Position numbers and translations under genes: made by a program. The notes under the pieces are model-generated. The model was given only the letters and a program-made list of their open reading frames with translations. It made no database searches and was not told the origin of the DNA. Shown piece after piece: positions 1-64,000 of a stretch of DNA of 64,000 nucleotides. Source of the stretch: Chryseobacterium jejuense (lineage in GTDB: Bacteria; Bacteroidota; Bacteroidia; Flavobacteriales; Weeksellaceae); contig NZ_JAGIPR010000015.1 of NCBI RefSeq assembly GCF_017877355.1, positions 1-64,000 of the forward strand, read 5' to 3'. The stretch's first letter is position 1. Every line of letters starts with the position of its first letter.

Positions 1-113
1 GCTACACGTCCTGATACATCTGTTGATCTTGATACGCTGTAGTTCATTTTTAATAATTTCTGACCTTCTCCGTTGTTGAATTTTAAGATTCCTCTCGAAT
101 TTCTTTCTGCCAT
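1..113 (-). CDS. tssD: T6SS tube protein TssD (Hcp), N-terminal part
   Basis: The reverse strand from an ATG at 113 reads MAERNSRGILKFNNGEGQ and continues through SRSTDVSGRV to the window edge, so only about 37 residues are present. This N-terminus matches, from memory, the Bacteroidota type VI tube protein TssD/Hcp, whose hexameric rings form the inner tube expelled by the contractile sheath. It follows tssR in the same direction but is separated from it by a terminator and has its own promoter, which suits a subunit needed in large amounts. The rest of the gene is outside the window. Confidence 0.8.
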   Translation of the reverse strand, partial: MAERNSRGILKFNNGEGQKLLKMNYSVSRSTDVSGRV

Positions 114-530
114 GATTTGTAAATTTTAATCGTTAGTAATATTTTGTGATTCAGTGATTGTGTAGCAAATATAAAAGGTCTTTTTCTCTAAAAAAAACTT
201 TTCATCATAAATCTGAAAAATTGTAGTAGTTCTACGACTTTTTGTAGTAATTCTACGACATTAGATTTATGAATATCCCCATAACTACTACTAATAAAGC
301 ATTTTAAAATTTATCTCCAAGTAAGGAAAAAATACACTTTTACACTTGAATGAGAAATAATTGTCAAAATAAATTCAAAAAAATCAATATTTCCACCTTA
401 AAATTTCACACCGAAAAAATAAGGAGAGGGGTTATTGTTTAAAATAATCTAAAAATTTTCATCCCGGATACCTTAAACAAAAAAGCAGAAGTAAAGTTAC
501 TTCTGCTTTTTATAATGATAAAACCAACAA
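114..530 (-). promoter_or_regulatory. hcp/tssD upstream region: promoter and tandem dyads
   Basis: This 417-base gap holds no gene. The plus-strand CAAATATA at 166-173 is a TAnnTTTG -7 element (TATATTTG) for the leftward hcp gene, giving a leader of about 45 bases; no good -33 TTG is seen. Further upstream, TGTAGTAGTTCTACGAC (222-238) is repeated as TGTAGTAATTCTACGAC (243-259), exactly 21 bp apart; each copy contains a GTAG/CTAC dyad. This looks like a tandem activator site on one face of the helix. The tssR terminator is at 479-512. The rest is AT-rich and featureless. Confidence 0.55.
479..512. terminator. Terminator after tssR
   Basis: AAAAGCAGAAGTAA (481-494) and TTACTTCTGCTTTT (497-510) are perfect inverted arms with a two-base loop, flanked by A and T tracts. 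It works in either direction but lies 19 bases past the tssR stop, so its natural role is to end the leftward T6SS transcript before hcp. Confidence 0.85.
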
Positions 531-2936
531 TTAATGTTTAGTATATTCCGGTGCTTCTGTTGGAGCCATTGTCGGAGTAAAGAACTCGTTCAACCAATAG
601 AACGTCTGCCCGTTTTGCTGGATTTTCACTGCCGGATTATTTCTGTGATTAAGCATTCTTTCTGCCAGATCCTTATAGTGATGGAAATAAGTTCTTACGG
701 TTTCATTACGAACTATTTTAGATTTCTTCCATCCTTTAAGTTTGAACTTAGCCAATATCTCTTCTTCGGAAAGATCGAATCCTGTACTCATTCCAATGGC
801 ATAAGACATTGGAAGTTCATAAAGATCTCCTTTATCTAAGAATTTAATCGTTGGATTGTATTTCTTTAATAGTCTTACATATTCCTTGATCGCTTTGGAC
901 TGACTGAAACCTGGTTTATCCGGTTCTGTATTTCTGTATACTTCAGAATAGAAAGCTTTAAGATTATCATATTCCGACTCGGAAATAAGGATTCCTTTTT
1001 CTATACTTGGAGTAATTTCTTTCAGCTCTTTTGGTAAATATCCTTTTACAAGGAAGGGGTTTCCATAGTTGATAAGCTGTGCGGCGATTCCTGCAGAAAC
1101 AGGGTTAGTAAGTCCTGGATACAGATATTTATACTTTAAATCCACATCTGTTTTCCCAGCTCCTACTGAAGAGTGGAAATATTCATTCAATGACTTATCA
1201 ATATTCTGATTATCCAGGGTAACCTGTGCAATAAGGCTGTCTACTGACTTCTTAAGGAATCCAGGTGTGGCTACATCTCCTTTTTTAGGGAAGATTACAA
1301 ATCCTTGAGACATACTCTGCTTAGGATAAGCTAAAGAGAAGAATCCTGCATCTCCTTCTATCAGGCTGAAGTTGTTCTTGGTAAGAACATCAGATTGGTT
1401 AATGATCTTTTGCTTTTTAAGCTCAGCAATATTTTTAGCAGTATTGGTTACCACGTTTTCAGCCATCAATACAAAATCATTGTAAGTATCTGAAGATCTT
1501 GCGCTGGTCTGGAACATAATCAATCTTGCCTGAGCCTGAGTAAGAGAACCGATTACACTGTACATATTTCCACTTTGGTTAGCAGATGTCCCTACAGTGA
1601 CTACGATATTGGTTTCATCCGGAACATTGGCAAGTAGGTTTCCAGCTGCAGAAAGAGCTTCTCCTACCGGCTGGTAACCATTATTGCTGGCACAGTTCAT
1701 TTCATTCGTTTTCTGATCGATAAACGTTGTAATCTTACTGTAGTCACTACTTAGGTTGGAAACCGCAGTATTGCTACCACAGGTGTTGTTTTTATATAAA
1801 ACCACCCCATATTTTACATTATTGAAGTATGATGGTTTTTCAAATCTAAGCTGAAGATCCTGTAATAATGATTTTACAATAGGTGCATAAGGTGCATTTC
1901 CGGCACTTATATCCAATGCAAAAACAATATTGATGTTTTTATCTCTATCTGTGATTTCTTTATAGCGATCGAAATAGATAGGTTCTCCCAACACGTTGAA
2001 TACATAGTTTTTACTGTAATCAAGGATATTCGTAAAATACTTGGTTTTGGAATCCGGAGTTGGAGTTTCATTTAAAGCCAGGGTTACCGGGAAGATATTT
2101 TCCAGAGGTTTTCTCTTATTTACATCTGTAAGAAGAATAGCAGTCTTATTGTCTGCATCCGATCCTGATGCACCTGGATATCCTTCACGAACTCCTAACT
2201 CAGTATCGGTGATCCCTGTTGTATTTTTAAGTTTGATTGCTGAACGCTCACCCCATGTAGAAATTACGTTGGAACTCACCCATCCGTAAAGGCTCTTACC
2301 AATACTATCGATATCAACAGACGGCTTTTTACCTACCAAGAATCTTTTGTTATTTTCAGCCTGCTTGTAAACATATACCATCTGTCCGTTAGGGATCTTA
2401 ACATTGGCTGTTTCAATAAGACTTGGTGAGTTGAACACCATGATAGAGTCATTCTTGTAGTATCTTTCAGCACTTCTGATAACCTCGCTGTTATTAGGTA
2501 CTACGGCTACTCTTACAGGATATCCTGTTCTTTCATTTTTCAGGGAATGATTCCATAAAAGCAGGTCAGATTCATGGATCCAACCATACGTTTTAATGGA
2601 TTTTGAGGAGACTTTTTTCATTAAGGCATCCGGAACATATTCCGCTACCTTTACCATTCCGTCTCTATGTTTCAGAACCATTAAAGGCTCCAGAAATTTC
2701 ACTTCTTTATATGATTTTTCATCATCTTTATCCAAATAAGCCGTATTTCTTGATCTGTCTGAAATAACGATCCATGGAACGGATTTTTTAGGATATCCGT
2801 TGACAACTGTTGAATTATCTACCTGTCCATATTGAGAAGGCTCAGGCGTTTTTTTTGACGGCAGTTTTACCTGACAACTCGTCAACAATACTGATAATCC
2901 TATATAATATGCTGCTAGAGGAAATTTATTTTTCAT
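531..2936 (-). CDS. tssR: T6SS lipoprotein TssR-like with VWA-type domain
   Basis: This 801-residue protein starts with a lipoprotein signal (LSVLLTSC, Cys21), so it is probably anchored in a membrane facing the periplasm. The N-terminal third looks SH3-like (segments such as YGWIHESDLL and YGWVSSNVIS). The middle has a von Willebrand A-like start, VFALDISAG, with a MIDAS-type DxSxG, followed by VVTVGTSANQSG. Size, lipobox and position between a PKD membrane protein and hcp fit TssR, a Bacteroidota-specific T6SSiii component. Its exact place in the trans-envelope complex is known from the family, not from this sequence. It is co-directional with the three upstream genes, with a 47-bp gap to the PKD gene. 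Confidence 0.75.
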   Translation of the reverse strand: MKNKFPLAAYYIGLSVLLTSCQVKLPSKKTPEPSQYGQVDNSTVVNGYPKKSVPWIVISDRSRNTAYLDKDDEKSYKEVKFLEPLMVLKHRDGMVKVAEYVPDALMKKVSSKSIKTYGWIHESDLLLWNHSLKNERTGYPVRVAVVPNNSEVIRSAERYYKNDSIMVFNSPSLIETANVKIPNGQMVYVYKQAENNKRFLVGKKPSVDIDSIGKSLYGWVSSNVISTWGERSAIKLKNTTGITDTELGVREGYPGASGSDADNKTAILLTDVNKRKPLENIFPVTLALNETPTPDSKTKYFTNILDYSKNYVFNVLGEPIYFDRYKEITDRDKNINIVFALDISAGNAPYAPIVKSLLQDLQLRFEKPSYFNNVKYGVVLYKNNTCGSNTAVSNLSSDYSKITTFIDQKTNEMNCASNNGYQPVGEALSAAGNLLANVPDETNIVVTVGTSANQSGNMYSVIGSLTQAQARLIMFQTSARSSDTYNDFVLMAENVVTNTAKNIAELKKQKIINQSDVLTKNNFSLIEGDAGFFSLAYPKQSMSQGFVIFPKKGDVATPGFLKKSVDSLIAQVTLDNQNIDKSLNEYFHSSVGAGKTDVDLKYKYLYPGLTNPVSAGIAAQLINYGNPFLVKGYLPKELKEITPSIEKGILISESEYDNLKAFYSEVYRNTEPDKPGFSQSKAIKEYVRLLKKYNPTIKFLDKGDLYELPMSYAIGMSTGFDLSEEEILAKFKLKGWKKSKIVRNETVRTYFHHYKDLAERMLNHRNNPAVKIQQNGQTFYWLNEFFTPTMAPTEAPEYTKH

Positions 2937-2983
2937 CCTATTTTATCTTTTTATGATTGGCACATCCGGAGAACCGGACGATA

Positions 2984-3895
2984 TTATTTGCTTTGGTTTA
3001 TATCTACTTTCGTTACACAGTTCTGTGTATCATCCAAATTCACCTTTACAGTCTGGATCACCGTATTTTTGTCAAACTGAAGACCTGCACAGTACATGTA
3101 GAAGTTATTTACTTTGCTGTCGTTTACTTTTACCACTGTGTTTTCATTGTTACACAGGTAAGTTTTTAACAGGTAATTGTAATGCATATTAAAACTGTTA
3201 CCGTTCGCAATCTGCTGTAAATGATATTTGAAATCGTTATCAATTTTCGCATAAGAATCTTCTACAGATACTTCTTCCTGTTCTAAAGAGTTATAAGCCG
3301 GAAGAATTTTGATACGGTGATAGATAGGCTCCTGGCTTTCTTCTGTGTATAGGGTCACCAAATAATCTCCAGGTTTTTTATAAGCATAGATAGCCAGCTT
3401 ATCTTTAGAATCCGTATTTCCTGTTTCTCCAAACTTCCATGCAAACTGTGCCGCGTTGGAAACAGCACGAAACTGTACGTTCTCATTCTGCATTGCCTGC
3501 GTCTGAGCTTCTATAACTGTTTTAGACTTTACACTGTCCTTAGGCTGTTTAACGCTTCTTGCTGTTACCATTACCGGAAAGGATTTTGTGTACTTGTTGT
3601 CGACAATCAAACTTACCTGATAATATCCAGGTTTATTATAGAAGTGGATCCCACTGTTTTTATCAGAAGTTGTTCCGTCTGCAAAATTCCATCTTTTGGT
3701 TTTTGCAAACTGGGTTTTATCTTCAAATAAAAGGGTATCTCCTACCGACAATGTAGATGGATAAACTACTGCAACAATATCATCAGCAGAGTGGATCACT
3801 TTTTTCTGCAGCCATAATGCAACAAGTGCTGCGATGAGCAAGGTTGCAATAACACCGATAATAATGTTCTTCTTGTTCTTTTGAAAATAATTCAT
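2984..3895 (-). CDS. PKD-domain inner-membrane protein of the T6SS locus
   Basis: This 303-residue protein has one transmembrane helix near residues 10-29 (IIIGVIATLLIAALVALWL) and then a periplasmic part. Two PKD-like beta domains follow, about residues 45-108 (WNFADGTTS, FYNKPGYYQVSLIV) and 129-185 (WKFGETG, YKKPGDYLVTLY). The C-terminal 100 residues have paired cysteines (TYLCNN, MYCAGL, QNCVT) and may be disulfide-bonded. Its place between TssO-like and TssR-like genes makes it a likely subunit of the Bacteroidota T6SS envelope complex (TssP or TssQ class); I cannot assign which, so no symbol is given. Confidence 0.65.
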   Translation of the reverse strand: MNYFQKNKKNIIIGVIATLLIAALVALWLQKKVIHSADDIVAVVYPSTLSVGDTLLFEDKTQFAKTKRWNFADGTTSDKNSGIHFYNKPGYYQVSLIVDNKYTKSFPVMVTARSVKQPKDSVKSKTVIEAQTQAMQNENVQFRAVSNAAQFAWKFGETGNTDSKDKLAIYAYKKPGDYLVTLYTEESQEPIYHRIKILPAYNSLEQEEVSVEDSYAKIDNDFKYHLQQIANGNSFNMHYNYLLKTYLCNNENTVVKVNDSKVNNFYMYCAGLQFDKNTVIQTVKVNLDDTQNCVTKVDINQSK

Positions 3896-3947
3896 AGTTA
3901 ATAATTGTGATGTGTTTTATTTAAAGTTCCTAAATTCATTGGTTAGT

Positions 3948-4475
3948 TTATTGAGTACGAGCTTTCAAATCACTCTTACGCTGATAAATCTTATCCTGCT
4001 TATCCTTAAACCCTATTCTGCATTCTTCCACCTGCTTTTCAAACCTCTTGATATCTTCTGAAGTGGTAGAAATTACCTTTTTATCTTCGTAATACATTTT
4101 ATAGAATCTAGCAATTTGCGGGTAGGCATCTTTTCGGGTATCAATAATATTTTCATTACGTTTAAAGTAATCATTCAGATCATTTACTCCCACAAAGATA
4201 TTATTTTCCACAAAAGGCTGTGGAGCCTCATCGGTAAGCTTCGTAATCATGGTATAAGTACTGTCCATGATCGGAATAATAATTTTTTGGTGTTGTTCAA
4301 ATTCAGCCTTCTGTTCAAGATTCTGAATTCCTCTTACATCTTCATCAGAAAACGGAGAGTCAAATCCTTTTAAGAAGATGATTCCCAAAAATATCATGGC
4401 AGCCACAAGCATCAGTATTAAATAAAAAAACTGATAATGCCTTTCCTTTTTAGATAGTGTAATTTGTCCTTGCAT
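3948..4475 (-). CDS. TssO-like bitopic T6SS protein
   Basis: The 175-residue product has a short cytoplasmic N-terminus, one transmembrane helix near residues 16-36 (LILMLVAAMIFLGIIFL) and a periplasmic, mostly helical domain with coiled-coil character. This matches the TssO family of Bacteroidota T6SS loci in size and layout. It sits 12 bp after a second protein of the same build (177 residues), so the locus encodes two related bitopic subunits, probably partners. The assignment rests on context and topology. Confidence 0.65.
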   Translation of the reverse strand: MQGQITLSKKERHYQFFYLILMLVAAMIFLGIIFLKGFDSPFSDEDVRGIQNLEQKAEFEQHQKIIIPIMDSTYTMITKLTDEAPQPFVENNIFVGVNDLNDYFKRNENIIDTRKDAYPQIARFYKMYYEDKKVISTTSEDIKRFEKQVEECRIGFKDKQDKIYQRKSDLKARTQ

Positions 4476-4487
4476 ATCTTTATCTTT

Positions 4488-5021
4488 TTATCTTCTTCTA
4501 CCTCCTGTGAAATTTCTTGTAGGGTCTTTTCTAAGCTCATTATTGGCTCTATTAACTTTCCCCATACATTCATCAAGATCCCTTAGTACTGTTTTCTTTT
4601 TGAAATCTACCCCAATAATCTTAGTCTTTAAAGCAAGCATAGGTTCTATCTGCTTCATTAATGCAGCGTAGTGTTTAAAACTTGTGATACTGTCTTTCCC
4701 CATAACACTTTTAACATTTCCTACGTTATCCATAATATTGGTTCTAAGAAAAGCCTCATTTTCCACCTTGTTCATATCAAGCTGGGTCATTTTTTCGTAA
4801 ATATCATCCACACTAAGCTTAAGCAGATCACTTCTGCGCATTAATTCCTTGTAAGCTTCAGCTTCGCGACTTATCCCTTCACGTTGTATATCATAGCTCT
4901 TAAAGAAGAGGTACAAACAACTAAAAGAGACCATAGACAAGACAGCAAAAGAAAGAATAAACTTCCAAATGCCCGTTCTGACGTCAGATTTGTTCAATTT
5001 TTTTTCCCTGTTAGAAGACAT
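4488..5021 (-). CDS. tssO: TssO-like bitopic T6SS protein, first gene of the operon
   Basis: The 177-residue product starts MSSNREKKLNKSD, has one transmembrane helix (about residues 18-39, FILSFAVLSMVSFSCLYLFF), a coiled-coil periplasmic part and an Arg-rich tail (GGRRR). The frame stays open to an ATG at 5141, but those 40 extra residues (cysteine- and aromatic-rich, from AT-rich DNA) look untranslated, so I use the ATG at 5021. It has the same layout as the next gene and probably descends from a duplication. It is the first gene of the leftward T6SS operon and faces a divergent regulator gene at 5202. Confidence 0.62.
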   Translation of the reverse strand: MSSNREKKLNKSDVRTGIWKFILSFAVLSMVSFSCLYLFFKSYDIQREGISREAEAYKELMRRSDLLKLSVDDIYEKMTQLDMNKVENEAFLRTNIMDNVGNVKSVMGKDSITSFKHYAALMKQIEPMLALKTKIIGVDFKKKTVLRDLDECMGKVNRANNELRKDPTRNFTGGRRR

Positions 5022-5201
5022 ATATTTGCGATTTGTTTGGCCTGTGAAAGTATAAAAAAATTTTTTTATGCACAATACGTATTTTCCCCGCTCCGGTTTC
5101 GTGAAAACCCGGTTTAAATTAATATTAATTTTCTCTTTCATAAGTTTTTCATAAATTAGGCCTCTGAATTTTAAATATCATTCGCCAAATCGATATTAAG
5201 A

Positions 5202-5873
5202 ATGAGTAAAATATTATCTAATACCGTGCGTTTTTCTATAGCAGACAGCGATTTTTATTTTAAAAAAATAATGATCAAAACCTTAATGGAAAACCCTTTC
5301 TATATGCTGTTGAACGACTGTAACAATGGCCACGAGCTTGTAAACAGAATTTACAGAAGACAGGAAGATGTATTCATTATTGAGCTATTTATGCCGGTAT
5401 TGAGTGGAATTGAAGCGATTAAATATATAAGGAAAAACAACGCAGAAACGCCTATTATCACTTATTCTGGGACTTACCAGGAAGATATGGCTGAGATTCT
5501 GTCGAGAATTCCTAATATATATTACTGCCAGAAGAACAGCACCATTATTAAGGACATTATTAAAGGAAGTATAGCTTCTGATGAGTTTGATTATCAGGCC
5601 TATTCAAAAGAATGGGAACAACAGCCGCTTGCCGTACAGGAATATATGGACAGGCAGAAGAAAGGACAGGAAGAGCTTTCTCCGGCTGAGATACAGCTTA
5701 TGAGATTCTGCTACGAAGGCTTCAGTAATAAGGAAATTGCCGAACAACTGAACCTGAGTACAAGAACAATTGATACTTACATTAACCGCCTAACGGAAAA
5801 ATTAGGATTAAAAACCAAACTTCATCTTATCCGTTTCTGTGTGGAAAATGGGTACTACAATTCCAGTATGTAG
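5202..5873 (+). CDS. LuxR-type response regulator with Glu in place of the phospho-acceptor Asp
   Basis: The 223-residue protein has a receiver-like domain (about 8-130) and a C-terminal NarL/LuxR helix-turn-helix (about 155-217, SPAEIQLMRFCYEGFSNKEI...LSTRTIDTYI). The acidic pair (Asp15, Asp17), Thr87/Ser89 and Lys111 are in place, but the acceptor position after beta-3 is Glu61 (VFIIELFMP). Glu often mimics phospho-Asp, so the protein may be locked active or controlled by its level. It is divergent from the T6SS operon, which makes it a candidate T6SS regulator (inference). No cognate histidine kinase is nearby. Confidence 0.8.
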   Translation: MSKILSNTVRFSIADSDFYFKKIMIKTLMENPFYMLLNDCNNGHELVNRIYRRQEDVFIIELFMPVLSGIEAIKYIRKNNAETPIITYSGTYQEDMAEILSRIPNIYYCQKNSTIIKDIIKGSIASDEFDYQAYSKEWEQQPLAVQEYMDRQKKGQEELSPAEIQLMRFCYEGFSNKEIAEQLNLSTRTIDTYINRLTEKLGLKTKLHLIRFCVENGYYNSSM

Positions 5874-6070
5874 GGATTATGGGATATGGAGAGTGCAACA
5901 GAAAGCTCTGGTAAGTTGATGGTTGTACATCCCGTTTTTTTATCATTATTGATGATTTTTCATCATTAAACTGCAATATTATTTTTTTATTAAATTATCT
6001 TCAACCTGCATTAATATAGCATATACGTTAATAGCTCAACTATTTGAACAAAAAATATTTTGCCACTAAT

Positions 6071-6102
6071 TTGCTAGTATTCAATTTTTTTAACTAAATT
6101 TG
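6071..6102 (+). promoter_or_regulatory. Promoter of the HU gene
   Basis: TTG (6071-6073), 21 bases, then TAAATTTG (6095-6102) matches the Bacteroidota -33/-7 promoter pattern well. Transcription would start near 6108, giving a leader of about 25 bases to the ATG at 6134. Confidence 0.75.
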
Positions 6103-6133
6103 CACACCTAAAATTTAAAATTAAAATAAGGAA

Positions 6134-6424
6134 ATGACAAAGGCAGAATTGGTAAACACCATCTCAAATAAGTTGGGAACAGAAAAGAATGAAACACAGA
6201 AAGTTGTAGAAGCTTTTATGCAGGAGATCAGAACTTCTATGTATAATGGGGATAACGTTTATCTGAGAGGTTTTGGATCTTTTATCATTAAAACAAGAGC
6301 TGCTAAAACAGGAAGAAATATTTCTAAAAACACTGCGATTGAGATTCCTGCTCATAACATTCCTGCTTTCAAACCTTCAAAATCTTTTGTTGAGAAAGTA
6401 AAAACGAAAGTTGCAGTAAAATAA
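6134..6424 (+). CDS. HU family DNA-binding protein
   Basis: This 96-residue histone-like protein starts MTKAELVNTISNKLG. It has the family core GSFIIKTRAAKTGRN followed by the IPAHNIPAFKPSK arm and body that bend DNA as a dimer. Its length is typical (about 90). It introduces bends in DNA and helps organise the nucleoid. It has a strong promoter and is followed by the tiny basic-peptide gene after 43 bp, probably on the same transcript, which ends at the hairpin at 6589-6635. Confidence 0.92.
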   Translation: MTKAELVNTISNKLGTEKNETQKVVEAFMQEIRTSMYNGDNVYLRGFGSFIIKTRAAKTGRNISKNTAIEIPAHNIPAFKPSKSFVEKVKTKVAVK

Positions 6425-6467
6425 GAACATTAACTGAATATTAACTAGTTACTAAAAAATTAAAATT

Positions 6468-6557
6468 ATGCCAAGCGGAAAGAAAAGAAAAAGACACAAG
6501 GTTGCGACTCACAAAAGAAAGAAAAGAAGAAGAGCGAACAGACATAAGAAAAAATAA
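6468..6557 (+). CDS. 29-residue highly basic peptide
   Basis: ATG 6468 to TAA 6555-6557 encodes MPSGKKRKRHKVATHKRKKR followed by RRANRHKKK: about 19 of 29 residues are Lys, Arg or His and none is acidic. It lies between the HU and RNase G genes and just before a terminator. Composition and size resemble small ribosome-associated proteins such as Thx; an RNA- or DNA-binding role is inferred. I believe the same peptide is conserved at this position in other Flavobacteriia, but I could not check. It is too short for ordinary gene calling and easily missed. Confidence 0.75.
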   Translation: MPSGKKRKRHKVATHKRKKRRRANRHKKK

Positions 6558-6588
6558 TCTCTTTTTCTCGAGATTTACAATATAATAA

Positions 6589-6635
6589 TATAGTTGGTGG
6601 TTTTAAATTTTTAAAGTTCACCGACTATATTTTTG
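6589..6635 (+). terminator. Terminator after the HU/basic-peptide genes
   Basis: ATATAGTTGGTG (from 6588) pairs with CACCGACTATAT (6619-6630) with one G-T wobble around an AT-rich loop, followed by TTTTG. It would end the HU transcript and separate it from RNase G. Confidence 0.65.
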
Positions 6636-6792
6636 TTTGCAACTATAAGATTCCGCGGAAAACGGATGGTTTCAAATATTATTTTAATAAAAATATAATG
6701 GTTTTCATTCTAAATCCTTATATTTAATAGATGAATTAATCTAGAACAATACCAATTTCCTAAAATCTTAACAATTTTTATCTGATAACAAA

Positions 6793-8355
6793 ATGAAGAA
6801 AGAACTAATAGTTTCGCATGAAGATGATCTTACAAAGATTGCCCTGCTGGAAGACGGAAGACTATGTGAACTTCATGAGCAAGAGGACAAAAGCGATTTT
6901 ATAGTTGGAGATCTGTTTATTGGAAGAGTAAAAAAACTGGCACCCAACCTGAATGCAGCATTCGTAAATATTGGATATGACAAGGATGCATTCCTGCATT
7001 ACCAGGATTTGGGACCACAATATCTTACCTACAGAAAGTTTTTAAAAGATACGATCTCTAAAAAACAAAACTCTTCAAGCTTAAAAAATTTCGAGATACA
7101 ACCCGAAATAGATAAAAACGGAACGGTAGACAAAGTTATTGCAAAAGACGATCTTGTTCTTTTACAAATCACCAAGGAACCTATTTCTACAAAAGGTCCC
7201 AGAATTTCTACCCAAGTTTCACTGACAGGACGTTTTTTGGTTTTAATTCCATTCGACAATAAGGTTTCCATTTCTAAAAAAATCAAAAGTTTTGAGGAAA
7301 AGGAAAGACTAAGAACTCTAATCGACAGTATAAAGCCTGAAGGTTTCGGAGTAATTATCAGAACTGTAGCCGAAGGAAAAAAAGTAGCCGACCTTCATAA
7401 TGACATGAATCAGCTGATTCAGAAATGGGAAAGCACTTTTAAAAATATCCAGAAAAACAAAGTTCCGTCTAAAGTTTTAAGCGAAGAAGACAAAGCTTCA
7501 GCTATTTTAAGAGACAATTTTAATCAGGATTTCGTGAATATCTTCTGCGATGATGAGCAAATGGTAAATGAAATGACCAATTACGTTGAAGTAATTGCTC
7601 CTGAAAAGAAAAATATTGTCCAGTTTTATGATTCTCATATTCCACTTCTGGAATATTACAATGTTGAAAAACAGCTTAAACAGAGCTTCGGAAAACACGT
7701 AAACATACCAAGCTCCAAAGGTGCTTATCTTGTTATTGAACATACAGAAGCACTTCACGTCGTAGACGTTAACTCCGGAAATAATATCACCACCGGAACC
7801 GCTGTCAATAAAGAACACGCTCTTAAAGTAAACAAAATGGCAGCCACTGAGATTGCCAGACAACTCCGCCTCCGTGATATGGGAGGTATCATTGTGATCG
7901 ATTTTATCGACATGATCAATTCTGATCACAGAAGAGATCTCTTCGAACATCTAAAAGAGGAAATGAAGCGAGACAAAGCCCGCCACAAAATCCTTCCTCC
8001 TAGTAAATTCGGTCTGATCCAGATTACCAGACAAAGAAACCGTCCGGAAAAACAGATCGAAACCAAAGAAGAAAACCCGAACAAAGACGGAGAAATTGTA
8101 GCTCCAATTGTTATCGTGGAAAGAATGGGTGAAACGCTAAGAAACATTCTGCAGAAAGAGAAAGGAAAAATCTACCTGCATGTACACCCGTTTGTAGAAG
8201 CCTACTTAACAAAAGGCCTTCTTAAAAGTATCCAAATGAAATGGTTCATGAAGTACAAAAAATGGGTAACCATTGTTCCAAGGGATTCTTTTAAATATTT
8301 AGAATACAAAATTTACAATTCCAAAAAAGAAGAATTGATTGAATTTTCTAATTAA
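6793..8355 (+). CDS. rng: Ribonuclease E/G family endoribonuclease
   Basis: The 520-residue protein has the RNase E/G layout: an S1-type RNA-binding region (about residues 36-130: GDLFIGRVKKLAPNLNAAFVNIGYDKDAFL), then the DNase I-like catalytic region with the metal-binding aspartates in VVDVNSG and IVIDFIDM. It cleaves single-stranded AU-rich RNA in rRNA maturation and mRNA decay. The zinc-link CPxC motif of the proteobacterial enzymes is absent; the corresponding stretch reads TKEENPNKDGEIVAP, which I recall as normal for Bacteroidota homologues. There is no long disordered RNase E tail, so it is G-like in size. Confidence 0.9.
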   Translation: MKKELIVSHEDDLTKIALLEDGRLCELHEQEDKSDFIVGDLFIGRVKKLAPNLNAAFVNIGYDKDAFLHYQDLGPQYLTYRKFLKDTISKKQNSSSLKNFEIQPEIDKNGTVDKVIAKDDLVLLQITKEPISTKGPRISTQVSLTGRFLVLIPFDNKVSISKKIKSFEEKERLRTLIDSIKPEGFGVIIRTVAEGKKVADLHNDMNQLIQKWESTFKNIQKNKVPSKVLSEEDKASAILRDNFNQDFVNIFCDDEQMVNEMTNYVEVIAPEKKNIVQFYDSHIPLLEYYNVEKQLKQSFGKHVNIPSSKGAYLVIEHTEALHVVDVNSGNNITTGTAVNKEHALKVNKMAATEIARQLRLRDMGGIIVIDFIDMINSDHRRDLFEHLKEEMKRDKARHKILPPSKFGLIQITRQRNRPEKQIETKEENPNKDGEIVAPIVIVERMGETLRNILQKEKGKIYLHVHPFVEAYLTKGLLKSIQMKWFMKYKKWVTIVPRDSFKYLEYKIYNSKKEELIEFSN

Positions 8356-8365
8356 AACAAAATTT

Positions 8366-8396
8366 AAAACCTTCAGTTTTTACTGGAGGTTTTTTT
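8366..8396 (+). terminator. Terminator after RNase G
   Basis: AAAACCTTCAGT (8366-8377) pairs with ACTGGAGGTTTTTT (8382-8396 region) around a TTTT loop, followed by a T run, 10 bases past the stop. Confidence 0.8.
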
Positions 8397-8398
8397 AT

Positions 8399-8406
8399 TA
8401 TATTTG
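8399..8406 (+). promoter_or_regulatory. -7 element upstream of the first delta-60 protein
   Basis: TATATTTG fits TAnnTTTG and lies 27 bases before the ATG at 8434, directly after the RNase G terminator. No clear -33 TTG at the right distance. Confidence 0.5.
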
Positions 8407-8433
8407 CAACAAATAACATAAAACTCAAACAAA

Positions 8434-9846
8434 ATGAAAAAAAATCTATTACTGGTTACCCTGGTAACTCAGGGTATTTCTGCCCAAATTACATCTTACG
8501 ACAACAGTTTTGCTTTTAATGGAAAGTATACCATTGCAGAGGCATCTAATTCTTACTACAACAACATTGTTCAACATTCAGACGGAAGCCTTTACTTTAC
8601 CTATATAAAAGAAAGCGCTACTACTGAAGTTGTCTTATCTAGGTTAAATGCCAATGGAACAGTGGATACTTCTTTCGGATTCAATGGTGAAGTAAGCATT
8701 CCTTATATATCATCCGGATATCCTTCTACTCTTAAAAAACAGGCTGATGGTAAGCTTGTCATGCTAGGCTTCTATGAAGATGGCACAGCCATCACAAGAA
8801 TTCTTCCTAACGGGCAGATAGATTCCTCTTTTGGAACCAATGGCACAGCTAAGATTCCCTATATCGGGATGAGTCTTAATGTAGACAGTTTTGGATTTCA
8901 CCTTCAAAATAATAAAATAATAGTATATGGTAACGCTTTCGACAGCAATTACCACCTTTTAGATCATTCTCTAGTTTACAGATTAAATGAAAACGGATCT
9001 ATCGATCAGACTTTTGGAAATAATGGATCCATTAATACAAAAAGTCGTTTTGTTTTTGTGGATAATCAAGCCAATATTGTAAGTCTCATCAGCAATACGA
9101 TCAACAACAGCCCTTATCCTTATGGTGCGTTAGAAAAATACGACAGCAACGGACAGGTATTATTAACCTTTGGAAACAATGGGGTTGCAGCATTCTCATC
9201 CAGCCCGGGATTCATCAATTCCGCTATCATGGACAGTAATAATTATATTGTATGTGCTAATATTGACAATGAGATTTTCAGAATTACCCCCAATGGAATC
9301 CGCGACAATTCTTTTGTATTTAATAACACTACAGCCCCTTTCAATGAGGGCAGTTTATCGTTTCCTGTCACCGAGAAAAACGGCAGTTATTATATCTCAT
9401 GGATAACAGGAGCAAACGGAGATACTTTTTTGATAGCTAAACTTACTTCAACAGGTTCTGTAGATCCTATTTTTAATTATTATTCAGAAAGCGGTACGAG
9501 CCCTTCAGGTATTGGAAACATGATTATCAATGATGGAAGTATTTTTGCAACGAAAGAAAAACAGATTGTAAAATTTCTATTAAATAATAATGCGACTCTA
9601 GCTACTGCAGACTTTTCCAAAGTAAGTTCTACCCCTATCTCATTTGAAAATCCAATTAAGCAACAATTAATTTACGATACAAAAGAGACTGTACAATCTA
9701 TAGAAATTTATTCTACAAATAGTAAACTAATCAAAACCATTCAAAACAACAACTCCAATGTATCAGATCTTCCAACTGGAGTTTATATCGTAAAGATTAG
9801 ATTCGCCAATGGTAAGGAAACTACGAGAAAACTAATCAAGAATTAA
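8434..9846 (+). CDS. Secreted delta-60 repeat protein with T9SS sorting domain
   Basis: The 470-residue protein has a Sec signal peptide (about 1-18, ending GISAQ), then repeated units of the type NGTVDTSFGFNGE, NGQIDSSFGTNGT and NGSIDQTFGNNGS, the delta-60 / DUF5122 beta-propeller signature. The last 75 residues (SFENPIKQQLIYDTKETVQSI then LPTGVYIVKIRF and a KLIKN end) are a type A T9SS C-terminal sorting domain. It should be exported through Sec and then the type IX secretion system to the cell surface or medium. The function is unknown. The next gene is a close paralogue. Confidence 0.82.
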   Translation: MKKNLLLVTLVTQGISAQITSYDNSFAFNGKYTIAEASNSYYNNIVQHSDGSLYFTYIKESATTEVVLSRLNANGTVDTSFGFNGEVSIPYISSGYPSTLKKQADGKLVMLGFYEDGTAITRILPNGQIDSSFGTNGTAKIPYIGMSLNVDSFGFHLQNNKIIVYGNAFDSNYHLLDHSLVYRLNENGSIDQTFGNNGSINTKSRFVFVDNQANIVSLISNTINNSPYPYGALEKYDSNGQVLLTFGNNGVAAFSSSPGFINSAIMDSNNYIVCANIDNEIFRITPNGIRDNSFVFNNTTAPFNEGSLSFPVTEKNGSYYISWITGANGDTFLIAKLTSTGSVDPIFNYYSESGTSPSGIGNMIINDGSIFATKEKQIVKFLLNNNATLATADFSKVSSTPISFENPIKQQLIYDTKETVQSIEIYSTNSKLIKTIQNNNSNVSDLPTGVYIVKIRFANGKETTRKLIKN

Positions 9847-9929
9847 TAATCAACATTCGAATGATAAAAAGGGTTTGCTTATTGTGAGCTGATCCTTTTT
9901 ATTCTCAATTTAAAAATAAATACACTACA

Positions 9930-11360
9930 ATGACAAAGAATTTATTCATCGTGCTGCTTCTTGTAGCGCAAACTGCTTTTGCACAGATTATTTCTAAAGA
10001 TCCGACTTTCGCTTCGAACGGAGTCGCTGATATTCCCAGTAATTCTATAACGAACAATTACCAGATGGTTCAGAATGCTAATGGAGACATTTATTATACT
10101 TATAATGTAGATGTTGCTACAGGAGTTACTCATGGATTTGTGACCAAACTTAGCTCAAACGGAACTCCGGATCCAACTTTTGGAAATAACGGAACCGTAA
10201 AACTACCTTCTGAGCCTTATATAAACCAACTAAAAATACAACCGGATGGAAAATTGTTAATTTTTTGCTTTTTGGATGGTGCTCAAATAATAAGAATGCT
10301 TCCCAATGGTCAGATAGATCTTACATTTGGAACAAATGGTATTTCACCGTCAATCAATGCGGATCATGATGATTACTATAATTCTTATGAATTTATCCTA
10401 CAGGGTGATAAAATCATTCTGCATGGTATCCAGAGAGGATCAAATCCGCACCATGCCATTTATCGTTTAGATGCCAATGGAAATACAGATAATACTTTCG
10501 GTAACAACGGATCTGTAGCCACACAAGGAAATATCACAGGCAGAACATTTGTCATGTTAGATAATCAATCAAATATTCTCAGCTTCAGTGATAATATCAG
10601 TGTCGTTGAAAAATTTGATCCTAACGGGCAGCCCATCACAAGCTTTGGAAATAATGGGACCGTGCAAATAAGCATAAATGGCTCCGGGATAGGTGATGTT
10701 GGTGATGTATTCATGGACAGCAATAATAGGATTATTTTCTCAACCCTTCAAAATAATGAGATGTTCAGAATAAACCAGAATGGAAGCCTTGACAATACAT
10801 TTAATTACAATTTACAAACCAGTCTTGGTTTATCTTCAGGTCCAAGAATTTTAAGCATTAATGAAAAAGACGGATATTACTATATTGGCGGAAGCGCAGA
10901 AAACACTCTATTTACAACTAATTATTTTATTTCAAAACTTAATCAAAATGGGTCTATGAACTCTACCTTTGGTTATTATATAGAACCCAATTATGCTGAT
11001 CCGCCATACCTCACTCCCCCTTTATCTACCATAACTGAAATGATTGTTAACAGCAATCATATTATTGTAAAAGGAAATAGCCGCATTGCAAAATATCTGA
11101 TTAATAATGGTACTTTATCAACAACAGAAATTCCAAAAGCAACTCATACTATTTCTTTTGAAAATCCTGTAAAACAAAACCTGATCTATCAATCAAAAGA
11201 AAAAGTGAGAAAGATTGAAATTTATTATTCTGACGGAAAGATAGCAAAAATCATAAAAGACTCAGGTTCTCCTGTTTCGGATTTACCAAAAGGGATTTAT
11301 ATGGCTAAAGTTACTTTTGAAAACGGAAGTATCACCACCAAGAAAATGATTAAGAATTAA
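9930..11360 (+). CDS. Secreted delta-60 repeat protein with T9SS sorting domain (paralogue)
   Basis: This 476-residue protein repeats the layout of the preceding gene: signal peptide (about 1-19, QTAFAQ), delta-60 repeats such as NGTPDPTFGNNGT, NGQIDLTFGTNGI and NGNTDNTFGNNGS, and a C-terminal T9SS type A sorting domain (SFENPVKQNLIYQSKEKVRKI ... LPKGIYMAKVTF ... KMIKN). The two are clearly a tandem duplication that has diverged. No TAnnTTTG promoter is visible in the 83-bp gap, so it may be read from the upstream gene through a weak hairpin near 9868-9902. Confidence 0.82.
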   Translation: MTKNLFIVLLLVAQTAFAQIISKDPTFASNGVADIPSNSITNNYQMVQNANGDIYYTYNVDVATGVTHGFVTKLSSNGTPDPTFGNNGTVKLPSEPYINQLKIQPDGKLLIFCFLDGAQIIRMLPNGQIDLTFGTNGISPSINADHDDYYNSYEFILQGDKIILHGIQRGSNPHHAIYRLDANGNTDNTFGNNGSVATQGNITGRTFVMLDNQSNILSFSDNISVVEKFDPNGQPITSFGNNGTVQISINGSGIGDVGDVFMDSNNRIIFSTLQNNEMFRINQNGSLDNTFNYNLQTSLGLSSGPRILSINEKDGYYYIGGSAENTLFTTNYFISKLNQNGSMNSTFGYYIEPNYADPPYLTPPLSTITEMIVNSNHIIVKGNSRIAKYLINNGTLSTTEIPKATHTISFENPVKQNLIYQSKEKVRKIEIYYSDGKIAKIIKDSGSPVSDLPKGIYMAKVTFENGSITTKKMIKN

Positions 11361-11366
11361 AATATG

Positions 11367-11391
11367 ACCTCTGCTTCACCAGAGGTTTTTT
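11367..11391 (+). terminator. Terminator after the delta-60 pair
   Basis: ACCTCTG (11367-11373) and CAGAGGT (11380-11386) with a six-base loop, then a T run; seven bases past the stop. Confidence 0.8.
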
Positions 11392-11531
11392 ATTACCTTG
11401 GTACCCATATTAAAGGCTTAGATTCCGTATTTTCAGGTTTGAAAGCATTGGATTTGTTTTTTGATATTGTACAGCAAGCTAAAAAAACCAACTCTGTTAA
11501 ATTTAATCATAGCATCTTTTAATCCATCATT

Positions 11532-11999
11532 ATGAAAAATCATCACTACAAAACCACCATTCAATGGACGGGAAATAAAGGAAATGGAACCAGCAGTTAC
11601 AGAGACTACGAAAGAAGCCATACTATTTCAGTAGAAAATAAGACTGTCATTGAAGGTTCGTCTGATCCAGCCTTCCGGGGAGACAGCACGAAACACAATC
11701 CTGAAGATATATTCCTGTCTTCCCTTTCTTCCTGCCATATGCTTTGGTATCTTCATTTTTGCTCTGAAGCAGGGATTATTGTTATGGATTATATTGATGA
11801 AGCTACCGGAATTATGGAAGAAACGGCTAACGGCAGCGGGCATTTTACAGAAGTAACACTATATCCTACCGTTATTGTTTCTGATGAATCTATGATGGAA
11901 AAAGCTAAAGAGCTTCATCATAAAGCCAATGAATTTTGCTTTATTGCCAACTCCGTTAATTTTACTGTAAAACATATCCCTACGGTGTTAGTTAAATAA
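11532..11999 (+). CDS. OsmC family peroxiredoxin-like protein
   Basis: The 155-residue protein matches the OsmC/Ohr family. The two redox cysteines are in the expected places: one in SSLSSCHMLWYLHFC after beta strands and one in HHKANEFCFIANS near the C-terminus. The family reduces organic hydroperoxides through these thiols, in the cytoplasm. The motif DPAFRGDSTKHNPEDIFLSS is typical of the OsmC subgroup. It appears to be a single-gene transcript; no clear promoter motif was found in the 170-bp gap before it. Confidence 0.85.
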   Translation: MKNHHYKTTIQWTGNKGNGTSSYRDYERSHTISVENKTVIEGSSDPAFRGDSTKHNPEDIFLSSLSSCHMLWYLHFCSEAGIIVMDYIDEATGIMEETANGSGHFTEVTLYPTVIVSDESMMEKAKELHHKANEFCFIANSVNFTVKHIPTVLVK

Positions 12000-12225
12000 A
12001 TAAAAATACATTTAAAAAAAACTCTAAAACACCAATAGTATTAAATAACCGTCTATAATAACTCTAATTTTCACAATCAGAATTCAATAAAAAGAGACTT
12101 ATTTATAAAATAATCAATAAAAATAATATTTTACAATAATAAAAATCATAAAAAATTCAAATTATTTATTAATTTTATTCATAATGTTAAGTTTTTTTCA
12201 TATTTTTATATAAACAAAACTAACC

Positions 12226-12876
12226 ATGATGAAACCAAGATTAACTATTTTCGATGAGCCCATGTTATACACGGAAGGGTTATCAAAATTATTAATGCAG
12301 AGCAAAATTTTCAATACCATAAATATCTGCAATTCCTTAGAAAATCTCTCCAAACAATTAAGAGATAAGCCTCCTGAAATGCTTGTCATGAGTTCCAATA
12401 TGCTTATGCTTACCGAAATATGTAAATCTGTGGAAAGCATCATCACAGAACATCATCATATCAAAATTATTATCATAGGCAGTTGTTATGATGTAATAGA
12501 TATCAGAAAGCTTTTCAATAAAGGCATTAAAAGCTATCTGGATAAAAACTGCAGGTATGATGAATTTCTAAAAGCCATTAATGCTTTGCTCTTGAATGAA
12601 ATTTATATTTGTGACCATGCTAAGGAAAGGATGCTCAGCTTCATCAGTAATGAACAGGAGAAACGAAATTTCCATATCAAAGATCCCCTTACCCGTCGCG
12701 AAATGGAAATTCTAAAACTGATATGTGATGGCTTCAGTAGCAAAGACATCTCTGAAAAACTTTTTATAAGTATCAATACGGTAGAAACACATCGAAAAAA
12801 AATTCTCTTGAAACTCAACGTAAAAAATACTGCGGGAGTCGTAAAATATGCTATTGAAAATCATATTGTAGACTGA
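12226..12876 (+). CDS. LuxR-type regulator with degenerate receiver domain (candidate CsgD analogue)
   Basis: The 216-residue protein has an N-terminal receiver-like domain and a C-terminal LuxR helix-turn-helix (about 150-212: PLTRREMEILKLICDGFSSK, LFISINTVETHRKKIL). The acceptor Asp is missing: the strand that should end in Asp reads PEMLVMSSNML, with Ser56 there. Phosphorylation is therefore unlikely. E. coli CsgD, the curli activator, is also a LuxR protein with an atypical receiver and has the same length. This gene converges on the curli operon 245 bp away, so a role in curli control is a reasonable inference, not proof. Confidence 0.78.
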   Translation: MMKPRLTIFDEPMLYTEGLSKLLMQSKIFNTINICNSLENLSKQLRDKPPEMLVMSSNMLMLTEICKSVESIITEHHHIKIIIIGSCYDVIDIRKLFNKGIKSYLDKNCRYDEFLKAINALLLNEIYICDHAKERMLSFISNEQEKRNFHIKDPLTRREMEILKLICDGFSSKDISEKLFISINTVETHRKKILLKLNVKNTAGVVKYAIENHIVD

Positions 12877-12900
12877 TTGACAACTTCAGATCATTACGCT

Positions 12901-12938
12901 AAAAAAATTCCAAACCTTACGGCCTGGAATTTTTTTTT
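12901..12938. terminator. Terminator after the LuxR-type regulator
   Basis: AAAAAAATTCCA (12901-12912) and TGGAATTTTTTTT (12925-12937) form a stem with a 12-base loop, 24 bases after the stop at 12876. The A and T tracts allow function in both directions. Confidence 0.8.
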
Positions 12939-13005
12939 GCCTGATCCCAAATTCCTTTTAATAAAAAGTCCGGCAAACAACTGATTATTAATGTAGAGTA
13001 TTAGA

Positions 13006-13094
13006 AATGAATGGTCATTGGCTTCGTTTGTCAATTTTTTGTAGACCATGAAAATTCAGTATTCACTTGCGATGTAAAATTCACCATTGCCATC
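13006..13094 (+). repeat. Dispersed palindromic repeat, copy A
   Basis: The sequence begins AATGGTCATTGGCTTCGTTT, contains TGTCAATTTTTTGTA and ends TTCACTTGCGATGTAAAATTCACCATT. The same element is at 18780-18868 and, inverted, at 27693-27782. The two ends are inverted relative to each other (AATGGT...ACCATT here, AATAGT...ACTATT in copy B). It lies between two convergent genes. No coding potential. Confidence 0.75.
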
Positions 13095-13121
13095 TTTGGC
13101 ATTCATCAAACCTTCCCTATC

Positions 13122-14633
13122 CTACTCATAATCCGGCATTTCGCCATTACTGAAAAGGGAGGATCGTGAAAGATCTGTCATACTGCTGTTTAGATTTATT
13201 ACCATTACATTTCTCTGTGAAATATTATCATTGGAGGTATTCATAAAGATGACCTGAGCATTATTGGGTGAAAATCTTGGATCCAGATCATTGGTACCCA
13301 TGGCTTTTTCGCTTTCAGAAGAAATATCATTCACCGTATTATCGGATAAGTTATAAATGAAGATATGAGAATCTAACTGGCGATAGTTTCCGCTTCCATC
13401 CTGATATCCTGAAATGTCACGGGTAAACAGAAGAAGCTTCCCATCTACGGAGAAATTCAAACCTCCACTGGCTCCGGCAGATCCGGACACTATGGTCTTA
13501 AGAACATTTCCCATCATATCAATAACATAAATACTGGTATTGTATCCGTTGTAGTCATTAGTTTTCAAAGCAATTTTACTTCCATCATAGCTCCAGTCAC
13601 ATTCTGAAATCATGCTTCCATCCGGAGTAGTATATACCAGAGCAAGGCCACTTCCGTCTTTATTAATCCGATAAAGCTTATTGAAATTTGAATAAATAAT
13701 TTCCTTACCGTTGGTACTCCAGGCAAAATCCATTTCGTAGTTATTAAAGCCTGCTACAGGAACTGATGTTACTTTAAAAGGATTGGAACCATCAGGATTT
13801 GCGGTGTAAATATGCGTACTTCCACCTTCAGTTCTGAGAAAAGCAATGAGACCTGCATTATTATTTTTCCGTGGTCGCCAGCTGTTATAAGACGAGTCTG
13901 TGAACTGAAAACTGCCGCCTTGCTCATCACTAGACATAATAACAAAGTTACCATTCAGTTTTCTTACATAATGATATCTGTTGGCAGGAACCGTATTGGT
14001 AGTAAATTTACCGGTCTGACTTAAAACTGGCTGGTGAATGTCGTCCGAAACAGACACCTGCCAGAAGTAACTTACACCAAACTTCAGATTTGAAAGTGTA
14101 TAATGATTTACTTTCAAATCATTAACCTGAATCACATTAGTGTCAAGATTATTTTTAATTGTTAAACTATATTTTAAAACGTCTGCTGTATCCGGATCTG
14201 TTGCACTCCAGGTAAGCTCAACACTTAATGGCTGATTGACTGCATTATCTATCGGACTTAGAAGCTGCGGTGTGGTAGGCGGAGAATTCAAAGATGTATC
14301 ATCACTCATTTCAAACACCACCGTTACCACCTGATTTTGATTCTGCATATTAACAGACTGAAAATTGGTAATATATCCCGAAAGTTCTGCTTTTACCGAA
14401 TAGTTACCGATCGGCATGGCAGCAATTTCGAAAGAACCATCAGTACCACTGAAAACAGTTTGTGTGGTAGGATTAGTGAAGATTTTCACATTGGCAAGGG
14501 GCACATTACTGCCTCTTTTCACTACTTTTCCTTTTAACGTTCCTGTCTGAGCCTGTTCTACAAGGTCTTCATTACATGAAAACAGACAAAAAATTAGGAT
14601 GAATATGCTGAGTATTTTGATTAAAGTTTTCAT
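13122..14633 (-). CDS. Beta-propeller lipoprotein, last gene of the curli operon
   Basis: I start it at the ATG at 14633 (MKTLIKILSIF...), since a lipobox follows at once (CLFSC, Cys17); an upstream ATG at 14729 would overlap csgG and bury the signal. The 503-residue lipoprotein has a carboxypeptidase-regulatory-like beta domain (about 25-105, GTLKGKVVKRGSNVPLANV), a fibronectin III-like domain (about 115-215, PTTPQLLSPIDNAVNQPLS), and a TolB/WD40-like propeller (NPDGSNPFKVTS, KLYRINKDGSGLAL). It starts 11 bp after csgG, so it is likely part of the curli operon. It could tether or organise fibres at the surface (inference). Confidence 0.75.
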   Translation of the reverse strand: MKTLIKILSIFILIFCLFSCNEDLVEQAQTGTLKGKVVKRGSNVPLANVKIFTNPTTQTVFSGTDGSFEIAAMPIGNYSVKAELSGYITNFQSVNMQNQNQVVTVVFEMSDDTSLNSPPTTPQLLSPIDNAVNQPLSVELTWSATDPDTADVLKYSLTIKNNLDTNVIQVNDLKVNHYTLSNLKFGVSYFWQVSVSDDIHQPVLSQTGKFTTNTVPANRYHYVRKLNGNFVIMSSDEQGGSFQFTDSSYNSWRPRKNNNAGLIAFLRTEGGSTHIYTANPDGSNPFKVTSVPVAGFNNYEMDFAWSTNGKEIIYSNFNKLYRINKDGSGLALVYTTPDGSMISECDWSYDGSKIALKTNDYNGYNTSIYVIDMMGNVLKTIVSGSAGASGGLNFSVDGKLLLFTRDISGYQDGSGNYRQLDSHIFIYNLSDNTVNDISSESEKAMGTNDLDPRFSPNNAQVIFMNTSNDNISQRNVMVINLNSSMTDLSRSSLFSNGEMPDYE

Positions 14634-14644
14634 AATTCGTGTTT

Positions 14645-16009
14645 TTATTTGTTTCCAAGGTAAAAGTTGATTCCCAATGCAAAGCGTAAGGCCTGATCTT
14701 TTCTTTTTCCATTCACCAGCCCTTCCCAATCATCTTTAAAGCCAAGATCATATTGAGCAGAAGCTCTCAGTGAAAAATTATGATCTATCATGTATTCCAG
14801 TCCGCCTCCGACTTGTCCTTTGTACTGAGGTTTATATTTAGAGTACAACGCCCCTGCCCCACCATAAATATATGGACTGAATCTGTATTTCGGAAAAAGA
14901 AGATATTCCAGATTAACTTCAGGGCCGAAGTAGTTTCTTTTTACAATGTTTTCATTTTCAAGAGTAAAATAGTTTCCATTCACCTCCACATTCAAGTTAG
15001 GAGTAAGAAAATATTTAAGTCCCACTTTCCCACCTATATTCATTTTAGGATTTACATAATCATCTTTCACCTTCTGAGCCTCTACATTCGCAAATACGGA
15101 AACTTTCTGTCTGTAATTGTCAGGAAATCTGTTTCCAATTACTCTTCCGGTATTATCTTCCTGTTCTTTGTTATATTCATTGAGTAATGCCTGATAACCG
15201 ACGGTATCATCTATGGCCTTTCCCCATATTTTATCCTGAATTCCTTCTACAATAAGGGATTTCACTGCCTTTTCAATAGCTTCAGTTACGGCTAACTGAA
15301 CAGGTTCGTTTTGGGTTAATCCCACTTCAGCCTCCAACAGCCTTTCAGTATCTATATATCTGAAAAAACTGCCATTAACACTGGTTGAAAGAATGGTTTT
15401 GGAAGTATAAACCGTTTTGAGGATTTCTCCGTTAAGAGTTGAAACGGCTCGAAGATAAATGGTAATCCTGTCCTGACGGTATTGTGTGGAAGCTCCAATT
15501 CCAAAATAACGGGCTCCAAGACCGCCTGTGAGGATATTACTATCGTAGGAAATTACTCCTCCTTCCAGAAGAATTCCGGCGTATAGAAGTGGAGGAAGTG
15601 ATTGAGTGTTTTTATCAGCATCTTTTATATATTCCTGACGTGTGGAACGGATGATTTGTCTTTCATTGAGCAGATTGGCTATATTTTCCCTTTCAATAGG
15701 AATAAACCAACGGCTGTCTTCCAAGGCTTTGATGAGAATGGTAGTGGTTCCCTGTGGTACCGCAGTGCTCCAGTTATTGCCATTTTCGGAAGGTTTGTAC
15801 TGGCCGGTCTGATCTCTGAATTTATAGACTCCTACGACTATTTTTTCTTTAGGCGGGGGTAGTTTCTTAAGTTCTGCTGTGGAAGCGGTTACCTCTCCCA
15901 TCGTTGGCTTTTCGGGATCCGAAGGTAAACCGAATATTGAACTACAAGCCTGTAAAATACATAGCAGAAAACTACAGAAAAAGATTCTGGTGTAAGTGTA
16001 AGTTCTCAT
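14645..16009 (-). CDS. csgG: Curli secretion channel CsgG with C-terminal beta-barrel extension
   Basis: The 454-residue lipoprotein has a signal with lipobox (LCILQACSS) and, over about residues 45-265, the CsgG fold: KIVVGVYKFRDQTGQYK, the WSTAVPQGTTTILIKAL segment, FIPIEREN and the GGVISYDSN region. CsgG forms a nonameric outer-membrane pore through which curlin subunits are secreted. E. coli CsgG is about 277 residues; here some 150 extra residues follow (about 300-454), reading as alternating amphipathic strands (VGLKYFLTPNLNVEVNGNYF, FALGINFYLGNK end), an OmpA-like barrel. It follows csgF after 26 bp. Confidence 0.9.
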   Translation of the reverse strand: MRTYTYTRIFFCSFLLCILQACSSIFGLPSDPEKPTMGEVTASTAELKKLPPPKEKIVVGVYKFRDQTGQYKPSENGNNWSTAVPQGTTTILIKALEDSRWFIPIERENIANLLNERQIIRSTRQEYIKDADKNTQSLPPLLYAGILLEGGVISYDSNILTGGLGARYFGIGASTQYRQDRITIYLRAVSTLNGEILKTVYTSKTILSTSVNGSFFRYIDTERLLEAEVGLTQNEPVQLAVTEAIEKAVKSLIVEGIQDKIWGKAIDDTVGYQALLNEYNKEQEDNTGRVIGNRFPDNYRQKVSVFANVEAQKVKDDYVNPKMNIGGKVGLKYFLTPNLNVEVNGNYFTLENENIVKRNYFGPEVNLEYLLFPKYRFSPYIYGGAGALYSKYKPQYKGQVGGGLEYMIDHNFSLRASAQYDLGFKDDWEGLVNGKRKDQALRFALGINFYLGNK

Positions 16010-16035
16010 GATAAGTTTGGTTTTAAGTTTCTATG

Positions 16036-16446
16036 TTATTTTGGAATTACGATCTCGGACTGATCGCCTGTACCGGTATCCAAAATATTAATTAAAAGTC
16101 CCTGATTGGTATTGGTAATCTGAAGGTAGAGTGATCCGAAAAGATAATTACCCGGTTTTATATTTCCACTCCCAAACTGGTCTTCAAAAAGCTTTCTTGA
16201 AAGTTCACTAAGGATTTGTCTGTTCAGACTCTGGGTGAAGCTATCAAGAGAATTCATACGGTCAAGCAGATTAGTATAGTCTTTTTTTTCATCAAATGGA
16301 TTCTGTGCATTGGCTGAGCTTAAAAGCCACTGATAATTAAAAGTATCTCCTCCAAATGCTGGGTTAATCGGCTTATAAACGAGTTGCTGAGATTTCCCTT
16401 GGAAAATACCCGCAATAAAAATCAAAATAATAACTAAAGTTTTCAT
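16036..16446 (-). CDS. csgF: Curli assembly protein CsgF
   Basis: The 136-residue secreted protein has a signal peptide (about 1-19) and then the CsgF N-terminal segment INPAFGGDTFNYQWLLSSA, which in E. coli inserts into the CsgG pore and links it to the nucleator at the surface. Length agrees with the family (about 138). It is 11 bp after csgE and 26 bp before csgG. Confidence 0.92.
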   Translation of the reverse strand: MKTLVIILIFIAGIFQGKSQQLVYKPINPAFGGDTFNYQWLLSSANAQNPFDEKKDYTNLLDRMNSLDSFTQSLNRQILSELSRKLFEDQFGSGNIKPGNYLFGSLYLQITNTNQGLLINILDTGTGDQSEIVIPK

Positions 16447-16457
16447 AACGGACGTTT

Positions 16458-17192
16458 TTAATAGATAAATTCATTTTTTATAAGGTTTTTCTTTGCTGTA
16501 AATTCCTTGATATATTTTAAGCTGGAAGCTAACTGTTCTTTTAAATAGTCTTCTCCCGGGTTGGTCATAAAACTGTATATTATTTTATCATCCATCTGAA
16601 TATTGATTTGACCGCTTGTTCCGCGAAGAGGAAGTTCAGAAATAGTGACAGCACTGCTGCTTTTGTCCGGAAGCTGGCTATACTGGATATAGAACATATC
16701 GTAAAAGTCTTTTCCAACCTTGGTTTTAGTTTCATCAATGGTAAGACCTTTAAGTTCATAAACAGCATCATCTTCTGCCTTGGCTGTATTCTTTTTAAAA
16801 AGATCACTATTGAGTTCAAGGCTATCTTTTGCTACCAAAGCTTTAGATTCTTCATCTCTGATATAAAGGAAAGCTTTTAAAGCATCTTTTGGTTCAAGGT
16901 TTACACTGATCTCAGACAATATCTTTACTTGGTTAGGGTTTACAGAAAACTTACCGTTTTGCTGATTGTTGGAGAGATTTCCCCCATTTCCTTTTTTTAT
17001 AGATATTAAAAAATAGTTCAGTTCTTTATAGACGGCTGTATTATTAACAACCACAGCTTTTATTCTGATCTGGTTTTCCAGTGTAGTACTCTCGATTCTT
17101 GCCATTACTTTTTTATCCTCCTGTCCATAAGTCATGATAGACAGGAAGACAAAAAAAGTATTCAAACTCAGGATAGATAAAAGTTTCATCAT
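16458..17192 (-). CDS. csgE: CsgE with an N-terminal CsgH-like domain
   Basis: The 244-residue protein has a signal peptide (about 1-23), an extra beta domain (about 28-125) and a C-terminal CsgE domain (about 145-235: YELKGLTIDETKTKVGKDFY, SELPLRGTSGQINIQMDDK, FMTNPGEDYLKEQ). CsgE is the periplasmic cap and adaptor that feeds curlin to CsgG; E. coli CsgE is about 129 residues. The extra domain (ISIKKGNGGNLSNNQQNGKF, LSEISVNLEPKDALKAFLYI) resembles CsgH, a periplasmic chaperone that blocks premature amyloid formation. The fusion would tie chaperone and adaptor in one chain. The CsgE part is certain; the CsgH match is by eye. Confidence 0.85.
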   Translation of the reverse strand: MMKLLSILSLNTFFVFLSIMTYGQEDKKVMARIESTTLENQIRIKAVVVNNTAVYKELNYFLISIKKGNGGNLSNNQQNGKFSVNPNQVKILSEISVNLEPKDALKAFLYIRDEESKALVAKDSLELNSDLFKKNTAKAEDDAVYELKGLTIDETKTKVGKDFYDMFYIQYSQLPDKSSSAVTISELPLRGTSGQINIQMDDKIIYSFMTNPGEDYLKEQLASSLKYIKEFTAKKNLIKNEFIY

Positions 17193-17199
17193 TTGTGAT

Positions 17200-17598
17200 T
17201 TAATAATTTCTCATGAAAACGGTTTTGTTATCTCCTTTTACATTGATCTGCATACCATCTGAAATGCTATTGCTTCCCGTAACATCAATAATATTATTAC
17301 TTCCTTGTGTAATAATGGCAGCCTTGGCTTCCTTCTCTGCGAATGAATTGATAAAATAAAGAGCATTATAGTCTCCAAGCTGCTTTACAGTAATAATTGT
17401 TTTGTTATTAAGAGAAAGTTCTGCATTATTATCGTTACCTATCTGAATGATATTAGAGTAACTCGCATTCATTTCCATATTCTGTCTGGTAATAAGGTTT
17501 AAGATTGTATTACTGTTGACCTTATCCCAGTCGATTTCCTGAGCTTGCAATGGCAATACCATACCAAGAGCTAAAACACTCCATCTCAAATTAAACAT
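17200..17598 (-). CDS. csgB: Minor curlin, CsgB-like nucleator
   Basis: The 132-residue secreted protein has a signal peptide (about 1-19) and several curlin-type units: IIQIGNDNNAELSLNN, TVKQLGDYNALYFI, IITQGSNNIIDVTG. These are looser than in the adjacent CsgA. Small size, few degenerate repeats and position next to csgA suggest the nucleator CsgB, which sits at the cell surface and seeds CsgA polymerisation. It begins the csgB-csgE-csgF-csgG run (7 bp to csgE) downstream of a terminator hairpin. Confidence 0.78.
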   Translation of the reverse strand: MFNLRWSVLALGMVLPLQAQEIDWDKVNSNTILNLITRQNMEMNASYSNIIQIGNDNNAELSLNNKTIITVKQLGDYNALYFINSFAEKEAKAAIITQGSNNIIDVTGSNSISDGMQINVKGDNKTVFMRNY

Positions 17599-17645
17599 GG
17601 CATTGATATTTAAATTAAAAATTAATAGAGTATGAGAGAAAACAC

Positions 17646-17683
17646 ACCTGGTAAATATTCATATAAAATCATAATTTCCAGGT
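17646..17683 (-). promoter_or_regulatory. Hairpin in the csgA-csgB gap
   Basis: ACCTGG (17646-17651) and CCAGGT (17678-17683), with partly pairing TAAAT/ATT next to them, form an AT-rich hairpin just upstream of csgB. No T run follows on the transcribed strand. It may protect or process the mRNA 5-prime end of csgBEFG; this is speculative. Confidence 0.4.
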
Positions 17684-17701
17684 AGATGTAAGCTTTAGGC
17701 T

Positions 17702-17736
17702 AAAAAAGGAGAAGCTACAGGTGTGGGTTCTCCTTT
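17702..17736 (-). terminator. Intrinsic terminator between csgA and csgB
   Basis: AAAGGAGAA (17705-17713) and TTCTCCTTT (17728-17736) are perfect 9-bp arms. On the leftward transcript the hairpin is followed by a T run (A tract 17702-17707 on the plus strand), 32 bases after the csgA stop. No TAnnTTTG promoter is seen between it and csgB, so csgBEFG expression probably needs read-through. Confidence 0.75.
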
Positions 17737-17767
17737 CAATTTTAAAGATTACAGTATTAAAAAGGGT

Positions 17768-18586
17768 TTAGTTCGATTGATTGATAACCATAGAGTTTCC
17801 ATTACCCACCTGAGTACCAAGATGGAAATGAGCATCACCGGATTGAGTTACCCAGCTGAAGTTTCCGTTACCCACCTGAAGGTCAATAGCAGTATTAGAA
17901 TCTCCTAATTGAACTTGATATAATTGGTTTGCACTACCTACCTGTAGTCCTACAGCTGTATTATCATCACCAATTTGGGCTGAAAGTGCTATATTACTGC
18001 TACCCACTTGAGTATGGTTGGCACTATTATCATTACCTGCCTGATATTGAACAAGTAGATTATTAGCTCCTATCTGAAGACCATCGGCTTCGTTTCTTCT
18101 ACCTGTCTGGATTTGATAAGCCATGTTTCCACTACCTACCTGAATAGCTGAAGCATCATTTCTTCTTCCATCCTGATATTGGAATACACCGTTCCCCACC
18201 CCTATTTGTACTGAAGAAGCTTCATTTCTTCTTCCAAGTTGAATTTGTTGAGTTGAATTAAAAAGACCAAGCTGCCAGGTTGAAGCATCATTTCGATTAC
18301 CTGTCTGGCTCACATTATTTGAGTTTCCGATACCGATTTGATCTACATCTATCGAGTTTCTGTTTCCATTACTCACGGCAGTATTCATATTGATAATACC
18401 TACCTGATCAATATCCGCAGTATTACGGTTCCCATTCTGTGTTAGAGAATTCATGTTCAAAAGACCTGTCTGGTCTACAGTAGCTACGTTCAGGTTTCCA
18501 ATTTGGGTAGTCACATCAATATTAGACTGGGCGAAACCGAAACTCATGGCGATTAGTGTAAAGACACCTGTAAGTAAATTTTTCAT
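17768..18586 (-). CDS. csgA: Major curlin CsgA-like subunit with 11 x 22-residue repeats
   Basis: The start is the ATG at 18586, which opens a clean signal peptide (MKNLLTGVFTLIAMSFGFAQ); the frame extends upstream to 18700 but crosses the promoter. The mature part is a 10-residue lead (SNIDVTTQIG) and exactly 11 gapless 22-residue units, e.g. NRNSIDVDQIGIGNSNNVSQ-TG and RRNEASSVQIGVGNGVFQYQ-DG. The inward Gln and Asn of each strand-loop-strand recur throughout, as in CsgA amyloid (five repeats in E. coli). It is the fibre subunit secreted by CsgG. Early repeats carry NRN corners, the middle RRN, the later ones DDN/DSN. Confidence 0.92.
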   Translation of the reverse strand: MKNLLTGVFTLIAMSFGFAQSNIDVTTQIGNLNVATVDQTGLLNMNSLTQNGNRNTADIDQVGIINMNTAVSNGNRNSIDVDQIGIGNSNNVSQTGNRNDASTWQLGLFNSTQQIQLGRRNEASSVQIGVGNGVFQYQDGRRNDASAIQVGSGNMAYQIQTGRRNEADGLQIGANNLLVQYQAGNDNSANHTQVGSSNIALSAQIGDDNTAVGLQVGSANQLYQVQLGDSNTAIDLQVGNGNFSWVTQSGDAHFHLGTQVGNGNSMVINQSN

Positions 18587-18617
18587 CTTAGTAAAAATTA
18601 ATTGGTTAATAGTAAGA

Positions 18618-18625
18618 CAAAGGTA
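18618..18625 (-). promoter_or_regulatory. -7 element of the csgA promoter
   Basis: CAAAGGTA on the plus strand is TACCTTTG on the coding strand, fitting TAnnTTTG, 32 bases upstream of the csgA ATG. A -33 TTG is not evident, so an activator may be needed. Confidence 0.6.
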
Positions 18626-18779
18626 TATGCTATAGGCAAGTGAGAAACCACCATCAAAGTGTAAATTATAAAAGTCACCATTTTTGGTTCCCAGGCTCAC
18701 CGTTTTTGGTATTTATGAAGTCACGGATTTCAGTTACGCAGAAATACAGTATTGAGCTAGAAATTACAGGAATTCAACG

Positions 18780-18868
18780 ATGAATAGTGAATTCGCTTCA
18801 CTTGTCAATTTTTTGTAATCAAAAACAATTTACTATTCACTTGCGAAGCAAAATTCACTATTGACAAA
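18780..18868 (+). repeat. Dispersed palindromic repeat, copy B
   Basis: It starts GAATAGTGAATTCGCTTCAC, has TTGTCAATTTTTTGTAATCA in the middle and ends with CTATTCACTTGCGAAGC then AAAATTCACTATTGACAA. The ends are inverted: AATAGTGAATT-GCTTC against GAAGC-AAAATTCACTATT. It lies between csgA and the Nudix gene. See copies A and C. Confidence 0.8.
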
Positions 18869-18923
18869 CTTTCTCTATTGGTTAATTAATGTTAAGGCCC
18901 TTATTTCTTCAGGAATATATTGT

Positions 18924-18931
18924 TAAATTTG
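18924..18931 (+). promoter_or_regulatory. -7 element abutting the Nudix start codon
   Basis: TAAATTTG ends four bases before the ATG at 18936. If used, the transcript would have almost no leader. No -33 TTG at normal spacing. Confidence 0.45.
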
Positions 18932-18935
18932 AGCT

Positions 18936-19565
18936 ATGGAAAATTTTGGAAAAGATTTATTAAGGAAAATAAAAAGTGTAGAGCTTCCCGGCGAACCCGC
19001 TCATGGAATATTTTCTCCTCCCTACCGTCCCGTTTTTACATACGATGAAGTACTTGCAAAAAATCCCAAGTTTGCAGCAGTGAATATTGTATTGTATCTG
19101 AAGGATAATGAGTGGTATTTTCCTTTAATCCAGAGAACGATTAATGAACATGACAGACACAGCGGGCAAATCTCATTACCTGGTGGAAAACGCGAAGAAA
19201 TGGATCAGGATTTTGCTGAAACTGCTGTTCGTGAAACCTCAGAAGAAATTGGGATAGATAAACATTATATGAGAATTATCCGGGAAATGTCTCCCATCTA
19301 TGTTCCGCCAAGTAATTTCTACGTATATCCTTATATTTCGTATACTAAAAAGAATCCTCTCTTCGTTCTTCAGCAGACTGAAGCAGTGGAGACCATCGAG
19401 TTTCCGATCACTTCTTTTTTAAATCTGTCGGATACCCCTGAAATTATGGCACTTCCAAGTGCCGGCGGAAGTGAAGTTCCTGTCATCAATTTCAACGGAT
19501 ATATTATCTGGGGTGCTACAGCAATGATATTAAGTGAATTCAGCCAGTTGCTGAAAAAAATGTAA
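18936..19565 (+). CDS. Nudix hydrolase, CoA pyrophosphatase-like
   Basis: The 209-residue protein carries a Nudix box over about residues 82-106: GG then EEMDQDFAETAVRETSEEIG (pattern GX5EX7REUXEEXGU), in which the glutamates bind Mg2+. The N-terminal PGEPAHGIFSPPYRP and the IQRTINEHDRHSGQISLPGG lead into the box resemble CoA-type Nudix enzymes that hydrolyse CoA or its oxidised forms. The exact substrate cannot be told from sequence. Homology to remembered relatives supports the ATG at 18936 even though the promoter element ends four bases before it. Confidence 0.85.
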   Translation: MENFGKDLLRKIKSVELPGEPAHGIFSPPYRPVFTYDEVLAKNPKFAAVNIVLYLKDNEWYFPLIQRTINEHDRHSGQISLPGGKREEMDQDFAETAVRETSEEIGIDKHYMRIIREMSPIYVPPSNFYVYPYISYTKKNPLFVLQQTEAVETIEFPITSFLNLSDTPEIMALPSAGGSEVPVINFNGYIIWGATAMILSEFSQLLKKM

Positions 19566-19592
19566 CTTTGCACTACCGTGTTTAATTGAAAA

Positions 19593-20399
19593 ATGGCGAA
19601 GAAAAATATTTTCACCGATGCATTCGGAACACCTTATTTTTTAAAAAGGTTTATTATTTTTATTTTAGGAGTTGTATCCTACAGAAGATTCAACGGCTTT
19701 AATAAGTTAAAAATAACCGGAACAGAGCACCTTGTGGATCTTCCGGACTCCAATGTGTTGTTTGTATCTAACCATCAGACTTATTTTGCAGATGTAGCTG
19801 CAATGTACCATGCTTTCTGTGCCGTAAATAATGGATATTTAAATACGATTAAAAATCCGATCTACCTGTTGAATCCAAAGATTGATTTTTACTATGTAGC
19901 AGCAGAAGAAACCATGAATAAAGGAATTCTCCCTAAAATCTTTAAAATTGCAGGAGCTGTAACCGTAAAAAGAACCTGGAGAGCAGAAGGAAAAAATGTC
20001 AACAGAATGGTAGACATGAGCGAGGTAGACAATATCATGAAAGCACTGGATAATGGCTGGGTAGCAACCTTCCCTCAAGGAACAACATCAGCCTTTGCCC
20101 AGGGACGAAGAGGAACTGCCAAATTGGTAAAAAACCAGCGTCCTATTGTAATCCCGATCAAGATCAACGGATTCAGAAGAGCATTTGATAAAAAAGGACT
20201 CCGTGTAAAGGTAACCGGTGTAAAACCTACCATGGAATTCAAGGCTCCTCTGGATATCGATTATGATAATGAAAAAGCACCGGAAATTCTATTGAAGATC
20301 ATGACTGCCATTGAGCAGACGGAAGACTTCAATGTACTACACAATTATGATGAAGAACTTAGAGCTAAAAAATTAGAACAAAAGGACTCAAATAATTAA
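19593..20399 (+). CDS. 1-acyl-sn-glycerol-3-phosphate acyltransferase (PlsC-like)
   Basis: This 268-residue membrane-associated acyltransferase should convert lysophosphatidate to phosphatidate or acylate a related lysolipid. The catalytic region reads SNHQTYFADV, which has His and Asp separated by five residues instead of the usual four (HX4D), and motif III reads FPQGTTS instead of FPEGTRS. The deviations suggest a different acceptor or a family variant. A TAACTTTG -7 element at 19563-19570 overlaps the Nudix stop, so it may have its own promoter although it follows the Nudix gene by 27 bp. Confidence 0.85.
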   Translation: MAKKNIFTDAFGTPYFLKRFIIFILGVVSYRRFNGFNKLKITGTEHLVDLPDSNVLFVSNHQTYFADVAAMYHAFCAVNNGYLNTIKNPIYLLNPKIDFYYVAAEETMNKGILPKIFKIAGAVTVKRTWRAEGKNVNRMVDMSEVDNIMKALDNGWVATFPQGTTSAFAQGRRGTAKLVKNQRPIVIPIKINGFRRAFDKKGLRVKVTGVKPTMEFKAPLDIDYDNEKAPEILLKIMTAIEQTEDFNVLHNYDEELRAKKLEQKDSNN

Positions 20400-20402
20400 G
20401 TT

Positions 20403-20840
20403 ATGAACAGAATAATCGGAATTTTATTCGCTATCATAGTATTAGTTTCGTGCAACAGCCAAAAAGTATATTCGGATTTTGATATCAGTTATTCGAAAAG
20501 TGGCGGCGTTGCTCCTGTATATGAAAATCTGCTTATCAAAGGGAACAATGTACACTACTCCTTTGAGGGCCAGGGGAAAAAACATAAACAGGATTTTAAA
20601 ATTTCAAATGAAGATCTGAAGAAACTGGAACAGGTTCTTTCCCAAAATAATTTCAGAAGAATACAGGAAGATCGTAAGAAATTATACGATAATATTTCTA
20701 CTTCAATTAATATTAAAAAAGGGCCTAACGAAGGCAGTAAGTCGGATGCCAGTATGATTATTTCTAATTATCAGACTAACTGGAATAACATTCTTGAGGC
20801 CTTCCAACAGATCATTAATACTAATGTTAAAAAACAGTAA
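20403..20840 (+). CDS. Hypothetical lipoprotein
   Basis: The 145-residue protein has a lipoprotein signal (IIVLVSC, Cys17) and a small soluble domain with FDISYSKSGGVAPVYENLLI near the start and alternating strands and a helical end. I do not recognise the family. It lies three bases after plsC and six bases before mpl, so it is translated in one operon with the lipid and peptidoglycan genes and is probably an envelope protein. Confidence 0.75.
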   Translation: MNRIIGILFAIIVLVSCNSQKVYSDFDISYSKSGGVAPVYENLLIKGNNVHYSFEGQGKKHKQDFKISNEDLKKLEQVLSQNNFRRIQEDRKKLYDNISTSINIKKGPNEGSKSDASMIISNYQTNWNNILEAFQQIINTNVKKQ

Positions 20841-20846
20841 ATACAA

Positions 20847-22184
20847 TTGAAAACCCACTTCATTGCCATTGGCGGAAGCGCCATGCACAATCTTGCCATT
20901 GCGTTAAAAGATAAAGGATATCAGGTTACCGGTTCAGATGATGCTATTTTTGAACCATCAAAATCCAGATTGGAGAAAAAAGGAATATTACCTCAGGAAA
21001 TGGGCTGGTTCCCGGAAAAAATAACTCCGGATATTGATGCTGTTATTCTTGGAATGCATGCTCATCAGGACAATCCTGAACTGGCAAGGGCAAAAGAATT
21101 AGGGTTAACAATATATTCTTACCCGGAATTTTTATACGAACAGTCTAAAAATAAAACAAGAGTGGTTATTGCCGGATCACACGGGAAAACAACCATTACT
21201 TCCATGATTCTTCATGTTCTGAATTTCCATCAGAAAGATGTAGACTTTATGGTAGGAGCCCAATTGGAAGGTTTCGACTGTATGGTAAAACTTACTCAGG
21301 ATAATGATTTTATGGTATTAGAAGGTGATGAATACCTTTCTTCGCCTATTGACCTGCGTTCAAAATTTTTATTATACCAACCAAATATCGCCTTAATGAG
21401 CGGGATTGCTTGGGATCATATCAATGTTTTCAAAACCTTTGATGATTATATTGAACAGTTCAGAAAATTTGTAGCAAGCATTACCCCTGGTGGTGTTTTA
21501 GTATACAATGAAGAAGATGCTGAAGTAGTAAAAGTAGTGGAAAATGCTGAAAACTATTTCAGAAAGATCCCTTACAGAACACCAGAATACGAGATCAACA
21601 ACGGGAAAGTCTATTTAAAAACTGAAATGGGAGATGTTCCACTTTCTGTTTTCGGAGCACACAACCTGTTGAATATGGAAGGAGCAAGACACATCTGCCA
21701 GCAAATGGGAATTATGGATGAGGATTTCTATGAAGCAATCATGAGCTTTAAAGGAGCTTCCAAACGTCTTGAAAAGGTAGAAAGAGAAGATAAAGGAACA
21801 TTGTATAAAGACTTTGCTCACGCTCCAAGTAAGGTAAAAGCTGCTGTAAAAGCATTCAAGGAACAGTTTAAAAATGAAAAGAAGTATGGCTTCCTTGAAC
21901 TCCACACTTATTCAAGCTTAAATCCTGCCTTTTTAGAGCAGTATGACCATGCTATGGACGGATTGGATGAAGCTATTGTTTTCTATTCTGAAGATGCTTT
22001 AAAGATCAAAAGAATGGAACCTATCTCTCCGGAATTTATTAAAGAAAAGTTCAAGAATGACAACCTAAGAGTTTTCACCAATGCTGAAGATCTTCACGCT
22101 TTCTGGAATACATTGGATAAAACTGATGGAGTTTATCTGATGATGAGTTCAGGAAACTTTGGCGGACTTGATCTGACGAAATAA
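20847..22184 (+). CDS. mpl: UDP-N-acetylmuramate:peptide ligase (Mpl)
   Basis: The 445-residue Mur ligase-family protein begins with a TTG codon (MKTHFIAIGGSAMHNLAIAL) six bases after the previous stop; no ATG fits. It has the N-terminal nucleotide-sugar fold (GGSAMHNLA), the ATP loop AGSHGKTTITSMI (about residue 109) and the Mur ligase centre EGDEYLSS. The length and IGGSAM motif fit Mpl, which rejoins the tripeptide from recycled murein to UDP-MurNAc, over MurC. The product feeds peptidoglycan synthesis in the cytoplasm. Confidence 0.88.
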   Translation: MKTHFIAIGGSAMHNLAIALKDKGYQVTGSDDAIFEPSKSRLEKKGILPQEMGWFPEKITPDIDAVILGMHAHQDNPELARAKELGLTIYSYPEFLYEQSKNKTRVVIAGSHGKTTITSMILHVLNFHQKDVDFMVGAQLEGFDCMVKLTQDNDFMVLEGDEYLSSPIDLRSKFLLYQPNIALMSGIAWDHINVFKTFDDYIEQFRKFVASITPGGVLVYNEEDAEVVKVVENAENYFRKIPYRTPEYEINNGKVYLKTEMGDVPLSVFGAHNLLNMEGARHICQQMGIMDEDFYEAIMSFKGASKRLEKVEREDKGTLYKDFAHAPSKVKAAVKAFKEQFKNEKKYGFLELHTYSSLNPAFLEQYDHAMDGLDEAIVFYSEDALKIKRMEPISPEFIKEKFKNDNLRVFTNAEDLHAFWNTLDKTDGVYLMMSSGNFGGLDLTK

Positions 22185-22210
22185 TCGAATTTAAAAACTC
22201 GATATAAAAT

Positions 22211-22246
22211 AAAAATTCCTTTCAGCCTTTGAAAGGAATTTTTATT
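22211..22246. terminator. Bidirectional terminator between mpl and a lipocalin-like gene
   Basis: AAAAATTCCTTTCA (22211-22224) and TGAAAGGAATTTTT (22230-22243) form a near-perfect stem with a five-base loop and A/T tracts on both sides. It separates two convergent genes. Confidence 0.88.
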
Positions 22247-22681
22247 TTATTTAACCCTGGTGAAATAAGTTTTGATAATATCAACAACACCATCCATATC
22301 TACATTCATCTTACCTTCAATAATCATATTTGTTTTGGTGAGCTCTGTAACAGTATAAGGAATATTCATATCATCATAAAAAATCATTTGCTTTGTCTTG
22401 GGATTATAGGTATACTTCATTGTAACAATATGATCCTCAATACATTTATTATCGTTAGCAGCATACCCTACTACTCTTGCATCAGACTCCGTAAAGTCAA
22501 TCGTATTCATTACACTACATCCCTTTGGCTCGTTAGTTATATTTTCCTGTGTACTGGTTTGATAAGTTATTGACTTTCCAATTTTCCACATTCCAATAAC
22601 ATTAGGCTCCGGCGTACTATCATCACTGCTGCACGAAGCAATTGCTGAAAATGCGGCAAGTACCAGAAATATTTTTTTCAT
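22247..22681 (-). CDS. Lipocalin-like lipoprotein
   Basis: The 144-residue protein has a lipobox (FSAIASCSSDD, Cys17) and a compact beta-rich domain beginning NVIGMWKIGKSITYQ, the GxW start typical of the lipocalin-like (DUF4488/DUF5004-type) lipoproteins common in Bacteroidota. Two cysteines (GCSVMN, NKCIED) could form a disulfide. No ligand or role can be given. It appears monocistronic and shares its terminator with mpl. Confidence 0.78.
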   Translation of the reverse strand: MKKIFLVLAAFSAIASCSSDDSTPEPNVIGMWKIGKSITYQTSTQENITNEPKGCSVMNTIDFTESDARVVGYAANDNKCIEDHIVTMKYTYNPKTKQMIFYDDMNIPYTVTELTKTNMIIEGKMNVDMDGVVDIIKTYFTRVK

Positions 22682-22739
22682 GATTAAAGTTTTAAATTGT
22701 ATCTAAGTCCCGAAGATAATACAATTTCAATTACTTCCC

Positions 22740-23792
22740 TCATATTTGAAATATGAGATTTTTCAGGATTTCCTCTGTAGAAAGTTCACTATACTGATGA
22801 ATAGACTGCCCTGTCCAAATTCCCACAAAATCCGTATTCTGCTTAGATTTTGCAGCTTTACGCAAGGCATTTGTCAGTTTATTCTGGTAAGGATAAGGTA
22901 AAATATATTCTGAGCCTTCCACAGCCTCAATATATTTATTTTTAACTCCTCTGGCATACCTGCCTGAAAAGCTTTTTGTTAACATGATCTCATCTTCTCT
23001 CACCTTTTTGAGCCTTTCTTTTTCAAAAGGTTGCAAAGCACTTTCCTGAGAAGCCAATAGAAGATTTCCTACCTGAAATCCCTGTGCTCCCAAATCCTTT
23101 ACAGCCTTTACCATTTTCCCGTTATAAATTCCGCCTGCATAGATTAACGGAACCTTTACATGATCATAAACTTGTGATAATAACGATAATCCTCCAATCT
23201 GCGGAACATTGTCAGGATCAAAAGTTCCTCTATGCCCTCCAGCTTCTGTTCCTTGCACACAGATGATATCAATTCCGGATTTTTCTAACATCAACGCTTC
23301 ACATACTGAAGTACACGTACCAATAAGTGTTACGCCATTTTCTTTCAGCTTCTGAATACTTTGATCGTCCAGATTTCCGAAAGTAAAGCTTAATATTTTG
23401 CAGTTTTCTTCAATGATTACATCTACCAATTCATGGTAAGGTGTTACTTTAAGATCTTCAAGATCAGGAAAGCTAACCTCAATATCATTCTCTTTTGCCA
23501 ACTGTTCTAAAAACTGTCTGGTTTTAATAAATTTCTCTTTTAAAGCTTCTGTTATTTCAGGAATGTGATGTACAAAAATATTAGCAACAAAAGGCTTATC
23601 CGTTAATTTTCTTGTCTCTCTAATCAATCCAATGGATTCCTCTGCTGAAAGATCAGCCAATGCCAAAGAACCCAGACAGTCTGCACGAGCTGCTGCAGCT
23701 ACCATCTGTACAGTACTCACTCCAAACATCGGAGCCTGAATGATAGGATATTGTACTCCCAATTTTTTACTGATTGTATCCGGCCAAAGCAT
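22740..23792 (-). CDS. Nitronate monooxygenase family protein
   Basis: This 350-residue TIM-barrel flavoprotein starts with GVQYPIIQAPMFGVST and has the FMN-binding stretch CVQGTEAGGHRGTFD with the conserved His, followed by YAGGIYNGKMV and GAQGFQVGN. These enzymes use FMN to oxidise alkyl nitronates such as propionate-3-nitronate to the aldehyde and nitrite, a detoxification. The family also contains FabK-like enoyl reductases, but motifs here fit nitronate monooxygenase. Cytoplasmic. Confidence 0.88.
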   Translation of the reverse strand: MLWPDTISKKLGVQYPIIQAPMFGVSTVQMVAAAARADCLGSLALADLSAEESIGLIRETRKLTDKPFVANIFVHHIPEITEALKEKFIKTRQFLEQLAKENDIEVSFPDLEDLKVTPYHELVDVIIEENCKILSFTFGNLDDQSIQKLKENGVTLIGTCTSVCEALMLEKSGIDIICVQGTEAGGHRGTFDPDNVPQIGGLSLLSQVYDHVKVPLIYAGGIYNGKMVKAVKDLGAQGFQVGNLLLASQESALQPFEKERLKKVREDEIMLTKSFSGRYARGVKNKYIEAVEGSEYILPYPYQNKLTNALRKAAKSKQNTDFVGIWTGQSIHQYSELSTEEILKNLIFQI

Positions 23793-23878
23793 AAGAAAGT
23801 ATTTAATTAAAAAGGTACAAAAAATAAGACGATCTCAGTTTCACCAGAATATGACATTACTCACCAGCATTCCATCTA

Positions 23879-24361
23879 TTATATCCAAGTCTGATATTTC
23901 TCTTCTACCCAAATTTTCATATATTCATTAAATTCAAACAATAATAATTCTGTTTCTGTCTCAAAGCATCCCAAAGGTAAACCATCTCTAATACTAATTT
24001 CCACCCCCTGATCTAAATTAATAAGAAACTGTTGGGAACCAAAATCTGAAATATCAAAAGTGATATAATTATAATTCTGTTTTAATCCTTTAACATCCAA
24101 ATCTATAAGCTTTTCAAAGTAGTCAAAGATCTTTCCGAATAATTCACCTCTTTCCTGAAAGAAATCGGAATTATTTTTTGTTATTTTCTTATGATCAAAA
24201 GCTCTCATCTGAAAAATGAAATTAAAATCCTGGTCAACCAATAGTTCAGCAACTAAAAGTCTTTCACAAAAGCCATCATATTTGGAGTACGAAAAAATAT
24301 AGTCACTGTTTAAGGTGACCATATTTTTATCTTCATCGAAACTTTTAGCATAAATCCACAT
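23879..24361 (-). CDS. Hypothetical protein
   Basis: The 160-residue soluble protein starts MWIYAKSFDEDKNMVTLNSD. It is rich in acidic and aromatic residues and has no signal peptide or membrane segment. I recognise no domain. It lies six bases after the aldo/keto reductase stop, so the two are likely co-transcribed, though a functional link is unclear. Possibly an immunity-like or small regulatory protein, but nothing in the sequence proves this. Confidence 0.65.
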   Translation of the reverse strand: MWIYAKSFDEDKNMVTLNSDYIFSYSKYDGFCERLLVAELLVDQDFNFIFQMRAFDHKKITKNNSDFFQERGELFGKIFDYFEKLIDLDVKGLKQNYNYITFDISDFGSQQFLINLDQGVEISIRDGLPLGCFETETELLLFEFNEYMKIWVEEKYQTWI

Positions 24362-24367
24362 GCGATA

Positions 24368-25243
24368 TTAAATATCCGCTACAGCATTCAACATTTTCTC
24401 TTCCCATTCAGGATCTTTTGGATCAAAAAATAATCTTTTTCCTGTATCTAAAGAACGGACAACATTCATTTCATCTTCTGTAAGCTCAAAATCAAATACA
24501 TTAAAGTTTTCTTCAATTCTTGATGGTGTCACAGATTTCGGAATTACAACAAAACCTTCCTGTAAATGCCATCTCAGAATTACCTGAGCAACCGTTTTTT
24601 CATATTTCTCGGCAACTGTCTTCAAATCAGCATTGCTTAAAAGGTTTGCATTTCCGTTGCCAAGCGGGCTCCACGGTTGTGTTACAATATTATTTTCTCT
24701 GTCGTAAACCTGTAATTCTTTTTGCTGAAACACAGGATGCAGCTCAATCTGGTTAATTACGGGAAGAATCGTTGAGTTCTCTTTTAATTCCTCTAATTTT
24801 TCAACAGTAAAATTACAGACACCAATCGCTTTTATTTTGCCTTCCTGATATAATTCTTCCAAAGCTTTCCATGTTCCCAAAAAGTCACCATACGGCCAAT
24901 GGATAAGATACATATCCAGATACTCCATCTGCAGTCTGTTCAGCGTTCTCCGGAAGGCACTTTTAGCTTTTTCATATCCATGATCCTGAACCCAAACTTT
25001 AGAAGTGATAAACAATTCATCTCTGTCTACTCCACTGTTTTTTACCGCAGCTCCTACCGCAGTTTCATTTTGATAGATTGCTGCTGTATCAATCATTCTG
25101 TATCCTGTCTGAATGGCTTTAATAACGGCATTTTCACATTCTTTCAGGTCCTCCATCTGCCATACTCCAAAGCCTAAAGCAGGAATATCCACACCATTAT
25201 TTAAAGTTACTACAGGTTGCCCTGTATAGATTTTCTTTTGCAT
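24368..25243 (-). CDS. Aldo/keto reductase (AKR5-like)
   Basis: This 291-residue (alpha/beta)8 reductase has the full catalytic set: Asp and Tyr in MIDTAAIYQNE, Lys in ITSKVW and His in YLIHWPYG; the NADPH-binding end reads VIPKSVTPSRI. It resembles the 2,5-diketo-gluconate reductase / AKR5 group, broad NADPH-dependent reductases of aldehydes and ketones. It differs from the second aldo/keto reductase at 30438, which belongs to another subfamily. No clear promoter was found upstream. Confidence 0.9.
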   Translation of the reverse strand: MQKKIYTGQPVVTLNNGVDIPALGFGVWQMEDLKECENAVIKAIQTGYRMIDTAAIYQNETAVGAAVKNSGVDRDELFITSKVWVQDHGYEKAKSAFRRTLNRLQMEYLDMYLIHWPYGDFLGTWKALEELYQEGKIKAIGVCNFTVEKLEELKENSTILPVINQIELHPVFQQKELQVYDRENNIVTQPWSPLGNGNANLLSNADLKTVAEKYEKTVAQVILRWHLQEGFVVIPKSVTPSRIEENFNVFDFELTEDEMNVVRSLDTGKRLFFDPKDPEWEEKMLNAVADI

Positions 25244-25401
25244 AAATCTTTATTTTAATTATTAATATAAAGTGATGAAACAAATTTGCGATAAAAAAAC
25301 GGAACACCGACTTACCAATTTTACTGTTTTTTGTTAAAAAGTGTTATTTAATGAGCACTTACGATAGGTTGGAAAATGCTAAGACACAAAGATGTTTTCC
25401 T

Positions 25402-25409
25402 TATTTTTG
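25402..25409 (+). promoter_or_regulatory. -7 element of the GNAT gene
   Basis: TATTTTTG fits TAnnTTTG. Transcription would begin near 25415 and the ATG at 25447 would have a leader of about 30 bases; this excludes the longer frame starting at 25351. Confidence 0.55.
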
Positions 25410-25446
25410 TATAAAACTCCAATCATTTTACAGGAAAAGAAAGTTT

Positions 25447-25914
25447 ATGGAAAAGTATACTTTTAACAGGATTGAAAAGGATTCAGAAATTCCTTACACC
25501 TTATTGCTATTGGCAGATGAAACCATCGAAGCTATTGATCAGTATATTTTCAAATGTGACATCTATCTGTTATGGTATAGAACAGAAAATATTGCCGTTA
25601 TGGCTTTATATAAAAACAGTGATACTGAACTGGAGATTAAAAATATTGCTGTTATTGAAAGTTATAGAAGCAAAGGAATTGGTAGTATTTTAATTGACAA
25701 AGCCAAGGAAATTGCCCGTGAAAGTCATTATGAAGTCCTGAATGTCGGAACTTCGGATACAGGTTTTCAGCAGATCAGGTTTTATGAGAAAAACGGTTTC
25801 ATGAAAATGGGAATACGTAAAGATTTCTTTATTGAAAATTACCCATCCCCGATTTATGAAAACGGTTTACAGATGCGGGATATGATTCTGCTTACCCATC
25901 ATCTTACGGAATAA
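25447..25914 (+). CDS. GNAT family N-acetyltransferase
   Basis: The 155-residue protein has the acetyl-CoA-binding loop SYRSKGIGSILIDKA (Q/RxxGxG/A) at about residue 74-88 and the C-terminal FYEKNGFMKMGIRKDFF that is typical for GNAT enzymes. It transfers an acetyl group to an amine of unknown substrate. I choose the ATG at 25447 because a promoter element lies between it and the alternative start. The last 48 bases overlap the 3-prime end of the convergent LysR gene. Confidence 0.85.
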   Translation: MEKYTFNRIEKDSEIPYTLLLLADETIEAIDQYIFKCDIYLLWYRTENIAVMALYKNSDTELEIKNIAVIESYRSKGIGSILIDKAKEIARESHYEVLNVGTSDTGFQQIRFYEKNGFMKMGIRKDFFIENYPSPIYENGLQMRDMILLTHHLTE

Positions 25915-26787
25915 TCCTTTAATATGTTCTATTTCCGTTTGGTAATTGGTCTTTTTCCTGCATCCGAAATATAAAGTATTTTCCAGCTTTTTCTTTCCTT
26001 CCCAGATCAGTTTGACATCTCCGCTTTCGATTTCATTTTTGCATAAGAAATCCGGAACAACGGCTAACCCTACGCCTCCTTTAAGACAACGGATGATGGA
26101 ATTGAGATTGGGAACTATATAATTAGGGCGGAAGTTTGGTTTATGTCCAAAATTTAATATCCAGTATTGAAAAAGATGTTCCATATCACCGGTAGTTCCG
26201 TACCATTTTTCTTTCTTCAGCCACTCTTCGATCTGCTCTGAATCCTTTGTTTTTAAAACTTTCTTGAAACCCTCCAGGTCTATATCTTTACCTCCTACAA
26301 GAACAATCTGTTCAGATGAAAAAGCTTCATGTTCTATATTGGGAGAAGATCCTTTTTTTGGAGTGATGATAAGATCCAGAATCCCTTTATCTAATTGATC
26401 CAGCATTTCAGGATATTCTCCAAAACTGATAATCAGATTAAAGGGTAATGAAGAAACGTATTGTTCCAGAGTCGTCTGAAAAGTTTCAAAACACATTCCC
26501 ACACTGATTGTTGGAGTCATTTTTTCTGTGGATTTCTGAAAGTTTTTCTCTACATCCTCCAGCTTGGTAAGAGGCTCTGCTACAGCATTGAATAATACTT
26601 TACCTCTCTCTGTGGGCATCATTTTCCTACCCGTTCTGTCGAATAATTTATACCCTACATACGCTTCCAGTGAACTTAAATGCAAGCTCACTCCAGGCTG
26701 TGAAATGAATAAGGCATCCGCTGCACCTGTTAACGTCCCGGTTTTATAGATCGCCTTAAAAGTACGATACCATTCTAAATTGACCAT
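25867..26787 (-). CDS. LysR family transcriptional regulator
   Basis: This 306-residue regulator has the LysR N-terminal winged helix-turn-helix (about 1-60: WYRTFKAIYKTGTLTGAADA, SQPGVSLHLSSLEAYVGYKL) followed by a periplasmic-binding-like effector domain. A plus-strand CAAAGTTA at 26812-26819 gives a TAACTTTG -7 element about 25 bases upstream. The target genes are unknown; the redox operon at 27890 is one candidate but a phosphoesterase gene lies between. Its 3-prime end overlaps the GNAT gene by 48 bp. Confidence 0.88.
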   Translation of the reverse strand: MVNLEWYRTFKAIYKTGTLTGAADALFISQPGVSLHLSSLEAYVGYKLFDRTGRKMMPTERGKVLFNAVAEPLTKLEDVEKNFQKSTEKMTPTISVGMCFETFQTTLEQYVSSLPFNLIISFGEYPEMLDQLDKGILDLIITPKKGSSPNIEHEAFSSEQIVLVGGKDIDLEGFKKVLKTKDSEQIEEWLKKEKWYGTTGDMEHLFQYWILNFGHKPNFRPNYIVPNLNSIIRCLKGGVGLAVVPDFLCKNEIESGDVKLIWEGKKKLENTLYFGCRKKTNYQTEIEHIKGLFRKMMGKQNHIPHL

Positions 26788-26827
26788 GACTTATTTATTA
26801 ATATTCTGATGCAAAGTTATGAAACAA

Positions 26828-27574
26828 TTATAATATTAATATATTTTTATTTCTTAAAAATGATGCATAATAATCCGGAATTCCGCTTTTCTCGATCTGA
26901 CGAGCGGTTTCTTCAAGCGGATAACTCAACTGTACAATTTCAGGAATCATCTTTTCATCATCTAAAGTAAGTACAAGGTAAGAAGCCAACCTGTTTCCTT
27001 CCTTGGAGCGACCTACGGAACCGCAATTGACAGCCCATTTTTTATTTTCAAACTGTTTTGTAAACGATAAATGAGTATGCCCCATCACGATCAGATCAGC
27101 ATTTGAATTCTCCAGCATCTTCATAAAAACCTCATCATTTTCCGATTCATACAAATAATTATCATTACTTTCCAGGCTGGAATGTAATAACTGAAGACTC
27201 CAATGCTTATTTCCTACTTTATAGTTTAATTTCAAATGAAAAGGAAGTTCGGAAAGAAACTTTTTATTTTCTTCTGTAATATGTTTTTTAGAATGATCTA
27301 TAGCGATAAATCTCGCCTTCGTTTCTTCTTCAGAATGTTTAGACAAGGGAAAAACAGACAGATCAAAAGCAATTCTTTCATCGTGATTTCCCAGCAGACA
27401 AGGAATATTCATACTCTTCATTGTCTCTATCACTTCATTTCCCCAAGGGGCAAAATCTACAAGATCTCCCAAGCAGAACTTCTGATGAATTCCTCTCTGT
27501 TCAATATCCTTCAACACCACTTCCAATGCCGGAAGATTCCCATGTACATCACTGAAAACTGCTATCTGTATCAT
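26828..27574 (-). CDS. Metallophosphoesterase (calcineurin-like)
   Basis: The 248-residue protein has the dimetal phosphoesterase motifs in order: VFSDVHGNLPAL (DxH), GDLVDF (GD), GNHDE and, near the end, GHTHLSF (GHxH). These bind two metal ions and cleave phosphoesters; the substrate may be a cyclic nucleotide, a phosphoprotein or DNA. A promoter with CAAATTTA at 27594-27601 and CAA at 27620-27622 on the plus strand (TTG-N18-TAAATTTG on the coding strand) lies 20 bases upstream. Confidence 0.88.
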   Translation of the reverse strand: MIQIAVFSDVHGNLPALEVVLKDIEQRGIHQKFCLGDLVDFAPWGNEVIETMKSMNIPCLLGNHDERIAFDLSVFPLSKHSEEETKARFIAIDHSKKHITEENKKFLSELPFHLKLNYKVGNKHWSLQLLHSSLESNDNYLYESENDEVFMKMLENSNADLIVMGHTHLSFTKQFENKKWAVNCGSVGRSKEGNRLASYLVLTLDDEKMIPEIVQLSYPLEETARQIEKSGIPDYYASFLRNKNILIL

Positions 27575-27593
27575 TGTCTCTCAATTTGGTAAT

Positions 27594-27622
27594 CAAATTT
27601 ACAAGACAAAAGGGAATTTCAA
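27594..27622 (-). promoter_or_regulatory. Promoter of the metallophosphoesterase gene
   Basis: On the coding strand TTG, 18 bases, TAAATTTG; the start codon is at 27574. Both elements and spacing fit the Bacteroidota pattern. Confidence 0.6.
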
Positions 27623-27692
27623 TTCAGATATAACATGACATTTCACCATGAGATAATCATTATTGATCATCAGTTTTTGTCGAATAAAGCCA

Positions 27693-27782
27693 GTTGTCAA
27701 TTTTGTTTGCAAATGAATAATGAATTATTGTTGATTATAAAAAATTGACAAGCGAAGTGAATTCACTATTCACCATTCACTC
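27693..27782 (-). repeat. Dispersed palindromic repeat, copy C (inverted)
   Basis: Read on the reverse strand it runs GTGAATGGTGAATAGTGAAT, TCACTTCGCTTGTCAATTTT, TTATAATCAACAATAATTCA and TTATTCATTTGCAAACAAAA, aligning along its length with copy B (18780-18868). It fills most of the 315-base gap between the phosphoesterase gene and the redox operon; the rest of that gap holds the two promoters. Confidence 0.72.
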
Positions 27783-27853
27783 AAATTACATTATATAAAT
27801 ATTCTGATACTTTACTATAATTTATATTATTTTTATTATACACCTGTCCGAGG

Positions 27854-27861
27854 TAACTTTG
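27854..27861 (+). promoter_or_regulatory. -7 element of the redox operon
   Basis: TAACTTTG fits TAnnTTTG and lies 28 bases before the first start codon at 27890. Confidence 0.55.
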
Positions 27862-27889
27862 CATAGTAAAATTTAAACAATCATAAAAA

Positions 27890-28507
27890 ATGAAAAAAAT
27901 ATTAATCATCAACGGAGGACAGAATTTCGGACATTCCGGAGGAAAATATAATCAGACCATCGCAGAAAATACATTAGCTGCTCTTAAAGAATTTGATAAT
28001 GTAGAAGTAAAAATCACCAACGTAAGTGAACATTATGATAAACATGAAGAAGTAGAAAAATTTGTTTGGGCAGATTATATCATTTACCACACTCCCATCT
28101 GGTGGTTCCAGCTTCCGAATGGATTGAAAAAATATATTGATGAAGTATTCACCGCTGGTCACGCAAAAGGTATTTATATGAGTGACGGAAGAAATGCAGC
28201 CAATCCTGATATCAATTACGGCACAGGAGGAATGCTCGGCGGAAGAAAATATATGGTAACAACAAGCTGGAATGCTCCTGCTACAGCCTTTACACTTCCG
28301 GGAGAATTCTTTGATGAGAAAAGTGTAGATGAAGGACCTTTATTTGGTTTCCACAGAATGAATGCCTTTGTATCATTAGAAAAAATGGAAAGTTTCCACT
28401 TCCATGATGTAGAAAAGAATGCTAATGTAGAACGCGATATGAAACTTTACAGAGAACACGTGAAAAATGCATTTGAAAAAGAATTAAAAAAGGAACTGGT
28501 ATCATGA
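27890..28507 (+). CDS. NAD(P)H-dependent flavodoxin-fold oxidoreductase (MdaB-like)
   Basis: The 205-residue flavoprotein has the flavodoxin-like phosphate loop INGGQNFGHSGGKYN at the N-terminus and the dimer/FAD motif YHTPIWWFQLPNGLKKYIDE with VFTAGHAKG. This pattern fits the MdaB / NQO1-like quinone reductases, which reduce quinones with two electrons and protect against redox cycling. It leads a five-gene co-directional operon and overlaps the next start by four bases (ATGA). Confidence 0.85.
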   Translation: MKKILIINGGQNFGHSGGKYNQTIAENTLAALKEFDNVEVKITNVSEHYDKHEEVEKFVWADYIIYHTPIWWFQLPNGLKKYIDEVFTAGHAKGIYMSDGRNAANPDINYGTGGMLGGRKYMVTTSWNAPATAFTLPGEFFDEKSVDEGPLFGFHRMNAFVSLEKMESFHFHDVEKNANVERDMKLYREHVKNAFEKELKKELVS

Positions 28508-29388
28508 AAAAAGTACTGATTACAGGTATTACTGGCTATATAGGCGGAACTATAGCAAAAAAACTCCTTGACAAAAATTATGAAGTAACAGGACTGGTCC
28601 GTAATGAAGCTCATGTGCAGGAACTGGAATCATTGGGAATCAAAACCATTATAGGAAATATACATAATGAAGATCTTATAAAATCAGCAGTTTCCAGTGT
28701 TGATGCTGTTATCCATAATGCTGACTCCGCAGATGACGCTTATGCTGTGGATAGTTTTATCAAAGCATTAGAAGGAAGCTATAAAACTTTTATATTCACT
28801 TCAGGTTCTGCTATTTTCGGCGGCAAGGAGAATGGTAAAAAAAGTGATTTTATCTTCAGAGAAGATTTCCCTTTGCAGCCAAGACTTGAAATGGCATCAA
28901 GAGTCATGATCAACAACTATGTTCTGCAATCTGTAAACAAAAGCATAAGAAGTATCGTTATTGTTCCTACAATGGTTTATGGAGAAGGTTTAGGGATAAA
29001 AAAAGACAGCATCCAGGTCCCTGCTCTTATTAATTTTTCCCAGAAAAAAGGACATGGAGTTTATTTTGGTGATGGTGAAAATATCTGGTCTAACTTACAT
29101 ATTGAAGACTTGGCCAATCTGTATGTACTTGCCTTGGAAAAAGCAAAAGGCGGTTCTATTTATTATGCTGAAAATGGTTCATCTTCCCTAAAAAACATTG
29201 CAGAAATCATCAGTAAAAAATACAATCTTAAATCTGCCCAATCTTTGAACATACAAGAAGCTGTTGACAATTTTGGTCCTGCAGGAGGTTATTTCGGCTT
29301 TGCTTCCAACAGCAGATGCAGCGCAGATAAAGCCAGAACAGAACTGGATTGGAAACCTATCTATAACTCAATTGAAAATTTTATTTAA
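28504..29388 (+). CDS. NAD-dependent epimerase/dehydratase family protein (atypical SDR)
   Basis: The 294-residue protein has the Rossmann motif GITGYIGGTIAKKLL (GxxGxxG) and an extended-SDR layout (FTSGSAIFGG, VVPTMVYGEG-like IVIVPTMVYGEG). The usual YxxxK catalytic pair is not found where expected (EMASRVMINNYVL), so it is an atypical SDR, perhaps an NmrA-like or lyase-like enzyme. It overlaps the quinone reductase by four bases and is followed after two bases by the monooxygenase, so it is translationally coupled. Confidence 0.82.
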   Translation: MKKVLITGITGYIGGTIAKKLLDKNYEVTGLVRNEAHVQELESLGIKTIIGNIHNEDLIKSAVSSVDAVIHNADSADDAYAVDSFIKALEGSYKTFIFTSGSAIFGGKENGKKSDFIFREDFPLQPRLEMASRVMINNYVLQSVNKSIRSIVIVPTMVYGEGLGIKKDSIQVPALINFSQKKGHGVYFGDGENIWSNLHIEDLANLYVLALEKAKGGSIYYAENGSSSLKNIAEIISKKYNLKSAQSLNIQEAVDNFGPAGGYFGFASNSRCSADKARTELDWKPIYNSIENFI

Positions 29389-29390
29389 TT

Positions 29391-29678
29391 ATGAAAATTC
29401 ATCTTACAGCTATTATAAAAGCCAAAGAAGAACATCGTTCAGAAGTATTGGACGTTCTTCAGAATATGGTACAGGAAACAAGAAAAGAAGAAGCGTGCGA
29501 ATTGTACAATCTTCATCAGGGAATTGAAGACAAGAATCATTTTGTCTTCTACGAAATATGGAAAAGTGAAGAAGGATTAGCACAGCATAATGAACAGCCT
29601 TATATTAAAGCTTTCGGAGCTTTGATTGATGAAAAACTTCAGGAAACACCACAAATTTATATCACTCATCTTATTTAA
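29391..29678 (+). CDS. Putative quinol monooxygenase (ABM domain)
   Basis: This 95-residue protein is a single antibiotic-biosynthesis-monooxygenase ferredoxin-like domain: HLTAIIKAKEEHRSEVLDVL at the start and the characteristic EACELYNLHQGIEDKNHFVF, YEIWKSEEGLAQH later, as in E. coli YgiN. YgiN is paired with MdaB in E. coli (quinol oxidation / quinone reduction), and here both kinds of gene are in one operon, supporting a quinone redox cycle. Cofactor-free enzyme, cytoplasmic. Confidence 0.85.
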   Translation: MKIHLTAIIKAKEEHRSEVLDVLQNMVQETRKEEACELYNLHQGIEDKNHFVFYEIWKSEEGLAQHNEQPYIKAFGALIDEKLQETPQIYITHLI

Positions 29679-29680
29679 CA

Positions 29681-30433
29681 ATGAAAAAACTGACACTATT
29701 ATTTTTTAGTCTTTTGACGATAGGATTGATTCAGGCACAACACCAAAAATCTATGGGTATGAAAAAGAAAATATTATTCGTTGTAACCAGCCATGATAAA
29801 AAAGGCAGTACAGGAGAAGATACAGGATACTATTTGGGAGAAGTTTCTCACCCTTGGGAAGTTCTTCACAAAGCAGGATATGAAATTGACTTTGTAAGTC
29901 CGAAAGGCGGAACTCCACCGGTAGATGGATTTGATTTAAAGGATCCTGTAAACAAAGAGTTCTGGGAAAACAAAGAATACAAAAACAAAATCGATCATTC
30001 TTTAACACCATCACAGGTAAATCCAAAAGAATACTCAGCCATCTTTTATGCAGGCGGACATGGAGCGATGTGGGATCTAGCAGATAATACTGAACTTGCT
30101 TCTATTGCTTCAACAATTTATGAAAACGGTGGGATTGTAGCAGGAGTATGCCATGGCCCAGCAGGTTTGGTGAATATCAAACTGAATAATGGAAAATATT
30201 TAATAGATGGTAAAAAGATTAATGCTTTCACCAATGAAGAGGAATCTGCTGTAAAATTAACAGATATTGTTCCTTTCTTACTGGAAAACAAATTAAAAGA
30301 AAGAGGAGCAAAATTTGAAAAATCAGGACTTTGGCAGAATCATGTGGTAACAGATCAAAGAGTCATTACGGGACAGAATCCACAATCTGCAAAAAGCGTG
30401 GGAGAAGCAATTTTAAAAGAATTAAATAAATAA
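29681..30433 (+). CDS. Secreted DJ-1/PfpI family protein
   Basis: The 250-residue protein has a Sec-type signal peptide (about 1-19, LTIGLIQAQ) and then a class I glutamine amidotransferase-like fold. The nucleophile elbow is AGVCHGPAGLV with Cys, and the N-terminal VTSHDKKGSTGEDTGYYLGE with HPWEVLHKAGYEIDFVSPKG matches the Hsp31-like / glyoxalase III group of DJ-1 proteins that detoxify methylglyoxal or repair glycation. Export to the periplasm is unusual for this group. Two bases separate it from the previous gene. Confidence 0.85.
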   Translation: MKKLTLLFFSLLTIGLIQAQHQKSMGMKKKILFVVTSHDKKGSTGEDTGYYLGEVSHPWEVLHKAGYEIDFVSPKGGTPPVDGFDLKDPVNKEFWENKEYKNKIDHSLTPSQVNPKEYSAIFYAGGHGAMWDLADNTELASIASTIYENGGIVAGVCHGPAGLVNIKLNNGKYLIDGKKINAFTNEEESAVKLTDIVPFLLENKLKERGAKFEKSGLWQNHVVTDQRVITGQNPQSAKSVGEAILKELNK

Positions 30434-30437
30434 GAAA

Positions 30438-31421
30438 ATGGAATATAGAAAACTAGGAAACATAGATTTAGAATTATCAACCATCACACACGGAGCTTTT
30501 GCTATTGGTGGTAATATGTGGGGTGGTAATGAGAAACAGGATTCTATTAATTCTATTCACGCTTCATTAGATCATGGTGTAACTTCTATTGACACAGCTC
30601 CTTTCTACGGTTTCGGATTAAGTGAAGAAATGATTGGTGAAGCTATAAAAGGAAGAGACCGTTCCAAAATCCAGCTATTAACCAAATTAGGTTTGGTATG
30701 GGATGGAAGCAACAACGGAAAAGGAGAATTTTTCTTTGATGCTGAAGATGAAGGAAAAGTAATTCCGGTTTATAAATTCGCTTCTAAAGAAAACATCATC
30801 AAAGAAGTTGAAGAAAGCTTACAAAGACTGGGTACAGATTATATCGATCTTTTACAGCTTCATTGGCCAGACAGTACAACGCCTATCAGTGAAACAATGG
30901 AAGCTATGGAACTATTAATCCAACAGGGAAAAATCCGTGCTGCCGGAGTAAGCAATTACAGTGTTGTACAAATGGAAGAAGCTAACAGAACATTGAAATT
31001 AGCCAGCAACCAGGTTTCTTACAGTATGCTGAACCGTGCTATTGAAAATGATCTTGTACCTTATTCTTTAGAAAACAATTCCGGAATTATCGTGTACAGC
31101 CCAATGGAAAGAGGTCTTTTAACAGGTAAATATTTCAAGGATAACAAGCTAAAAGACAACGACCACAGAAACGGGTATTTCTCTCAGTTTGATTTAAATA
31201 AAGTAAAAACTTTCTTAGAAAAAATTGAACCGATTGCTCAGGAAAAAGAAGCCAGCCTTTCTCAACTGATATTAAGATGGACTACTCTACAACCGGCAAT
31301 TACAGTAGTATTAGCAGGAGCCAGAAATGCCCAGCAAGCTATTGAAAATGCAAAAACAATGGACATCACCCTTTCTCAGGAAGAGCTGAACTTCATCAAC
31401 GCTGCTTTAAGCAAGATTTAA
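30438..31421 (+). CDS. Aldo/keto reductase (YgiF/Tas-like group)
   Basis: This 327-residue AKR has MEYRKLGNIDLELSTITHGA at the start and the catalytic residues in SIDTAPFYGFG, LLTKLG and LLQLHWPD; the C-terminal AGARNAQQAIENA binds NADP. It differs in subfamily from the reductase at 24368. As the last gene of the redox operon (four bases after the DJ-1 gene) it probably reduces reactive aldehydes or ketones. A terminator follows at 31529. Confidence 0.9.
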   Translation: MEYRKLGNIDLELSTITHGAFAIGGNMWGGNEKQDSINSIHASLDHGVTSIDTAPFYGFGLSEEMIGEAIKGRDRSKIQLLTKLGLVWDGSNNGKGEFFFDAEDEGKVIPVYKFASKENIIKEVEESLQRLGTDYIDLLQLHWPDSTTPISETMEAMELLIQQGKIRAAGVSNYSVVQMEEANRTLKLASNQVSYSMLNRAIENDLVPYSLENNSGIIVYSPMERGLLTGKYFKDNKLKDNDHRNGYFSQFDLNKVKTFLEKIEPIAQEKEASLSQLILRWTTLQPAITVVLAGARNAQQAIENAKTMDITLSQEELNFINAALSKI

Positions 31422-31528
31422 TATAAAAGCTGGGAGCTGGAAGAATGAGGATGGAAGTACTATATCAGTGAATTGATTACTTATAAGTCTTTGAATTCAG
31501 ATTAAATAATCCCAATGATTTTTAATAC

Positions 31529-31565
31529 AAAAAGAGCTCTTCACTATTGAAAAGCTCTTTTTTTG
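31529..31565. terminator. Terminator between the redox operon and AhpD-like gene
   Basis: AAAAAGAGCT (31529-31538) and AGCTCTTTTT (31553-31562) with a 14-base loop, then a T run. It lies between convergent genes. Confidence 0.8.
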
Positions 31566-31623
31566 TATGGTAAACCTCAGCATTAACCTCCAGCTTACTC
31601 CTCCCATCTTACTTACCTCCTCC

Positions 31624-32067
31624 CTATTTTGCAATAGGCAGATGGGTACTTATCGCAATTCTGTTCCATGCATTGATGGTGATAATCGCCATAATGATCT
31701 GAGCAATCTGAGCCTCATCAAAGAATGATTTAGCCTTTTGATAGGTCTCATCTGTTAATCCTTTTTGGCTGATTAAAGTAATTTCCTCAGTCATTGCCAA
31801 AAGCACCTGTTCTTCTTCTGTAAAAAACTCTTTAGCTTCTGTCCACCCATCCAGAATGAAGATTCTCTGAGCTGTTTCCCCATATTTAAGGGCATCTTTG
31901 GTATGCATATCAAGGCAGAAAGCACATTTATTGATCTGGGAAGCCCTGATTTTAATTAATTCCTTTTGAATATGGGTTAAAGAAGTATTCTGTAAGTATC
32001 CTTCTAATCCCAACATTGCTTTATACGCTGCGGCATCTGTAGTGGCCATGTTAAATCTTGCACTCAT
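31624..32067 (-). CDS. AhpD-like alkylhydroperoxidase / carboxymuconolactone decarboxylase family protein
   Basis: The 147-residue protein has the CMD-family redox motif CAFCLDMHTKDAL (CxxC with a downstream His), and ends NRIAISTHLP. Such proteins use a thiol pair to reduce hydroperoxides or as thiol-disulfide exchangers. It starts five bases after the DoxX stop, so the two are co-transcribed, and the Crp-family regulator lies just upstream in the same direction. Confidence 0.87.
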   Translation of the reverse strand: MSARFNMATTDAAAYKAMLGLEGYLQNTSLTHIQKELIKIRASQINKCAFCLDMHTKDALKYGETAQRIFILDGWTEAKEFFTEEEQVLLAMTEEITLISQKGLTDETYQKAKSFFDEAQIAQIIMAIITINAWNRIAISTHLPIAK

Positions 32068-32072
32068 TATAT

Positions 32073-32504
32073 TTATTTTTTGGTTAATTGATCTATACTA
32101 AAAGAATATTGTTGCTGAACAGCCAATAAAAGAGCTGCCGCACTTCCTACCCAAACTGAATAATTGAGTGGAGCCTTAGAACCTAAAGCAATAGTCATTG
32201 ATACTGCGAAAATCAATAATAAGATACAGCTTCCATAGGCTGCAATTCTCGTTTTAAAGCCCACCGTCAGCATCAATGGAAATAAAATTTCTAAAGATGT
32301 GGCTGCATAAGCTGAGAAAGTACTCAAAGCTTCAGGAAGAAAAAAAGTTAATGATCTAGTGTATTCTTCAAAGCTCTTCATATTTCCCCATGAAGAATTT
32401 TCCGGACTCCACCACCCGAATCGATCAGCCACTGCAGAAAGCATGGTTACAGAAAGAGCCAGTCTTAAAAATAACTGCGGAAACTGATGTTGTGTATCTG
32501 TCAT
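32073..32504 (-). CDS. DoxX family membrane protein
   Basis: This 143-residue protein has four hydrophobic helices, with LRLALSVTMLSAVADRFGWW in the first, AATSLEILFPLMLTVGF in the middle and SAAALLLAVQQ at the end, matching the DoxX family. DoxX proteins are small membrane proteins linked to quinone and thiol stress. It is coupled to the AhpD-like gene; the pair may defend against oxidants (inference). Confidence 0.82.
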   Translation of the reverse strand: MTDTQHQFPQLFLRLALSVTMLSAVADRFGWWSPENSSWGNMKSFEEYTRSLTFFLPEALSTFSAYAATSLEILFPLMLTVGFKTRIAAYGSCILLLIFAVSMTIALGSKAPLNYSVWVGSAAALLLAVQQQYSFSIDQLTKK

Positions 32505-32567
32505 TGCATTCTCTTTTAATTACATGACAAATTTCCGACTTCTGATCCGTAAAAAACTTAAACTGGT

Positions 32568-33140
32568 TTAAGAACGTAATTTTGCTTTGATTTCACTCAG
32601 ATATTCTGGGGTAAAACCAAGAAATGAAGCGATAAGATATTGAGGGATTCTTTGAATAAACCAAGGATATAATGTACTGAAATGAATATATAACTCTTCC
32701 CGTGAATACTCAGTCAGATAACGGAGTTTTCTTTCGGAAGCCGCATAAGCTCTCTGATAAATAATCCTGAAATACTTTTCCATGACGGGATGCTTTTCCA
32801 ATAATAATTCCTGACTTTTAGAATCAATGACAAGAATGGTAGATTTTTCCACAGACTGAATATTAAAATCCGTCTGCAGCTGCCTTTCGTAAGCAAAAGT
32901 ATCAGTAATCCACCAGTTTTCAATAGCAAACTGAGTAGTGTGTTCTACTCCTTTTTCATTAATAAAATACTTTCTCAGGCAACCTTCCACCACAAAATAC
33001 ATATTTCTGCAAACCTCACCTTCCAGCATCAGACTTTGCTTCTTCTTCACCTTCAATACTTCAAAGAATGAAAAAATTGAAACATACTCTTCGTCTGTTA
33101 CTGTAATGAATTTATTTAAATGTGCCTTGAAATTATCCAT
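32568..33140 (-). CDS. Crp/Fnr family transcriptional regulator
   Basis: The 190-residue protein has a cyclic-nucleotide-binding-like beta roll (about 15-120: LMLEGEVCRNMYFVVEGCLR, FINEKGVEHTTQFAIENWW) and a short helix-turn-helix end (about 150-190: RIPQYLIASFLGFTPEYLSE). It lacks Fnr-type cysteine clusters. The upstream plus-strand CAAACTTA (33158-33165) gives a TAAGTTTG -7 element. It probably controls the DoxX-AhpD genes 63 bp downstream in the same direction (inference). Confidence 0.85.
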   Translation of the reverse strand: MDNFKAHLNKFITVTDEEYVSIFSFFEVLKVKKKQSLMLEGEVCRNMYFVVEGCLRKYFINEKGVEHTTQFAIENWWITDTFAYERQLQTDFNIQSVEKSTILVIDSKSQELLLEKHPVMEKYFRIIYQRAYAASERKLRYLTEYSREELYIHFSTLYPWFIQRIPQYLIASFLGFTPEYLSEIKAKLRS

Positions 33141-33206
33141 CTTTAGAATTGAATACTCAAACTTAACTTTATTTTTTTAGTTTTACAATCTCAAAAACAT
33201 TAAATA

Positions 33207-33572
33207 ATGGAAGTCGTTGCTAAAATTCTGATCGCCGTTGTGGCACTGGAACATCTCTATATTCTTTGGATGGAAATGTTCGCTTGGGAAACCAAAGGAA
33301 AAGAAGTTTTCAAAGCTGCTCTGCCTGCGGAAATGTTCAAACCTACAAAAGGATTGGCCGCCAACCAAGGGCTTTATAATGGTTTTCTAGCTGCCGGACT
33401 CATCTGGTCTTTTCTGATTAAAGATCCGCAATGGCAGGATAATATAGCATTATTCTTTTTAGGATGTGTGGCTGTGGCGGGTATTTATGGAGCCATTTCT
33501 GCTACAAAGAAGATATTTTTTGTTCAGGCATTGCCTGCAATATTGGCTATCATTGCTGTTTTACTGAAGTAA
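33207..33572 (+). CDS. DUF1304 family membrane protein
   Basis: The 121-residue protein has four hydrophobic helices and the pattern LIAVVALEHLYILWMEMFAWE followed by GLAANQGLYNGFLAAGL, which I recognise as the DUF1304 family of unknown function. It is divergent from the Crp-family gene (66 bp) and may share its control region. Confidence 0.85.
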   Translation: MEVVAKILIAVVALEHLYILWMEMFAWETKGKEVFKAALPAEMFKPTKGLAANQGLYNGFLAAGLIWSFLIKDPQWQDNIALFFLGCVAVAGIYGAISATKKIFFVQALPAILAIIAVLLK

Positions 33573-33574
33573 TT

Positions 33575-33718
33575 TCATTGATTATTTTGTAAGGATCTTC
33601 TCCAAAAAATCAGCATTATCAAATCACTTTTATCTTTAATGATAAGAGGAAATTTATCATGAGTATCTCGCTCTATAACCTGACTTAAAACCAGCTTCTT
33701 AGGTCCAAAAAAATCCAT
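33575..33718 (-). CDS. Possible 47-residue protein or gene remnant
   Basis: The reverse strand from ATG at 33718 reads MDFFGPKKLVLSQVIERDTH and goes on to a TGA at 33575, directly abutting the DUF1304 stop. Codon use looks like a real gene, but no family is recognised and no promoter was found. It could be the N-terminus of a gene lost by deletion. Confidence 0.3.
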   Translation of the reverse strand: MDFFGPKKLVLSQVIERDTHDKFPLIIKDKSDLIMLIFWRRSLQNNQ

Positions 33719-34111
33719 TTAAAATAAAATTCGTAAATTTGCAACGTTGTAAAAAACTGATATACAGGTTTTTTATAATAGATCCGCATTTTGATGAAAT
33801 GTAGGAATTCAAGTTGTTCTGTACACATATCTTTTATTACCTCATCAGTAATTTAATTGTAGAATCCATGTAAAAGATTAATTTCTTTTTACACATGACA
33901 CTCTTTTTCTAGAGTAAAATCTATTGAAATATTTAAAATAAACATAAGGCCACAGGGCTTTATGCTATTATTTTTTTGTTTGCAGCTTTTATCATTATAA
34001 GCTCGGCAGATTATTTTGTACACTCGTCACCAAGAACAACAGATGTTAAATGTTTAATCATGTAATGATATACAAAATGGTGTATCAATTATAAATTAAA
34101 AAATTCTGAAT
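33719..34111 (+). promoter_or_regulatory. Long leader of the glycine betaine transporter operon
   Basis: This 393-base stretch has no gene. A -7 element TAAATTTG is at 33734-33741, implying a transcript from about 33747. Right at that start AAAAAACTG-ATATA-CAGGTTTTTT (33751-33774) can form a hairpin. A second, stronger one is at 33943-33964: CATAAGGCC, ACAG, GGCTTTATG with one G-T pair, then CTATTA and seven T (33971-33977), a terminator-like hairpin about 135 bases before the start of proV. It could attenuate the transporter genes. Known riboswitch classes were not recognised. Confidence 0.45.
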
Positions 34112-35362
34112 ATGGAAAAAAATGAAAACAGTAGAAAAGTAAAACTTAAAGTTGAAGATCTGACTATTATTTTTGGTAAAAACAAAGAAAAAGCACAGGA
34201 ACTTTTAGACAAAGGTTTTTCCAAAAAGGAAATTCTTGAAAAAACAGGGTGTACTGTAGGAATCAACAAAGCGAGTTTTGAGATCTATGAAGGTGAATTC
34301 TTTGTCATCATGGGACTATCCGGAAGCGGAAAATCTACCTTGCTGCGTTGTCTTAACAGACTGAATGAGCCTACTTCAGGAAAAGTATATATCAATGATG
34401 ATGATATTACCGGTAAAAACAATAAAGAACTTCTGGAAGTAAGAAGAACAGAAATGAGCATGGTATTTCAAAAATTTGGATTGCTTCCTCATCACAACAT
34501 CTTAGATAATGCAGGTTTCGGACTTGAAATCAGAGGAGAAAGCAAAACTTCCCGCGATGAAAAAGCACAGAAAGCACTCGATATTGTTGGATTAAATGGT
34601 TTCGAAAATCAGTATCCTTCACAACTTTCGGGAGGAATGCAGCAAAGAGTAGGATTAGCAAGGGCTTTAGCCAATGATCCCGAAGTATTACTTATGGATG
34701 AAGCTTTCTCTGCACTGGATCCTTTAATAAAATCTGAAATGCAGGATCAAATGCTGGAACTGCAAAACACCTTGCAGAAAACCATTGTTTTCATTACTCA
34801 TGACCTGGACGAAGCCATTAAAATAGGAGACCGTATCGTCATTATGAAAGATGGTGTCATAGAACAAATAGGAACAGCCGAAGATATTTTAACCAATCCT
34901 GCAAGCGACTATGTAAAAGCATTCGTAGAGAAGGTAGACCGTAAAACAATTATCACCGCAAGATCTTTGATGTTCGATAAAGCAACAGTAGTACGTTTTA
35001 GGAAAGACGGCCCTGAAGGTGCTTTAAGAAAAATGAGAGCAACAGGGTTAGAAAACTTACCCGTTGTAGATTTCCAAAATAATTTTCTTGGTTTTGTAAT
35101 GCTTAATGATGTTGTCAGAATTGCAAAAAAGAAAGAGCCAACAGTGGAATCCATTATCAATAGCAATGTACCTTCAGTATATCCCGAAGTGACAGTAGAA
35201 GAAATGTTACCATTAATTTCAGGAAATAAATCTGCCATTGCTGTTGTAGATGAAAACAATAAATTTTTAGGTCTTGTCACCCAATTATCTCTTGTCATAG
35301 AAGCTACCAAATTTAACGAAGAAGAAATCATTGAATTAAAAGAAATCGCAAACAACCAATAA
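34112..35362 (+). CDS. proV: Glycine betaine/proline ABC transporter ATP-binding protein
   Basis: The 416-residue ATPase has Walker A (GLSGSGKST, about 73), the ABC signature LSGGMQQR (about 172), Walker B VLLMDEAFSALDP and the switch His in ITHD. After about residue 280 come two CBS domains (ITARSLMFDKATVVRFRKDG, ESIINSNVPSVYPEVTVEEM), as in OpuA/ProV, which sense ionic strength and gate transport. It powers uptake of compatible solutes such as glycine betaine under osmotic stress. It is followed by the permease gene one base after the stop. Confidence 0.92.
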   Translation: MEKNENSRKVKLKVEDLTIIFGKNKEKAQELLDKGFSKKEILEKTGCTVGINKASFEIYEGEFFVIMGLSGSGKSTLLRCLNRLNEPTSGKVYINDDDITGKNNKELLEVRRTEMSMVFQKFGLLPHHNILDNAGFGLEIRGESKTSRDEKAQKALDIVGLNGFENQYPSQLSGGMQQRVGLARALANDPEVLLMDEAFSALDPLIKSEMQDQMLELQNTLQKTIVFITHDLDEAIKIGDRIVIMKDGVIEQIGTAEDILTNPASDYVKAFVEKVDRKTIITARSLMFDKATVVRFRKDGPEGALRKMRATGLENLPVVDFQNNFLGFVMLNDVVRIAKKKEPTVESIINSNVPSVYPEVTVEEMLPLISGNKSAIAVVDENNKFLGLVTQLSLVIEATKFNEEEIIELKEIANNQ

Positions 35363-35363
35363 G

Positions 35364-36191
35364 ATGAATAAAATTATAGATATAGGTCAATATGTAGAAA
35401 CTGCAATCAATTGGCTCACAGAAAACGGAAAACCAGTATTTGATGTTATAAAACATATAGGAAACGCTTCTATCATGGGGATTGAATGGGTATTGATAAA
35501 TACTCCTTTTTATGTAATCATCCTCTTCATTACCCTCTTAGCATTATGGAAAGCTGGAAAAGGTATCGCCATTGTTACAGCAGCAGGATTAAGTTTGATA
35601 TTTTTGATGGGATTATGGAAAGAAACCATGGAAACACTGGCGCTTATTTTCGTAGCAACCATTACCGCACTTGTCCTTTCTATTCCTCTGGGAATTTTAG
35701 CTGCTAAAAACAAAATCGCAGCAAAAATTATCCGCCCTTTACTGGATTTAATGCAAACTATGCCTGCCTTCGTTTACCTGATTCCTGCTGTCCTGTTTTT
35801 CAGCATCGGAAAAGTACCCGGTGCTTTTGCAACAATCATTTTTGCAATGCCACCTGCTGTACGTTTAACAACACTGGGAATTGAATCTGTTCCTAAAGAT
35901 ATTGTAGAAGCCGCACGTGCTTTTGGAGCAACCAGCCGTCAGATCCTGTTTAAAGTGGAACTTCCTTTAGCAATGAAAACTATTTTAACAGGGATCAATC
36001 AAACCATACTCCTATCCTTATCTATGGTTGTGATTGCCGGAATGATTGCCGCAGGCGGTTTGGGTGAAAAAGTGTTGGAAGGAATTAATAATCTGGATAT
36101 CGGACTGGGATTTGAAAGCGGATTATCCGTTGTTATTTTAGCTATTATCCTCGACAGGATTACCCAGGGATTTGTAAAGAAAAAACAATAA
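35364..36191 (+). CDS. proW: Glycine betaine/proline ABC transporter permease
   Basis: This 275-residue membrane protein has about six or seven helices and the EAA loop VEAARAFGATSRQILFKVEL that docks on the ATPase. The layout matches ProW/OpuAB. It starts one base after proV and ends one base before proX, so the three genes are one tightly coupled operon. Confidence 0.92.
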   Translation: MNKIIDIGQYVETAINWLTENGKPVFDVIKHIGNASIMGIEWVLINTPFYVIILFITLLALWKAGKGIAIVTAAGLSLIFLMGLWKETMETLALIFVATITALVLSIPLGILAAKNKIAAKIIRPLLDLMQTMPAFVYLIPAVLFFSIGKVPGAFATIIFAMPPAVRLTTLGIESVPKDIVEAARAFGATSRQILFKVELPLAMKTILTGINQTILLSLSMVVIAGMIAAGGLGEKVLEGINNLDIGLGFESGLSVVILAIILDRITQGFVKKKQ

Positions 36192-36192
36192 G

Positions 36193-37047
36193 ATGAAACA
36201 ATTAAAATATCTATTTTTTCCCATTTTAATAGCAGTGTTCACTGCATTAAACTCATGTGGAAACATAAAAAATTCCAAATATATTACCATAGGAATGGTA
36301 GATGGCTGGGCAGAAGATGTTGCTATGACCCATGTTGCCAAAGCCATTTTGGATCAGCAAGGCTATCATGTCATTATTCAGAAAGCATCCACAGATATGA
36401 TTCTGGCTTCAATGAATAATGAAGATACAGACCTTTTCATGGGAGTCTGGCTTCCTTACACTCATGCTAAAAAGCTGGCCAAATTTCCCGAATTAACACA
36501 TATTGGAACGAATTATAACAATGGCCGCATAGGATTGGTAGTTCCGGAATATGTTCCCATTCAGTCTATTGAAGACCTTAACCAGCATCAGGAACAGTTC
36601 AATCACAGAATCATTGGAATTGAAAAGGGTGCAGGATTAACAACAGGAACAGATAAAGCTATTATTGATTATAAACTGAATTACAAACAGATCAATTCCT
36701 CTACCATTGCCATGATCACTGAATTACAGAACGCCATACAGCGTAAACAATGGATTGTGGTAACAGGATGGCAGCCCCACTGGATGTTTGGTAAAATGAA
36801 ACTCAAGTTTCTCGACGATCCAAAAAAAATATTTGGTGAAGCAGAACAGATTAAAACCTACGCAAGAAAAAGCTTTGCTACAGATCATCCGGAGCTCGCA
36901 GCATTCTTTTCTAAACTCCATTTTGATGATGAAACCATGTCTGATCTTCTAATCCAAATGGAACACAGTAAAAATAAAGAAGCCACTGCACAAAAATGGG
37001 TGGAAAAGCATTCTGAACTGGTCAATAGATGGTTAGATAAAAAGTAA
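36193..37047 (+). CDS. proX: Glycine betaine ABC transporter substrate-binding lipoprotein
   Basis: The 284-residue lipoprotein has a lipobox (AVFTALNSCGN, Cys22) and a type II binding-protein fold starting KYITIGMVDGWAEDVAMTHV. Tryptophans in DGWAED, MGVWLPYTHA and VTGWQPHWMF are placed as in the aromatic box that holds the quaternary ammonium of betaine. It delivers substrate to ProW. A terminator follows at 37072. Confidence 0.9.
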   Translation: MKQLKYLFFPILIAVFTALNSCGNIKNSKYITIGMVDGWAEDVAMTHVAKAILDQQGYHVIIQKASTDMILASMNNEDTDLFMGVWLPYTHAKKLAKFPELTHIGTNYNNGRIGLVVPEYVPIQSIEDLNQHQEQFNHRIIGIEKGAGLTTGTDKAIIDYKLNYKQINSSTIAMITELQNAIQRKQWIVVTGWQPHWMFGKMKLKFLDDPKKIFGEAEQIKTYARKSFATDHPELAAFFSKLHFDDETMSDLLIQMEHSKNKEATAQKWVEKHSELVNRWLDKK

Positions 37048-37071
37048 TTTGGCCATTCATTTATGATGACT

Positions 37072-37107
37072 AAAAATCCTCTACTCTACTGGGTCTGAGG
37101 ATTTTTT
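37072..37107. terminator. Terminator after proVWX
   Basis: AAAAATCCTC (37072-37081) and GAGGATTTTTT (37097-37107) with a 15-base loop; convergent with the HxlR gene. Confidence 0.8.
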
Positions 37108-37117
37108 CTTGCTCTTT

Positions 37118-37507
37118 TTAAGATTCGGAAGAGCTCATCGATTCCTTGATCTTCTCTCTATGCAGCAATCCCCAATTTACCAGCGTCTCTGTTACCGGAA
37201 ATACAGATTTTCCATATTCTGTCACTGCATAAGTAACGGTAATAGGTTTTGTATCCTGGATCGTTCTTGTAATCAGAAGATTGGTTTCTAATTCCTTCAG
37301 TTCCTTACTCAGCATTTTTGCAGAAATTCCATCAATCCCACGTTCCAGCTTTTTAAAATGAATCTGTTGATCCGTTCTGTTAGTCAGGTATCTTAAAATC
37401 ATCAGTTTCCACTTTCCGCCCAATACATCCAGGCTATCGCGCATTGCAAATAATTCTTCTGTACAGGTTGCTTCTCTTTCGGTTCCGTTTTCAATAATTT
37501 TTGCCAT
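37118..37507 (-). CDS. HxlR family transcriptional regulator
   Basis: The product is a winged-helix protein with the HxlR pattern: Cys near the N-terminus (ATCTEELFAMRDSL), the hallmark LGGKWKLMILRYLTN, and DGISAKMLSKELKELETNLL. I start it at the ATG at 37507 (129 residues) because the promoter (CAAATATA on the plus strand, 37552-37559) would start RNA near 37545; the ATG at 37537 would leave only a few leader bases. HxlR proteins repress and are relieved by electrophiles or oxidants. It is divergent from a quinone-reductase-like gene, a classic regulator-target pair. Confidence 0.85.
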   Translation of the reverse strand: MAKIIENGTEREATCTEELFAMRDSLDVLGGKWKLMILRYLTNRTDQQIHFKKLERGIDGISAKMLSKELKELETNLLITRTIQDTKPITVTYAVTEYGKSVFPVTETLVNWGLLHREKIKESMSSSES

Positions 37508-37525
37508 AATAGTTTCATCAAGGTA

Positions 37526-37581
37526 ACTAGTAACCATTTGTTAACTAGTAGCAAATATAAACTATTCCCGTTTTACATTTG
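37526..37581. promoter_or_regulatory. Divergent HxlR / quinone reductase promoter region with ACTAGT boxes
   Basis: Two ACTAGT palindromes (37526-37531 and 37544-37549), each as TAACTAGTA, lie 18 bp apart immediately downstream of the leftward -7 element (TATATTTG, plus-strand 37552-37559). The rightward -7 element TACATTTG is at 37574-37581. The boxes are good candidates for the HxlR operator; both genes could be controlled from here. Confidence 0.5.
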
Positions 37582-37683
37582 TACATCAAATAAGCAATAT
37601 GAAATCGCCAGGATTTCTCTCAAACACAAATACTGATAGAGACAGTGCAATGGCATATGGCCTTAAAAAATAAATATCAACCT

Positions 37684-38676
37684 ATGAAAGCAGTTATTTT
37701 AAATAAAGATTTTAAGCTCGAAGATGCTTTTATTGAAAAGCCTCAAGTCAAAAAGAATGAAGTATTAATTCAGATCAAAGCAAGTGGTTTCAATCCCATT
37801 GATTACCAAATGTTGGAAAATGAACTAGAACGAAAATTAATCAGTTCACCCATATTAGGGCGGGAATTATCAGGAGTCGTTGTAGATAGAGGAGCAGATG
37901 TCACTCAGTTCAACATTGGAGATGAAGTATTCTGTGGCAGCGGTTCCATGGGAAGCAATGGAACTTATGCCGAATATATTTCAGCTCCGGAAGCCATTGT
38001 TGCGCTCAAACCAAAAAATATATCCTTCGAACAGGCAGCTTCTATTCCATCGGCAGGACTGACTTCCCTACAAATTTTTAAAAGACTGAAATTACAACCG
38101 GAACAAACGATTCTTATCACCGGAGCAGCCGGCGGAGTCGGGTCTTTTTTAATTAAAATTTTATTGGCCCACAGTATTCAAAACTTCATCATCACGGTTG
38201 GTAGTGAAGAAAACAAGCAGATGTTTTTGAATCTTGGTTTGAAAGAACACCAGATTGTTAATTACAGGGAAGAAAATCTTGCAGAAAATATTTTAAAAGC
38301 CAATCAGCATCAACCTTTTGATATTGGAATTGATTTGGTTGGAAATTATATGGCAGAAGTCATGGCTGAGGTATTAAAGATCAACGGAACTTATGTAGAT
38401 GTCACAGCTCTTGTTACCAAAGAAGCTCATGAACTTCTCTTCAACAAAGGCACTCTGATTATGACTATCTCCAATTACGCCTACAGCATGGTAAAACAGT
38501 ATGAATATTATAAAAACAGTCTGGAAGAAATTGCAGGACTTATTGAAAATGGTACCCTCTCACCTTCCCAACATAAAATAATAGGAACTCTTTCTTTGGA
38601 CACTGTCCTTAAGGCCCATTCCATCCTTAAAAACAACCAAACCCAAGGTCATAAACTCATCATGAAAAATTCGTAA
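37684..38676 (+). CDS. Zinc-independent alcohol dehydrogenase / quinone oxidoreductase family protein
   Basis: The start ATG at 37684 (MKAVILNKDFKLEDAFIEKP) gives 330 residues. The N-terminal GroES-like part (VLIQIKASGFNPIDYQML) lacks zinc ligands, and the NADPH domain has ILITGAAGGVGSFLIKI. This is the zeta-crystallin/QOR type of MDR enzyme that reduces quinones or enones. It lies divergent from the HxlR regulator and is followed after four bases by a cupin gene, so the pair is likely one operon under HxlR. Confidence 0.87.
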   Translation: MKAVILNKDFKLEDAFIEKPQVKKNEVLIQIKASGFNPIDYQMLENELERKLISSPILGRELSGVVVDRGADVTQFNIGDEVFCGSGSMGSNGTYAEYISAPEAIVALKPKNISFEQAASIPSAGLTSLQIFKRLKLQPEQTILITGAAGGVGSFLIKILLAHSIQNFIITVGSEENKQMFLNLGLKEHQIVNYREENLAENILKANQHQPFDIGIDLVGNYMAEVMAEVLKINGTYVDVTALVTKEAHELLFNKGTLIMTISNYAYSMVKQYEYYKNSLEEIAGLIENGTLSPSQHKIIGTLSLDTVLKAHSILKNNQTQGHKLIMKNS

Positions 38677-38680
38677 GCCC

Positions 38681-39154
38681 ATGAATAAAATACCAAGACG
38701 CATCGTAACCGGAATCAAAGACGGAAAATCAATTATCGTAGAAGATCAACAGGTTGAAAATGCCATAGAACATTTCCCGGGGCTGATTATTTCAGACATC
38801 TGGAATACCCAGACAATGCCGGCAATTTTAGATGTTGAAAACAGAATTCCAAACACAGGATTTCCACAAACCCCTAAAAATGGAACCTATTTCCGATATG
38901 TAGTCGTTCCCCCGGATAAAGACTTAGGAGTTCAATCCAAGGAAGGAGAACCTCATCCGATGATGCATTACACTCCAACATTAGATTATATCATCATTCT
39001 GTCCGGTGAACTTTATCTGATTATGGAAGAAGGGGAAACTCTCTTAAAACCTGGAGATATTGTAATCCAAAGAGGAACAAACCATGCATGGAGTAACAGG
39101 TCTGATGAACCGTGTATACAATTGGCCATTTTAATAGATGCTGAAGTTGGATAG
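38681..39154 (+). CDS. Cupin domain protein
   Basis: The 157-residue protein has a C-terminal cupin barrel (about 85-150): LDYIIILSGELYLIMEEGET and LKPGDIVIQRGTNHAWSNR, the two conserved cupin motifs with a His for metal. The N-terminal RRIVTGIKDGKSIIVED is often seen in cupins near quinone or aromatic metabolism genes. It follows the quinone oxidoreductase by four bases; substrate unknown. Confidence 0.85.
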   Translation: MNKIPRRIVTGIKDGKSIIVEDQQVENAIEHFPGLIISDIWNTQTMPAILDVENRIPNTGFPQTPKNGTYFRYVVVPPDKDLGVQSKEGEPHPMMHYTPTLDYIIILSGELYLIMEEGETLLKPGDIVIQRGTNHAWSNRSDEPCIQLAILIDAEVG

Positions 39155-39174
39155 TTTAGATGTTTTGCAACCCA

Positions 39175-39636
39175 TCACAAAGCCGAAATCTCCAACAACT
39201 TCTGCTTCATTTTTTCAGGAGTAAGCAATCCCTCCTGATAATATACTAGATTCTGATTCTTATCCAGAAAAATCCACAAAGGATAAACAGGCTGTTCCTT
39301 ATTTTTAGACAAAGCCAACGCCAACTCATGAATTCCTGAACTTCCATTGGATAAATACTCAAACTCTTGTCCCTGAAAGTTGATTTTCTCTCTGGTTTTT
39401 TCAGCCTCAAAATTAATCAGGTAGAAATGGTTGTTCATTATTTCTACCAAATCTTTATCCTTATTCAGCTTAAAGGACTCAATTTTACAAACGGCACACC
39501 AATCCGTATAAAGATGGATCACCATGGGTTTGGGAGATTCTTTTTGCAGATACTCCACTTCCGAAAAAGTCCCTGTCTTCATCTGAGACAGACAAAGACA
39601 GGGCACAAACATTAAAAATAAAGCTAAAATTCTCAT
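39175..39636 (-). CDS. Secreted thioredoxin-like protein
   Basis: The 153-residue protein has a signal peptide (about 1-17, VPCLCLSQ) and a thioredoxin fold with active site DWCAVCKIES (CxxC). It would act in the periplasm as a thiol-disulfide protein. Its start overlaps the TonB receptor stop by four bases (ATGA), so the two are translationally coupled; it may keep the receptor's Cys-containing plug or a metal ligand in a suitable redox state (inference). Confidence 0.85.
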   Translation of the reverse strand: MRILALFLMFVPCLCLSQMKTGTFSEVEYLQKESPKPMVIHLYTDWCAVCKIESFKLNKDKDLVEIMNNHFYLINFEAEKTREKINFQGQEFEYLSNGSSGIHELALALSKNKEQPVYPLWIFLDKNQNLVYYQEGLLTPEKMKQKLLEISAL

Positions 39637-41696
39637 TTCAGTATATATTTCACTCCCAAGAACCCTCTGATGCCTTGCATAGGAGCATAACCATATGCGG
39701 TATCGAAAGTATAGTGGTTTGGATTGCTAATTGGATCATCAGCATGTTTATCAAATGGGTCAAAAGGCCTCATTAAGGGATCTTTAGGAGTAAAGTTGAA
39801 TAAATTTTTCACCCCGCAATAGATTTCAAATCCGGACTTGAAGCTCTTTGAAACCTGAATATTCGCTAAAGAATAGAATGGTGAATACTCAGGACGGTAG
39901 TCATTCGGTAAAACAGGCAGCCTCATAGGCCCGTAAAACTGTCCGGTGAAATCTAAAGTCAGGTTATTCGGGAATTTATAGGTTAAATTATAGGTTCCAC
40001 TCCACTTTGGAGCGTGAAGTTGCTGTGTTTTTTGATCTTCATTATCAAATTTCTGATAAACATCAAGATACGTTACTCCTAAATTGACGCTTAACGGAAA
40101 TGAAAAACTAAAATCTACATTTAATGAAGCTCCTCTGGAAATTCCATATCCCTGAAGATTGTCATAGATGATTTTATTCGGATCAGAATCAAAATCCCCA
40201 ACAATTTTATTACTGAAATAGGTATAAAATGCAGAAGCATCAAGATTCACCATACGATTTCCAACAGGGATTTTCCAGATATAATTTACATTTCCATTTA
40301 CAGATCTTTCAGGCAGAAGATCAGACTTTACAATAACTTCTCTGGAACCCGTTAATGCAGCATGATCCTCTGTAAACAGATTCACTACTCTGAACCCTGT
40401 TCCGAAATTGAATCTTAAAGTATGATATGGATTTGGTGAAAATTTCCATGCAAATCTTGGAGAATGTATGGAATGGTGAACCTTATCGTAATCATAGCGG
40501 TATCCTAATAACAAGGTATTTTTATCATTAATCTCCCATTGGTCCTGGACAAATACTCCCCAGATCGGAGATTTCATGGGTGCGTTGGTCACCCCGTCAG
40601 AAGCTAATGTTCCCGGAGTATTGTCATCGTAAAAAGTTCTTTTAAAAGTTACCCCTGCTGTAATGTCATGTTTTCCGAAATTTCTGTCCCAATACGTCTG
40701 CACAAAAGCTACTTTCTGAAGGGCATTAAACGGATTAGCCCCATAAAAAGAGTTCTGATCATGGTAATTATAGGAAAACTGAGTAACGATATGTTCTTTC
40801 ATTGGCCATTCATACAACCCGAAAACTTCCGCTCTGTTGGTATAAATACTTTCACCATACACCTCATCGCTTCCACGGAAAGATTTATTCCATTGCATTT
40901 CGCCTCCGAAACGGTCTTCATACAAATATCTTAAAGCAAAACTGGCCTGTCTGTTTTCCTTTCTTTTAAAATTCCATTTATTAAAAACCGAAATTCTGCT
41001 TTGTAAAGCAGTATCTGTGAAGTTATCCTTGTTCTGATCTATCTTTTCCTGAAAACTGAAATAGTTTAAACTTAATAATGAAGCGGCATTCTTTCCAATA
41101 TTAAACTTGGTGGAAAGATCCAGATTATTCTCAGCCCATGAGCTGGTCATCATATCTACACTCAGCTTGGGAGCTGTTAAAGCATTTTTTGTGATAATAT
41201 TAATGACACCCCCCATTGCTTCAGAACCATAAATGGAAGAAGCAGGACCTTTTACCACTTCTATTCTATCTACAAGACTATTTGGAATCCCACTCAGTCC
41301 GTATACTGTAGAAAGAGAACTTACAATGGGCATTCCGTCAATCAAAATCATAGTGTATGGCCCTTCCAGGCCATTGATGTGAATATCTCCTGTGTTACAT
41401 ACAGAACAGTTCAATTGTGGTTTTACTCCATTTACCATACTAATGGCTTCAAAAATACTTGGAGTAGGGTTTTTCTGGAAAAATTTCTGACTGTAGATCT
41501 CCACCGCTACAGGGCTTTTGGATCTGCTCATCGGTTTTATGGTTCCGGTAACCACTACATCATCAATATTACTGGTCTTAAACTCCTTTTTTGAAACTTT
41601 TACAGAATCAGTGTTTGTATGTTGACTTAAACTGTCTGTCTCCTGAGCAAAACAATACGAGGATAAAAAAGTAATAGAAAATAATATTCGCTTCAT
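39633..41696 (-). CDS. TonB-dependent outer-membrane receptor with a CxxC in the plug
   Basis: I start it at the ATG at 41696 (MKRILFSITFLSSYCFAQ, signal peptide), giving 687 residues; the ATG at 41726 lies in the operator. The plug domain has PKPMSRSKSPVAVEIYSQKF-like start, DIHINGLEGPYTMILIDGMP and VVKGPASSIYGSEAMGGVIN; a beta barrel follows, ending GIRGFLGVKYILK. Just before the plug core is QLNCSVCNTG, an unusual CxxC that might bind a metal. The substrate is unknown; a metal or metal chelate is likely. A thioredoxin-like gene overlaps its 3-prime end. Confidence 0.85.
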   Translation of the reverse strand: MKRILFSITFLSSYCFAQETDSLSQHTNTDSVKVSKKEFKTSNIDDVVVTGTIKPMSRSKSPVAVEIYSQKFFQKNPTPSIFEAISMVNGVKPQLNCSVCNTGDIHINGLEGPYTMILIDGMPIVSSLSTVYGLSGIPNSLVDRIEVVKGPASSIYGSEAMGGVINIITKNALTAPKLSVDMMTSSWAENNLDLSTKFNIGKNAASLLSLNYFSFQEKIDQNKDNFTDTALQSRISVFNKWNFKRKENRQASFALRYLYEDRFGGEMQWNKSFRGSDEVYGESIYTNRAEVFGLYEWPMKEHIVTQFSYNYHDQNSFYGANPFNALQKVAFVQTYWDRNFGKHDITAGVTFKRTFYDDNTPGTLASDGVTNAPMKSPIWGVFVQDQWEINDKNTLLLGYRYDYDKVHHSIHSPRFAWKFSPNPYHTLRFNFGTGFRVVNLFTEDHAALTGSREVIVKSDLLPERSVNGNVNYIWKIPVGNRMVNLDASAFYTYFSNKIVGDFDSDPNKIIYDNLQGYGISRGASLNVDFSFSFPLSVNLGVTYLDVYQKFDNEDQKTQQLHAPKWSGTYNLTYKFPNNLTLDFTGQFYGPMRLPVLPNDYRPEYSPFYSLANIQVSKSFKSGFEIYCGVKNLFNFTPKDPLMRPFDPFDKHADDPISNPNHYTFDTAYGYAPMQGIRGFLGVKYILK

Positions 41697-41702
41697 GAAA
41701 TT

Positions 41703-41745
41703 ATAATTGTTAGACAAATCTAACAATTATTTTTGAATTACAAAA
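41703..41745 (-). promoter_or_regulatory. Palindromic operator on the TonB receptor promoter
   Basis: ATAATTGTTAGA (41703-41714), CAAA, TCTAACAATTAT (41719-41730) is a perfect 12-bp inverted repeat. Its centre contains the leftward -7 element (plus-strand CAAATCTA, 41715-41722, i.e. TAGATTTG); a -33 TTTTG (plus-strand 41741-41745) is 18 bases upstream. A protein bound here would block the promoter directly. The type of regulator (Fur, DtxR-like or other) cannot be told. Confidence 0.65.
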
Positions 41746-41763
41746 CTCACAATAAATATTTGA

Positions 41764-41795
41764 TTGAGCCAATTCATGAAAAATGATTAAATTTG
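41764..41795 (+). promoter_or_regulatory. Promoter of hmgA
   Basis: TTG (41764-41766), 21 bases, TAAATTTG (41788-41795), with the ATG 22 bases further on. A full match to the Bacteroidota promoter pattern. Confidence 0.7.
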
Positions 41796-41817
41796 AGAAA
41801 CTACATATGAAAGTAAA

Positions 41818-42969
41818 ATGAGATATCATCTATCGGGAAACATCCCACTAAAAAGGCATACAGTCTTTAAATCTCCGGAAGATAAATTTTACTATGAACA
41901 GCTTTTCGGAACGGAAGGTTTTCATGGGATCTCTTCTCTATTGTACCATATTCACCGCCCTACACAGATAAAATCAATCGGGGAACCGAGAGATGTAACT
42001 CCTAAAATTGCGGTGGATAAAAACATTACACCAAGAATGTTCAAAGGAATGAATGTAACTCCTGAAGATGATTTCATGGACAGCCGTAAGATTCTTTTGA
42101 TGAATAATGATCTGAAAATGGGATTGGCAAAGCCAAGAAAATCGATGGATTATTTCTACAAAAATGCAGAATGCGACGAACTTTTATTCGTACATGAAGG
42201 CACCGGAATTTTAAAAACTTTTGTGGGAGACCTTGAATTTGCAACCGGCGATTATCTTATTATTCCAAGAGGAACTATTTACCAGGTAGAATTACAATCT
42301 GAAAATACTGTATTCTTTGTATTGGAAAGCCACTCTCCTATTTACACTCCGAAAAGATATAGAAATGAATTCGGGCAGCTTTTGGAACATTCCCCGTTCT
42401 GCGAAAGAGACATTATTGCTCCTACTTTCAAAGAACCTAAGGATGAAAAAGGAGAATTCTTAATTAAAGTAAAAAAAGAAAACCAGATCACCGACTTTAT
42501 TTATGCAACACATCCATTTGATGTTGTAGGCTGGGACGGCTATTTCTATCCTTATAAATTTAATATCAAAAACTTTGAACCTATTACGGGAAGAATTCAC
42601 CAACCGCCACCGGTTCACCAGAATTTTGAAGCCCATAATTTTGTAGTATGTTCATTCTGCGCAAGAATGTATGATTACCATCCAATGGCTATTCCTGCCC
42701 CTTACAATCACTCGAATATTGATTCTGATGAGGTATTATTCTACACAGAAGGTGACTTCATGAGCCGTAATCATATCGACTTAATGGACTTCACTCTTCA
42801 CCCTGGCGGAATTGTTCACGGGCCACATCCGGGAGCTATGGAAAGAAGTATTGGTAAAAAATTCACGGAAGAATATGCTGTAATGGTAGACCCTTTCCGT
42901 CCGTTAAAAATTACGGAAGAAGCTTTAAAAGTGGAAGATCCGTCTTACAAAACTTCATGGTTAGAATAA
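41818..42969 (+). CDS. hmgA: Homogentisate 1,2-dioxygenase
   Basis: This 383-residue cupin-fold iron(II) enzyme opens the homogentisate ring to maleylacetoacetate in tyrosine degradation. Recognisable parts are YHLSGNIPLKRHTVFKSPED at the start, the first cupin (ELLFVHEGTGILKTFVGDLE) and the C-terminal region AIPAPYNHSNIDSDEVLFYT with HPGGIVHGPHPGAMERSIG, where the His/Glu iron ligands lie (ligand positions inferred). It is shorter than the eukaryotic form (about 445), as in the bacterial short type. It has its own promoter; hppD and fahA are 4.6 and 6.3 kb downstream. Confidence 0.92.
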   Translation: MRYHLSGNIPLKRHTVFKSPEDKFYYEQLFGTEGFHGISSLLYHIHRPTQIKSIGEPRDVTPKIAVDKNITPRMFKGMNVTPEDDFMDSRKILLMNNDLKMGLAKPRKSMDYFYKNAECDELLFVHEGTGILKTFVGDLEFATGDYLIIPRGTIYQVELQSENTVFFVLESHSPIYTPKRYRNEFGQLLEHSPFCERDIIAPTFKEPKDEKGEFLIKVKKENQITDFIYATHPFDVVGWDGYFYPYKFNIKNFEPITGRIHQPPPVHQNFEAHNFVVCSFCARMYDYHPMAIPAPYNHSNIDSDEVLFYTEGDFMSRNHIDLMDFTLHPGGIVHGPHPGAMERSIGKKFTEEYAVMVDPFRPLKITEEALKVEDPSYKTSWLE

Positions 42970-43008
42970 GATGCTTTTACAACGAAATTCTCTTAACTGA
43001 TTAATTTC

Positions 43009-43180
43009 AACCACAAAAGATTTAAACACTTAAGTTTCATAAAGTAAAATAATGCTTTTCAAAAAAGAACACCTAACGTATTGAAAATCGAAGATTTTCT
43101 TCTGAAGTGCACTTATATTCAATATTTTTTAAAACTTACTTAGATGAACTAAAGTGTTTAAAATAAAAGCTTATGTGGTT
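43009..43180. repeat. 172-bp gene-less element with inverted ends (MITE-like)
   Basis: The left end AACCACAAAAGATTTAAACA (43009 on) and the right end, reverse-complemented, AACCACATAAGCTTTTATTT followed by TAAACACTT (to 43180) are inverted copies with a small insertion. The AACCACAAAAG tip is the same as the 20-bp ends of the element at 50537-51021. The interior has no open frame. It fills much of the 415-base gap after hmgA; the rest holds the terminator at 43253 and a promoter at 43294. Confidence 0.65.
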
Positions 43181-43252
43181 AAAAAGAAGATAGATTTATT
43201 TAAAACTAAAGAACTTACAGAATTTCAGATAAAACTATTACTGAATACATAT

Positions 43253-43291
43253 AAAAGACGCTTTAAATCCTTTATTTAAAGCGTCTTTTTT
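43253..43291. terminator. Terminator upstream of the first CoA-transferase gene
   Basis: AAAAGACGCTTTAAAT (43253-43268) and ATTTAAAGCGTCTTTT (43274-43289) are perfect 16-bp arms with a five-base loop and a T run. It probably ends the hmgA transcript, 280 bp downstream of the stop. A -7 element TAGATTTG (43294-43301) follows at once and may serve the gene at 43385. Confidence 0.85.
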
Positions 43292-43384
43292 CGTAGATTT
43301 GTAAGGTATGGTTCACATATATGACCATCATTATTTTTCATGACGCATCCTAAGTAATGGTGGTTTAATAAAAATCAATATTAC

Positions 43385-44890
43385 ATGTTAGAAAGAATCA
43401 GATTAGAAAGTCTACACGAAAAAGTAACTACAGCAGAAAATGCTGTAAAAATGATTAAAGACGGTATGACCATTGGGTCCAGCGGCTTTACAAAAGCAGG
43501 TGACAGCAAAGCTATTTTGCCGGCACTGGCTGAAAGAGGAAAAACAGAAGATCTTAAAGTCACTTTAATGACCGGGGCTTCGCTGGGACACGGCACAGAC
43601 GGGAAACTGGCGGAAGCTAATGTCTTAAAGAAAAGAATGCCGTTTCAGGTAGACCCTACTTTAAGGAACAAAATCAATAAAGGTGAAATTCTCTTCATCG
43701 ATCAGCATTTAAGTGAAAGTGCCGAACTTCTTCACACCAAAAATCTTCAAAGCATTGACGTAGCTATTATTGAAGCTGCCTATATTGAAAGAGACGGAAG
43801 TATTGTTCCTACTACATCAGTAGGAAATTCAGTGACGTTTGCAGCTTTGGCTAAGAAAGTCATCATTGAAATCAATACGGAAGTTCCGGAAGAAGTCTAT
43901 GGCATCCACGATATTTATCAGGCTGAAGATTACCCTTACAGAAATGTTATCCCTATTGTCGCCCCGTGGAACAAAATCGGAAGAAAAAGTATCCCTGTTG
44001 ATCCCAATAAAATTGAAGCCATTGTTTTCACCAACCTTAAAGACAGCCCGGCAGATATTGCAGAGCCGGACGAAAAGACAACCGCTATTGCCAAACATCT
44101 TCTTAATTTCTTTGAAAATGAAGTTCACTTGGGACGTCTTACAGACAGATTACTTCCCCTTCAGGCAGGTATCGGTAAAGTAGCCAATGCAGTGCTTACA
44201 GGATTTAAAGACAGTAATTTTTATGACTTAACCATGTTCTCAGAGGTTCTTCAGGACAGCACCTTTGATCTGATCGATTCCGGGAAATTAAGTTTTGCAT
44301 CTGCATCGTCTATTACGGTTTCTCAGGAGTGCTATGAAAGAGTGTTAGGGAACCTTTCAAAATATAAAGATAAATTTGTTTTAAGACCTCAGAATATTTC
44401 CAATACACCCGGACTGATCAGAAGATTGGGAGTAATAGCCATCAATACTGCCATTGAATTTGACATCTATGGAAATGTAAACTCTACCCATATCGGCGGA
44501 ACAAAAATTATGAACGGAATCGGAGGTTCCGGAGATTTTGCAAGAAATGCTTACTTAAGCATTTTTGTGACGCAAGCAGCTTCCAAAGAAAACAAGATTT
44601 CACACGTCCTTCCCATGGTTTCTCACACAGACCACACAGAACATGACGTTGATATTTTGGTTACCGATGTAGGATTAGCTGATTTAAGAGGATTAGCACC
44701 AAGAGAAAGAGCTCAAAAAATCATAGATAATTGTGTTCATCCGGATTACAAAGAAGAATTACAGTCTTATTTTGACAGAGCCTGTGAACGTGGCGGGCAT
44801 ACTCCGCACTTGCTGGAAGAGGCATTCAGCTGGCATTTACGATTCTCCGAAACCGGAAGCATGAAACAGAAAGTAGAAGTTTCCAATTAG
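43385..44890 (+). CDS. Acetyl-CoA hydrolase/transferase, succinyl-CoA:acetate CoA-transferase type
   Basis: The 501-residue enzyme fits the AarC/Cat1-type CoA-transferases in length and pattern: VKMIKDGMTIGSSGFTKAGD at the start, QAGIGKVANAVLTGFKDSNF, the active-site Glu in MFSEVLQDSTFDLI, and GGSGDFARNAYLSI near the C-terminus. Such enzymes move CoA between succinyl-CoA and acetate. Its place among tyrosine-degradation genes suggests a role in dealing with short acids made there (inference). A second, shorter homologue follows. Confidence 0.87.
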   Translation: MLERIRLESLHEKVTTAENAVKMIKDGMTIGSSGFTKAGDSKAILPALAERGKTEDLKVTLMTGASLGHGTDGKLAEANVLKKRMPFQVDPTLRNKINKGEILFIDQHLSESAELLHTKNLQSIDVAIIEAAYIERDGSIVPTTSVGNSVTFAALAKKVIIEINTEVPEEVYGIHDIYQAEDYPYRNVIPIVAPWNKIGRKSIPVDPNKIEAIVFTNLKDSPADIAEPDEKTTAIAKHLLNFFENEVHLGRLTDRLLPLQAGIGKVANAVLTGFKDSNFYDLTMFSEVLQDSTFDLIDSGKLSFASASSITVSQECYERVLGNLSKYKDKFVLRPQNISNTPGLIRRLGVIAINTAIEFDIYGNVNSTHIGGTKIMNGIGGSGDFARNAYLSIFVTQAASKENKISHVLPMVSHTDHTEHDVDILVTDVGLADLRGLAPRERAQKIIDNCVHPDYKEELQSYFDRACERGGHTPHLLEEAFSWHLRFSETGSMKQKVEVSN

Positions 44891-44919
44891 CAAATTTTAC
44901 TGGCTTCGAAAAATCAATA

Positions 44920-44957
44920 AAAGGATCAGATGGTATGCATTTGATCCTTTATTTTTT
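44920..44957 (+). terminator. Terminator after the first CoA-transferase gene
   Basis: AAAGGATCA (44920-44928) and TGATCCTTT (44942-44950) with a 13-base loop, then ATTTTTT. Confidence 0.78.
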
Positions 44958-45110
44958 ATTAAATTTATGTGATTCTTTACTATGATAAAAGTCTTTTAAT
45001 ATCACTTACAATATTTAAAATAAATAGAGATTTTAAAGGTATCTTTAAGAGAGGTTAGACACTTTATGAAATAGAAATTAGTCAGGAATTTTATAATAAA
45101 ACGATAAAAT

Positions 45111-46385
45111 ATGAATAATTACATCAGCGCAGAAGAAGCGATATCTACGATAAAAAGCGGTAACCGTGTGTTTTTCCACGGCAGCGCATGTACTCCCAAT
45201 TATCTGATTGATGAAATGGCAAGACAGGCTCATAGATTAGACAATGTAGAAGTGGTTTCTATTACCCTACAGGGAAATATAGAAATTGCAAAACCAGAGT
45301 ACAAAGACAAATTCTTTATCAATTCCTTATTCGTATCTACGCCGGTTCGGGATGCTGTAAATTCAGACAGAGGTGACTTTGTTCCTGTATTTTTAAGTGA
45401 AATTCCTATTTTATTCAGAAAAAATATACTTCCACTGGATGTTGCACTGGTAACTGTTTCTCCACCGGACAGACATGGTTTCTGTACATTAGGAACCTCT
45501 GTGGATATTGCAAGAGCAGCAGTAGATACTGCGAAAATCATTATTGCAATAGTTAACCCAAGGATGCCGCGAACTCATGGTGACGGAATGATTCACATCA
45601 ACAGAATTCATAAACTGGTTTGGCATGAAGAAGAGCTTCACACGGTAGATTACAGTTCCAAAGTCGGCCCTGAAGAAATGCTGGTAGGAAAAAATGTAGC
45701 TGAACTTATTGAAGACCGTTCTACACTACAAATGGGTATCGGAACTATTCCTGATGCCGTTTTAAAATGTTTACACAACCACAAAGATCTTGGTATTCAC
45801 ACAGAAATGCTGAGTGACGGAGTGATAGACCTTATTCAGAATGATGTAATCAATAATAAATACAAAGGCTACAACGACAATAAAACCATTACCAGCTTCT
45901 GTTTTGGAACCAGAAAGTTGTATGATTATGTGGATGACAATACGGTCTTTGCTTTCAGAGATGTAAGTGAAGTTAATTTCCCGATCAATATCATGAAGAA
46001 CAAAAAACTGGCAGCCATTAACTCTGCGATTGAAATTGATCTTACCGGACAAGTATGTGCCGATTCTATCGGCACCTTACAATACAGTGGAATCGGTGGT
46101 CAGATGGACTTTATGCGCGGAGCTGCTTTAAGTGAGGACGGAAAACCTATCATTGCCATCACTTCAAGAACCAAAAAAGGAATTTCAAGGATTGTTCCTT
46201 TCCTGAAACAAGGTGCAGGTGTAGTTACCACAAGAGGCCATATCCATTATGTGGTTACAGAATACGGAACTGCCTACCTGTATGGCAAAAACCTTCGTCA
46301 GAGAGCACAGGAGCTCATTAGTATTGCTCATCCTGATGATAGGAAAATGCTTGAAAGAGCTGCTTTCGAAAGGTTTAAGCACTGA
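45111..46385 (+). CDS. Acetyl-CoA hydrolase/transferase family protein (4-hydroxybutyrate CoA-transferase-like)
   Basis: This 424-residue enzyme belongs to the same CoA-transferase superfamily as the preceding gene but to the shorter branch. It has ISAEEAISTIKSGNRVFFHG at the start, LQMGIGTIPDAVLKCL, the catalytic Glu in GIHTEMLSDGVIDLI, and GGQMDFMRGAALSEDG. The branch includes 4-hydroxybutyrate CoA-transferases and uncharacterised acetate-linked enzymes. The acceptor is unknown. It has a separate transcript, since a terminator lies between the two. Confidence 0.85.
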   Translation: MNNYISAEEAISTIKSGNRVFFHGSACTPNYLIDEMARQAHRLDNVEVVSITLQGNIEIAKPEYKDKFFINSLFVSTPVRDAVNSDRGDFVPVFLSEIPILFRKNILPLDVALVTVSPPDRHGFCTLGTSVDIARAAVDTAKIIIAIVNPRMPRTHGDGMIHINRIHKLVWHEEELHTVDYSSKVGPEEMLVGKNVAELIEDRSTLQMGIGTIPDAVLKCLHNHKDLGIHTEMLSDGVIDLIQNDVINNKYKGYNDNKTITSFCFGTRKLYDYVDDNTVFAFRDVSEVNFPINIMKNKKLAAINSAIEIDLTGQVCADSIGTLQYSGIGGQMDFMRGAALSEDGKPIIAITSRTKKGISRIVPFLKQGAGVVTTRGHIHYVVTEYGTAYLYGKNLRQRAQELISIAHPDDRKMLERAAFERFKH

Positions 46386-46523
46386 TAATCAAATAGTAAT
46401 ATATTTTAACTTTAATTTTTATTTAGAATTTAAAAATATATCTTTAACTTATACCAAGAAATCATAAAAAAGCCCTAATATTTTGGCAGTATTTTTGATA
46501 AAAACCTTTCTAAAACAAGGAAA

Positions 46524-47318
46524 TTGAAGACTATATATAATTCGATACGAGAAGAAGTTGTAAAGCATTCGAAGGTAAGGAATTCTGTTTTGGGGAATGT
46601 GAATGAATGGAAGAGAAGCCATTATATTATTCTTTCTGAAATTATTAAAGATGAACTATCTGATGCGGAAGAACTTAAAGGAGGTAAAAAATTTGAGATC
46701 GGGAATACGATTTCACACGTTACCTTACAGCGTTTTTTTGAAAACGATTATCAGGATAAAACCCACAGTGATTTAAGATTCTTAAAAACGCTGGATAAAA
46801 TTTGCATTTTTTTGGGCTACAAAGACCTTAATGACTATATCCTTTCCGTAAGGCACAAGAACCCGAAACAACATAGCTCAGACGATCTGTCATTGGCCAC
46901 ACAGATGGTGTATGATTACTGTGCTATGGCTTTTGAATTTTATAAACAATTCCCAAGCCACCATACAGAGCTTTTTAAGGACTTGGTATTTGAGGATTCT
47001 CCGTTTTTAGAACGAGCTTCACAATTCAGTAAAGAACTATGCAATAAAGACTTTCATCTGGTCACAAAAAACAATCGTTCCAACTATGAAGTTTTTGACA
47101 TTCACATTGTTACTGATGAACCAGACAAAAAAATACTAGAGGCTCAGGAGTTTTGGAATCTTCTATTTAAAGTAGGTGAAACCGGAGAAGAACACTTTGT
47201 CAACCAACTCAGTACACAAATTTATTTCATCAAAAAGATTGATAATACCTGGAAAATCTGGGACAATTACAATCCGGATGCAGGAAGATTAAACAAAAAA
47301 ATAGAAACAGTATCATAA
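46524..47318 (+). CDS. Hypothetical protein with a conserved Bacteroidota N-terminal domain
   Basis: The 264-residue soluble protein begins with a TTG codon (MKTIYNSIREEVVKHSKVRN), the only start matching the domain. The N-terminal 110 residues (EIGNTISHVTLQRFFENDYQ, DLRFLKTLDKICIFLGYKDL) look like a helical DNA-binding-type domain I have seen at the N-terminus of many Flavobacteriia proteins; its function is not known to me. The C-terminal part (QIYFIKKIDNTWKIWDNYNP) has a SnoaL/NTF2-like look. It may be a regulator. Confidence 0.6.
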   Translation: MKTIYNSIREEVVKHSKVRNSVLGNVNEWKRSHYIILSEIIKDELSDAEELKGGKKFEIGNTISHVTLQRFFENDYQDKTHSDLRFLKTLDKICIFLGYKDLNDYILSVRHKNPKQHSSDDLSLATQMVYDYCAMAFEFYKQFPSHHTELFKDLVFEDSPFLERASQFSKELCNKDFHLVTKNNRSNYEVFDIHIVTDEPDKKILEAQEFWNLLFKVGETGEEHFVNQLSTQIYFIKKIDNTWKIWDNYNPDAGRLNKKIETVS

Positions 47319-47321
47319 GAA

Positions 47322-47350
47322 GAAAGCCGCAGATAATCTCTGTGGCTTTC
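47322..47350 (+). terminator. Hairpin after the hypothetical gene
   Basis: GAAAGCC-GCAGA (47322-47333) and TCTGT-GGCTTTC (47338-47350) pair around a short loop four bases after the stop. The T run is not adjacent (it is about 12 bases later), so termination may be weak. Confidence 0.5.
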
Positions 47351-47554
47351 ATGTTCGAAATATTTTTTTTCTCACTTGTTTTTTGTATTACAAATGTAGG
47401 CAGCTTATTTCAAACTTAAGAAACTTAAATATACTTAAGTGAACACTTCTTGAACTTTATGTTAAATATATTCAATGAATAGACCGTAATATTTTCGCTA
47501 TATCCAAGAATTTTGTAATTTGCATACCAATAAAATAAAAGTAAAAGAGAAAAT

Positions 47555-48685
47555 ATGTCAACACTTACATTTGCCGAGAAAATTGCTCAAGCAGAAAATT
47601 TCTTACCGATTAACGGTACAGATTATATTGAGTTTTATGTAGGAAATGCAAAACAGGCTGCCCATTATTACAAAACCGCATTCGGTTTTCAGTCTGTAGC
47701 ATATGCGGGTCCCGAAACAGGAGTTAGAGACCGTGCATCTTATGTGCTTCAACAGGGAAAAATCAGATTGGTACTTACAACAGGGCTTAAATCTGACTCT
47801 TTTATCAGCGAACACGTAAAAAAACATGGTGACGGAGTAAAAATTTTGGCACTTTGGGTAGATGATGCATATGAAGCTTTCGAAGAAACTACTAAAAGAG
47901 GTGGAAAACCTTATTTAGAGCCAGTAACTTTAACTGATGAGCATGGTGAAGTAAGAATGTCCGGAATTTATACGTACGGAGAAACTGTTCACATGTTTAT
48001 AGAAAGAAAAAATTACAACGGAGCTTTCATGCCCGGGTATGAAAAATGGGAAAGCGACTACAAGCCTGAAGAAGCTGGTTTATTGTATGTAGACCACTGC
48101 GTAGGAAACGTAGACTGGAACAGAATGATTCCTACTGTAGAATGGTATGAAAAAGTAATGGGATTTGTAAACATCCTTTCGTTTGATGATAAGCAGATCA
48201 ACACAGAATATTCTGCATTGATGTCTAAAGTAATGTCTAACGGAAACGGATATGCAAAATTCCCTATTAACGAGCCTGCAGAAGGTAAAAAGAAATCTCA
48301 GGTAGAAGAATATCTTGATTTCTACGAAGGAGAAGGTGTACAGCACATCGCTGTAGCAACAAAAGATATTATTCATACCGTAACTCAGCTTAAAAAACGT
48401 GGTGTAGAGTTCCTTTCTGCTCCACCGGAAGCGTATTACGACATGGTTCCTGAAAGAGTAGGCCATATTGATGAAGATCTTAAAAAACTTCAGGACTTAG
48501 GTATACTTATTGATCATGATGAAGAAGGATATCTGTTACAGATCTTTACGAAGCCTGTAGAAGACCGTCCTACTCTATTCTTCGAAATCATTGAAAGACA
48601 TGGTGCACAGAGTTTTGGTGCCGGAAACTTCAAAGCATTGTTCGAAGCATTAGAAAGAGAGCAGGAAAGAAGAGGAAATCTTTAA
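47555..48685 (+). CDS. hppD: 4-hydroxyphenylpyruvate dioxygenase
   Basis: The 376-residue enzyme is made of two glyoxalase-fold halves (about 20-160 and 175-350). The iron ligands sit in YVDHCVGNVDW, GVQHIAVATKD and FFEIIERHGAQSFGAGNF (His, His, Glu). It turns 4-hydroxyphenylpyruvate into homogentisate with O2, decarboxylating and migrating the side chain; the product is used by HmgA. The length is normal. It is followed by a strong terminator. Confidence 0.94.
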   Translation: MSTLTFAEKIAQAENFLPINGTDYIEFYVGNAKQAAHYYKTAFGFQSVAYAGPETGVRDRASYVLQQGKIRLVLTTGLKSDSFISEHVKKHGDGVKILALWVDDAYEAFEETTKRGGKPYLEPVTLTDEHGEVRMSGIYTYGETVHMFIERKNYNGAFMPGYEKWESDYKPEEAGLLYVDHCVGNVDWNRMIPTVEWYEKVMGFVNILSFDDKQINTEYSALMSKVMSNGNGYAKFPINEPAEGKKKSQVEEYLDFYEGEGVQHIAVATKDIIHTVTQLKKRGVEFLSAPPEAYYDMVPERVGHIDEDLKKLQDLGILIDHDEEGYLLQIFTKPVEDRPTLFFEIIERHGAQSFGAGNFKALFEALEREQERRGNL

Positions 48686-48704
48686 TTTTACAACCAAAAA
48701 TATT

Positions 48705-48743
48705 AAGTTTTGTCAGGATGCAGGGTTCTGACAAAACTTTTTT
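48705..48743 (+). terminator. Strong hairpin between hppD and the next gene
   Basis: AAGTTTTGTCAG (48705-48716) and CTGACAAAACTT (48728-48739) are perfect 12-bp arms followed by T. The next start codon is only 16 bases away and there is no visible promoter between, so the hairpin may be an attenuator or processing site. Confidence 0.82.
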
Positions 48744-48758
48744 ATAAAACACAGCATA

Positions 48759-49220
48759 ATGAGAAAACTTTTAATTGGAATTTTATTCTTTGGAACCTTA
48801 GGTGTAAAAGCACAATACGGATCCCTGAATGCAATTCTGGACAGACTTGAAGCAAGAAAAGGTATCAATCAGAATCTTGAAAAGGTAGATATCGACAACA
48901 AAAAGTTTGTTTTCATTAAAGATGAAGCAGACCATACGGAAAGAGATTTTATTGTTTTCAAAGGGAACAATGCAACCTATGTGGAGGTTTTTGATGATAA
49001 AGCTACCGGAGAAAGCAGCTCTAATGTTTTTAGCGGTGATATTGTCAGAAAAAAGAACATCATTTCCTTAAGGGCAGATGTACTTGAAGGCAAGAAAATT
49101 CCAATGCCTGTCACCAAAACGCTATTGCTTACCCAACAGGACAATATTCTCTACCTCATTGATGTTAATACCAGAGATCGATGGATTGATGAAGCTTCCT
49201 ACTCAAAAAAGGCAAAATAA
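48759..49220 (+). CDS. Hypothetical secreted protein
   Basis: The 153-residue protein has a signal peptide (about 1-19, FGTLGVKAQ) and a small domain (IDNKKFVFIKDEADHTERDF, VEVFDDKATGESSSNVFSGD). I recognise no family. It lies between hppD and fahA in the same direction, so it may be co-transcribed with them, though a link with tyrosine degradation is not evident. Confidence 0.7.
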   Translation: MRKLLIGILFFGTLGVKAQYGSLNAILDRLEARKGINQNLEKVDIDNKKFVFIKDEADHTERDFIVFKGNNATYVEVFDDKATGESSSNVFSGDIVRKKNIISLRADVLEGKKIPMPVTKTLLLTQQDNILYLIDVNTRDRWIDEASYSKKAK

Positions 49221-49277
49221 ACATCTTAGGGGAAAGTTTCTCAGGATGATATTTTAATCTAACTAAAATCTAAACTT

Positions 49278-50525
49278 ATGAAATCATTTGTAGACTATTC
49301 CTCAAACTCGGATTTTTCTATACACAATATTCCTTTCGGAGTAGCAGTATTCAACAAAGAATACATCGGATGCTGCACAAGAATCGGAGATCAGGTTATT
49401 GATCTTGCCACCCTTCATGATCTTGGCTATTTTGAAGACATTGAAGGAATGGACGACAATGTTTTTGAAGCCTACACGATCAATGAATTTATCGAATTGG
49501 GCAAACCTGTTACCAATGCAGTTCGTACAAAAATCCAAGCATTATTACAGGAAGGTTCAATATTATCAAAAGACCAAAAAACAATTGAAGAGGCATTTTA
49601 TGACCTTGATAAGGTAAAAATGATGATGCCGGTTCACATTCCAAACTATACGGATTTCTACAGCAGCATTGAACACGCTACCAACGTAGGAAAAATGTTA
49701 CGTGATCCTGCCAACGCTTTATTACCTAACTGGAAACACTTACCAGTAGGTTACCACGGAAGAGCTTCCTCTATTGTTGTTTCAGGAACGGATATCAACC
49801 GTCCAAAAGGTCAGATGAAACCTGCTGATGCTGATAAACCGGTTTTCGGACCATGTAAACAATTGGATTTTGAACTGGAAATGGCTTTCATCGTCAACAA
49901 AAATACGGAGATGGGAGAAAGTATTTCTACTAAAGATGCTGAAGATGCGATCTTCGGAATGGTAATATTCAACGACTGGTCTGCAAGAGATATTCAAGCT
50001 TGGGAATATGCTCCGCTTGGACCATTCCTTGCGAAAAACTTCGGTTCATCTATTTCTCCATGGGTCGTTACTCTTGAGGCTTTGGCACCATTCAGAACCT
50101 CTTCCCCTACACAGGATCCTGAAGTTTTAGATTATTTAAAATTTGAAGGTGATAAAAACTACGATATCAACCTTGAAGTATACATACAGCCTGAAAACGG
50201 AGAGCACAACCTGATCTGCGAAAGCAACTACAAATACATGTACTGGAATATGAACCAACAACTGGCTCACCACACCATCAACGGATGCAACATGGAAGTG
50301 GGAGATATGTATGCCAGCGGTACCATTTCAGGAAGTGATCCTAAATCTTTCGGTTCTTTGATGGAATTAACATGGAGAGGCCAAAATCCTTTATCATTAA
50401 GCAACGGTGAAGAAAGAAAATTCATTGAAGATAATGATACGGTTACCATGACAGCTTGGGCTGAAAAAGATGGGGTGAGAGTAGGCTTCGGTGAAGTTTC
50501 AGGTAAAATTATCCCAACACTTTAA
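49278..50525 (+). CDS. fahA: Fumarylacetoacetase
   Basis: The 415-residue hydrolase cleaves fumarylacetoacetate to fumarate and acetoacetate, the last step of tyrosine degradation. The N-terminal domain (FSIHNIPFGVAVFNKEYIGC) and the catalytic domain (DFYSSIEHATNVGKM with Asp/His, PVGYHGRASSIV, LDFELEMAFIV, FNDWSARDIQAWEYAPLGPF) are complete. Metal ligands are the Asp and two Glu/Asp in these motifs. Length is as in the FAH family (about 420). The element with inverted ends begins 12 bases after its stop. Confidence 0.94.
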   Translation: MKSFVDYSSNSDFSIHNIPFGVAVFNKEYIGCCTRIGDQVIDLATLHDLGYFEDIEGMDDNVFEAYTINEFIELGKPVTNAVRTKIQALLQEGSILSKDQKTIEEAFYDLDKVKMMMPVHIPNYTDFYSSIEHATNVGKMLRDPANALLPNWKHLPVGYHGRASSIVVSGTDINRPKGQMKPADADKPVFGPCKQLDFELEMAFIVNKNTEMGESISTKDAEDAIFGMVIFNDWSARDIQAWEYAPLGPFLAKNFGSSISPWVVTLEALAPFRTSSPTQDPEVLDYLKFEGDKNYDINLEVYIQPENGEHNLICESNYKYMYWNMNQQLAHHTINGCNMEVGDMYASGTISGSDPKSFGSLMELTWRGQNPLSLSNGEERKFIEDNDTVTMTAWAEKDGVRVGFGEVSGKIIPTL

Positions 50526-50536
50526 AAATAAGATTG

Positions 50537-51021
50537 AACCACAAAAGTCACAAAAGAATTTATGATTACATAGTCATATTTAACTGATTTGACCTATAAG
50601 ATAAACGGCGCCTGCATAGAAGTTCACAAAATTCTGGGCGCCGGTTTATTAGAAAGTGTATACCATAAATGTCTGAAAGAAGAATTCAAATTAAGAAATA
50701 TTAATTTTAAATCTGAGTTGAAAGTTCCTGTAAATTATAAAGGAAAAGAAATTGAATGTGATTTCTTCTGCGATTTTTTAGTGGAAGATTTAATTGTCAT
50801 TGAACTGAAATCAGTTGTTTAATTAAATGATATCCATCGGGCTCAACTTTTAAACTATATCAACTTAATGAAGAAGCCTAAAGGCATCTTAGTGAATTTT
50901 AATGTAAAAAATCTTTATCATAATGGACAAGAAACTTTTGTTAATAAATATTACGATATGCTTTTTTGAACTTTAAAGATCAAAACTATTTACTTAAAAA
51001 ACTTTTGTGACTTTTGTGGTT
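50537..51021. mobile_element. 485-bp element with perfect 20-bp inverted ends around a GxxExxY gene
   Basis: AACCACAAAAGTCACAAAAG (50537-50556) is repeated exactly inverted as CTTTTGTGACTTTTGTGGTT (51002-51021). Between them is only the GxxExxY gene (broken). No transposase is present and no clear target duplication is seen. The 172-bp element at 43009-43180 has the same tips. The pattern is of a non-autonomous mobile cassette, whether moved by a transposase elsewhere or by recombination. Confidence 0.7.
50589..50969 (+). pseudogene. GxxExxY protein gene broken by a nonsense codon
   Basis: The frame starts at a TTG (50589), reads TYKINGACIEVHKILGAGLL then ESVYHKCLKEEF, the GxxExxY motif (GAGLLESVYH), and the PD-(D/E)xK-like DFFCDFLVEDLIVIELKSVV. 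A TAA at 50820 stops it; the same frame then continues LNDIHRAQLLNYINLMKKPK and GILVNFNVKNLYHNGQETF to a TGA at 50967-50969, the usual family end. One change (CAA to TAA) accounts for the break. Full length would be 126 residues. GxxExxY proteins are widespread, of unknown function, and suspected nucleases. Confidence 0.82.
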
Positions 51022-51032
51022 ATATAATTTTG
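51005..51032 (+). promoter_or_regulatory. Promoter of the flavin reductase gene, -33 inside the element end
   Basis: TTG (51005-51007) in the right inverted end, 17 bases, TAATTTTG (51025-51032), then ATG at 51045. The -33 is contributed by the element and the -7 lies four bases outside it. Confidence 0.45.
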
Positions 51033-51044
51033 TAGCTATAAAAT

Positions 51045-51866
51045 ATGAAAACAGTAATTCCTTCTGAGCTAACCTCTGTACAGCTTCAGACCATCATGCA
51101 GACCGCCGTTTCACCACGTCCTATCGCATTGGCATCTACGGTGGATCAAGACGGTAATCATAACTTATCCCCATTCAGTTTTTTCAATATGTTCAGTACG
51201 GTTCCCCCGATTCTGATCTTCTCACCATCCAGGAGAGTACGTGATAATACCACGAAACATACCCTTGAAAATGTTTTGGAAATTCCGGAAGTTGTTATCG
51301 GAACAGTAAACTTTCCAATTGTACAGCAAATTTCTTTAGCTTCTACAGAATATGAAACAGGAGTTAATGAGTTTATAAAATCTGGTCTTACCATGAGAGA
51401 TGCAGATCTTGTGAAACCTAAATTGATTGAAGAATGCCCCGTAAACTTTGAATGTAAAGTTTTAGAGGTAAAATCTTTAGGCAACCAAGGTGGAGCTGGA
51501 AATCTTGTAATCTGCGAAGTTCAGAAGATTCATATCAGAGAAGAATACCTGAATGAAGCCGGAAATCTGGATCAGCAAAAACTGGATATGGTAGCCCGTT
51601 TAGGTAGTAACTGGTATTCAAGAAGTAATGAGAACAGCCTTTTTGAAGTTCCTAAACCTTTGGTAACAAAAGGAATTGGTTTTGATCTTTTACCGGATGC
51701 TATCAAATACAGCAAAGTATTTACAGGAAATGATTTAGGAATGCTGGCGAATGTTGAAGTATTACCTTCCGGAGAATATTATTCAGATGAAAATACTCAT
51801 CAGGACGCTCAAAAACTTTTGTTGGAAAGTAATATTGAAGAAGCCTGGAAGATCTTAATTAAATAA
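51045..51866 (+). CDS. Flavin reductase-like (FMN-binding split barrel) protein
   Basis: This 273-residue protein has the flavin reductase-like split-barrel: MQTAVSPRPIALASTVDQDG, NLSPFSFFNMFSTVPPILIF and FIKSGLTMRDADLVKPKLIE, all typical of the FMN-binding family. It binds FMN and may reduce free flavin for a partner oxygenase, or act on another substrate. It lies 179 bp after fahA with the inverted-end element between; it may have been the next gene of the tyrosine cluster before insertion (inference). Confidence 0.85.
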   Translation: MKTVIPSELTSVQLQTIMQTAVSPRPIALASTVDQDGNHNLSPFSFFNMFSTVPPILIFSPSRRVRDNTTKHTLENVLEIPEVVIGTVNFPIVQQISLASTEYETGVNEFIKSGLTMRDADLVKPKLIEECPVNFECKVLEVKSLGNQGGAGNLVICEVQKIHIREEYLNEAGNLDQQKLDMVARLGSNWYSRSNENSLFEVPKPLVTKGIGFDLLPDAIKYSKVFTGNDLGMLANVEVLPSGEYYSDENTHQDAQKLLLESNIEEAWKILIK

Positions 51867-51882
51867 TTTCAATGTATTCAAT

Positions 51883-51913
51883 AAAAAAGGAGTGAAAGTT
51901 TCACTCCTTTTTT
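51883..51913. terminator. Bidirectional terminator
   Basis: AAAAAAGGAGTGAA (51883-51896) and TTCACTCCTTTTTT (51899-51912) with a two-base loop; between convergent genes. Confidence 0.88.
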
Positions 51914-51956
51914 ATTACTATTAAGGCATCTTATTACCCCAATATAATTTAAATAT

Positions 51957-52472
51957 TTATTTAGTCTCCAATGTTTTTGAAACAGTAATTTTTCCTTTTT
52001 CTGCAAAGTCTGTTACCTTACCGTCTTTATCAATGGAAACATTCAGGTTATCATTTTTAGAGTCATAATAAATGTACGTTGCATATCCCGGGCAATCATG
52101 TTGTTTACATCCGTGAATTTTATAAATCCCGTTATCAGATACAATAGGACCCTCCACATTGAAGTTTTTGAGCATCATATCATATTCTTTTCCAACAAGT
52201 TTTTTCACTCTTTCTGCAAAGCTTTTATCTTCAAACAATTTGACATCGTGAGGATATTTTTCTTCATTTTTGGTGATAATTTCAAGTGTAGCTCCGGTTG
52301 AAGGAGTTGTAACCGTTACTGAATCCGTCTTTGGAGTTACATTAGAATCTTTTGGTAGTACGGTAGCCAGTGTATCTGTACTTACAGAAGATTGGGTTTT
52401 AGCTTCTTTTTTACAGGAAACAACAGTTCCCAATAATAGCAGCGCTAATGCGCCCGTAATAATTTTTTTCAT
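51957..52472 (-). CDS. Hypothetical lipoprotein
   Basis: The 171-residue lipoprotein has a lipobox (LLGTVVSCKKE, Cys20), then a Ser/Thr-rich linker (about 25-62) and a small domain (about 65-165) with IYKIHGCKQHDCPGYATYIY and YYDSKNDNLNVSIDKDGKVT. The CKQHDC pair may form a disulfide or bind a ligand. The domain resembles Ivy-like or C-type-lysozyme-inhibitor proteins in having GCKxHxC, but this is a weak resemblance. Likely faces the periplasm or the surface. Confidence 0.7.
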   Translation of the reverse strand: MKKIITGALALLLLGTVVSCKKEAKTQSSVSTDTLATVLPKDSNVTPKTDSVTVTTPSTGATLEIITKNEEKYPHDVKLFEDKSFAERVKKLVGKEYDMMLKNFNVEGPIVSDNGIYKIHGCKQHDCPGYATYIYYDSKNDNLNVSIDKDGKVTDFAEKGKITVSKTLETK

Positions 52473-52567
52473 AATAATATTTAGTATGGTGGTTAATCTA
52501 TTATAACGTGATTATAACCGATTTATTTTAAATATTTTACTTTATTTCCAATGTTCCCGGAGGTTTT

Positions 52568-53410
52568 CTATTTTATATTTTTAACTAAAAAGTCAATGCA
52601 TTTTTCTGTTACGCTATTTAGATCATCCGGCAAATTGGAATCACTCCAAGGCTCTTTCGCTCCAAAAGTGTGATTTCCACCCTCAATAAGAAAAAGCGCT
52701 GAGTTCGGATTTAGAATATGAAGATGCTCTGCATGTTTTACCTCTACAGCTTCGTCCTCCGTTCCATGGATAATTAACATATAAGCTTTAGCCATTTCTG
52801 CTGCCCGTTCTACATCAAAACGGTGTATATTTTTTTCATAATCTTCATAAAACTGATAATAATGGGGCATTTCCTGTTGAGTACGTCCATTTAAAGCATA
52901 GTAAACCCCATCTTTCTTCCAGTTTTCAAAAAAAACACCTGTTGGAAAGCGATCCAATGTATCTACACTTGCCAACGTAATCAAACCGTTGATTCTTTCA
53001 TCTTCAACAGTTTTAATAATGGAAATTCCTCCTCCCCTGCTATGTCCCATCAGAATAACCTTTTCCTGATCTACATGTGAATTCTGAATAAAATGATCAA
53101 TAACAACCCCAAGATCAGACAATTCTTTAGAATAATTATTATTTCCAAAAGCTTCCAGATCAGCAAAATGCTGAGGCTTATCTATTGTGGTTCCATTATG
53201 AGAAAAATTAAATTTCACGAAGAAAAAACCTGCTTTTGCAAATTTTTCGCCCATCAAATCCCACGCTCCCCAGTCTTTATACCCTTTATACCCGTGAACA
53301 AAAATGACTAAAGGTAACTTTTCTTCAGTCTCTTTATAAAAAGCATCAGCAAGAAAACCTTTTGTTACTTTATTTTCTAAAAAAATATTCTTTTCACTAA
53401 TCAAATTCAT
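52568..53410 (-). CDS. Alpha/beta hydrolase
   Basis: The 280-residue hydrolase has FVHGYKGYKDWGAWDLMGEK (oxyanion region), the nucleophile elbow MGHSRGGGISI (GxSxG, Ser about 125) and near the end IIHGTEDEAV and GGNHTF, placing Asp and His of the triad. It has no signal peptide. Substrate is unknown; the family includes dienelactone hydrolase-like and esterase-type enzymes. Confidence 0.87.
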   Translation of the reverse strand: MNLISEKNIFLENKVTKGFLADAFYKETEEKLPLVIFVHGYKGYKDWGAWDLMGEKFAKAGFFFVKFNFSHNGTTIDKPQHFADLEAFGNNNYSKELSDLGVVIDHFIQNSHVDQEKVILMGHSRGGGISIIKTVEDERINGLITLASVDTLDRFPTGVFFENWKKDGVYYALNGRTQQEMPHYYQFYEDYEKNIHRFDVERAAEMAKAYMLIIHGTEDEAVEVKHAEHLHILNPNSALFLIEGGNHTFGAKEPWSDSNLPDDLNSVTEKCIDFLVKNIK

Positions 53411-53600
53411 AAAACAGGTTGCTTTTATTCGTTATTCTATCGGTCCAGAACACTAATTTACTTTAAAATTTGTAAAAAAATTTCAGTTTTTTATTTTAAT
53501 TTCCTTTTCCACTGTTTTTGGTATTACACTTTGCGTTGTAATATCTCAATATAAAGCGAGAGAAAAAGAATTCATTAAAAAAATTATAAAAAAATAACCT

Positions 53601-53608
53601 TATTTTTG
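53601..53608 (+). promoter_or_regulatory. -7 element abutting the HipA-like start codon
   Basis: TATTTTTG ends four bases before the ATG at 53613, so the message may be leaderless unless the second ATG at 53640 is used. No -33 TTG. Confidence 0.45.
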
Positions 53609-53612
53609 CTTC

Positions 53613-54386
53613 ATGCAGAATTTAAGAACGGTAACTGTGATGCGTTACATTCTGCCATTGAGAGAGGGAGGTTCACTTCCTGCTTTGGCAGAAGCTGATG
53701 ATGATTTTAAATATGTCTTAAAGTTCCGTGGCGCTGGTCATGGAGTTAAAATGCTGATCTCCGAATTTTTAGGGGGAAAGATTACAGAAGCTTTAGGATT
53801 AAAGATTCCTGAACTGGTTTTCATTAACCTTGATGCAGACTTTGGAAGAACGGAAGCAGATGAAGAAATACAGGATTTATTAAAGTATTCCGAGGGTTTG
53901 AATCTCGGCTTGCACTATCTGTCAGGTTCCATCACTTATGATCCCGGAGTGAGTGTTGATCCGCTTCTGGCTTCAAAAATAGTATGGCTGGATGCTTTCA
54001 TTACCAATATTGACCGTACCTTTAAGAATACGAATATGCTGATGTGGCATAAAGAACTTTGGATTATTGATAATGGAGCTTCGTTCTATTTCCACCATTC
54101 ATGGCAAAATTTTGATGCTGCGGCAAAGACTCCGTTCAAATATGTGAAAGACCATGTCCTTCTTCCTAAAGCCAGCAAGCTTGATGAAGCAGATAAGTTT
54201 GCTCATGAAATACTGAATGAAACACTTTTCAGAGATATTGTCAATGCTATTCCTGAAGATTGGTTACATTGGAATGATGCGGATGAAACGCCTGATGAAA
54301 TCCGTGAAATTTATTTTCAATTTTTGAAAACCAGATTAGAAAATTCTCAAATCTTTGTAAACGAAGCCCAAAATGCAAGAGGATAA
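53613..54386 (+). CDS. HipA-like kinase
   Basis: The 257-residue protein starts MQNLRTVTVMRYILPLREGG, which agrees with relatives, so I keep this ATG. It has a P-loop-like YVLKFRGAGHG with the Lys, the catalytic WLDAFITNIDRTFKNTNM (HRD-like Asp and Asn) and the metal-binding LWIIDNGASFYFHH (DFG-like). It is the single-domain HipA form, without the N-subdomain of toxin HipA. HipA kinases phosphorylate a target such as a tRNA synthetase. The next gene, DUF3037, overlaps it by 14 bases. Confidence 0.8.
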   Translation: MQNLRTVTVMRYILPLREGGSLPALAEADDDFKYVLKFRGAGHGVKMLISEFLGGKITEALGLKIPELVFINLDADFGRTEADEEIQDLLKYSEGLNLGLHYLSGSITYDPGVSVDPLLASKIVWLDAFITNIDRTFKNTNMLMWHKELWIIDNGASFYFHHSWQNFDAAAKTPFKYVKDHVLLPKASKLDEADKFAHEILNETLFRDIVNAIPEDWLHWNDADETPDEIREIYFQFLKTRLENSQIFVNEAQNARG

Positions 54387-54756
54387 AATATATGAATATG
54401 CGGTAATACGCTTGGTGCCAAAAGTTGAAAGAGAAGAATTTTTCAATATCGGATTGGTTATGTTTTCTAAAAAGGAGAAATTCATCCGGGTAGAATTCTA
54501 CTTATGTCCTGATAAATTTAAGCTGATGCACAGCAAACTGGATTATGACGATATTATTCAAAACCTTGAAAGCTTTCAGAAAATAGCCAATGGAGACAAG
54601 GATGGCGGACCTATTGCTCTGCTTGATGTCCCAGAACGTTTCCGCTGGCTGACCGCTGTAAGAAGTGCCGTTGTACAAACTTCCAGACCTCATCCGGGAA
54701 AATCTAAGGATCTGAATATTACTTTTGGTAAACTTTTTGAAGAGTTAGTAAAGTAA
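54373..54756 (+). CDS. DUF3037 family protein paired with the HipA-like kinase
   Basis: The 127-residue soluble protein matches DUF3037: YEYAVIRLVPKVEREEFFNI at the start and GPIALLDVPERFRWLTAVRS, TSRPHPGKSKD near the end. The start codon lies inside the HipA-like gene (14-bp overlap), which implies coupled translation. The HipA-like/DUF3037 pair is common in bacteria; DUF3037 may be the partner or control protein of the kinase, but no function is known to me. Confidence 0.82.
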   Translation: MQEDKIYEYAVIRLVPKVEREEFFNIGLVMFSKKEKFIRVEFYLCPDKFKLMHSKLDYDDIIQNLESFQKIANGDKDGGPIALLDVPERFRWLTAVRSAVVQTSRPHPGKSKDLNITFGKLFEELVK

Positions 54757-54777
54757 TAATTTCCTTTAAAAAATTTT

Positions 54778-55812
54778 ATGCAATCATCTATAAACAACAT
54801 ATCAATCAACAGGTTTTTCACAAACCTGTTTTTTATTTTATTTTTAAGCGTTTCATGTTTATTTTTTTCACAAACATTTTCACAAGCTCCCACTCAGGGT
54901 AAGCATGTAAAAAGTACTCTTCTTCCTGAGATCACAGCACTTACTGAAAACATTGTATACAAAACCAGCAAAAAAGGAGACCCCATTACATTGGATCTTT
55001 ATATGCCGAAAAATGCTTCTGCTGAAAAAATTCCCGTACTGATCTATGTTCATGGTGGAGGTTGGATAAGAGGTAATAAGGAAATTCATGCAGATGATTA
55101 CGTTGAAAATACCGTCCAAAAACTCACCAGCAGGCAATATGCTATCATCAGTATCAATTATACTCTTATTAATGAGAATACCCATTTCCCTTTGCCATTG
55201 GAAGATACTAAGGATGCCGTAAGATGGGTTAGAAAGAATGCAGAAAAATATAATTTTAATACCAATAATATTGGACTTTTTGGAACATCTGCAGGAGCAC
55301 ACCTTTCACTGATGGCTGCATATAGCCCAGACAACACCTTTATGGGAAGTCCTGAACTTTCTTCATATTCTTCAAAAGTCAATTATGTGATCGATCATTA
55401 TGGTCCGGCAGACCTGAATAAGCTTTTCCATACCAAATTAGGAACGATTCCGGTTTCTCTGGTTAAAATGATTTCAAAAAAGATCGTTGATCTGCAGCAA
55501 GGGCTTGTAAAAGGAATTTCAGGCTATGATCTGAATAAAGATCAGGATAGAACCATAGAATATTTAAAAACCATATCCCCGATTGTTTATACTTCAACAG
55601 GTGTTCCTACTTTAATTGTACAGGGAAATAAGGATAAAATAGTTCCTTTAAATCAGGCAAAAAAACTGCATCGAAAGTTGAAAAGAGAAAACATACAGAC
55701 ATCTTTAATCATTATTGAAAATGGAGTTCACAGCTTTTCTACTACAGATAAAGAGACTCTGGATAAAATGACAGACCAAATGATTGATTTTATTATTTCA
55801 CAGAAGAAATAA
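54778..55812 (+). CDS. Secreted alpha/beta hydrolase, esterase/lipase type
   Basis: The 344-residue protein has a signal peptide (about 1-38, long and hydrophobic, FLSVSCLFFSQTFSQ) and a carboxylesterase-type fold: LIYVHGGGWIRGN (HGGGW oxyanion), the elbow LFGTSAGAHLSLM (GxSxG), and Asp/His in IVQGNKDKIVP and GVHSFS. It should hydrolyse esters in the periplasm or outside. It starts 21 bp after DUF3037; a functional link is not evident. Confidence 0.87.
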   Translation: MQSSINNISINRFFTNLFFILFLSVSCLFFSQTFSQAPTQGKHVKSTLLPEITALTENIVYKTSKKGDPITLDLYMPKNASAEKIPVLIYVHGGGWIRGNKEIHADDYVENTVQKLTSRQYAIISINYTLINENTHFPLPLEDTKDAVRWVRKNAEKYNFNTNNIGLFGTSAGAHLSLMAAYSPDNTFMGSPELSSYSSKVNYVIDHYGPADLNKLFHTKLGTIPVSLVKMISKKIVDLQQGLVKGISGYDLNKDQDRTIEYLKTISPIVYTSTGVPTLIVQGNKDKIVPLNQAKKLHRKLKRENIQTSLIIIENGVHSFSTTDKETLDKMTDQMIDFIISQKK

Positions 55813-56005
55813 TATACATTATTCAAAGTAACAAAACACAAAGTAATACAAATCAAATATTTAAATAAATACAAAACAATAAATATGCTAGATTGATATA
55901 CATATTAATATTTTTTTAACTGAAAATAATTACCTTGGCTATTGTTTAAGTTTTTCATAACAAAAATCATATTTCAATTAATTATTCATTAAAAAAACAA
56001 GCAAT

Positions 56006-57847
56006 ATGGACTCTCTAAATAATATCAATGCTCTTACACTCATATTTGCATCCGTTCTTATTTTTGCAATAGCTTATCGCTTCTATGGTATTTTCATAGC
56101 CAATAAAGTTCTCAGGCTTAACGATCAGAATGTGACCCCTGCGGTAGAATTTGCAGATGGTAAAGATTATGTTGCTACTAATAAGAATGTACTCTTTGGA
56201 CATCATTTTGCGGCTATTGCTGCTGCCGGGCCATTAGTAGGACCTGTTCTCGCAGCCCAGTTCGGGTATCTTCCCGGTGCCCTGTGGATACTGATAGGTT
56301 GTGTATTGGGAGGCGGAGTTCATGATATGGTTGTCCTCTTTGCCTCTGTGAGACATAAAGGCCAGAGTCTTGCTACCATTGCCTCAAAAGAAATTGGGAA
56401 AGCAACCGGAACCGTAGCAGGTTTTGCCATACTCTTCATTCTGGTTCTTACACTGGCTGGTTTATCTCTGGCATGCATCAATGCAATGCATGAAGCTGCC
56501 TGGTCTCTTTTTACAGTAGTGATTACAATGCCTATTGCGATCATTATGGGACTGATTATGCGCTATAAAAAGAACAGTGTTCTGTTTGCAAGTATCTTAG
56601 GTGGGATTCTATTAATTGCCGGGATTATCAGCGGGCATGGATTAATGCAAAATCCAACCATAAACAATTTATTTTCATGGAATATTAAAACAATTTCCAT
56701 TGCCATTCCATTATATGGTTTTATAGCTTCTGTATTACCGGTATGGCTTCTTTTAGTACCGAGAGATTATCTTTCCACTTATTTAAAAATAGGAACTATT
56801 ATTATGCTGGCTATCGGGGTAATTGTTATTCACCCCACTGTACAGATGCCTGCTATCACAGCTTTTGTAAACGGTGGCGGGCCTATTATTGGCGGGCCGG
56901 TACTTCCTTTTATTTTTATTGTCATTGCCTGTGGGGCAATTTCCGGATTTCATGCTGTAATTGCTACGGGTACTACTCCGAAAATGCTTAATAAAGAAAG
57001 AGAAATTCTTTTTGTAGGATATGGAGCTATGCTTGTAGAAGGTTTTGTAGCACTAATGGCTCTTATTGCTGCCTGTACATTAATGCCAGGTGATTATTTT
57101 GCCATCAATACTCCTAAAGAAGCTTATGATTCATTTCTGGCAGCACATCCTTCTCTACATGGAGTAGATATAGATTATTATTCACAGAAAATAGGAATTG
57201 ACCTTTATGGCAGAACCGGTGGTGCAGTTTCCCTGGCCGTTGGAATGGCTCATATCTTTAATAAAATTCCTTATATGGATCAGCTTACAGCCTATTGGTA
57301 TAATTTTGCGATCATGTTCGAGGCCGTGTTTATCCTTACCGCCATTGATGCAGGAACAAGGGTTGGCCGCTTCTTTCTGCAGGAAATGCTGGGTTCTGTA
57401 ATTCCAAAATTTAATGATAAAAACTGGATCCCGGGAATTATTATCAGCAGTGTTCTTTTTACTTTTGCCTGGGGATATCTGGTATATACAGGAAATGTGA
57501 ACAGTATCTGGCCATTATTCGGAATCAGTAATCAGCTATTGGCAGCCTGTGGTCTTATTGTCTGTACAACAATGCTGATAAGAATGAACAGAGGGAAATA
57601 TGCATTATGCTCAGCCGTTCCGGGAGTTTTTATGGCCGGAATTACGTTCTGGGCAGGTTATATTCAGGTAACTTCTATCTATATTCCCAAAGGACAGTAT
57701 CTACTTGCTGCTTTAGCCGTAACCGCAATGATCCTTATGCTTATTGTATTTATAGGAGCGTTCAGAAAGTGGTATCAGCTGCTGCAGATTAACACAACAG
57801 AAATTGACCATTATGGAGAACCTGTGAAAGAGCTGGTAGAGAGATAA
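56006..57847 (+). CDS. cstA: CstA family carbon starvation / peptide permease
   Basis: This 613-residue polytopic protein (about 16 helices) has the CstA hallmarks: KDYVATNKNVLFGHHFAAIA, GPLVGPVLAAQFGYLPGALW, GGVHDMVVLFASVRHKGQSL and a central ACGAISGFHAVIATGTTPKM. CstA transporters take up pyruvate or peptides when carbon is low. It is 150 bp upstream of a thiamine operon but has its own transcript, since a TPP riboswitch promoter lies between. No promoter for it was recognised. Confidence 0.9.
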   Translation: MDSLNNINALTLIFASVLIFAIAYRFYGIFIANKVLRLNDQNVTPAVEFADGKDYVATNKNVLFGHHFAAIAAAGPLVGPVLAAQFGYLPGALWILIGCVLGGGVHDMVVLFASVRHKGQSLATIASKEIGKATGTVAGFAILFILVLTLAGLSLACINAMHEAAWSLFTVVITMPIAIIMGLIMRYKKNSVLFASILGGILLIAGIISGHGLMQNPTINNLFSWNIKTISIAIPLYGFIASVLPVWLLLVPRDYLSTYLKIGTIIMLAIGVIVIHPTVQMPAITAFVNGGGPIIGGPVLPFIFIVIACGAISGFHAVIATGTTPKMLNKEREILFVGYGAMLVEGFVALMALIAACTLMPGDYFAINTPKEAYDSFLAAHPSLHGVDIDYYSQKIGIDLYGRTGGAVSLAVGMAHIFNKIPYMDQLTAYWYNFAIMFEAVFILTAIDAGTRVGRFFLQEMLGSVIPKFNDKNWIPGIIISSVLFTFAWGYLVYTGNVNSIWPLFGISNQLLAACGLIVCTTMLIRMNRGKYALCSAVPGVFMAGITFWAGYIQVTSIYIPKGQYLLAALAVTAMILMLIVFIGAFRKWYQLLQINTTEIDHYGEPVKELVER

Positions 57848-57875
57848 TGTGCTTTCTGCAAAATCTGTTAAAGAC

Positions 57876-57907
57876 TTTTGCTTCCTCTGATAATTTTTAT
57901 ACATTTG
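57876..57907 (+). promoter_or_regulatory. Promoter of the thiamine operon
   Basis: TTTTG (57876-57880), 19 bases, TACATTTG (57900-57907): full Bacteroidota match. The start point would be about 57911-57914, at the first bases of the riboswitch P1 stem. Confidence 0.7.
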
Positions 57908-57991
57908 TTTTGCTTTAGGGGTATTCTGTAAAGAATTGAGAGAGTCCCTTTGAACCTGATACGGCTTACACCGACGTAGGGAAAAGCAAAA
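57908..57991 (+). ncRNA. TPP riboswitch (THI element)
   Basis: The sequence has the TPP aptamer's conserved segments: GGGGT (57918-57922), the TTGAGAG region with CCCTT (57936-57950), GAACCTGAT (57952-57960) and CGTAGGGA (57975-57982), with a P1 stem TTTTGCTTT (57908-57916) / AAAGCAAAA (57983-57991). It binds thiamine pyrophosphate and reduces expression of thiM-tenA. The following GACAT...ATGTC hairpin (57993-58010) may be the expression platform, by termination or by masking the start; which one is not clear. Confidence 0.92.
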
Positions 57992-58058
57992 TGACATGAT
58001 TTCTTATGTCTTTTGTTCCGGATTTTTTCCTAAAGCTATTTTTATTTTAATAATAACA

Positions 58059-58856
58059 ATGGAAAAAAATCTCTGGCAACAAGTTCAGCTTGTACGACAA
58101 AAATCTCCTCTTGTTCACAATATAACCAATTATGTAGTGATGAACAATACAGCCAATGCTCTTTTGGCTGCAGGAGCCTCTCCTATTATGGCACATGCCA
58201 AATCAGAAATCCGGGAAATGATTAATATAGCTCATTCTGTGGTTATTAATATCGGTACTCTGGATGAATATTGGTCTGAGTCTATGCTGATGGCCGCAGA
58301 AACAGCGAATGCCATTCATAAACCATGGGTACTTGATCCAGTGGGAGCAGGAGCAACTTCATTCCGTGATCAGATTTTACATCAACTGTTACAATTTCAT
58401 CCTACCGTAATCAGAGGCAATGCTTCTGAAATTATTGCTCTTGCTAAGATCAATACAACAGTAACTAAAGGCGTAGACAGTACAGCAGAAAGTAATGATG
58501 CCGTGAAAGCTGCACAAATCCTGGTTCAACAATATAATACCATTGTGTGTATCTCCGGTGAAACAGATATTATTCTTAGCCAAGATCAATCTATACAAAT
58601 TAAAAACGGACATTCCCTTATGACCAAAGTAACGGGGCTGGGATGTTCTGCAAGTGCATTAGCAGGTGCATTCATCGCCATTGCAGAAGATAAAGCAGCA
58701 GGTATTGCTGCGGCCATGTCATTATTGGGAATAGCAGGTGAACTGGCTGTTCGTGAAAGTAAAGGCCCCGGCAGCCTTCAGGTCAATTTGATTGATAAAT
58801 TATATAACATGACCGAAGAAGAATTTACAAGCCATTTAAAAATAGAAAAATCATGA
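58059..58856 (+). CDS. thiM: Hydroxyethylthiazole kinase
   Basis: The start at 58059 (MEKNLWQQVQLVRQKSPLVH) gives 265 residues; the frame upstream to 57996 runs into the riboswitch and is not coding. Motifs are NITNYVVMNNTANALLAAGA with SPIMAHA, VLDPVGAGAT and VTGLGCSASALAGAF (active-site Cys and anion hole). ThiM phosphorylates salvaged thiazole. It leads a four-gene operon with overlapping genes. Confidence 0.93.
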   Translation: MEKNLWQQVQLVRQKSPLVHNITNYVVMNNTANALLAAGASPIMAHAKSEIREMINIAHSVVINIGTLDEYWSESMLMAAETANAIHKPWVLDPVGAGATSFRDQILHQLLQFHPTVIRGNASEIIALAKINTTVTKGVDSTAESNDAVKAAQILVQQYNTIVCISGETDIILSQDQSIQIKNGHSLMTKVTGLGCSASALAGAFIAIAEDKAAGIAAAMSLLGIAGELAVRESKGPGSLQVNLIDKLYNMTEEEFTSHLKIEKS

Positions 58857-59488
58857 ATGTAAATCCTTTCCCTTACTCATTATATCTGGTAATTTCTGAA
58901 GAAGACTGTATGGGAAAAAACTTTCTGGAAGTCGCAGAACAGTCCATATTAGGAGGTGTAGATATGATACAGCTTCGCGAAAAAAAAGATAGTCCTGAAG
59001 TATTCCTTCAAAAAGCTATGCAGCTTATTGAAATTACGAATAAATATGGCATTCCACTTATTATTAACGATAATATAACCGTTGCTGAAAAAGTAAATTC
59101 AGCAGGGATACATGTTGGGAACAGCGATGCAACTCCTCAGAATCTAAGACAGCGTCCTTTGATCAGAAATAAAATGATCGGTTACTCAATAGAACATCTG
59201 GCTCAGCTCGACAATGAACAAACTACAGTGGCAGACTATCTGGGAATAAGTCCTGTTTTTAAAACTAAAACTAAAACAGATACTATTATAGAATGGGGAC
59301 TGGAAGGTATTTCTCAAATCAGACAGCTTACAGAAAAACCTTTGGTAGCCATAGGTAATATTCATCTTAAAAATGCAAGGGCAGTTATCAATGCCGGAGC
59401 TGATTGTATCGCAGTAGTTTCTGCTATATGCAGTGCTGATGATCCTCAAAAAGCAGCTTATGAATTAAAAAATGAAATTGTAAAATGA
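58853..59488 (+). CDS. thiE: Thiamine phosphate synthase
   Basis: The 211-residue TIM-barrel enzyme joins HMP-pyrophosphate and thiazole phosphate to thiamine phosphate. Recognised parts are GGVDMIQLREKKDSPEVFLQ, PLIINDNITVAEKVNSAGIH and the C-terminal VAIGNIHLKNARAVINAGAD. It overlaps thiM by four bases (ATGA), so it is translationally coupled. Confidence 0.93.
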   Translation: MNVNPFPYSLYLVISEEDCMGKNFLEVAEQSILGGVDMIQLREKKDSPEVFLQKAMQLIEITNKYGIPLIINDNITVAEKVNSAGIHVGNSDATPQNLRQRPLIRNKMIGYSIEHLAQLDNEQTTVADYLGISPVFKTKTKTDTIIEWGLEGISQIRQLTEKPLVAIGNIHLKNARAVINAGADCIAVVSAICSADDPQKAAYELKNEIVK

Positions 59489-60318
59489 AAAAATACAAAT
59501 ACCCATCAGTTTTAACTATTGCGGGCTTCGACGGAAGCGGTGGTGCCGGTATTCAGGCTGATATTAAAACAACTTCTGCTTTAGGCTGCTATTCCACTTC
59601 AGTACTAACGGCTTTGCCTGTGCAAAACACCCAGGGAGTACAAAAAATATATCCTATTCCTGTAGAAGCAGTTGCTGATCAGATAAAAGCAATTCTCGAC
59701 GATATTGTTCCTGATGCTATAAAAATCGGAATGGTTCATACTCCCCAGCTGGTAGAAACCATTGTTTCCACATTAGCCCAATATCCTAAAATACCTATTG
59801 TCTTTGATCCTGTCATGGTTGCCACCAGCGGGCATCATTTGATTGAAGAAGAAACCATCACGGCACTCACTGAAAGGTTGTTTCCTATTGCAGATGTCAT
59901 CACTCCCAATATGGATGAAGCTGCCATTTTAGCAGATATGAAAGTAGAAACGCTTGAAGATTTATACACTGCAGGAATTAGGATTAAAAAACTAGGCTGT
60001 AGAACTATTCTTCTTAAAGGCGGACATCAAGAGACCTCAACAATTACCTCTCTCTTTTATGATGAACAGGAAAATTTTCATTCTTTCGAAACACTGAAAT
60101 TTAATACCAATAATACCCATGGTTCAGGCTGTACGCTTTCATCTGCCATTGCTGCATATATTGCTCAGGGTAAAACCTTATACGAAGCGGTTTCTCTTGG
60201 GCAACAATATATCTACAAAGCTATAGAAAGCGGGACAGATGTACAAACAGGTCATGGAAACGGGCCACTGAATCACTTTTTTAACCCACAAAAACTTATC
60301 AAAAATGAAATGGTCTGA
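59485..60318 (+). CDS. thiD: Hydroxymethylpyrimidine/phosphomethylpyrimidine kinase
   Basis: The 277-residue ribokinase-fold enzyme phosphorylates HMP and HMP-phosphate. It has TIAGFDGSGGAGIQADIKTT at the start (usual IAGSDSSGGAG, with a Phe for Ser here), DPVMVATSGHHLI, and NNTHGSGCTLSSAIAAYIAQ (catalytic Asp position replaced by Cys as in THI families). It overlaps thiE by four bases and tenA by 14. Confidence 0.93.
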   Translation: MKKYKYPSVLTIAGFDGSGGAGIQADIKTTSALGCYSTSVLTALPVQNTQGVQKIYPIPVEAVADQIKAILDDIVPDAIKIGMVHTPQLVETIVSTLAQYPKIPIVFDPVMVATSGHHLIEEETITALTERLFPIADVITPNMDEAAILADMKVETLEDLYTAGIRIKKLGCRTILLKGGHQETSTITSLFYDEQENFHSFETLKFNTNNTHGSGCTLSSAIAAYIAQGKTLYEAVSLGQQYIYKAIESGTDVQTGHGNGPLNHFFNPQKLIKNEMV

Positions 60319-60955
60319 ACAAACCTGGAATGCTATAGAAAAACATTATCAATCTATCCTTACTATGCCTTTCATCAAAGAACTATCTGATGGTAGGTTG
60401 CCACAGGAAAAGTTCCGTTTTTATATGGCTCAGGATTCTCTATATTTGGAACACTTTGGAAGAACCCTGTCCCTTATTGCAGCAAAAATACCTGATCTTG
60501 AAGATGTACTTGCCTTTATGCGTTTTGCAGAAAACGCTATCGTTGTGGAAAATGCTCTTCATGAATCCTACTTCAAAGACTTTGGGTTAGTGGATAAAGG
60601 AGTTTTACAACCGGCTTGCCATCACTATATTCACTTTCTGAGAAGTACCGCAGCATTGGAATCTGTGGAAATTGCGGTTGCAGCAGTCCTTCCATGCTTC
60701 TGGATTTATCGTGAAGTTGGAAATTATATTTATGAGATTCAAAATACGGTGAACAATCCTTATGAAAAATGGATCGCTACTTATGCAGGAGAAGAATTTT
60801 CAGCTGCAGTAGATCAGGCTATTGACATCTGTGATCAATTAGCTGAAAACAGCACCGAAGAAACCAGAAAAAAAATGACAGAAGCCTTCATCGCTGCATC
60901 CAGAATGGAATATTATTTTTGGGAAGCAGCTTATGATTTAAGAACATGGGAGTAA
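60305..60955 (+). CDS. tenA: Thiaminase II / TenA family protein
   Basis: This 216-residue all-helical protein salvages pyrimidine: TenA hydrolyses formyl-aminopyrimidine to HMP, or thiamine. The active-site Cys is in VAAVLPCFWIYREVG, with EEFSAAVDQAIDICDQ and SRMEYYFWEAAYD near the end (Glu/Tyr of the pocket). The start overlaps thiD by 14 bases. There is no thiC or thiGH here, so the operon is for salvage. A terminator follows. Confidence 0.92.
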   Translation: MKWSEQTWNAIEKHYQSILTMPFIKELSDGRLPQEKFRFYMAQDSLYLEHFGRTLSLIAAKIPDLEDVLAFMRFAENAIVVENALHESYFKDFGLVDKGVLQPACHHYIHFLRSTAALESVEIAVAAVLPCFWIYREVGNYIYEIQNTVNNPYEKWIATYAGEEFSAAVDQAIDICDQLAENSTEETRKKMTEAFIAASRMEYYFWEAAYDLRTWE

Positions 60956-61000
60956 AAAATAGAGAGGCTACACCAATCATATTTAATCTTATCAACCAGT

Positions 61001-61037
61001 AAAAAAAACGGAACCAAAAAGTTGGTTCCGTTTTTTT
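61001..61037. terminator. Bidirectional terminator after tenA
   Basis: AAAAAAAACGGAACC (61001-61015) and GGTTCCGTTTTTTT (61024-61037) with an eight-base loop; convergent with the TonB receptor. Confidence 0.88.
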
Positions 61038-61054
61038 ATAAGTATAAAACTTCA

Positions 61055-63832
61055 TTAAAAATTGAAATTAAGTCTTGTGAAAACATACCGCCCGTTCTGT
61101 CCAAACTGTGAAGTGGAACGTGAGTAAATAAACTGATCGTTATTACTTGAAGCCGGTAGATTTTTGGTAGGATAAATATCAAACAGATTGTTGACTCCTA
61201 TCGTTAATCCTACATTTTTTGTAAACTGATAAGCCGCTGAAATATCTGTAATGATTTTATCTCCTATGGTCTGGTGTTCGTTAGGTTCAAGAATACCATT
61301 ACCATTCGCATCAATAATGTCTGCTCCGGTTACTTTTCCGAAATAAGTATTTCTAAGGTAGAAACTTGCACCCTTCCATGTAAGTGTGTGAGAAAGACTC
61401 GCTTTTACTCTAGGTACAGCTTCTTCCAGATATACTCTTGATTTTTCGGAGAAATAAATCTTTTCAAGAGCCGGCGATTTTAATAATCCCGCTGAATGAA
61501 TCTCCCCAACCTGCTTAGTCTGATTCAAATTGATGGCAAAATTATTATCCAGTTTTACACCTGAAAATCTTGCGTTATGAGCAATAACAATATCCACCCC
61601 TTTTGTTTCCGTATCAATGGCATTGGTGAAAAACTGAGCTGCATTCACATTTAATTTTTCAAACTCTATTTGCGCTTCCAGAGGTACATCTTTTTTTAAG
61701 AACTGATCGGTAAGGATAATTCTGTTATCAATTTTTGTAAAATATCCATCAGCAGTGAAGGTCAAATTCACAGATGGAATTTTATACGTAAATCCTAAGC
61801 TTGCAGATTTTGAGGTTTCCTGTTTCAGTTTTGGGATATTCAACTGTCCTGCCAATCGTGAGTCATTGCTGTAAGTTCCCACTTCAAGAAGTTGTCCACC
61901 AGTAAATAAAGTAGAAGTTACATTATAATAAATTTGGTGAATAGACGGTGCTCTGAACCCGGTAGATCCTGCAAATCTTACATTGAAATTAGGAGCGACT
62001 TTAATTCTTGAAGCCAGTTTATAATTGAATGTAGATCCGAAATCTGAATAATTTTCATATCTCGCAGCTGCATCCACCAAAAGCCAGTTGGTAAAGTTGA
62101 ACTCTACATCTGCATAAGCCGCTAATGACTGTCTGTTTTTGTTCACCGCATTCTCAGGTTTAAATCCACTAAATACCTGTGAGCCTCCCGGAAGAGCCTG
62201 TCCAAAGAAATCTGTAGGTCTTTTCGTAGTATTGTTCCATGGATTTCCCAAAACATCATACGTGGTATAAGATGCTTCTTCACCAGCTGTCATTTTAAAG
62301 TTTTCAAAACGGTGTTCTCCCCCGAAGGCCACATTCATACCTTCCAATACATCATATTTTTTAGAGAAATCCAAATTGATCGTATTTTGAGTAAATCTTA
62401 ATCCACCAGCATCAAATTCATTCGGTGAAGCAAAACGCAAAGAAGTGTTTCCTGTATTTCTGATATTGTACATAAAGGAGTTTTGCCCAAAAGTATTGCT
62501 GAAATCAATATGCCAGCCCTCCCATTTTCCTTTAATACCTGTTGCCAGGGAAATATCCTGAATATCAGTTCCTATTTGTGGCAGGTAGCCATTAGGATAC
62601 AGACCTGTAAAAGTTCTGCTTTCTCTCGGTCTTCTGTAGAATCCTCCGGAAACCCCATGTCTTAAACTGTATCCGCCAAAAGTATATACCTTCCAGTCGT
62701 CACTTACAGGAACCTCAGCATTAATGAAAAGCTGGTGGTTATTAAGCTTGGACTGCCCTACCTGCATATTGAAGTCTTTTCTTGTCTGTCCTCTGTATGC
62801 AAGCTCCTGATCAGTAACATCAAAATTCAATAAAGACTGAAGCCCTTTCTGAAGAACATTCCCTGCTCCATCTTTTATATCCTGAATAGTAGTAGCTCCT
62901 TGTATGCCGGCTAATTGGCCAGGAGTAAAATAATTTACTCCCTGAGCATACTGATGAATGTAGTTGATGATTTGCTGTGAATTGGGAGTATTTCCAATAT
63001 CAGTAAAAAGAGAAGAAAGGTTTACTCCATCTTTCAGAGCCCGTTGCTCAATAGCATTATAAGCATTATAAAGCGTTCCTGATTCCGTTCCGGCTCTGTA
63101 GGTAGGATTTCTGAACTGGGAAGACCAGGTAATATTGAAGAAACCACCTTTAGTCCCGATCTTATTACCATAGTTAAGGTCCAATTGGATATTCTGTCCA
63201 TCAAAATTTCCTGTATGGTCATTAGCTGTAGGGGTTAAATTCCCACCGTAGCTGATCTGACCAGCCAGTTTTCCTGTGTCTCTTTTCAGTTCAAGGTTCA
63301 TTACCCCGGCAATGGCATCAGATCCGTATTGTGCGGCTGCACCGTCTCTTAAGACTTCTATCCTATTTAAAGCGAAAGAAGGAATAGCATTCAAATCTGT
63401 TCCTACAGTTCCTCTTCCAGGTGTTCCATTTACGTTGACTAATGCAGAGGTGTGTCTTCTTTTTCCATTAACCAATACCAGAACCTGATCCGGTCCCAAA
63501 CCTCTTAACTGCGCTGGATCCAAATGGTCTGTTCCATCAGAATTGGTTTGAATGGTAGAAGTAAAAGAAGGTGCAATGGCATTTAAGATTTGTCCGATAC
63601 TAGACTGCGGAAGAACCACAGAAGCTTCCTTCAGATTGAATACATCCACAGGAACCGGGCTGTCTGCCTTCGATCTTGCTCCGGCTCTGGATCCCAGGAT
63701 AACAACTTCTTCTACTTTATTGGTATTAACACTGTCTTTTTTGGTTTTGATACTGTCTTTTTCCTGTCCATAGGTAAAAACTCCCAGGAAAAATAAAACA
63801 GAAGCTGAAAAAATAGTCTTTTTATTACTCAT
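61055..63832 (-). CDS. TonB-dependent outer-membrane receptor
   Basis: The 925-residue receptor has a signal peptide (about 1-22, FFLGVFTYGQ), a plug (about 40-190: EEVVILGSRAGARSKADSPV, LRGLGPDQVLVLVNGKRRHT, IEVLRDGAAAQYGSDAIAGV) and a large barrel ending GRYVFTRLNFNF. A carboxypeptidase-like N-terminal domain is absent. The substrate is unknown; the RxLRDGxxxxYGSDAIAG plug suggests a general siderophore or vitamin receptor. Its promoter carries a long palindrome. It converges on the thiamine operon. Confidence 0.88.
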   Translation of the reverse strand: MSNKKTIFSASVLFFLGVFTYGQEKDSIKTKKDSVNTNKVEEVVILGSRAGARSKADSPVPVDVFNLKEASVVLPQSSIGQILNAIAPSFTSTIQTNSDGTDHLDPAQLRGLGPDQVLVLVNGKRRHTSALVNVNGTPGRGTVGTDLNAIPSFALNRIEVLRDGAAAQYGSDAIAGVMNLELKRDTGKLAGQISYGGNLTPTANDHTGNFDGQNIQLDLNYGNKIGTKGGFFNITWSSQFRNPTYRAGTESGTLYNAYNAIEQRALKDGVNLSSLFTDIGNTPNSQQIINYIHQYAQGVNYFTPGQLAGIQGATTIQDIKDGAGNVLQKGLQSLLNFDVTDQELAYRGQTRKDFNMQVGQSKLNNHQLFINAEVPVSDDWKVYTFGGYSLRHGVSGGFYRRPRESRTFTGLYPNGYLPQIGTDIQDISLATGIKGKWEGWHIDFSNTFGQNSFMYNIRNTGNTSLRFASPNEFDAGGLRFTQNTINLDFSKKYDVLEGMNVAFGGEHRFENFKMTAGEEASYTTYDVLGNPWNNTTKRPTDFFGQALPGGSQVFSGFKPENAVNKNRQSLAAYADVEFNFTNWLLVDAAARYENYSDFGSTFNYKLASRIKVAPNFNVRFAGSTGFRAPSIHQIYYNVTSTLFTGGQLLEVGTYSNDSRLAGQLNIPKLKQETSKSASLGFTYKIPSVNLTFTADGYFTKIDNRIILTDQFLKKDVPLEAQIEFEKLNVNAAQFFTNAIDTETKGVDIVIAHNARFSGVKLDNNFAINLNQTKQVGEIHSAGLLKSPALEKIYFSEKSRVYLEEAVPRVKASLSHTLTWKGASFYLRNTYFGKVTGADIIDANGNGILEPNEHQTIGDKIITDISAAYQFTKNVGLTIGVNNLFDIYPTKNLPASSNNDQFIYSRSTSQFGQNGRYVFTRLNFNF

Positions 63833-63876
63833 ATCATTTCATCAATTTGATTAAACATTTATGTTTTTTGCAGGTG

Positions 63877-63929
63877 CAAATGTAAAATATATTTATTAGT
63901 CTACAAAAACAATAGACTTTGTTTTTGTA
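63877..63929 (-). promoter_or_regulatory. Promoter and palindrome upstream of the TonB receptor
   Basis: On the coding strand TTG (plus 63904-63906), 19 bases, TACATTTG (plus 63877-63884). The -33 lies in a perfect 11-bp inverted repeat, TACAAAAACAA (63902-63912), TAGACT, TTGTTTTTGTA (63919-63929). Further on, TGATAATCGTTTC (from 63934) holds a half Fur-like box. The receptor is therefore probably repressed or activated at this site. Confidence 0.6.
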
Positions 63930-64000
63930 AAAAATGATAATCGTTTCTTTCTATCCCTTATTAAAATTACTATTTTTTCCAATAACTTAAAGAAATTTCA

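Follow-up and report, generated by a model that had tools for sequence, protein, structure and literature searches.

Putative GxxExxY nuclease genes flanked by inward iteron arrays suggest a REPIN/RAYT-like repeat family in bacteria

A 485-bp unit in the genome of Chryseobacterium jejuense is best explained, with a probability that we put at about 0.6, as a dead member of a widespread and apparently undescribed family in which a GxxExxY gene for a putative nuclease is accompanied by inward-pointing iteron arrays, in a manner resembling REPIN/RAYT systems. Many proteins of unknown function carry the name GxxExxY. The iterons read CRCNRAG in most of the phyla seen, and the genus has variants of them, among these CACAAAAG and CATTAAG. 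The data support the association of gene and arrays, the matching of the two ends, the agreement of tip types with gene clades, the dispersal of gene-less copies, turnover at individual sites and purifying selection on the protein. From this association, it is plausible that the nuclease is the driver of the repeats and not their cargo. No description of such an element was found in the literature on the family or on the repeats, within a scope that left subscription papers and preprints mostly outside.

A decayed cassette between fahA and a flavin reductase gene

The unit occupies positions 50537-51021 of the window, which is the whole 64,000-nt stretch of C. jejuense DNA that was analysed (Table 1). 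As a preliminary description of this DNA had proposed, it lies between fahA and a flavin reductase gene and is bounded by perfect 20-bp inverted ends, with the tip AACCACAAAAGTCACAAAAG present at both termini in opposite orientation and with zero mismatches. When up to three mismatches are allowed, these remain the only two occurrences in the window, versus 0.02 expected from shuffled sequence. With up to two mismatches, the genome as a whole carries 19 copies of this “A” tip, including the two of the cassette, and the backwards control gives none. Both comparisons exclude a chance origin of the inverted tips.

A profile search places a TIGR04256 match of 134.3 bits (cut-off 35) inside the unit, confirming the presence of a GxxExxY sequence between the ends, but the gene is not intact. 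Its reading frame, starting from the ATG at 50562, is broken by TAG at codon 4 and TAA at codon 87. The window gene is thus a pseudogene with two in-frame stops, and this copy of the cassette is old and dead. Four TIGR04256 matches, one of them partial, are present in this genome. Compared with the J-type gene of locus L161, the fourth copy (L012:1501-1620) is internally deleted. Elsewhere, the GxxExxY gene at L258:2001-2366 also carries a stop codon, and its arms are still strong.

The second, gene-less unit that had been noted nearby does exist, about 7.4 kb from the cassette, but it does not have the same tips as proposed. It is a composite structure of which only the outermost 11 bases equal the left tip of the cassette and whose right tip is degenerate. 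A long hairpin of -32 kcal/mol is predicted for this unit, using RNA parameters and without a shuffled control.

Table 1. Positions of the cassette, its neighbours and the nearby gene-less unit in the 64,000-nt window.
Feature	Position	Strand	Remarks
Left inverted tip, A type	50537..50556	+	Exact match; dispersed repeat
Right inverted tip, A type	51002..51021	-	Exact match on opposite strand
GxxExxY (TIGR04256) pseudogene	50562..50969	+	In-frame stops (50571, 50820); relatives have open orthologues at this site
Fumarylacetoacetase (fahA), left neighbour, outside unit	49278..50525	+	TIGR01266
Flavin-reductase-like gene, right neighbour, outside unit	51045..51866	+	PF01613
Gene-less composite unit	43009..43180		Outer tips A-like, inner tips of a different type; hairpin at the centre
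Central palindrome GAAAATCGAAGATTTTC of gene-less unit	43083..43099		Palindrome of this kind also beside the gene in cassettes of types B and C

The fahA gap in related genomes

The window site was searched for in 59 congeneric genomes, including that of the window, and was matched in all of them. Classified by eye, the gaps hold 21 A-type cassettes (the window copy included), 8 B-type cassettes (one of which, L037, is shortened), 6 C-type cassettes and, in the remaining 24 genomes, gene-less units, scars or other DNA. Tip sequences differ among the three types, although the two ends match within each type, and in the B- and C-type cassettes the gene is flanked by a palindrome of the same kind as that at the centre of the gene-less unit. 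Related cassettes with other tips (B and C) therefore account for 14 of the 59 gaps, and some gene cassette is present in 35. About 20 of the 24 gaps that lack one contain unit remnants, again as judged by eye. One locus (L075) has C-type tips with the gene missing, and the shortest gap, of 33 bp (L074), resembles a scar. In their main blocks, locus L009 of this genome and locus L226 of C. pennae are 82-86% identical, in agreement with an assignment to Chryseobacterium. Because a gene cassette occupies this gap in 35 of the 59 genomes and remnants persist in most of the others, recent insertion can be rejected, and the window copy is not supported as a freshly inserted mobile cassette.

Other DNA is also found in this gap. 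A different inverted repeat that is likewise dispersed, GCTTCGACTTCGCTCAGCATGACA... together with its complement, is present in L034, L035, L038, L042, L073, L080, L083-L086, L088, L091 and L094, often adjoining a B-type tip remnant, and two loci (L039 in G051 and L079 in G007) carry inserts of about 0.8 and 2.6 kb in place of the cassette.

Matched arms flank many GxxExxY genes of the genus

TIGR04256 matches are present in 55 of the 59 genomes, with up to nine per genome. The 146 distinct genes with flanks that were compared are part of the matches listed. With a threshold score of at least 32 for inverted arms, and with reversed but uncomplemented flanks as the control, 80 of these 146 genes have matched arms, versus 1 of 146 in the control. 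In an earlier subset of 119, also among the matches listed and with a few genes counted in two pieces, true pairs of flanks scored in 66 cases, swapped partners in 9 and the reversed control in 1. The preliminary description had named a lack of such ends in other GxxExxY genes as part of what would refute its proposal. Many of them do have matched inverted ends, so that this lack does not hold as a whole, though 30 of the 146 genes, located at two sites (26 of the L009 type and 4 at the other), include none over the threshold.

The 146 listed genes sit at only 13 sites, with nearly one clade per site; the exceptions are sufB|sufC (F and Q) and fahA (A, B and C). Tip type follows gene clade, requiring 22 changes on a FastTree phylogeny of 107 proteins from among the matches listed versus 68 with shuffled labels, although this agreement arises in large part because each clade has its own site. 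Since nearly every clade stays at one site, gene-bearing cassettes do not hop freely. Where both neighbours were found (68 genes), they are co-directional in 55 cases, and in 47 of these 55 the GxxExxY gene points in the same direction.

Inward iteron arrays in other phyla

A protein-similarity scan, of which the best 80 of 557 loci were kept, yielded 80 genes for scoring in 77 of these loci. Arms reach the threshold of 32 in 42 of the 80 genes from other lineages, versus 0 of 80 with reversed flanks and 0 of 45 for other genes; the remaining 38 fall below it. Among these best-scoring loci, the arms are CRCNRAG arrays that point at the gene, with 426 heptamers facing inward and 147 outward, and with a background of 42 on both strands in 142 distant windows. 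Inward arrays occur on at least one side of 74 of the 80 genes, and two or more heptamers are present in both arms of 50 genes when counted inward versus 6 when counted outward. Two of the 42 positives (L212 and L246) have arms that, by eye, are unlike iteron arrays. Within the same best 80 of 557 loci, two-sided inward arrays were found in 12 named phyla and were absent from the single genes of Elusimicrobiota, Fidelibacterota and Cloacimonadota.

Similar arms accompany matches on plasmids of Gemmatirosa, Bacteroides finegoldii and Bernardetia, and the arm signal is weak or lacking for plasmid matches in Fusobacteria, Persicobacter and Treponema; one Prevotella plasmid match (H6) was left out of this comparison. 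A plasmid record of Sphingomonas parapaucimobilis (L175:1483-1911) has GxxExxY between fabD and fabG with an iteron array upstream only.

GxxExxY proteins resemble a minimal Cas4-like nuclease

Four GxxExxY proteins (L237, L210, L018 and L172) match PF13366 (PDDEXK_3) at 135 to 150 bits, far above the cut-off of 22. The best Pfam Cas4 score is 18.6 bits, under its cut-off of 22.7, and PADLOC returns only sub-family-like Cas4 matches, with a best E value of 1.3e-4. An AlphaFold2 model with a mean pLDDT of 94.4 gave Cas4 SSO0001 (4ic1) as its top match by Foldseek and VIA-align (E 4.3e-4, Z 9.6, rmsd 4.3 over 100 residues), followed more weakly by Hjc-like Holliday-junction resolvases (Z about 6 to 7), AddAB and relatives of lambda exonuclease. 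A sequence search for solved structures gave no convincing one from the family itself. In an alignment of 48 proteins, D67, K79, Q91 and Y95 are invariant, E77 is present in at least 90%, and one column of cysteine is nearly invariant.

The predicted fold and the order of motifs, which are common to Cas4 and RecB nucleases, point to a minimal Cas4/RecB-like PD-(D/E)XK nuclease. Cas4 proteins have four conserved Fe-S cysteines. GxxExxY proteins differ in being only about 125 residues long, in having the single near-invariant cysteine column and in scoring below the Pfam cut-off for Cas4. They are under strong purifying selection, with median dN/dS values of 0.05 to 0.10 in seven groups, although many pairs are near dS saturation.

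Gene-less repeats and their coupling to the gene

Among 23 of the genomes from the protein-similarity scan, triple CACAGAG arrays are present in 13 and triple CACGAAG arrays in 10, and the backwards control gives none in any of them. Genomes in which the gene is flanked by CACAGAG have CACAGAG arrays in 11 of 12 cases and CACGAAG arrays in 3 of 12, those with a CACGAAG-flanked gene have CACGAAG arrays in 7 of 7 and CACAGAG arrays in 2 of 7, and four CGC-type genomes have neither; these counts include the gene's own flanks, and flank type was assigned by eye. Array numbers range widely, with two or fewer in 6 of the 12 genomes of the CACAGAG set and 101 CACGAAG arrays in Methylobacter. In three genomes (G064, G069 and G074) the commoner array type differs from that beside the gene examined.

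Within the genus, A tips occur in 55 of 59 genomes at 0 to 53 copies, with a control of 0. Their number correlates with that of GxxExxY genes (Spearman 0.46, uncorrected for relatedness), and the four genomes without GxxExxY have 5, 0, 3 and 1 A tips versus a median of 14, likewise uncorrected. The median is 17 in the 21 genomes with an A gene at fahA and 10.5 in the 38 others (p 0.004), and two genomes (G021 and G016) have 49 to 53 A tips without an A gene at that site. On independent pairs the A-tip coupling is not significant, with 2.5 of 8 in the same direction and 0.7 in the opposite one. C tips are found beyond the cassette in 4 of 6 genomes with a C gene versus 8 of 53 others (p 0.013, uncorrected for relatedness).

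For F tips, a striking first count (4.4 of 5 independent pairs) is partly an artefact. All eight F-tip matches that were opened in G013, G032 and G048 (L304-L308, L314-L316) lie in another repeat, ...GAGCCTGTTTAAATTTACCTTTTATATTTTAACATTAAGAATTTAAG..., which includes a sequence close to the F tip and is perhaps an IS end; judging from their sequence, 13 of the 15 matches in G001 probably belong to it as well. After removal of matches beginning TTTAAC, a filter chosen after the data had been seen, an F copy outside the cassette is present in 9 of 9 genomes with an F gene versus 10 of 50 others (Mann-Whitney 7e-8). Among the five supported independent pairs, 2.8 agree and 0 to 0.5 oppose, depending on the threshold, which is not significant. 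Type-specific coupling between repeat and gene is weak for both A and C; for F it is suggestive. Inverted pairs are common among the places listed, as they are in L297-L303, L309 and L311-L313.

These distributions bear on the possibility that another enzyme, such as a RAYT-like Y1 transposase or an IS, moves the repeats while GxxExxY is a passenger caught between two repeat units. Of 18 genomes tested, 15 contain a match to the Y1 transposase family that exceeds the cut-off, and the link between A-tip number and the A gene is weak, both of which this explanation would accommodate. However, Bacteroides nordii (G059) has 40 CACAGAG arrays and no Y1 match, which makes Y1 unlikely as the general mover. 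A passenger would also be expected to vary, whereas members of one gene family are faced by arms on both sides in 12 named phyla, and the strong purifying selection on the protein likewise speaks against this explanation, which we consider unlikely. In two genomes, a Y1 match lies 4 to 5 kb from the D-type GxxExxY gene (G000:C6:79773-80123 and 84325-84669; G047:C3:453449-453799 and 448908-449252).

Turnover at individual sites

The sufB|sufC gap contains a “Q” cassette in four genomes (G016, G021, G057 and G025) and an F cassette in nine, and the F and Q genes share 37-40% identity. A right arm of Q type persists beside the F cassettes; by eye, it is nearly intact in L122 and L148 and decayed in the others. 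From this arrangement, the F cassette appears to have taken over the left part of an older Q cassette. In G021 an E cassette precedes a small gene; in G029 it follows that gene, and the two genes at the alternative place overlap. G021 keeps an apparent tip remnant there. The sequences suggest a probable move of the E cassette by one gene, although the small gene may have moved instead. Where G047 has a gene-less F unit, there are only short gaps in G011 (10 bp), G021 (28 bp) and G046 (30 bp), and the genome of the window has other unit types at this place. No target duplication was seen at this gap or at the window unit, in comparisons among species too diverged for the purpose, and no excision was seen.

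Same-site replacement at fahA and sufB|sufC, together with the nearly one site per clade, could also be produced if these were host or defence genes that species had swapped through homologous recombination in conserved neighbours, with the arrays serving as handles or remaining as scars. A nuclease fold like that of Cas4 would be in keeping with a role in defence, but the PADLOC matches to Cas4 are only sub-family-like. Exchange through both flanks would leave no old right arm beside the new cassette at sufB|sufC, and the gene-less copies lie at many unlinked sites, so that we regard this account as improbable. Still harder to sustain is the proposal that the inverted arrays act in operons as hairpins for regulation or RNA processing and are not mobile DNA, which would fit the hairpin predicted for the gene-less unit and the 47 of 55 genes that follow co-directional neighbours, but not the different unit types, scars or empty gaps at orthologous positions in related species or the range of 0 to 53 A tips within one genus.

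The original suggestion that GxxExxY belongs to a family of small mobile units thus holds in so far as matched ends are widespread, gene-less relatives are dispersed and cassettes are exchanged at fixed sites, and the role of driver is plausible.

Proposed mechanism and implications

If the nuclease does drive the repeats, it would recognise the iterons of an inverted unit that is extruded or single-stranded, and would cut there. Units, most of them gene-less and served in trans, would on rare occasions enter gaps between co-directional genes. Gene-less units may arise by loss of the gene between two arms, and L075 resembles such a product. The gene-bearing copy would be held in place by selection, as are RAYT genes with REPINs.

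A broader joint reading, to which we give even odds, is that a domesticated Cas4-like mini-nuclease, present with its arrays in at least 12 named phyla, co-evolves in each lineage with inward arrays of its own and disperses gene-less inverted pairs in trans, constituting a second REPIN-like repeat class that is unrelated to RAYT/REPIN in both enzyme and sequence. Should GxxExxY prove to be the enzyme behind a miniature system of mobile repeats, the family would gain a testable role. A large class of short repeats would also be explained, namely the intergenic CACAGAG, CACGAAG, CGCAAAG and CACAAAAG arrays of Bacteroidota, Pseudomonadota, Planctomycetota, Verrucomicrobiota, Cyanobacteriota, Acidobacteriota and others. 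A second case, unrelated to the first, would moreover show if evolution generally leads to domesticated nucleases with repeat populations.

Comparison with known mobile systems

Rpn/YhgA-like nucleases (PF04754) are also of PD-(D/E)XK nature. In the catalogue entries consulted they appear as DNA-mobilising or anti-phage proteins, and PF04754 is not among the Pfam matches of the four GxxExxY proteins. Integron-like cassettes were considered as well; for these, an integrase and a single recombination site in each cassette would be expected. MITEs and small IS elements share with the present units their short length, terminal inverted repeats, intergenic location and occurrence with or without a gene. 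Unlike these elements, the units contain no known transposase, their gene-bearing copies rarely move, and no target duplication could be read among the diverged species.

The closest likeness is to REPIN/RAYT systems. In two published accounts (PMC3116915, PMC8049555), these comprise an inherited gene, each type of which is kept mostly at a single site between repeats of its own type. The repeats are dispersed, often as inverted doublets, with several gene and repeat types per genome. The trait of one inherited gene per repeat type is present here, with 13 sites and nearly one clade at each among the matches listed. The differences concern both components. The tips are iteron arrays, those of the window lacking GTAG or CGTC, and the enzyme is predicted to be PD-(D/E)XK and not Y1/HUH, with no Y1 domain among the Pfam matches of the four proteins. 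Because its enzyme would belong to another superfamily, the GxxExxY system is, by analogy, one that works like REPIN/RAYT without being a member of it.
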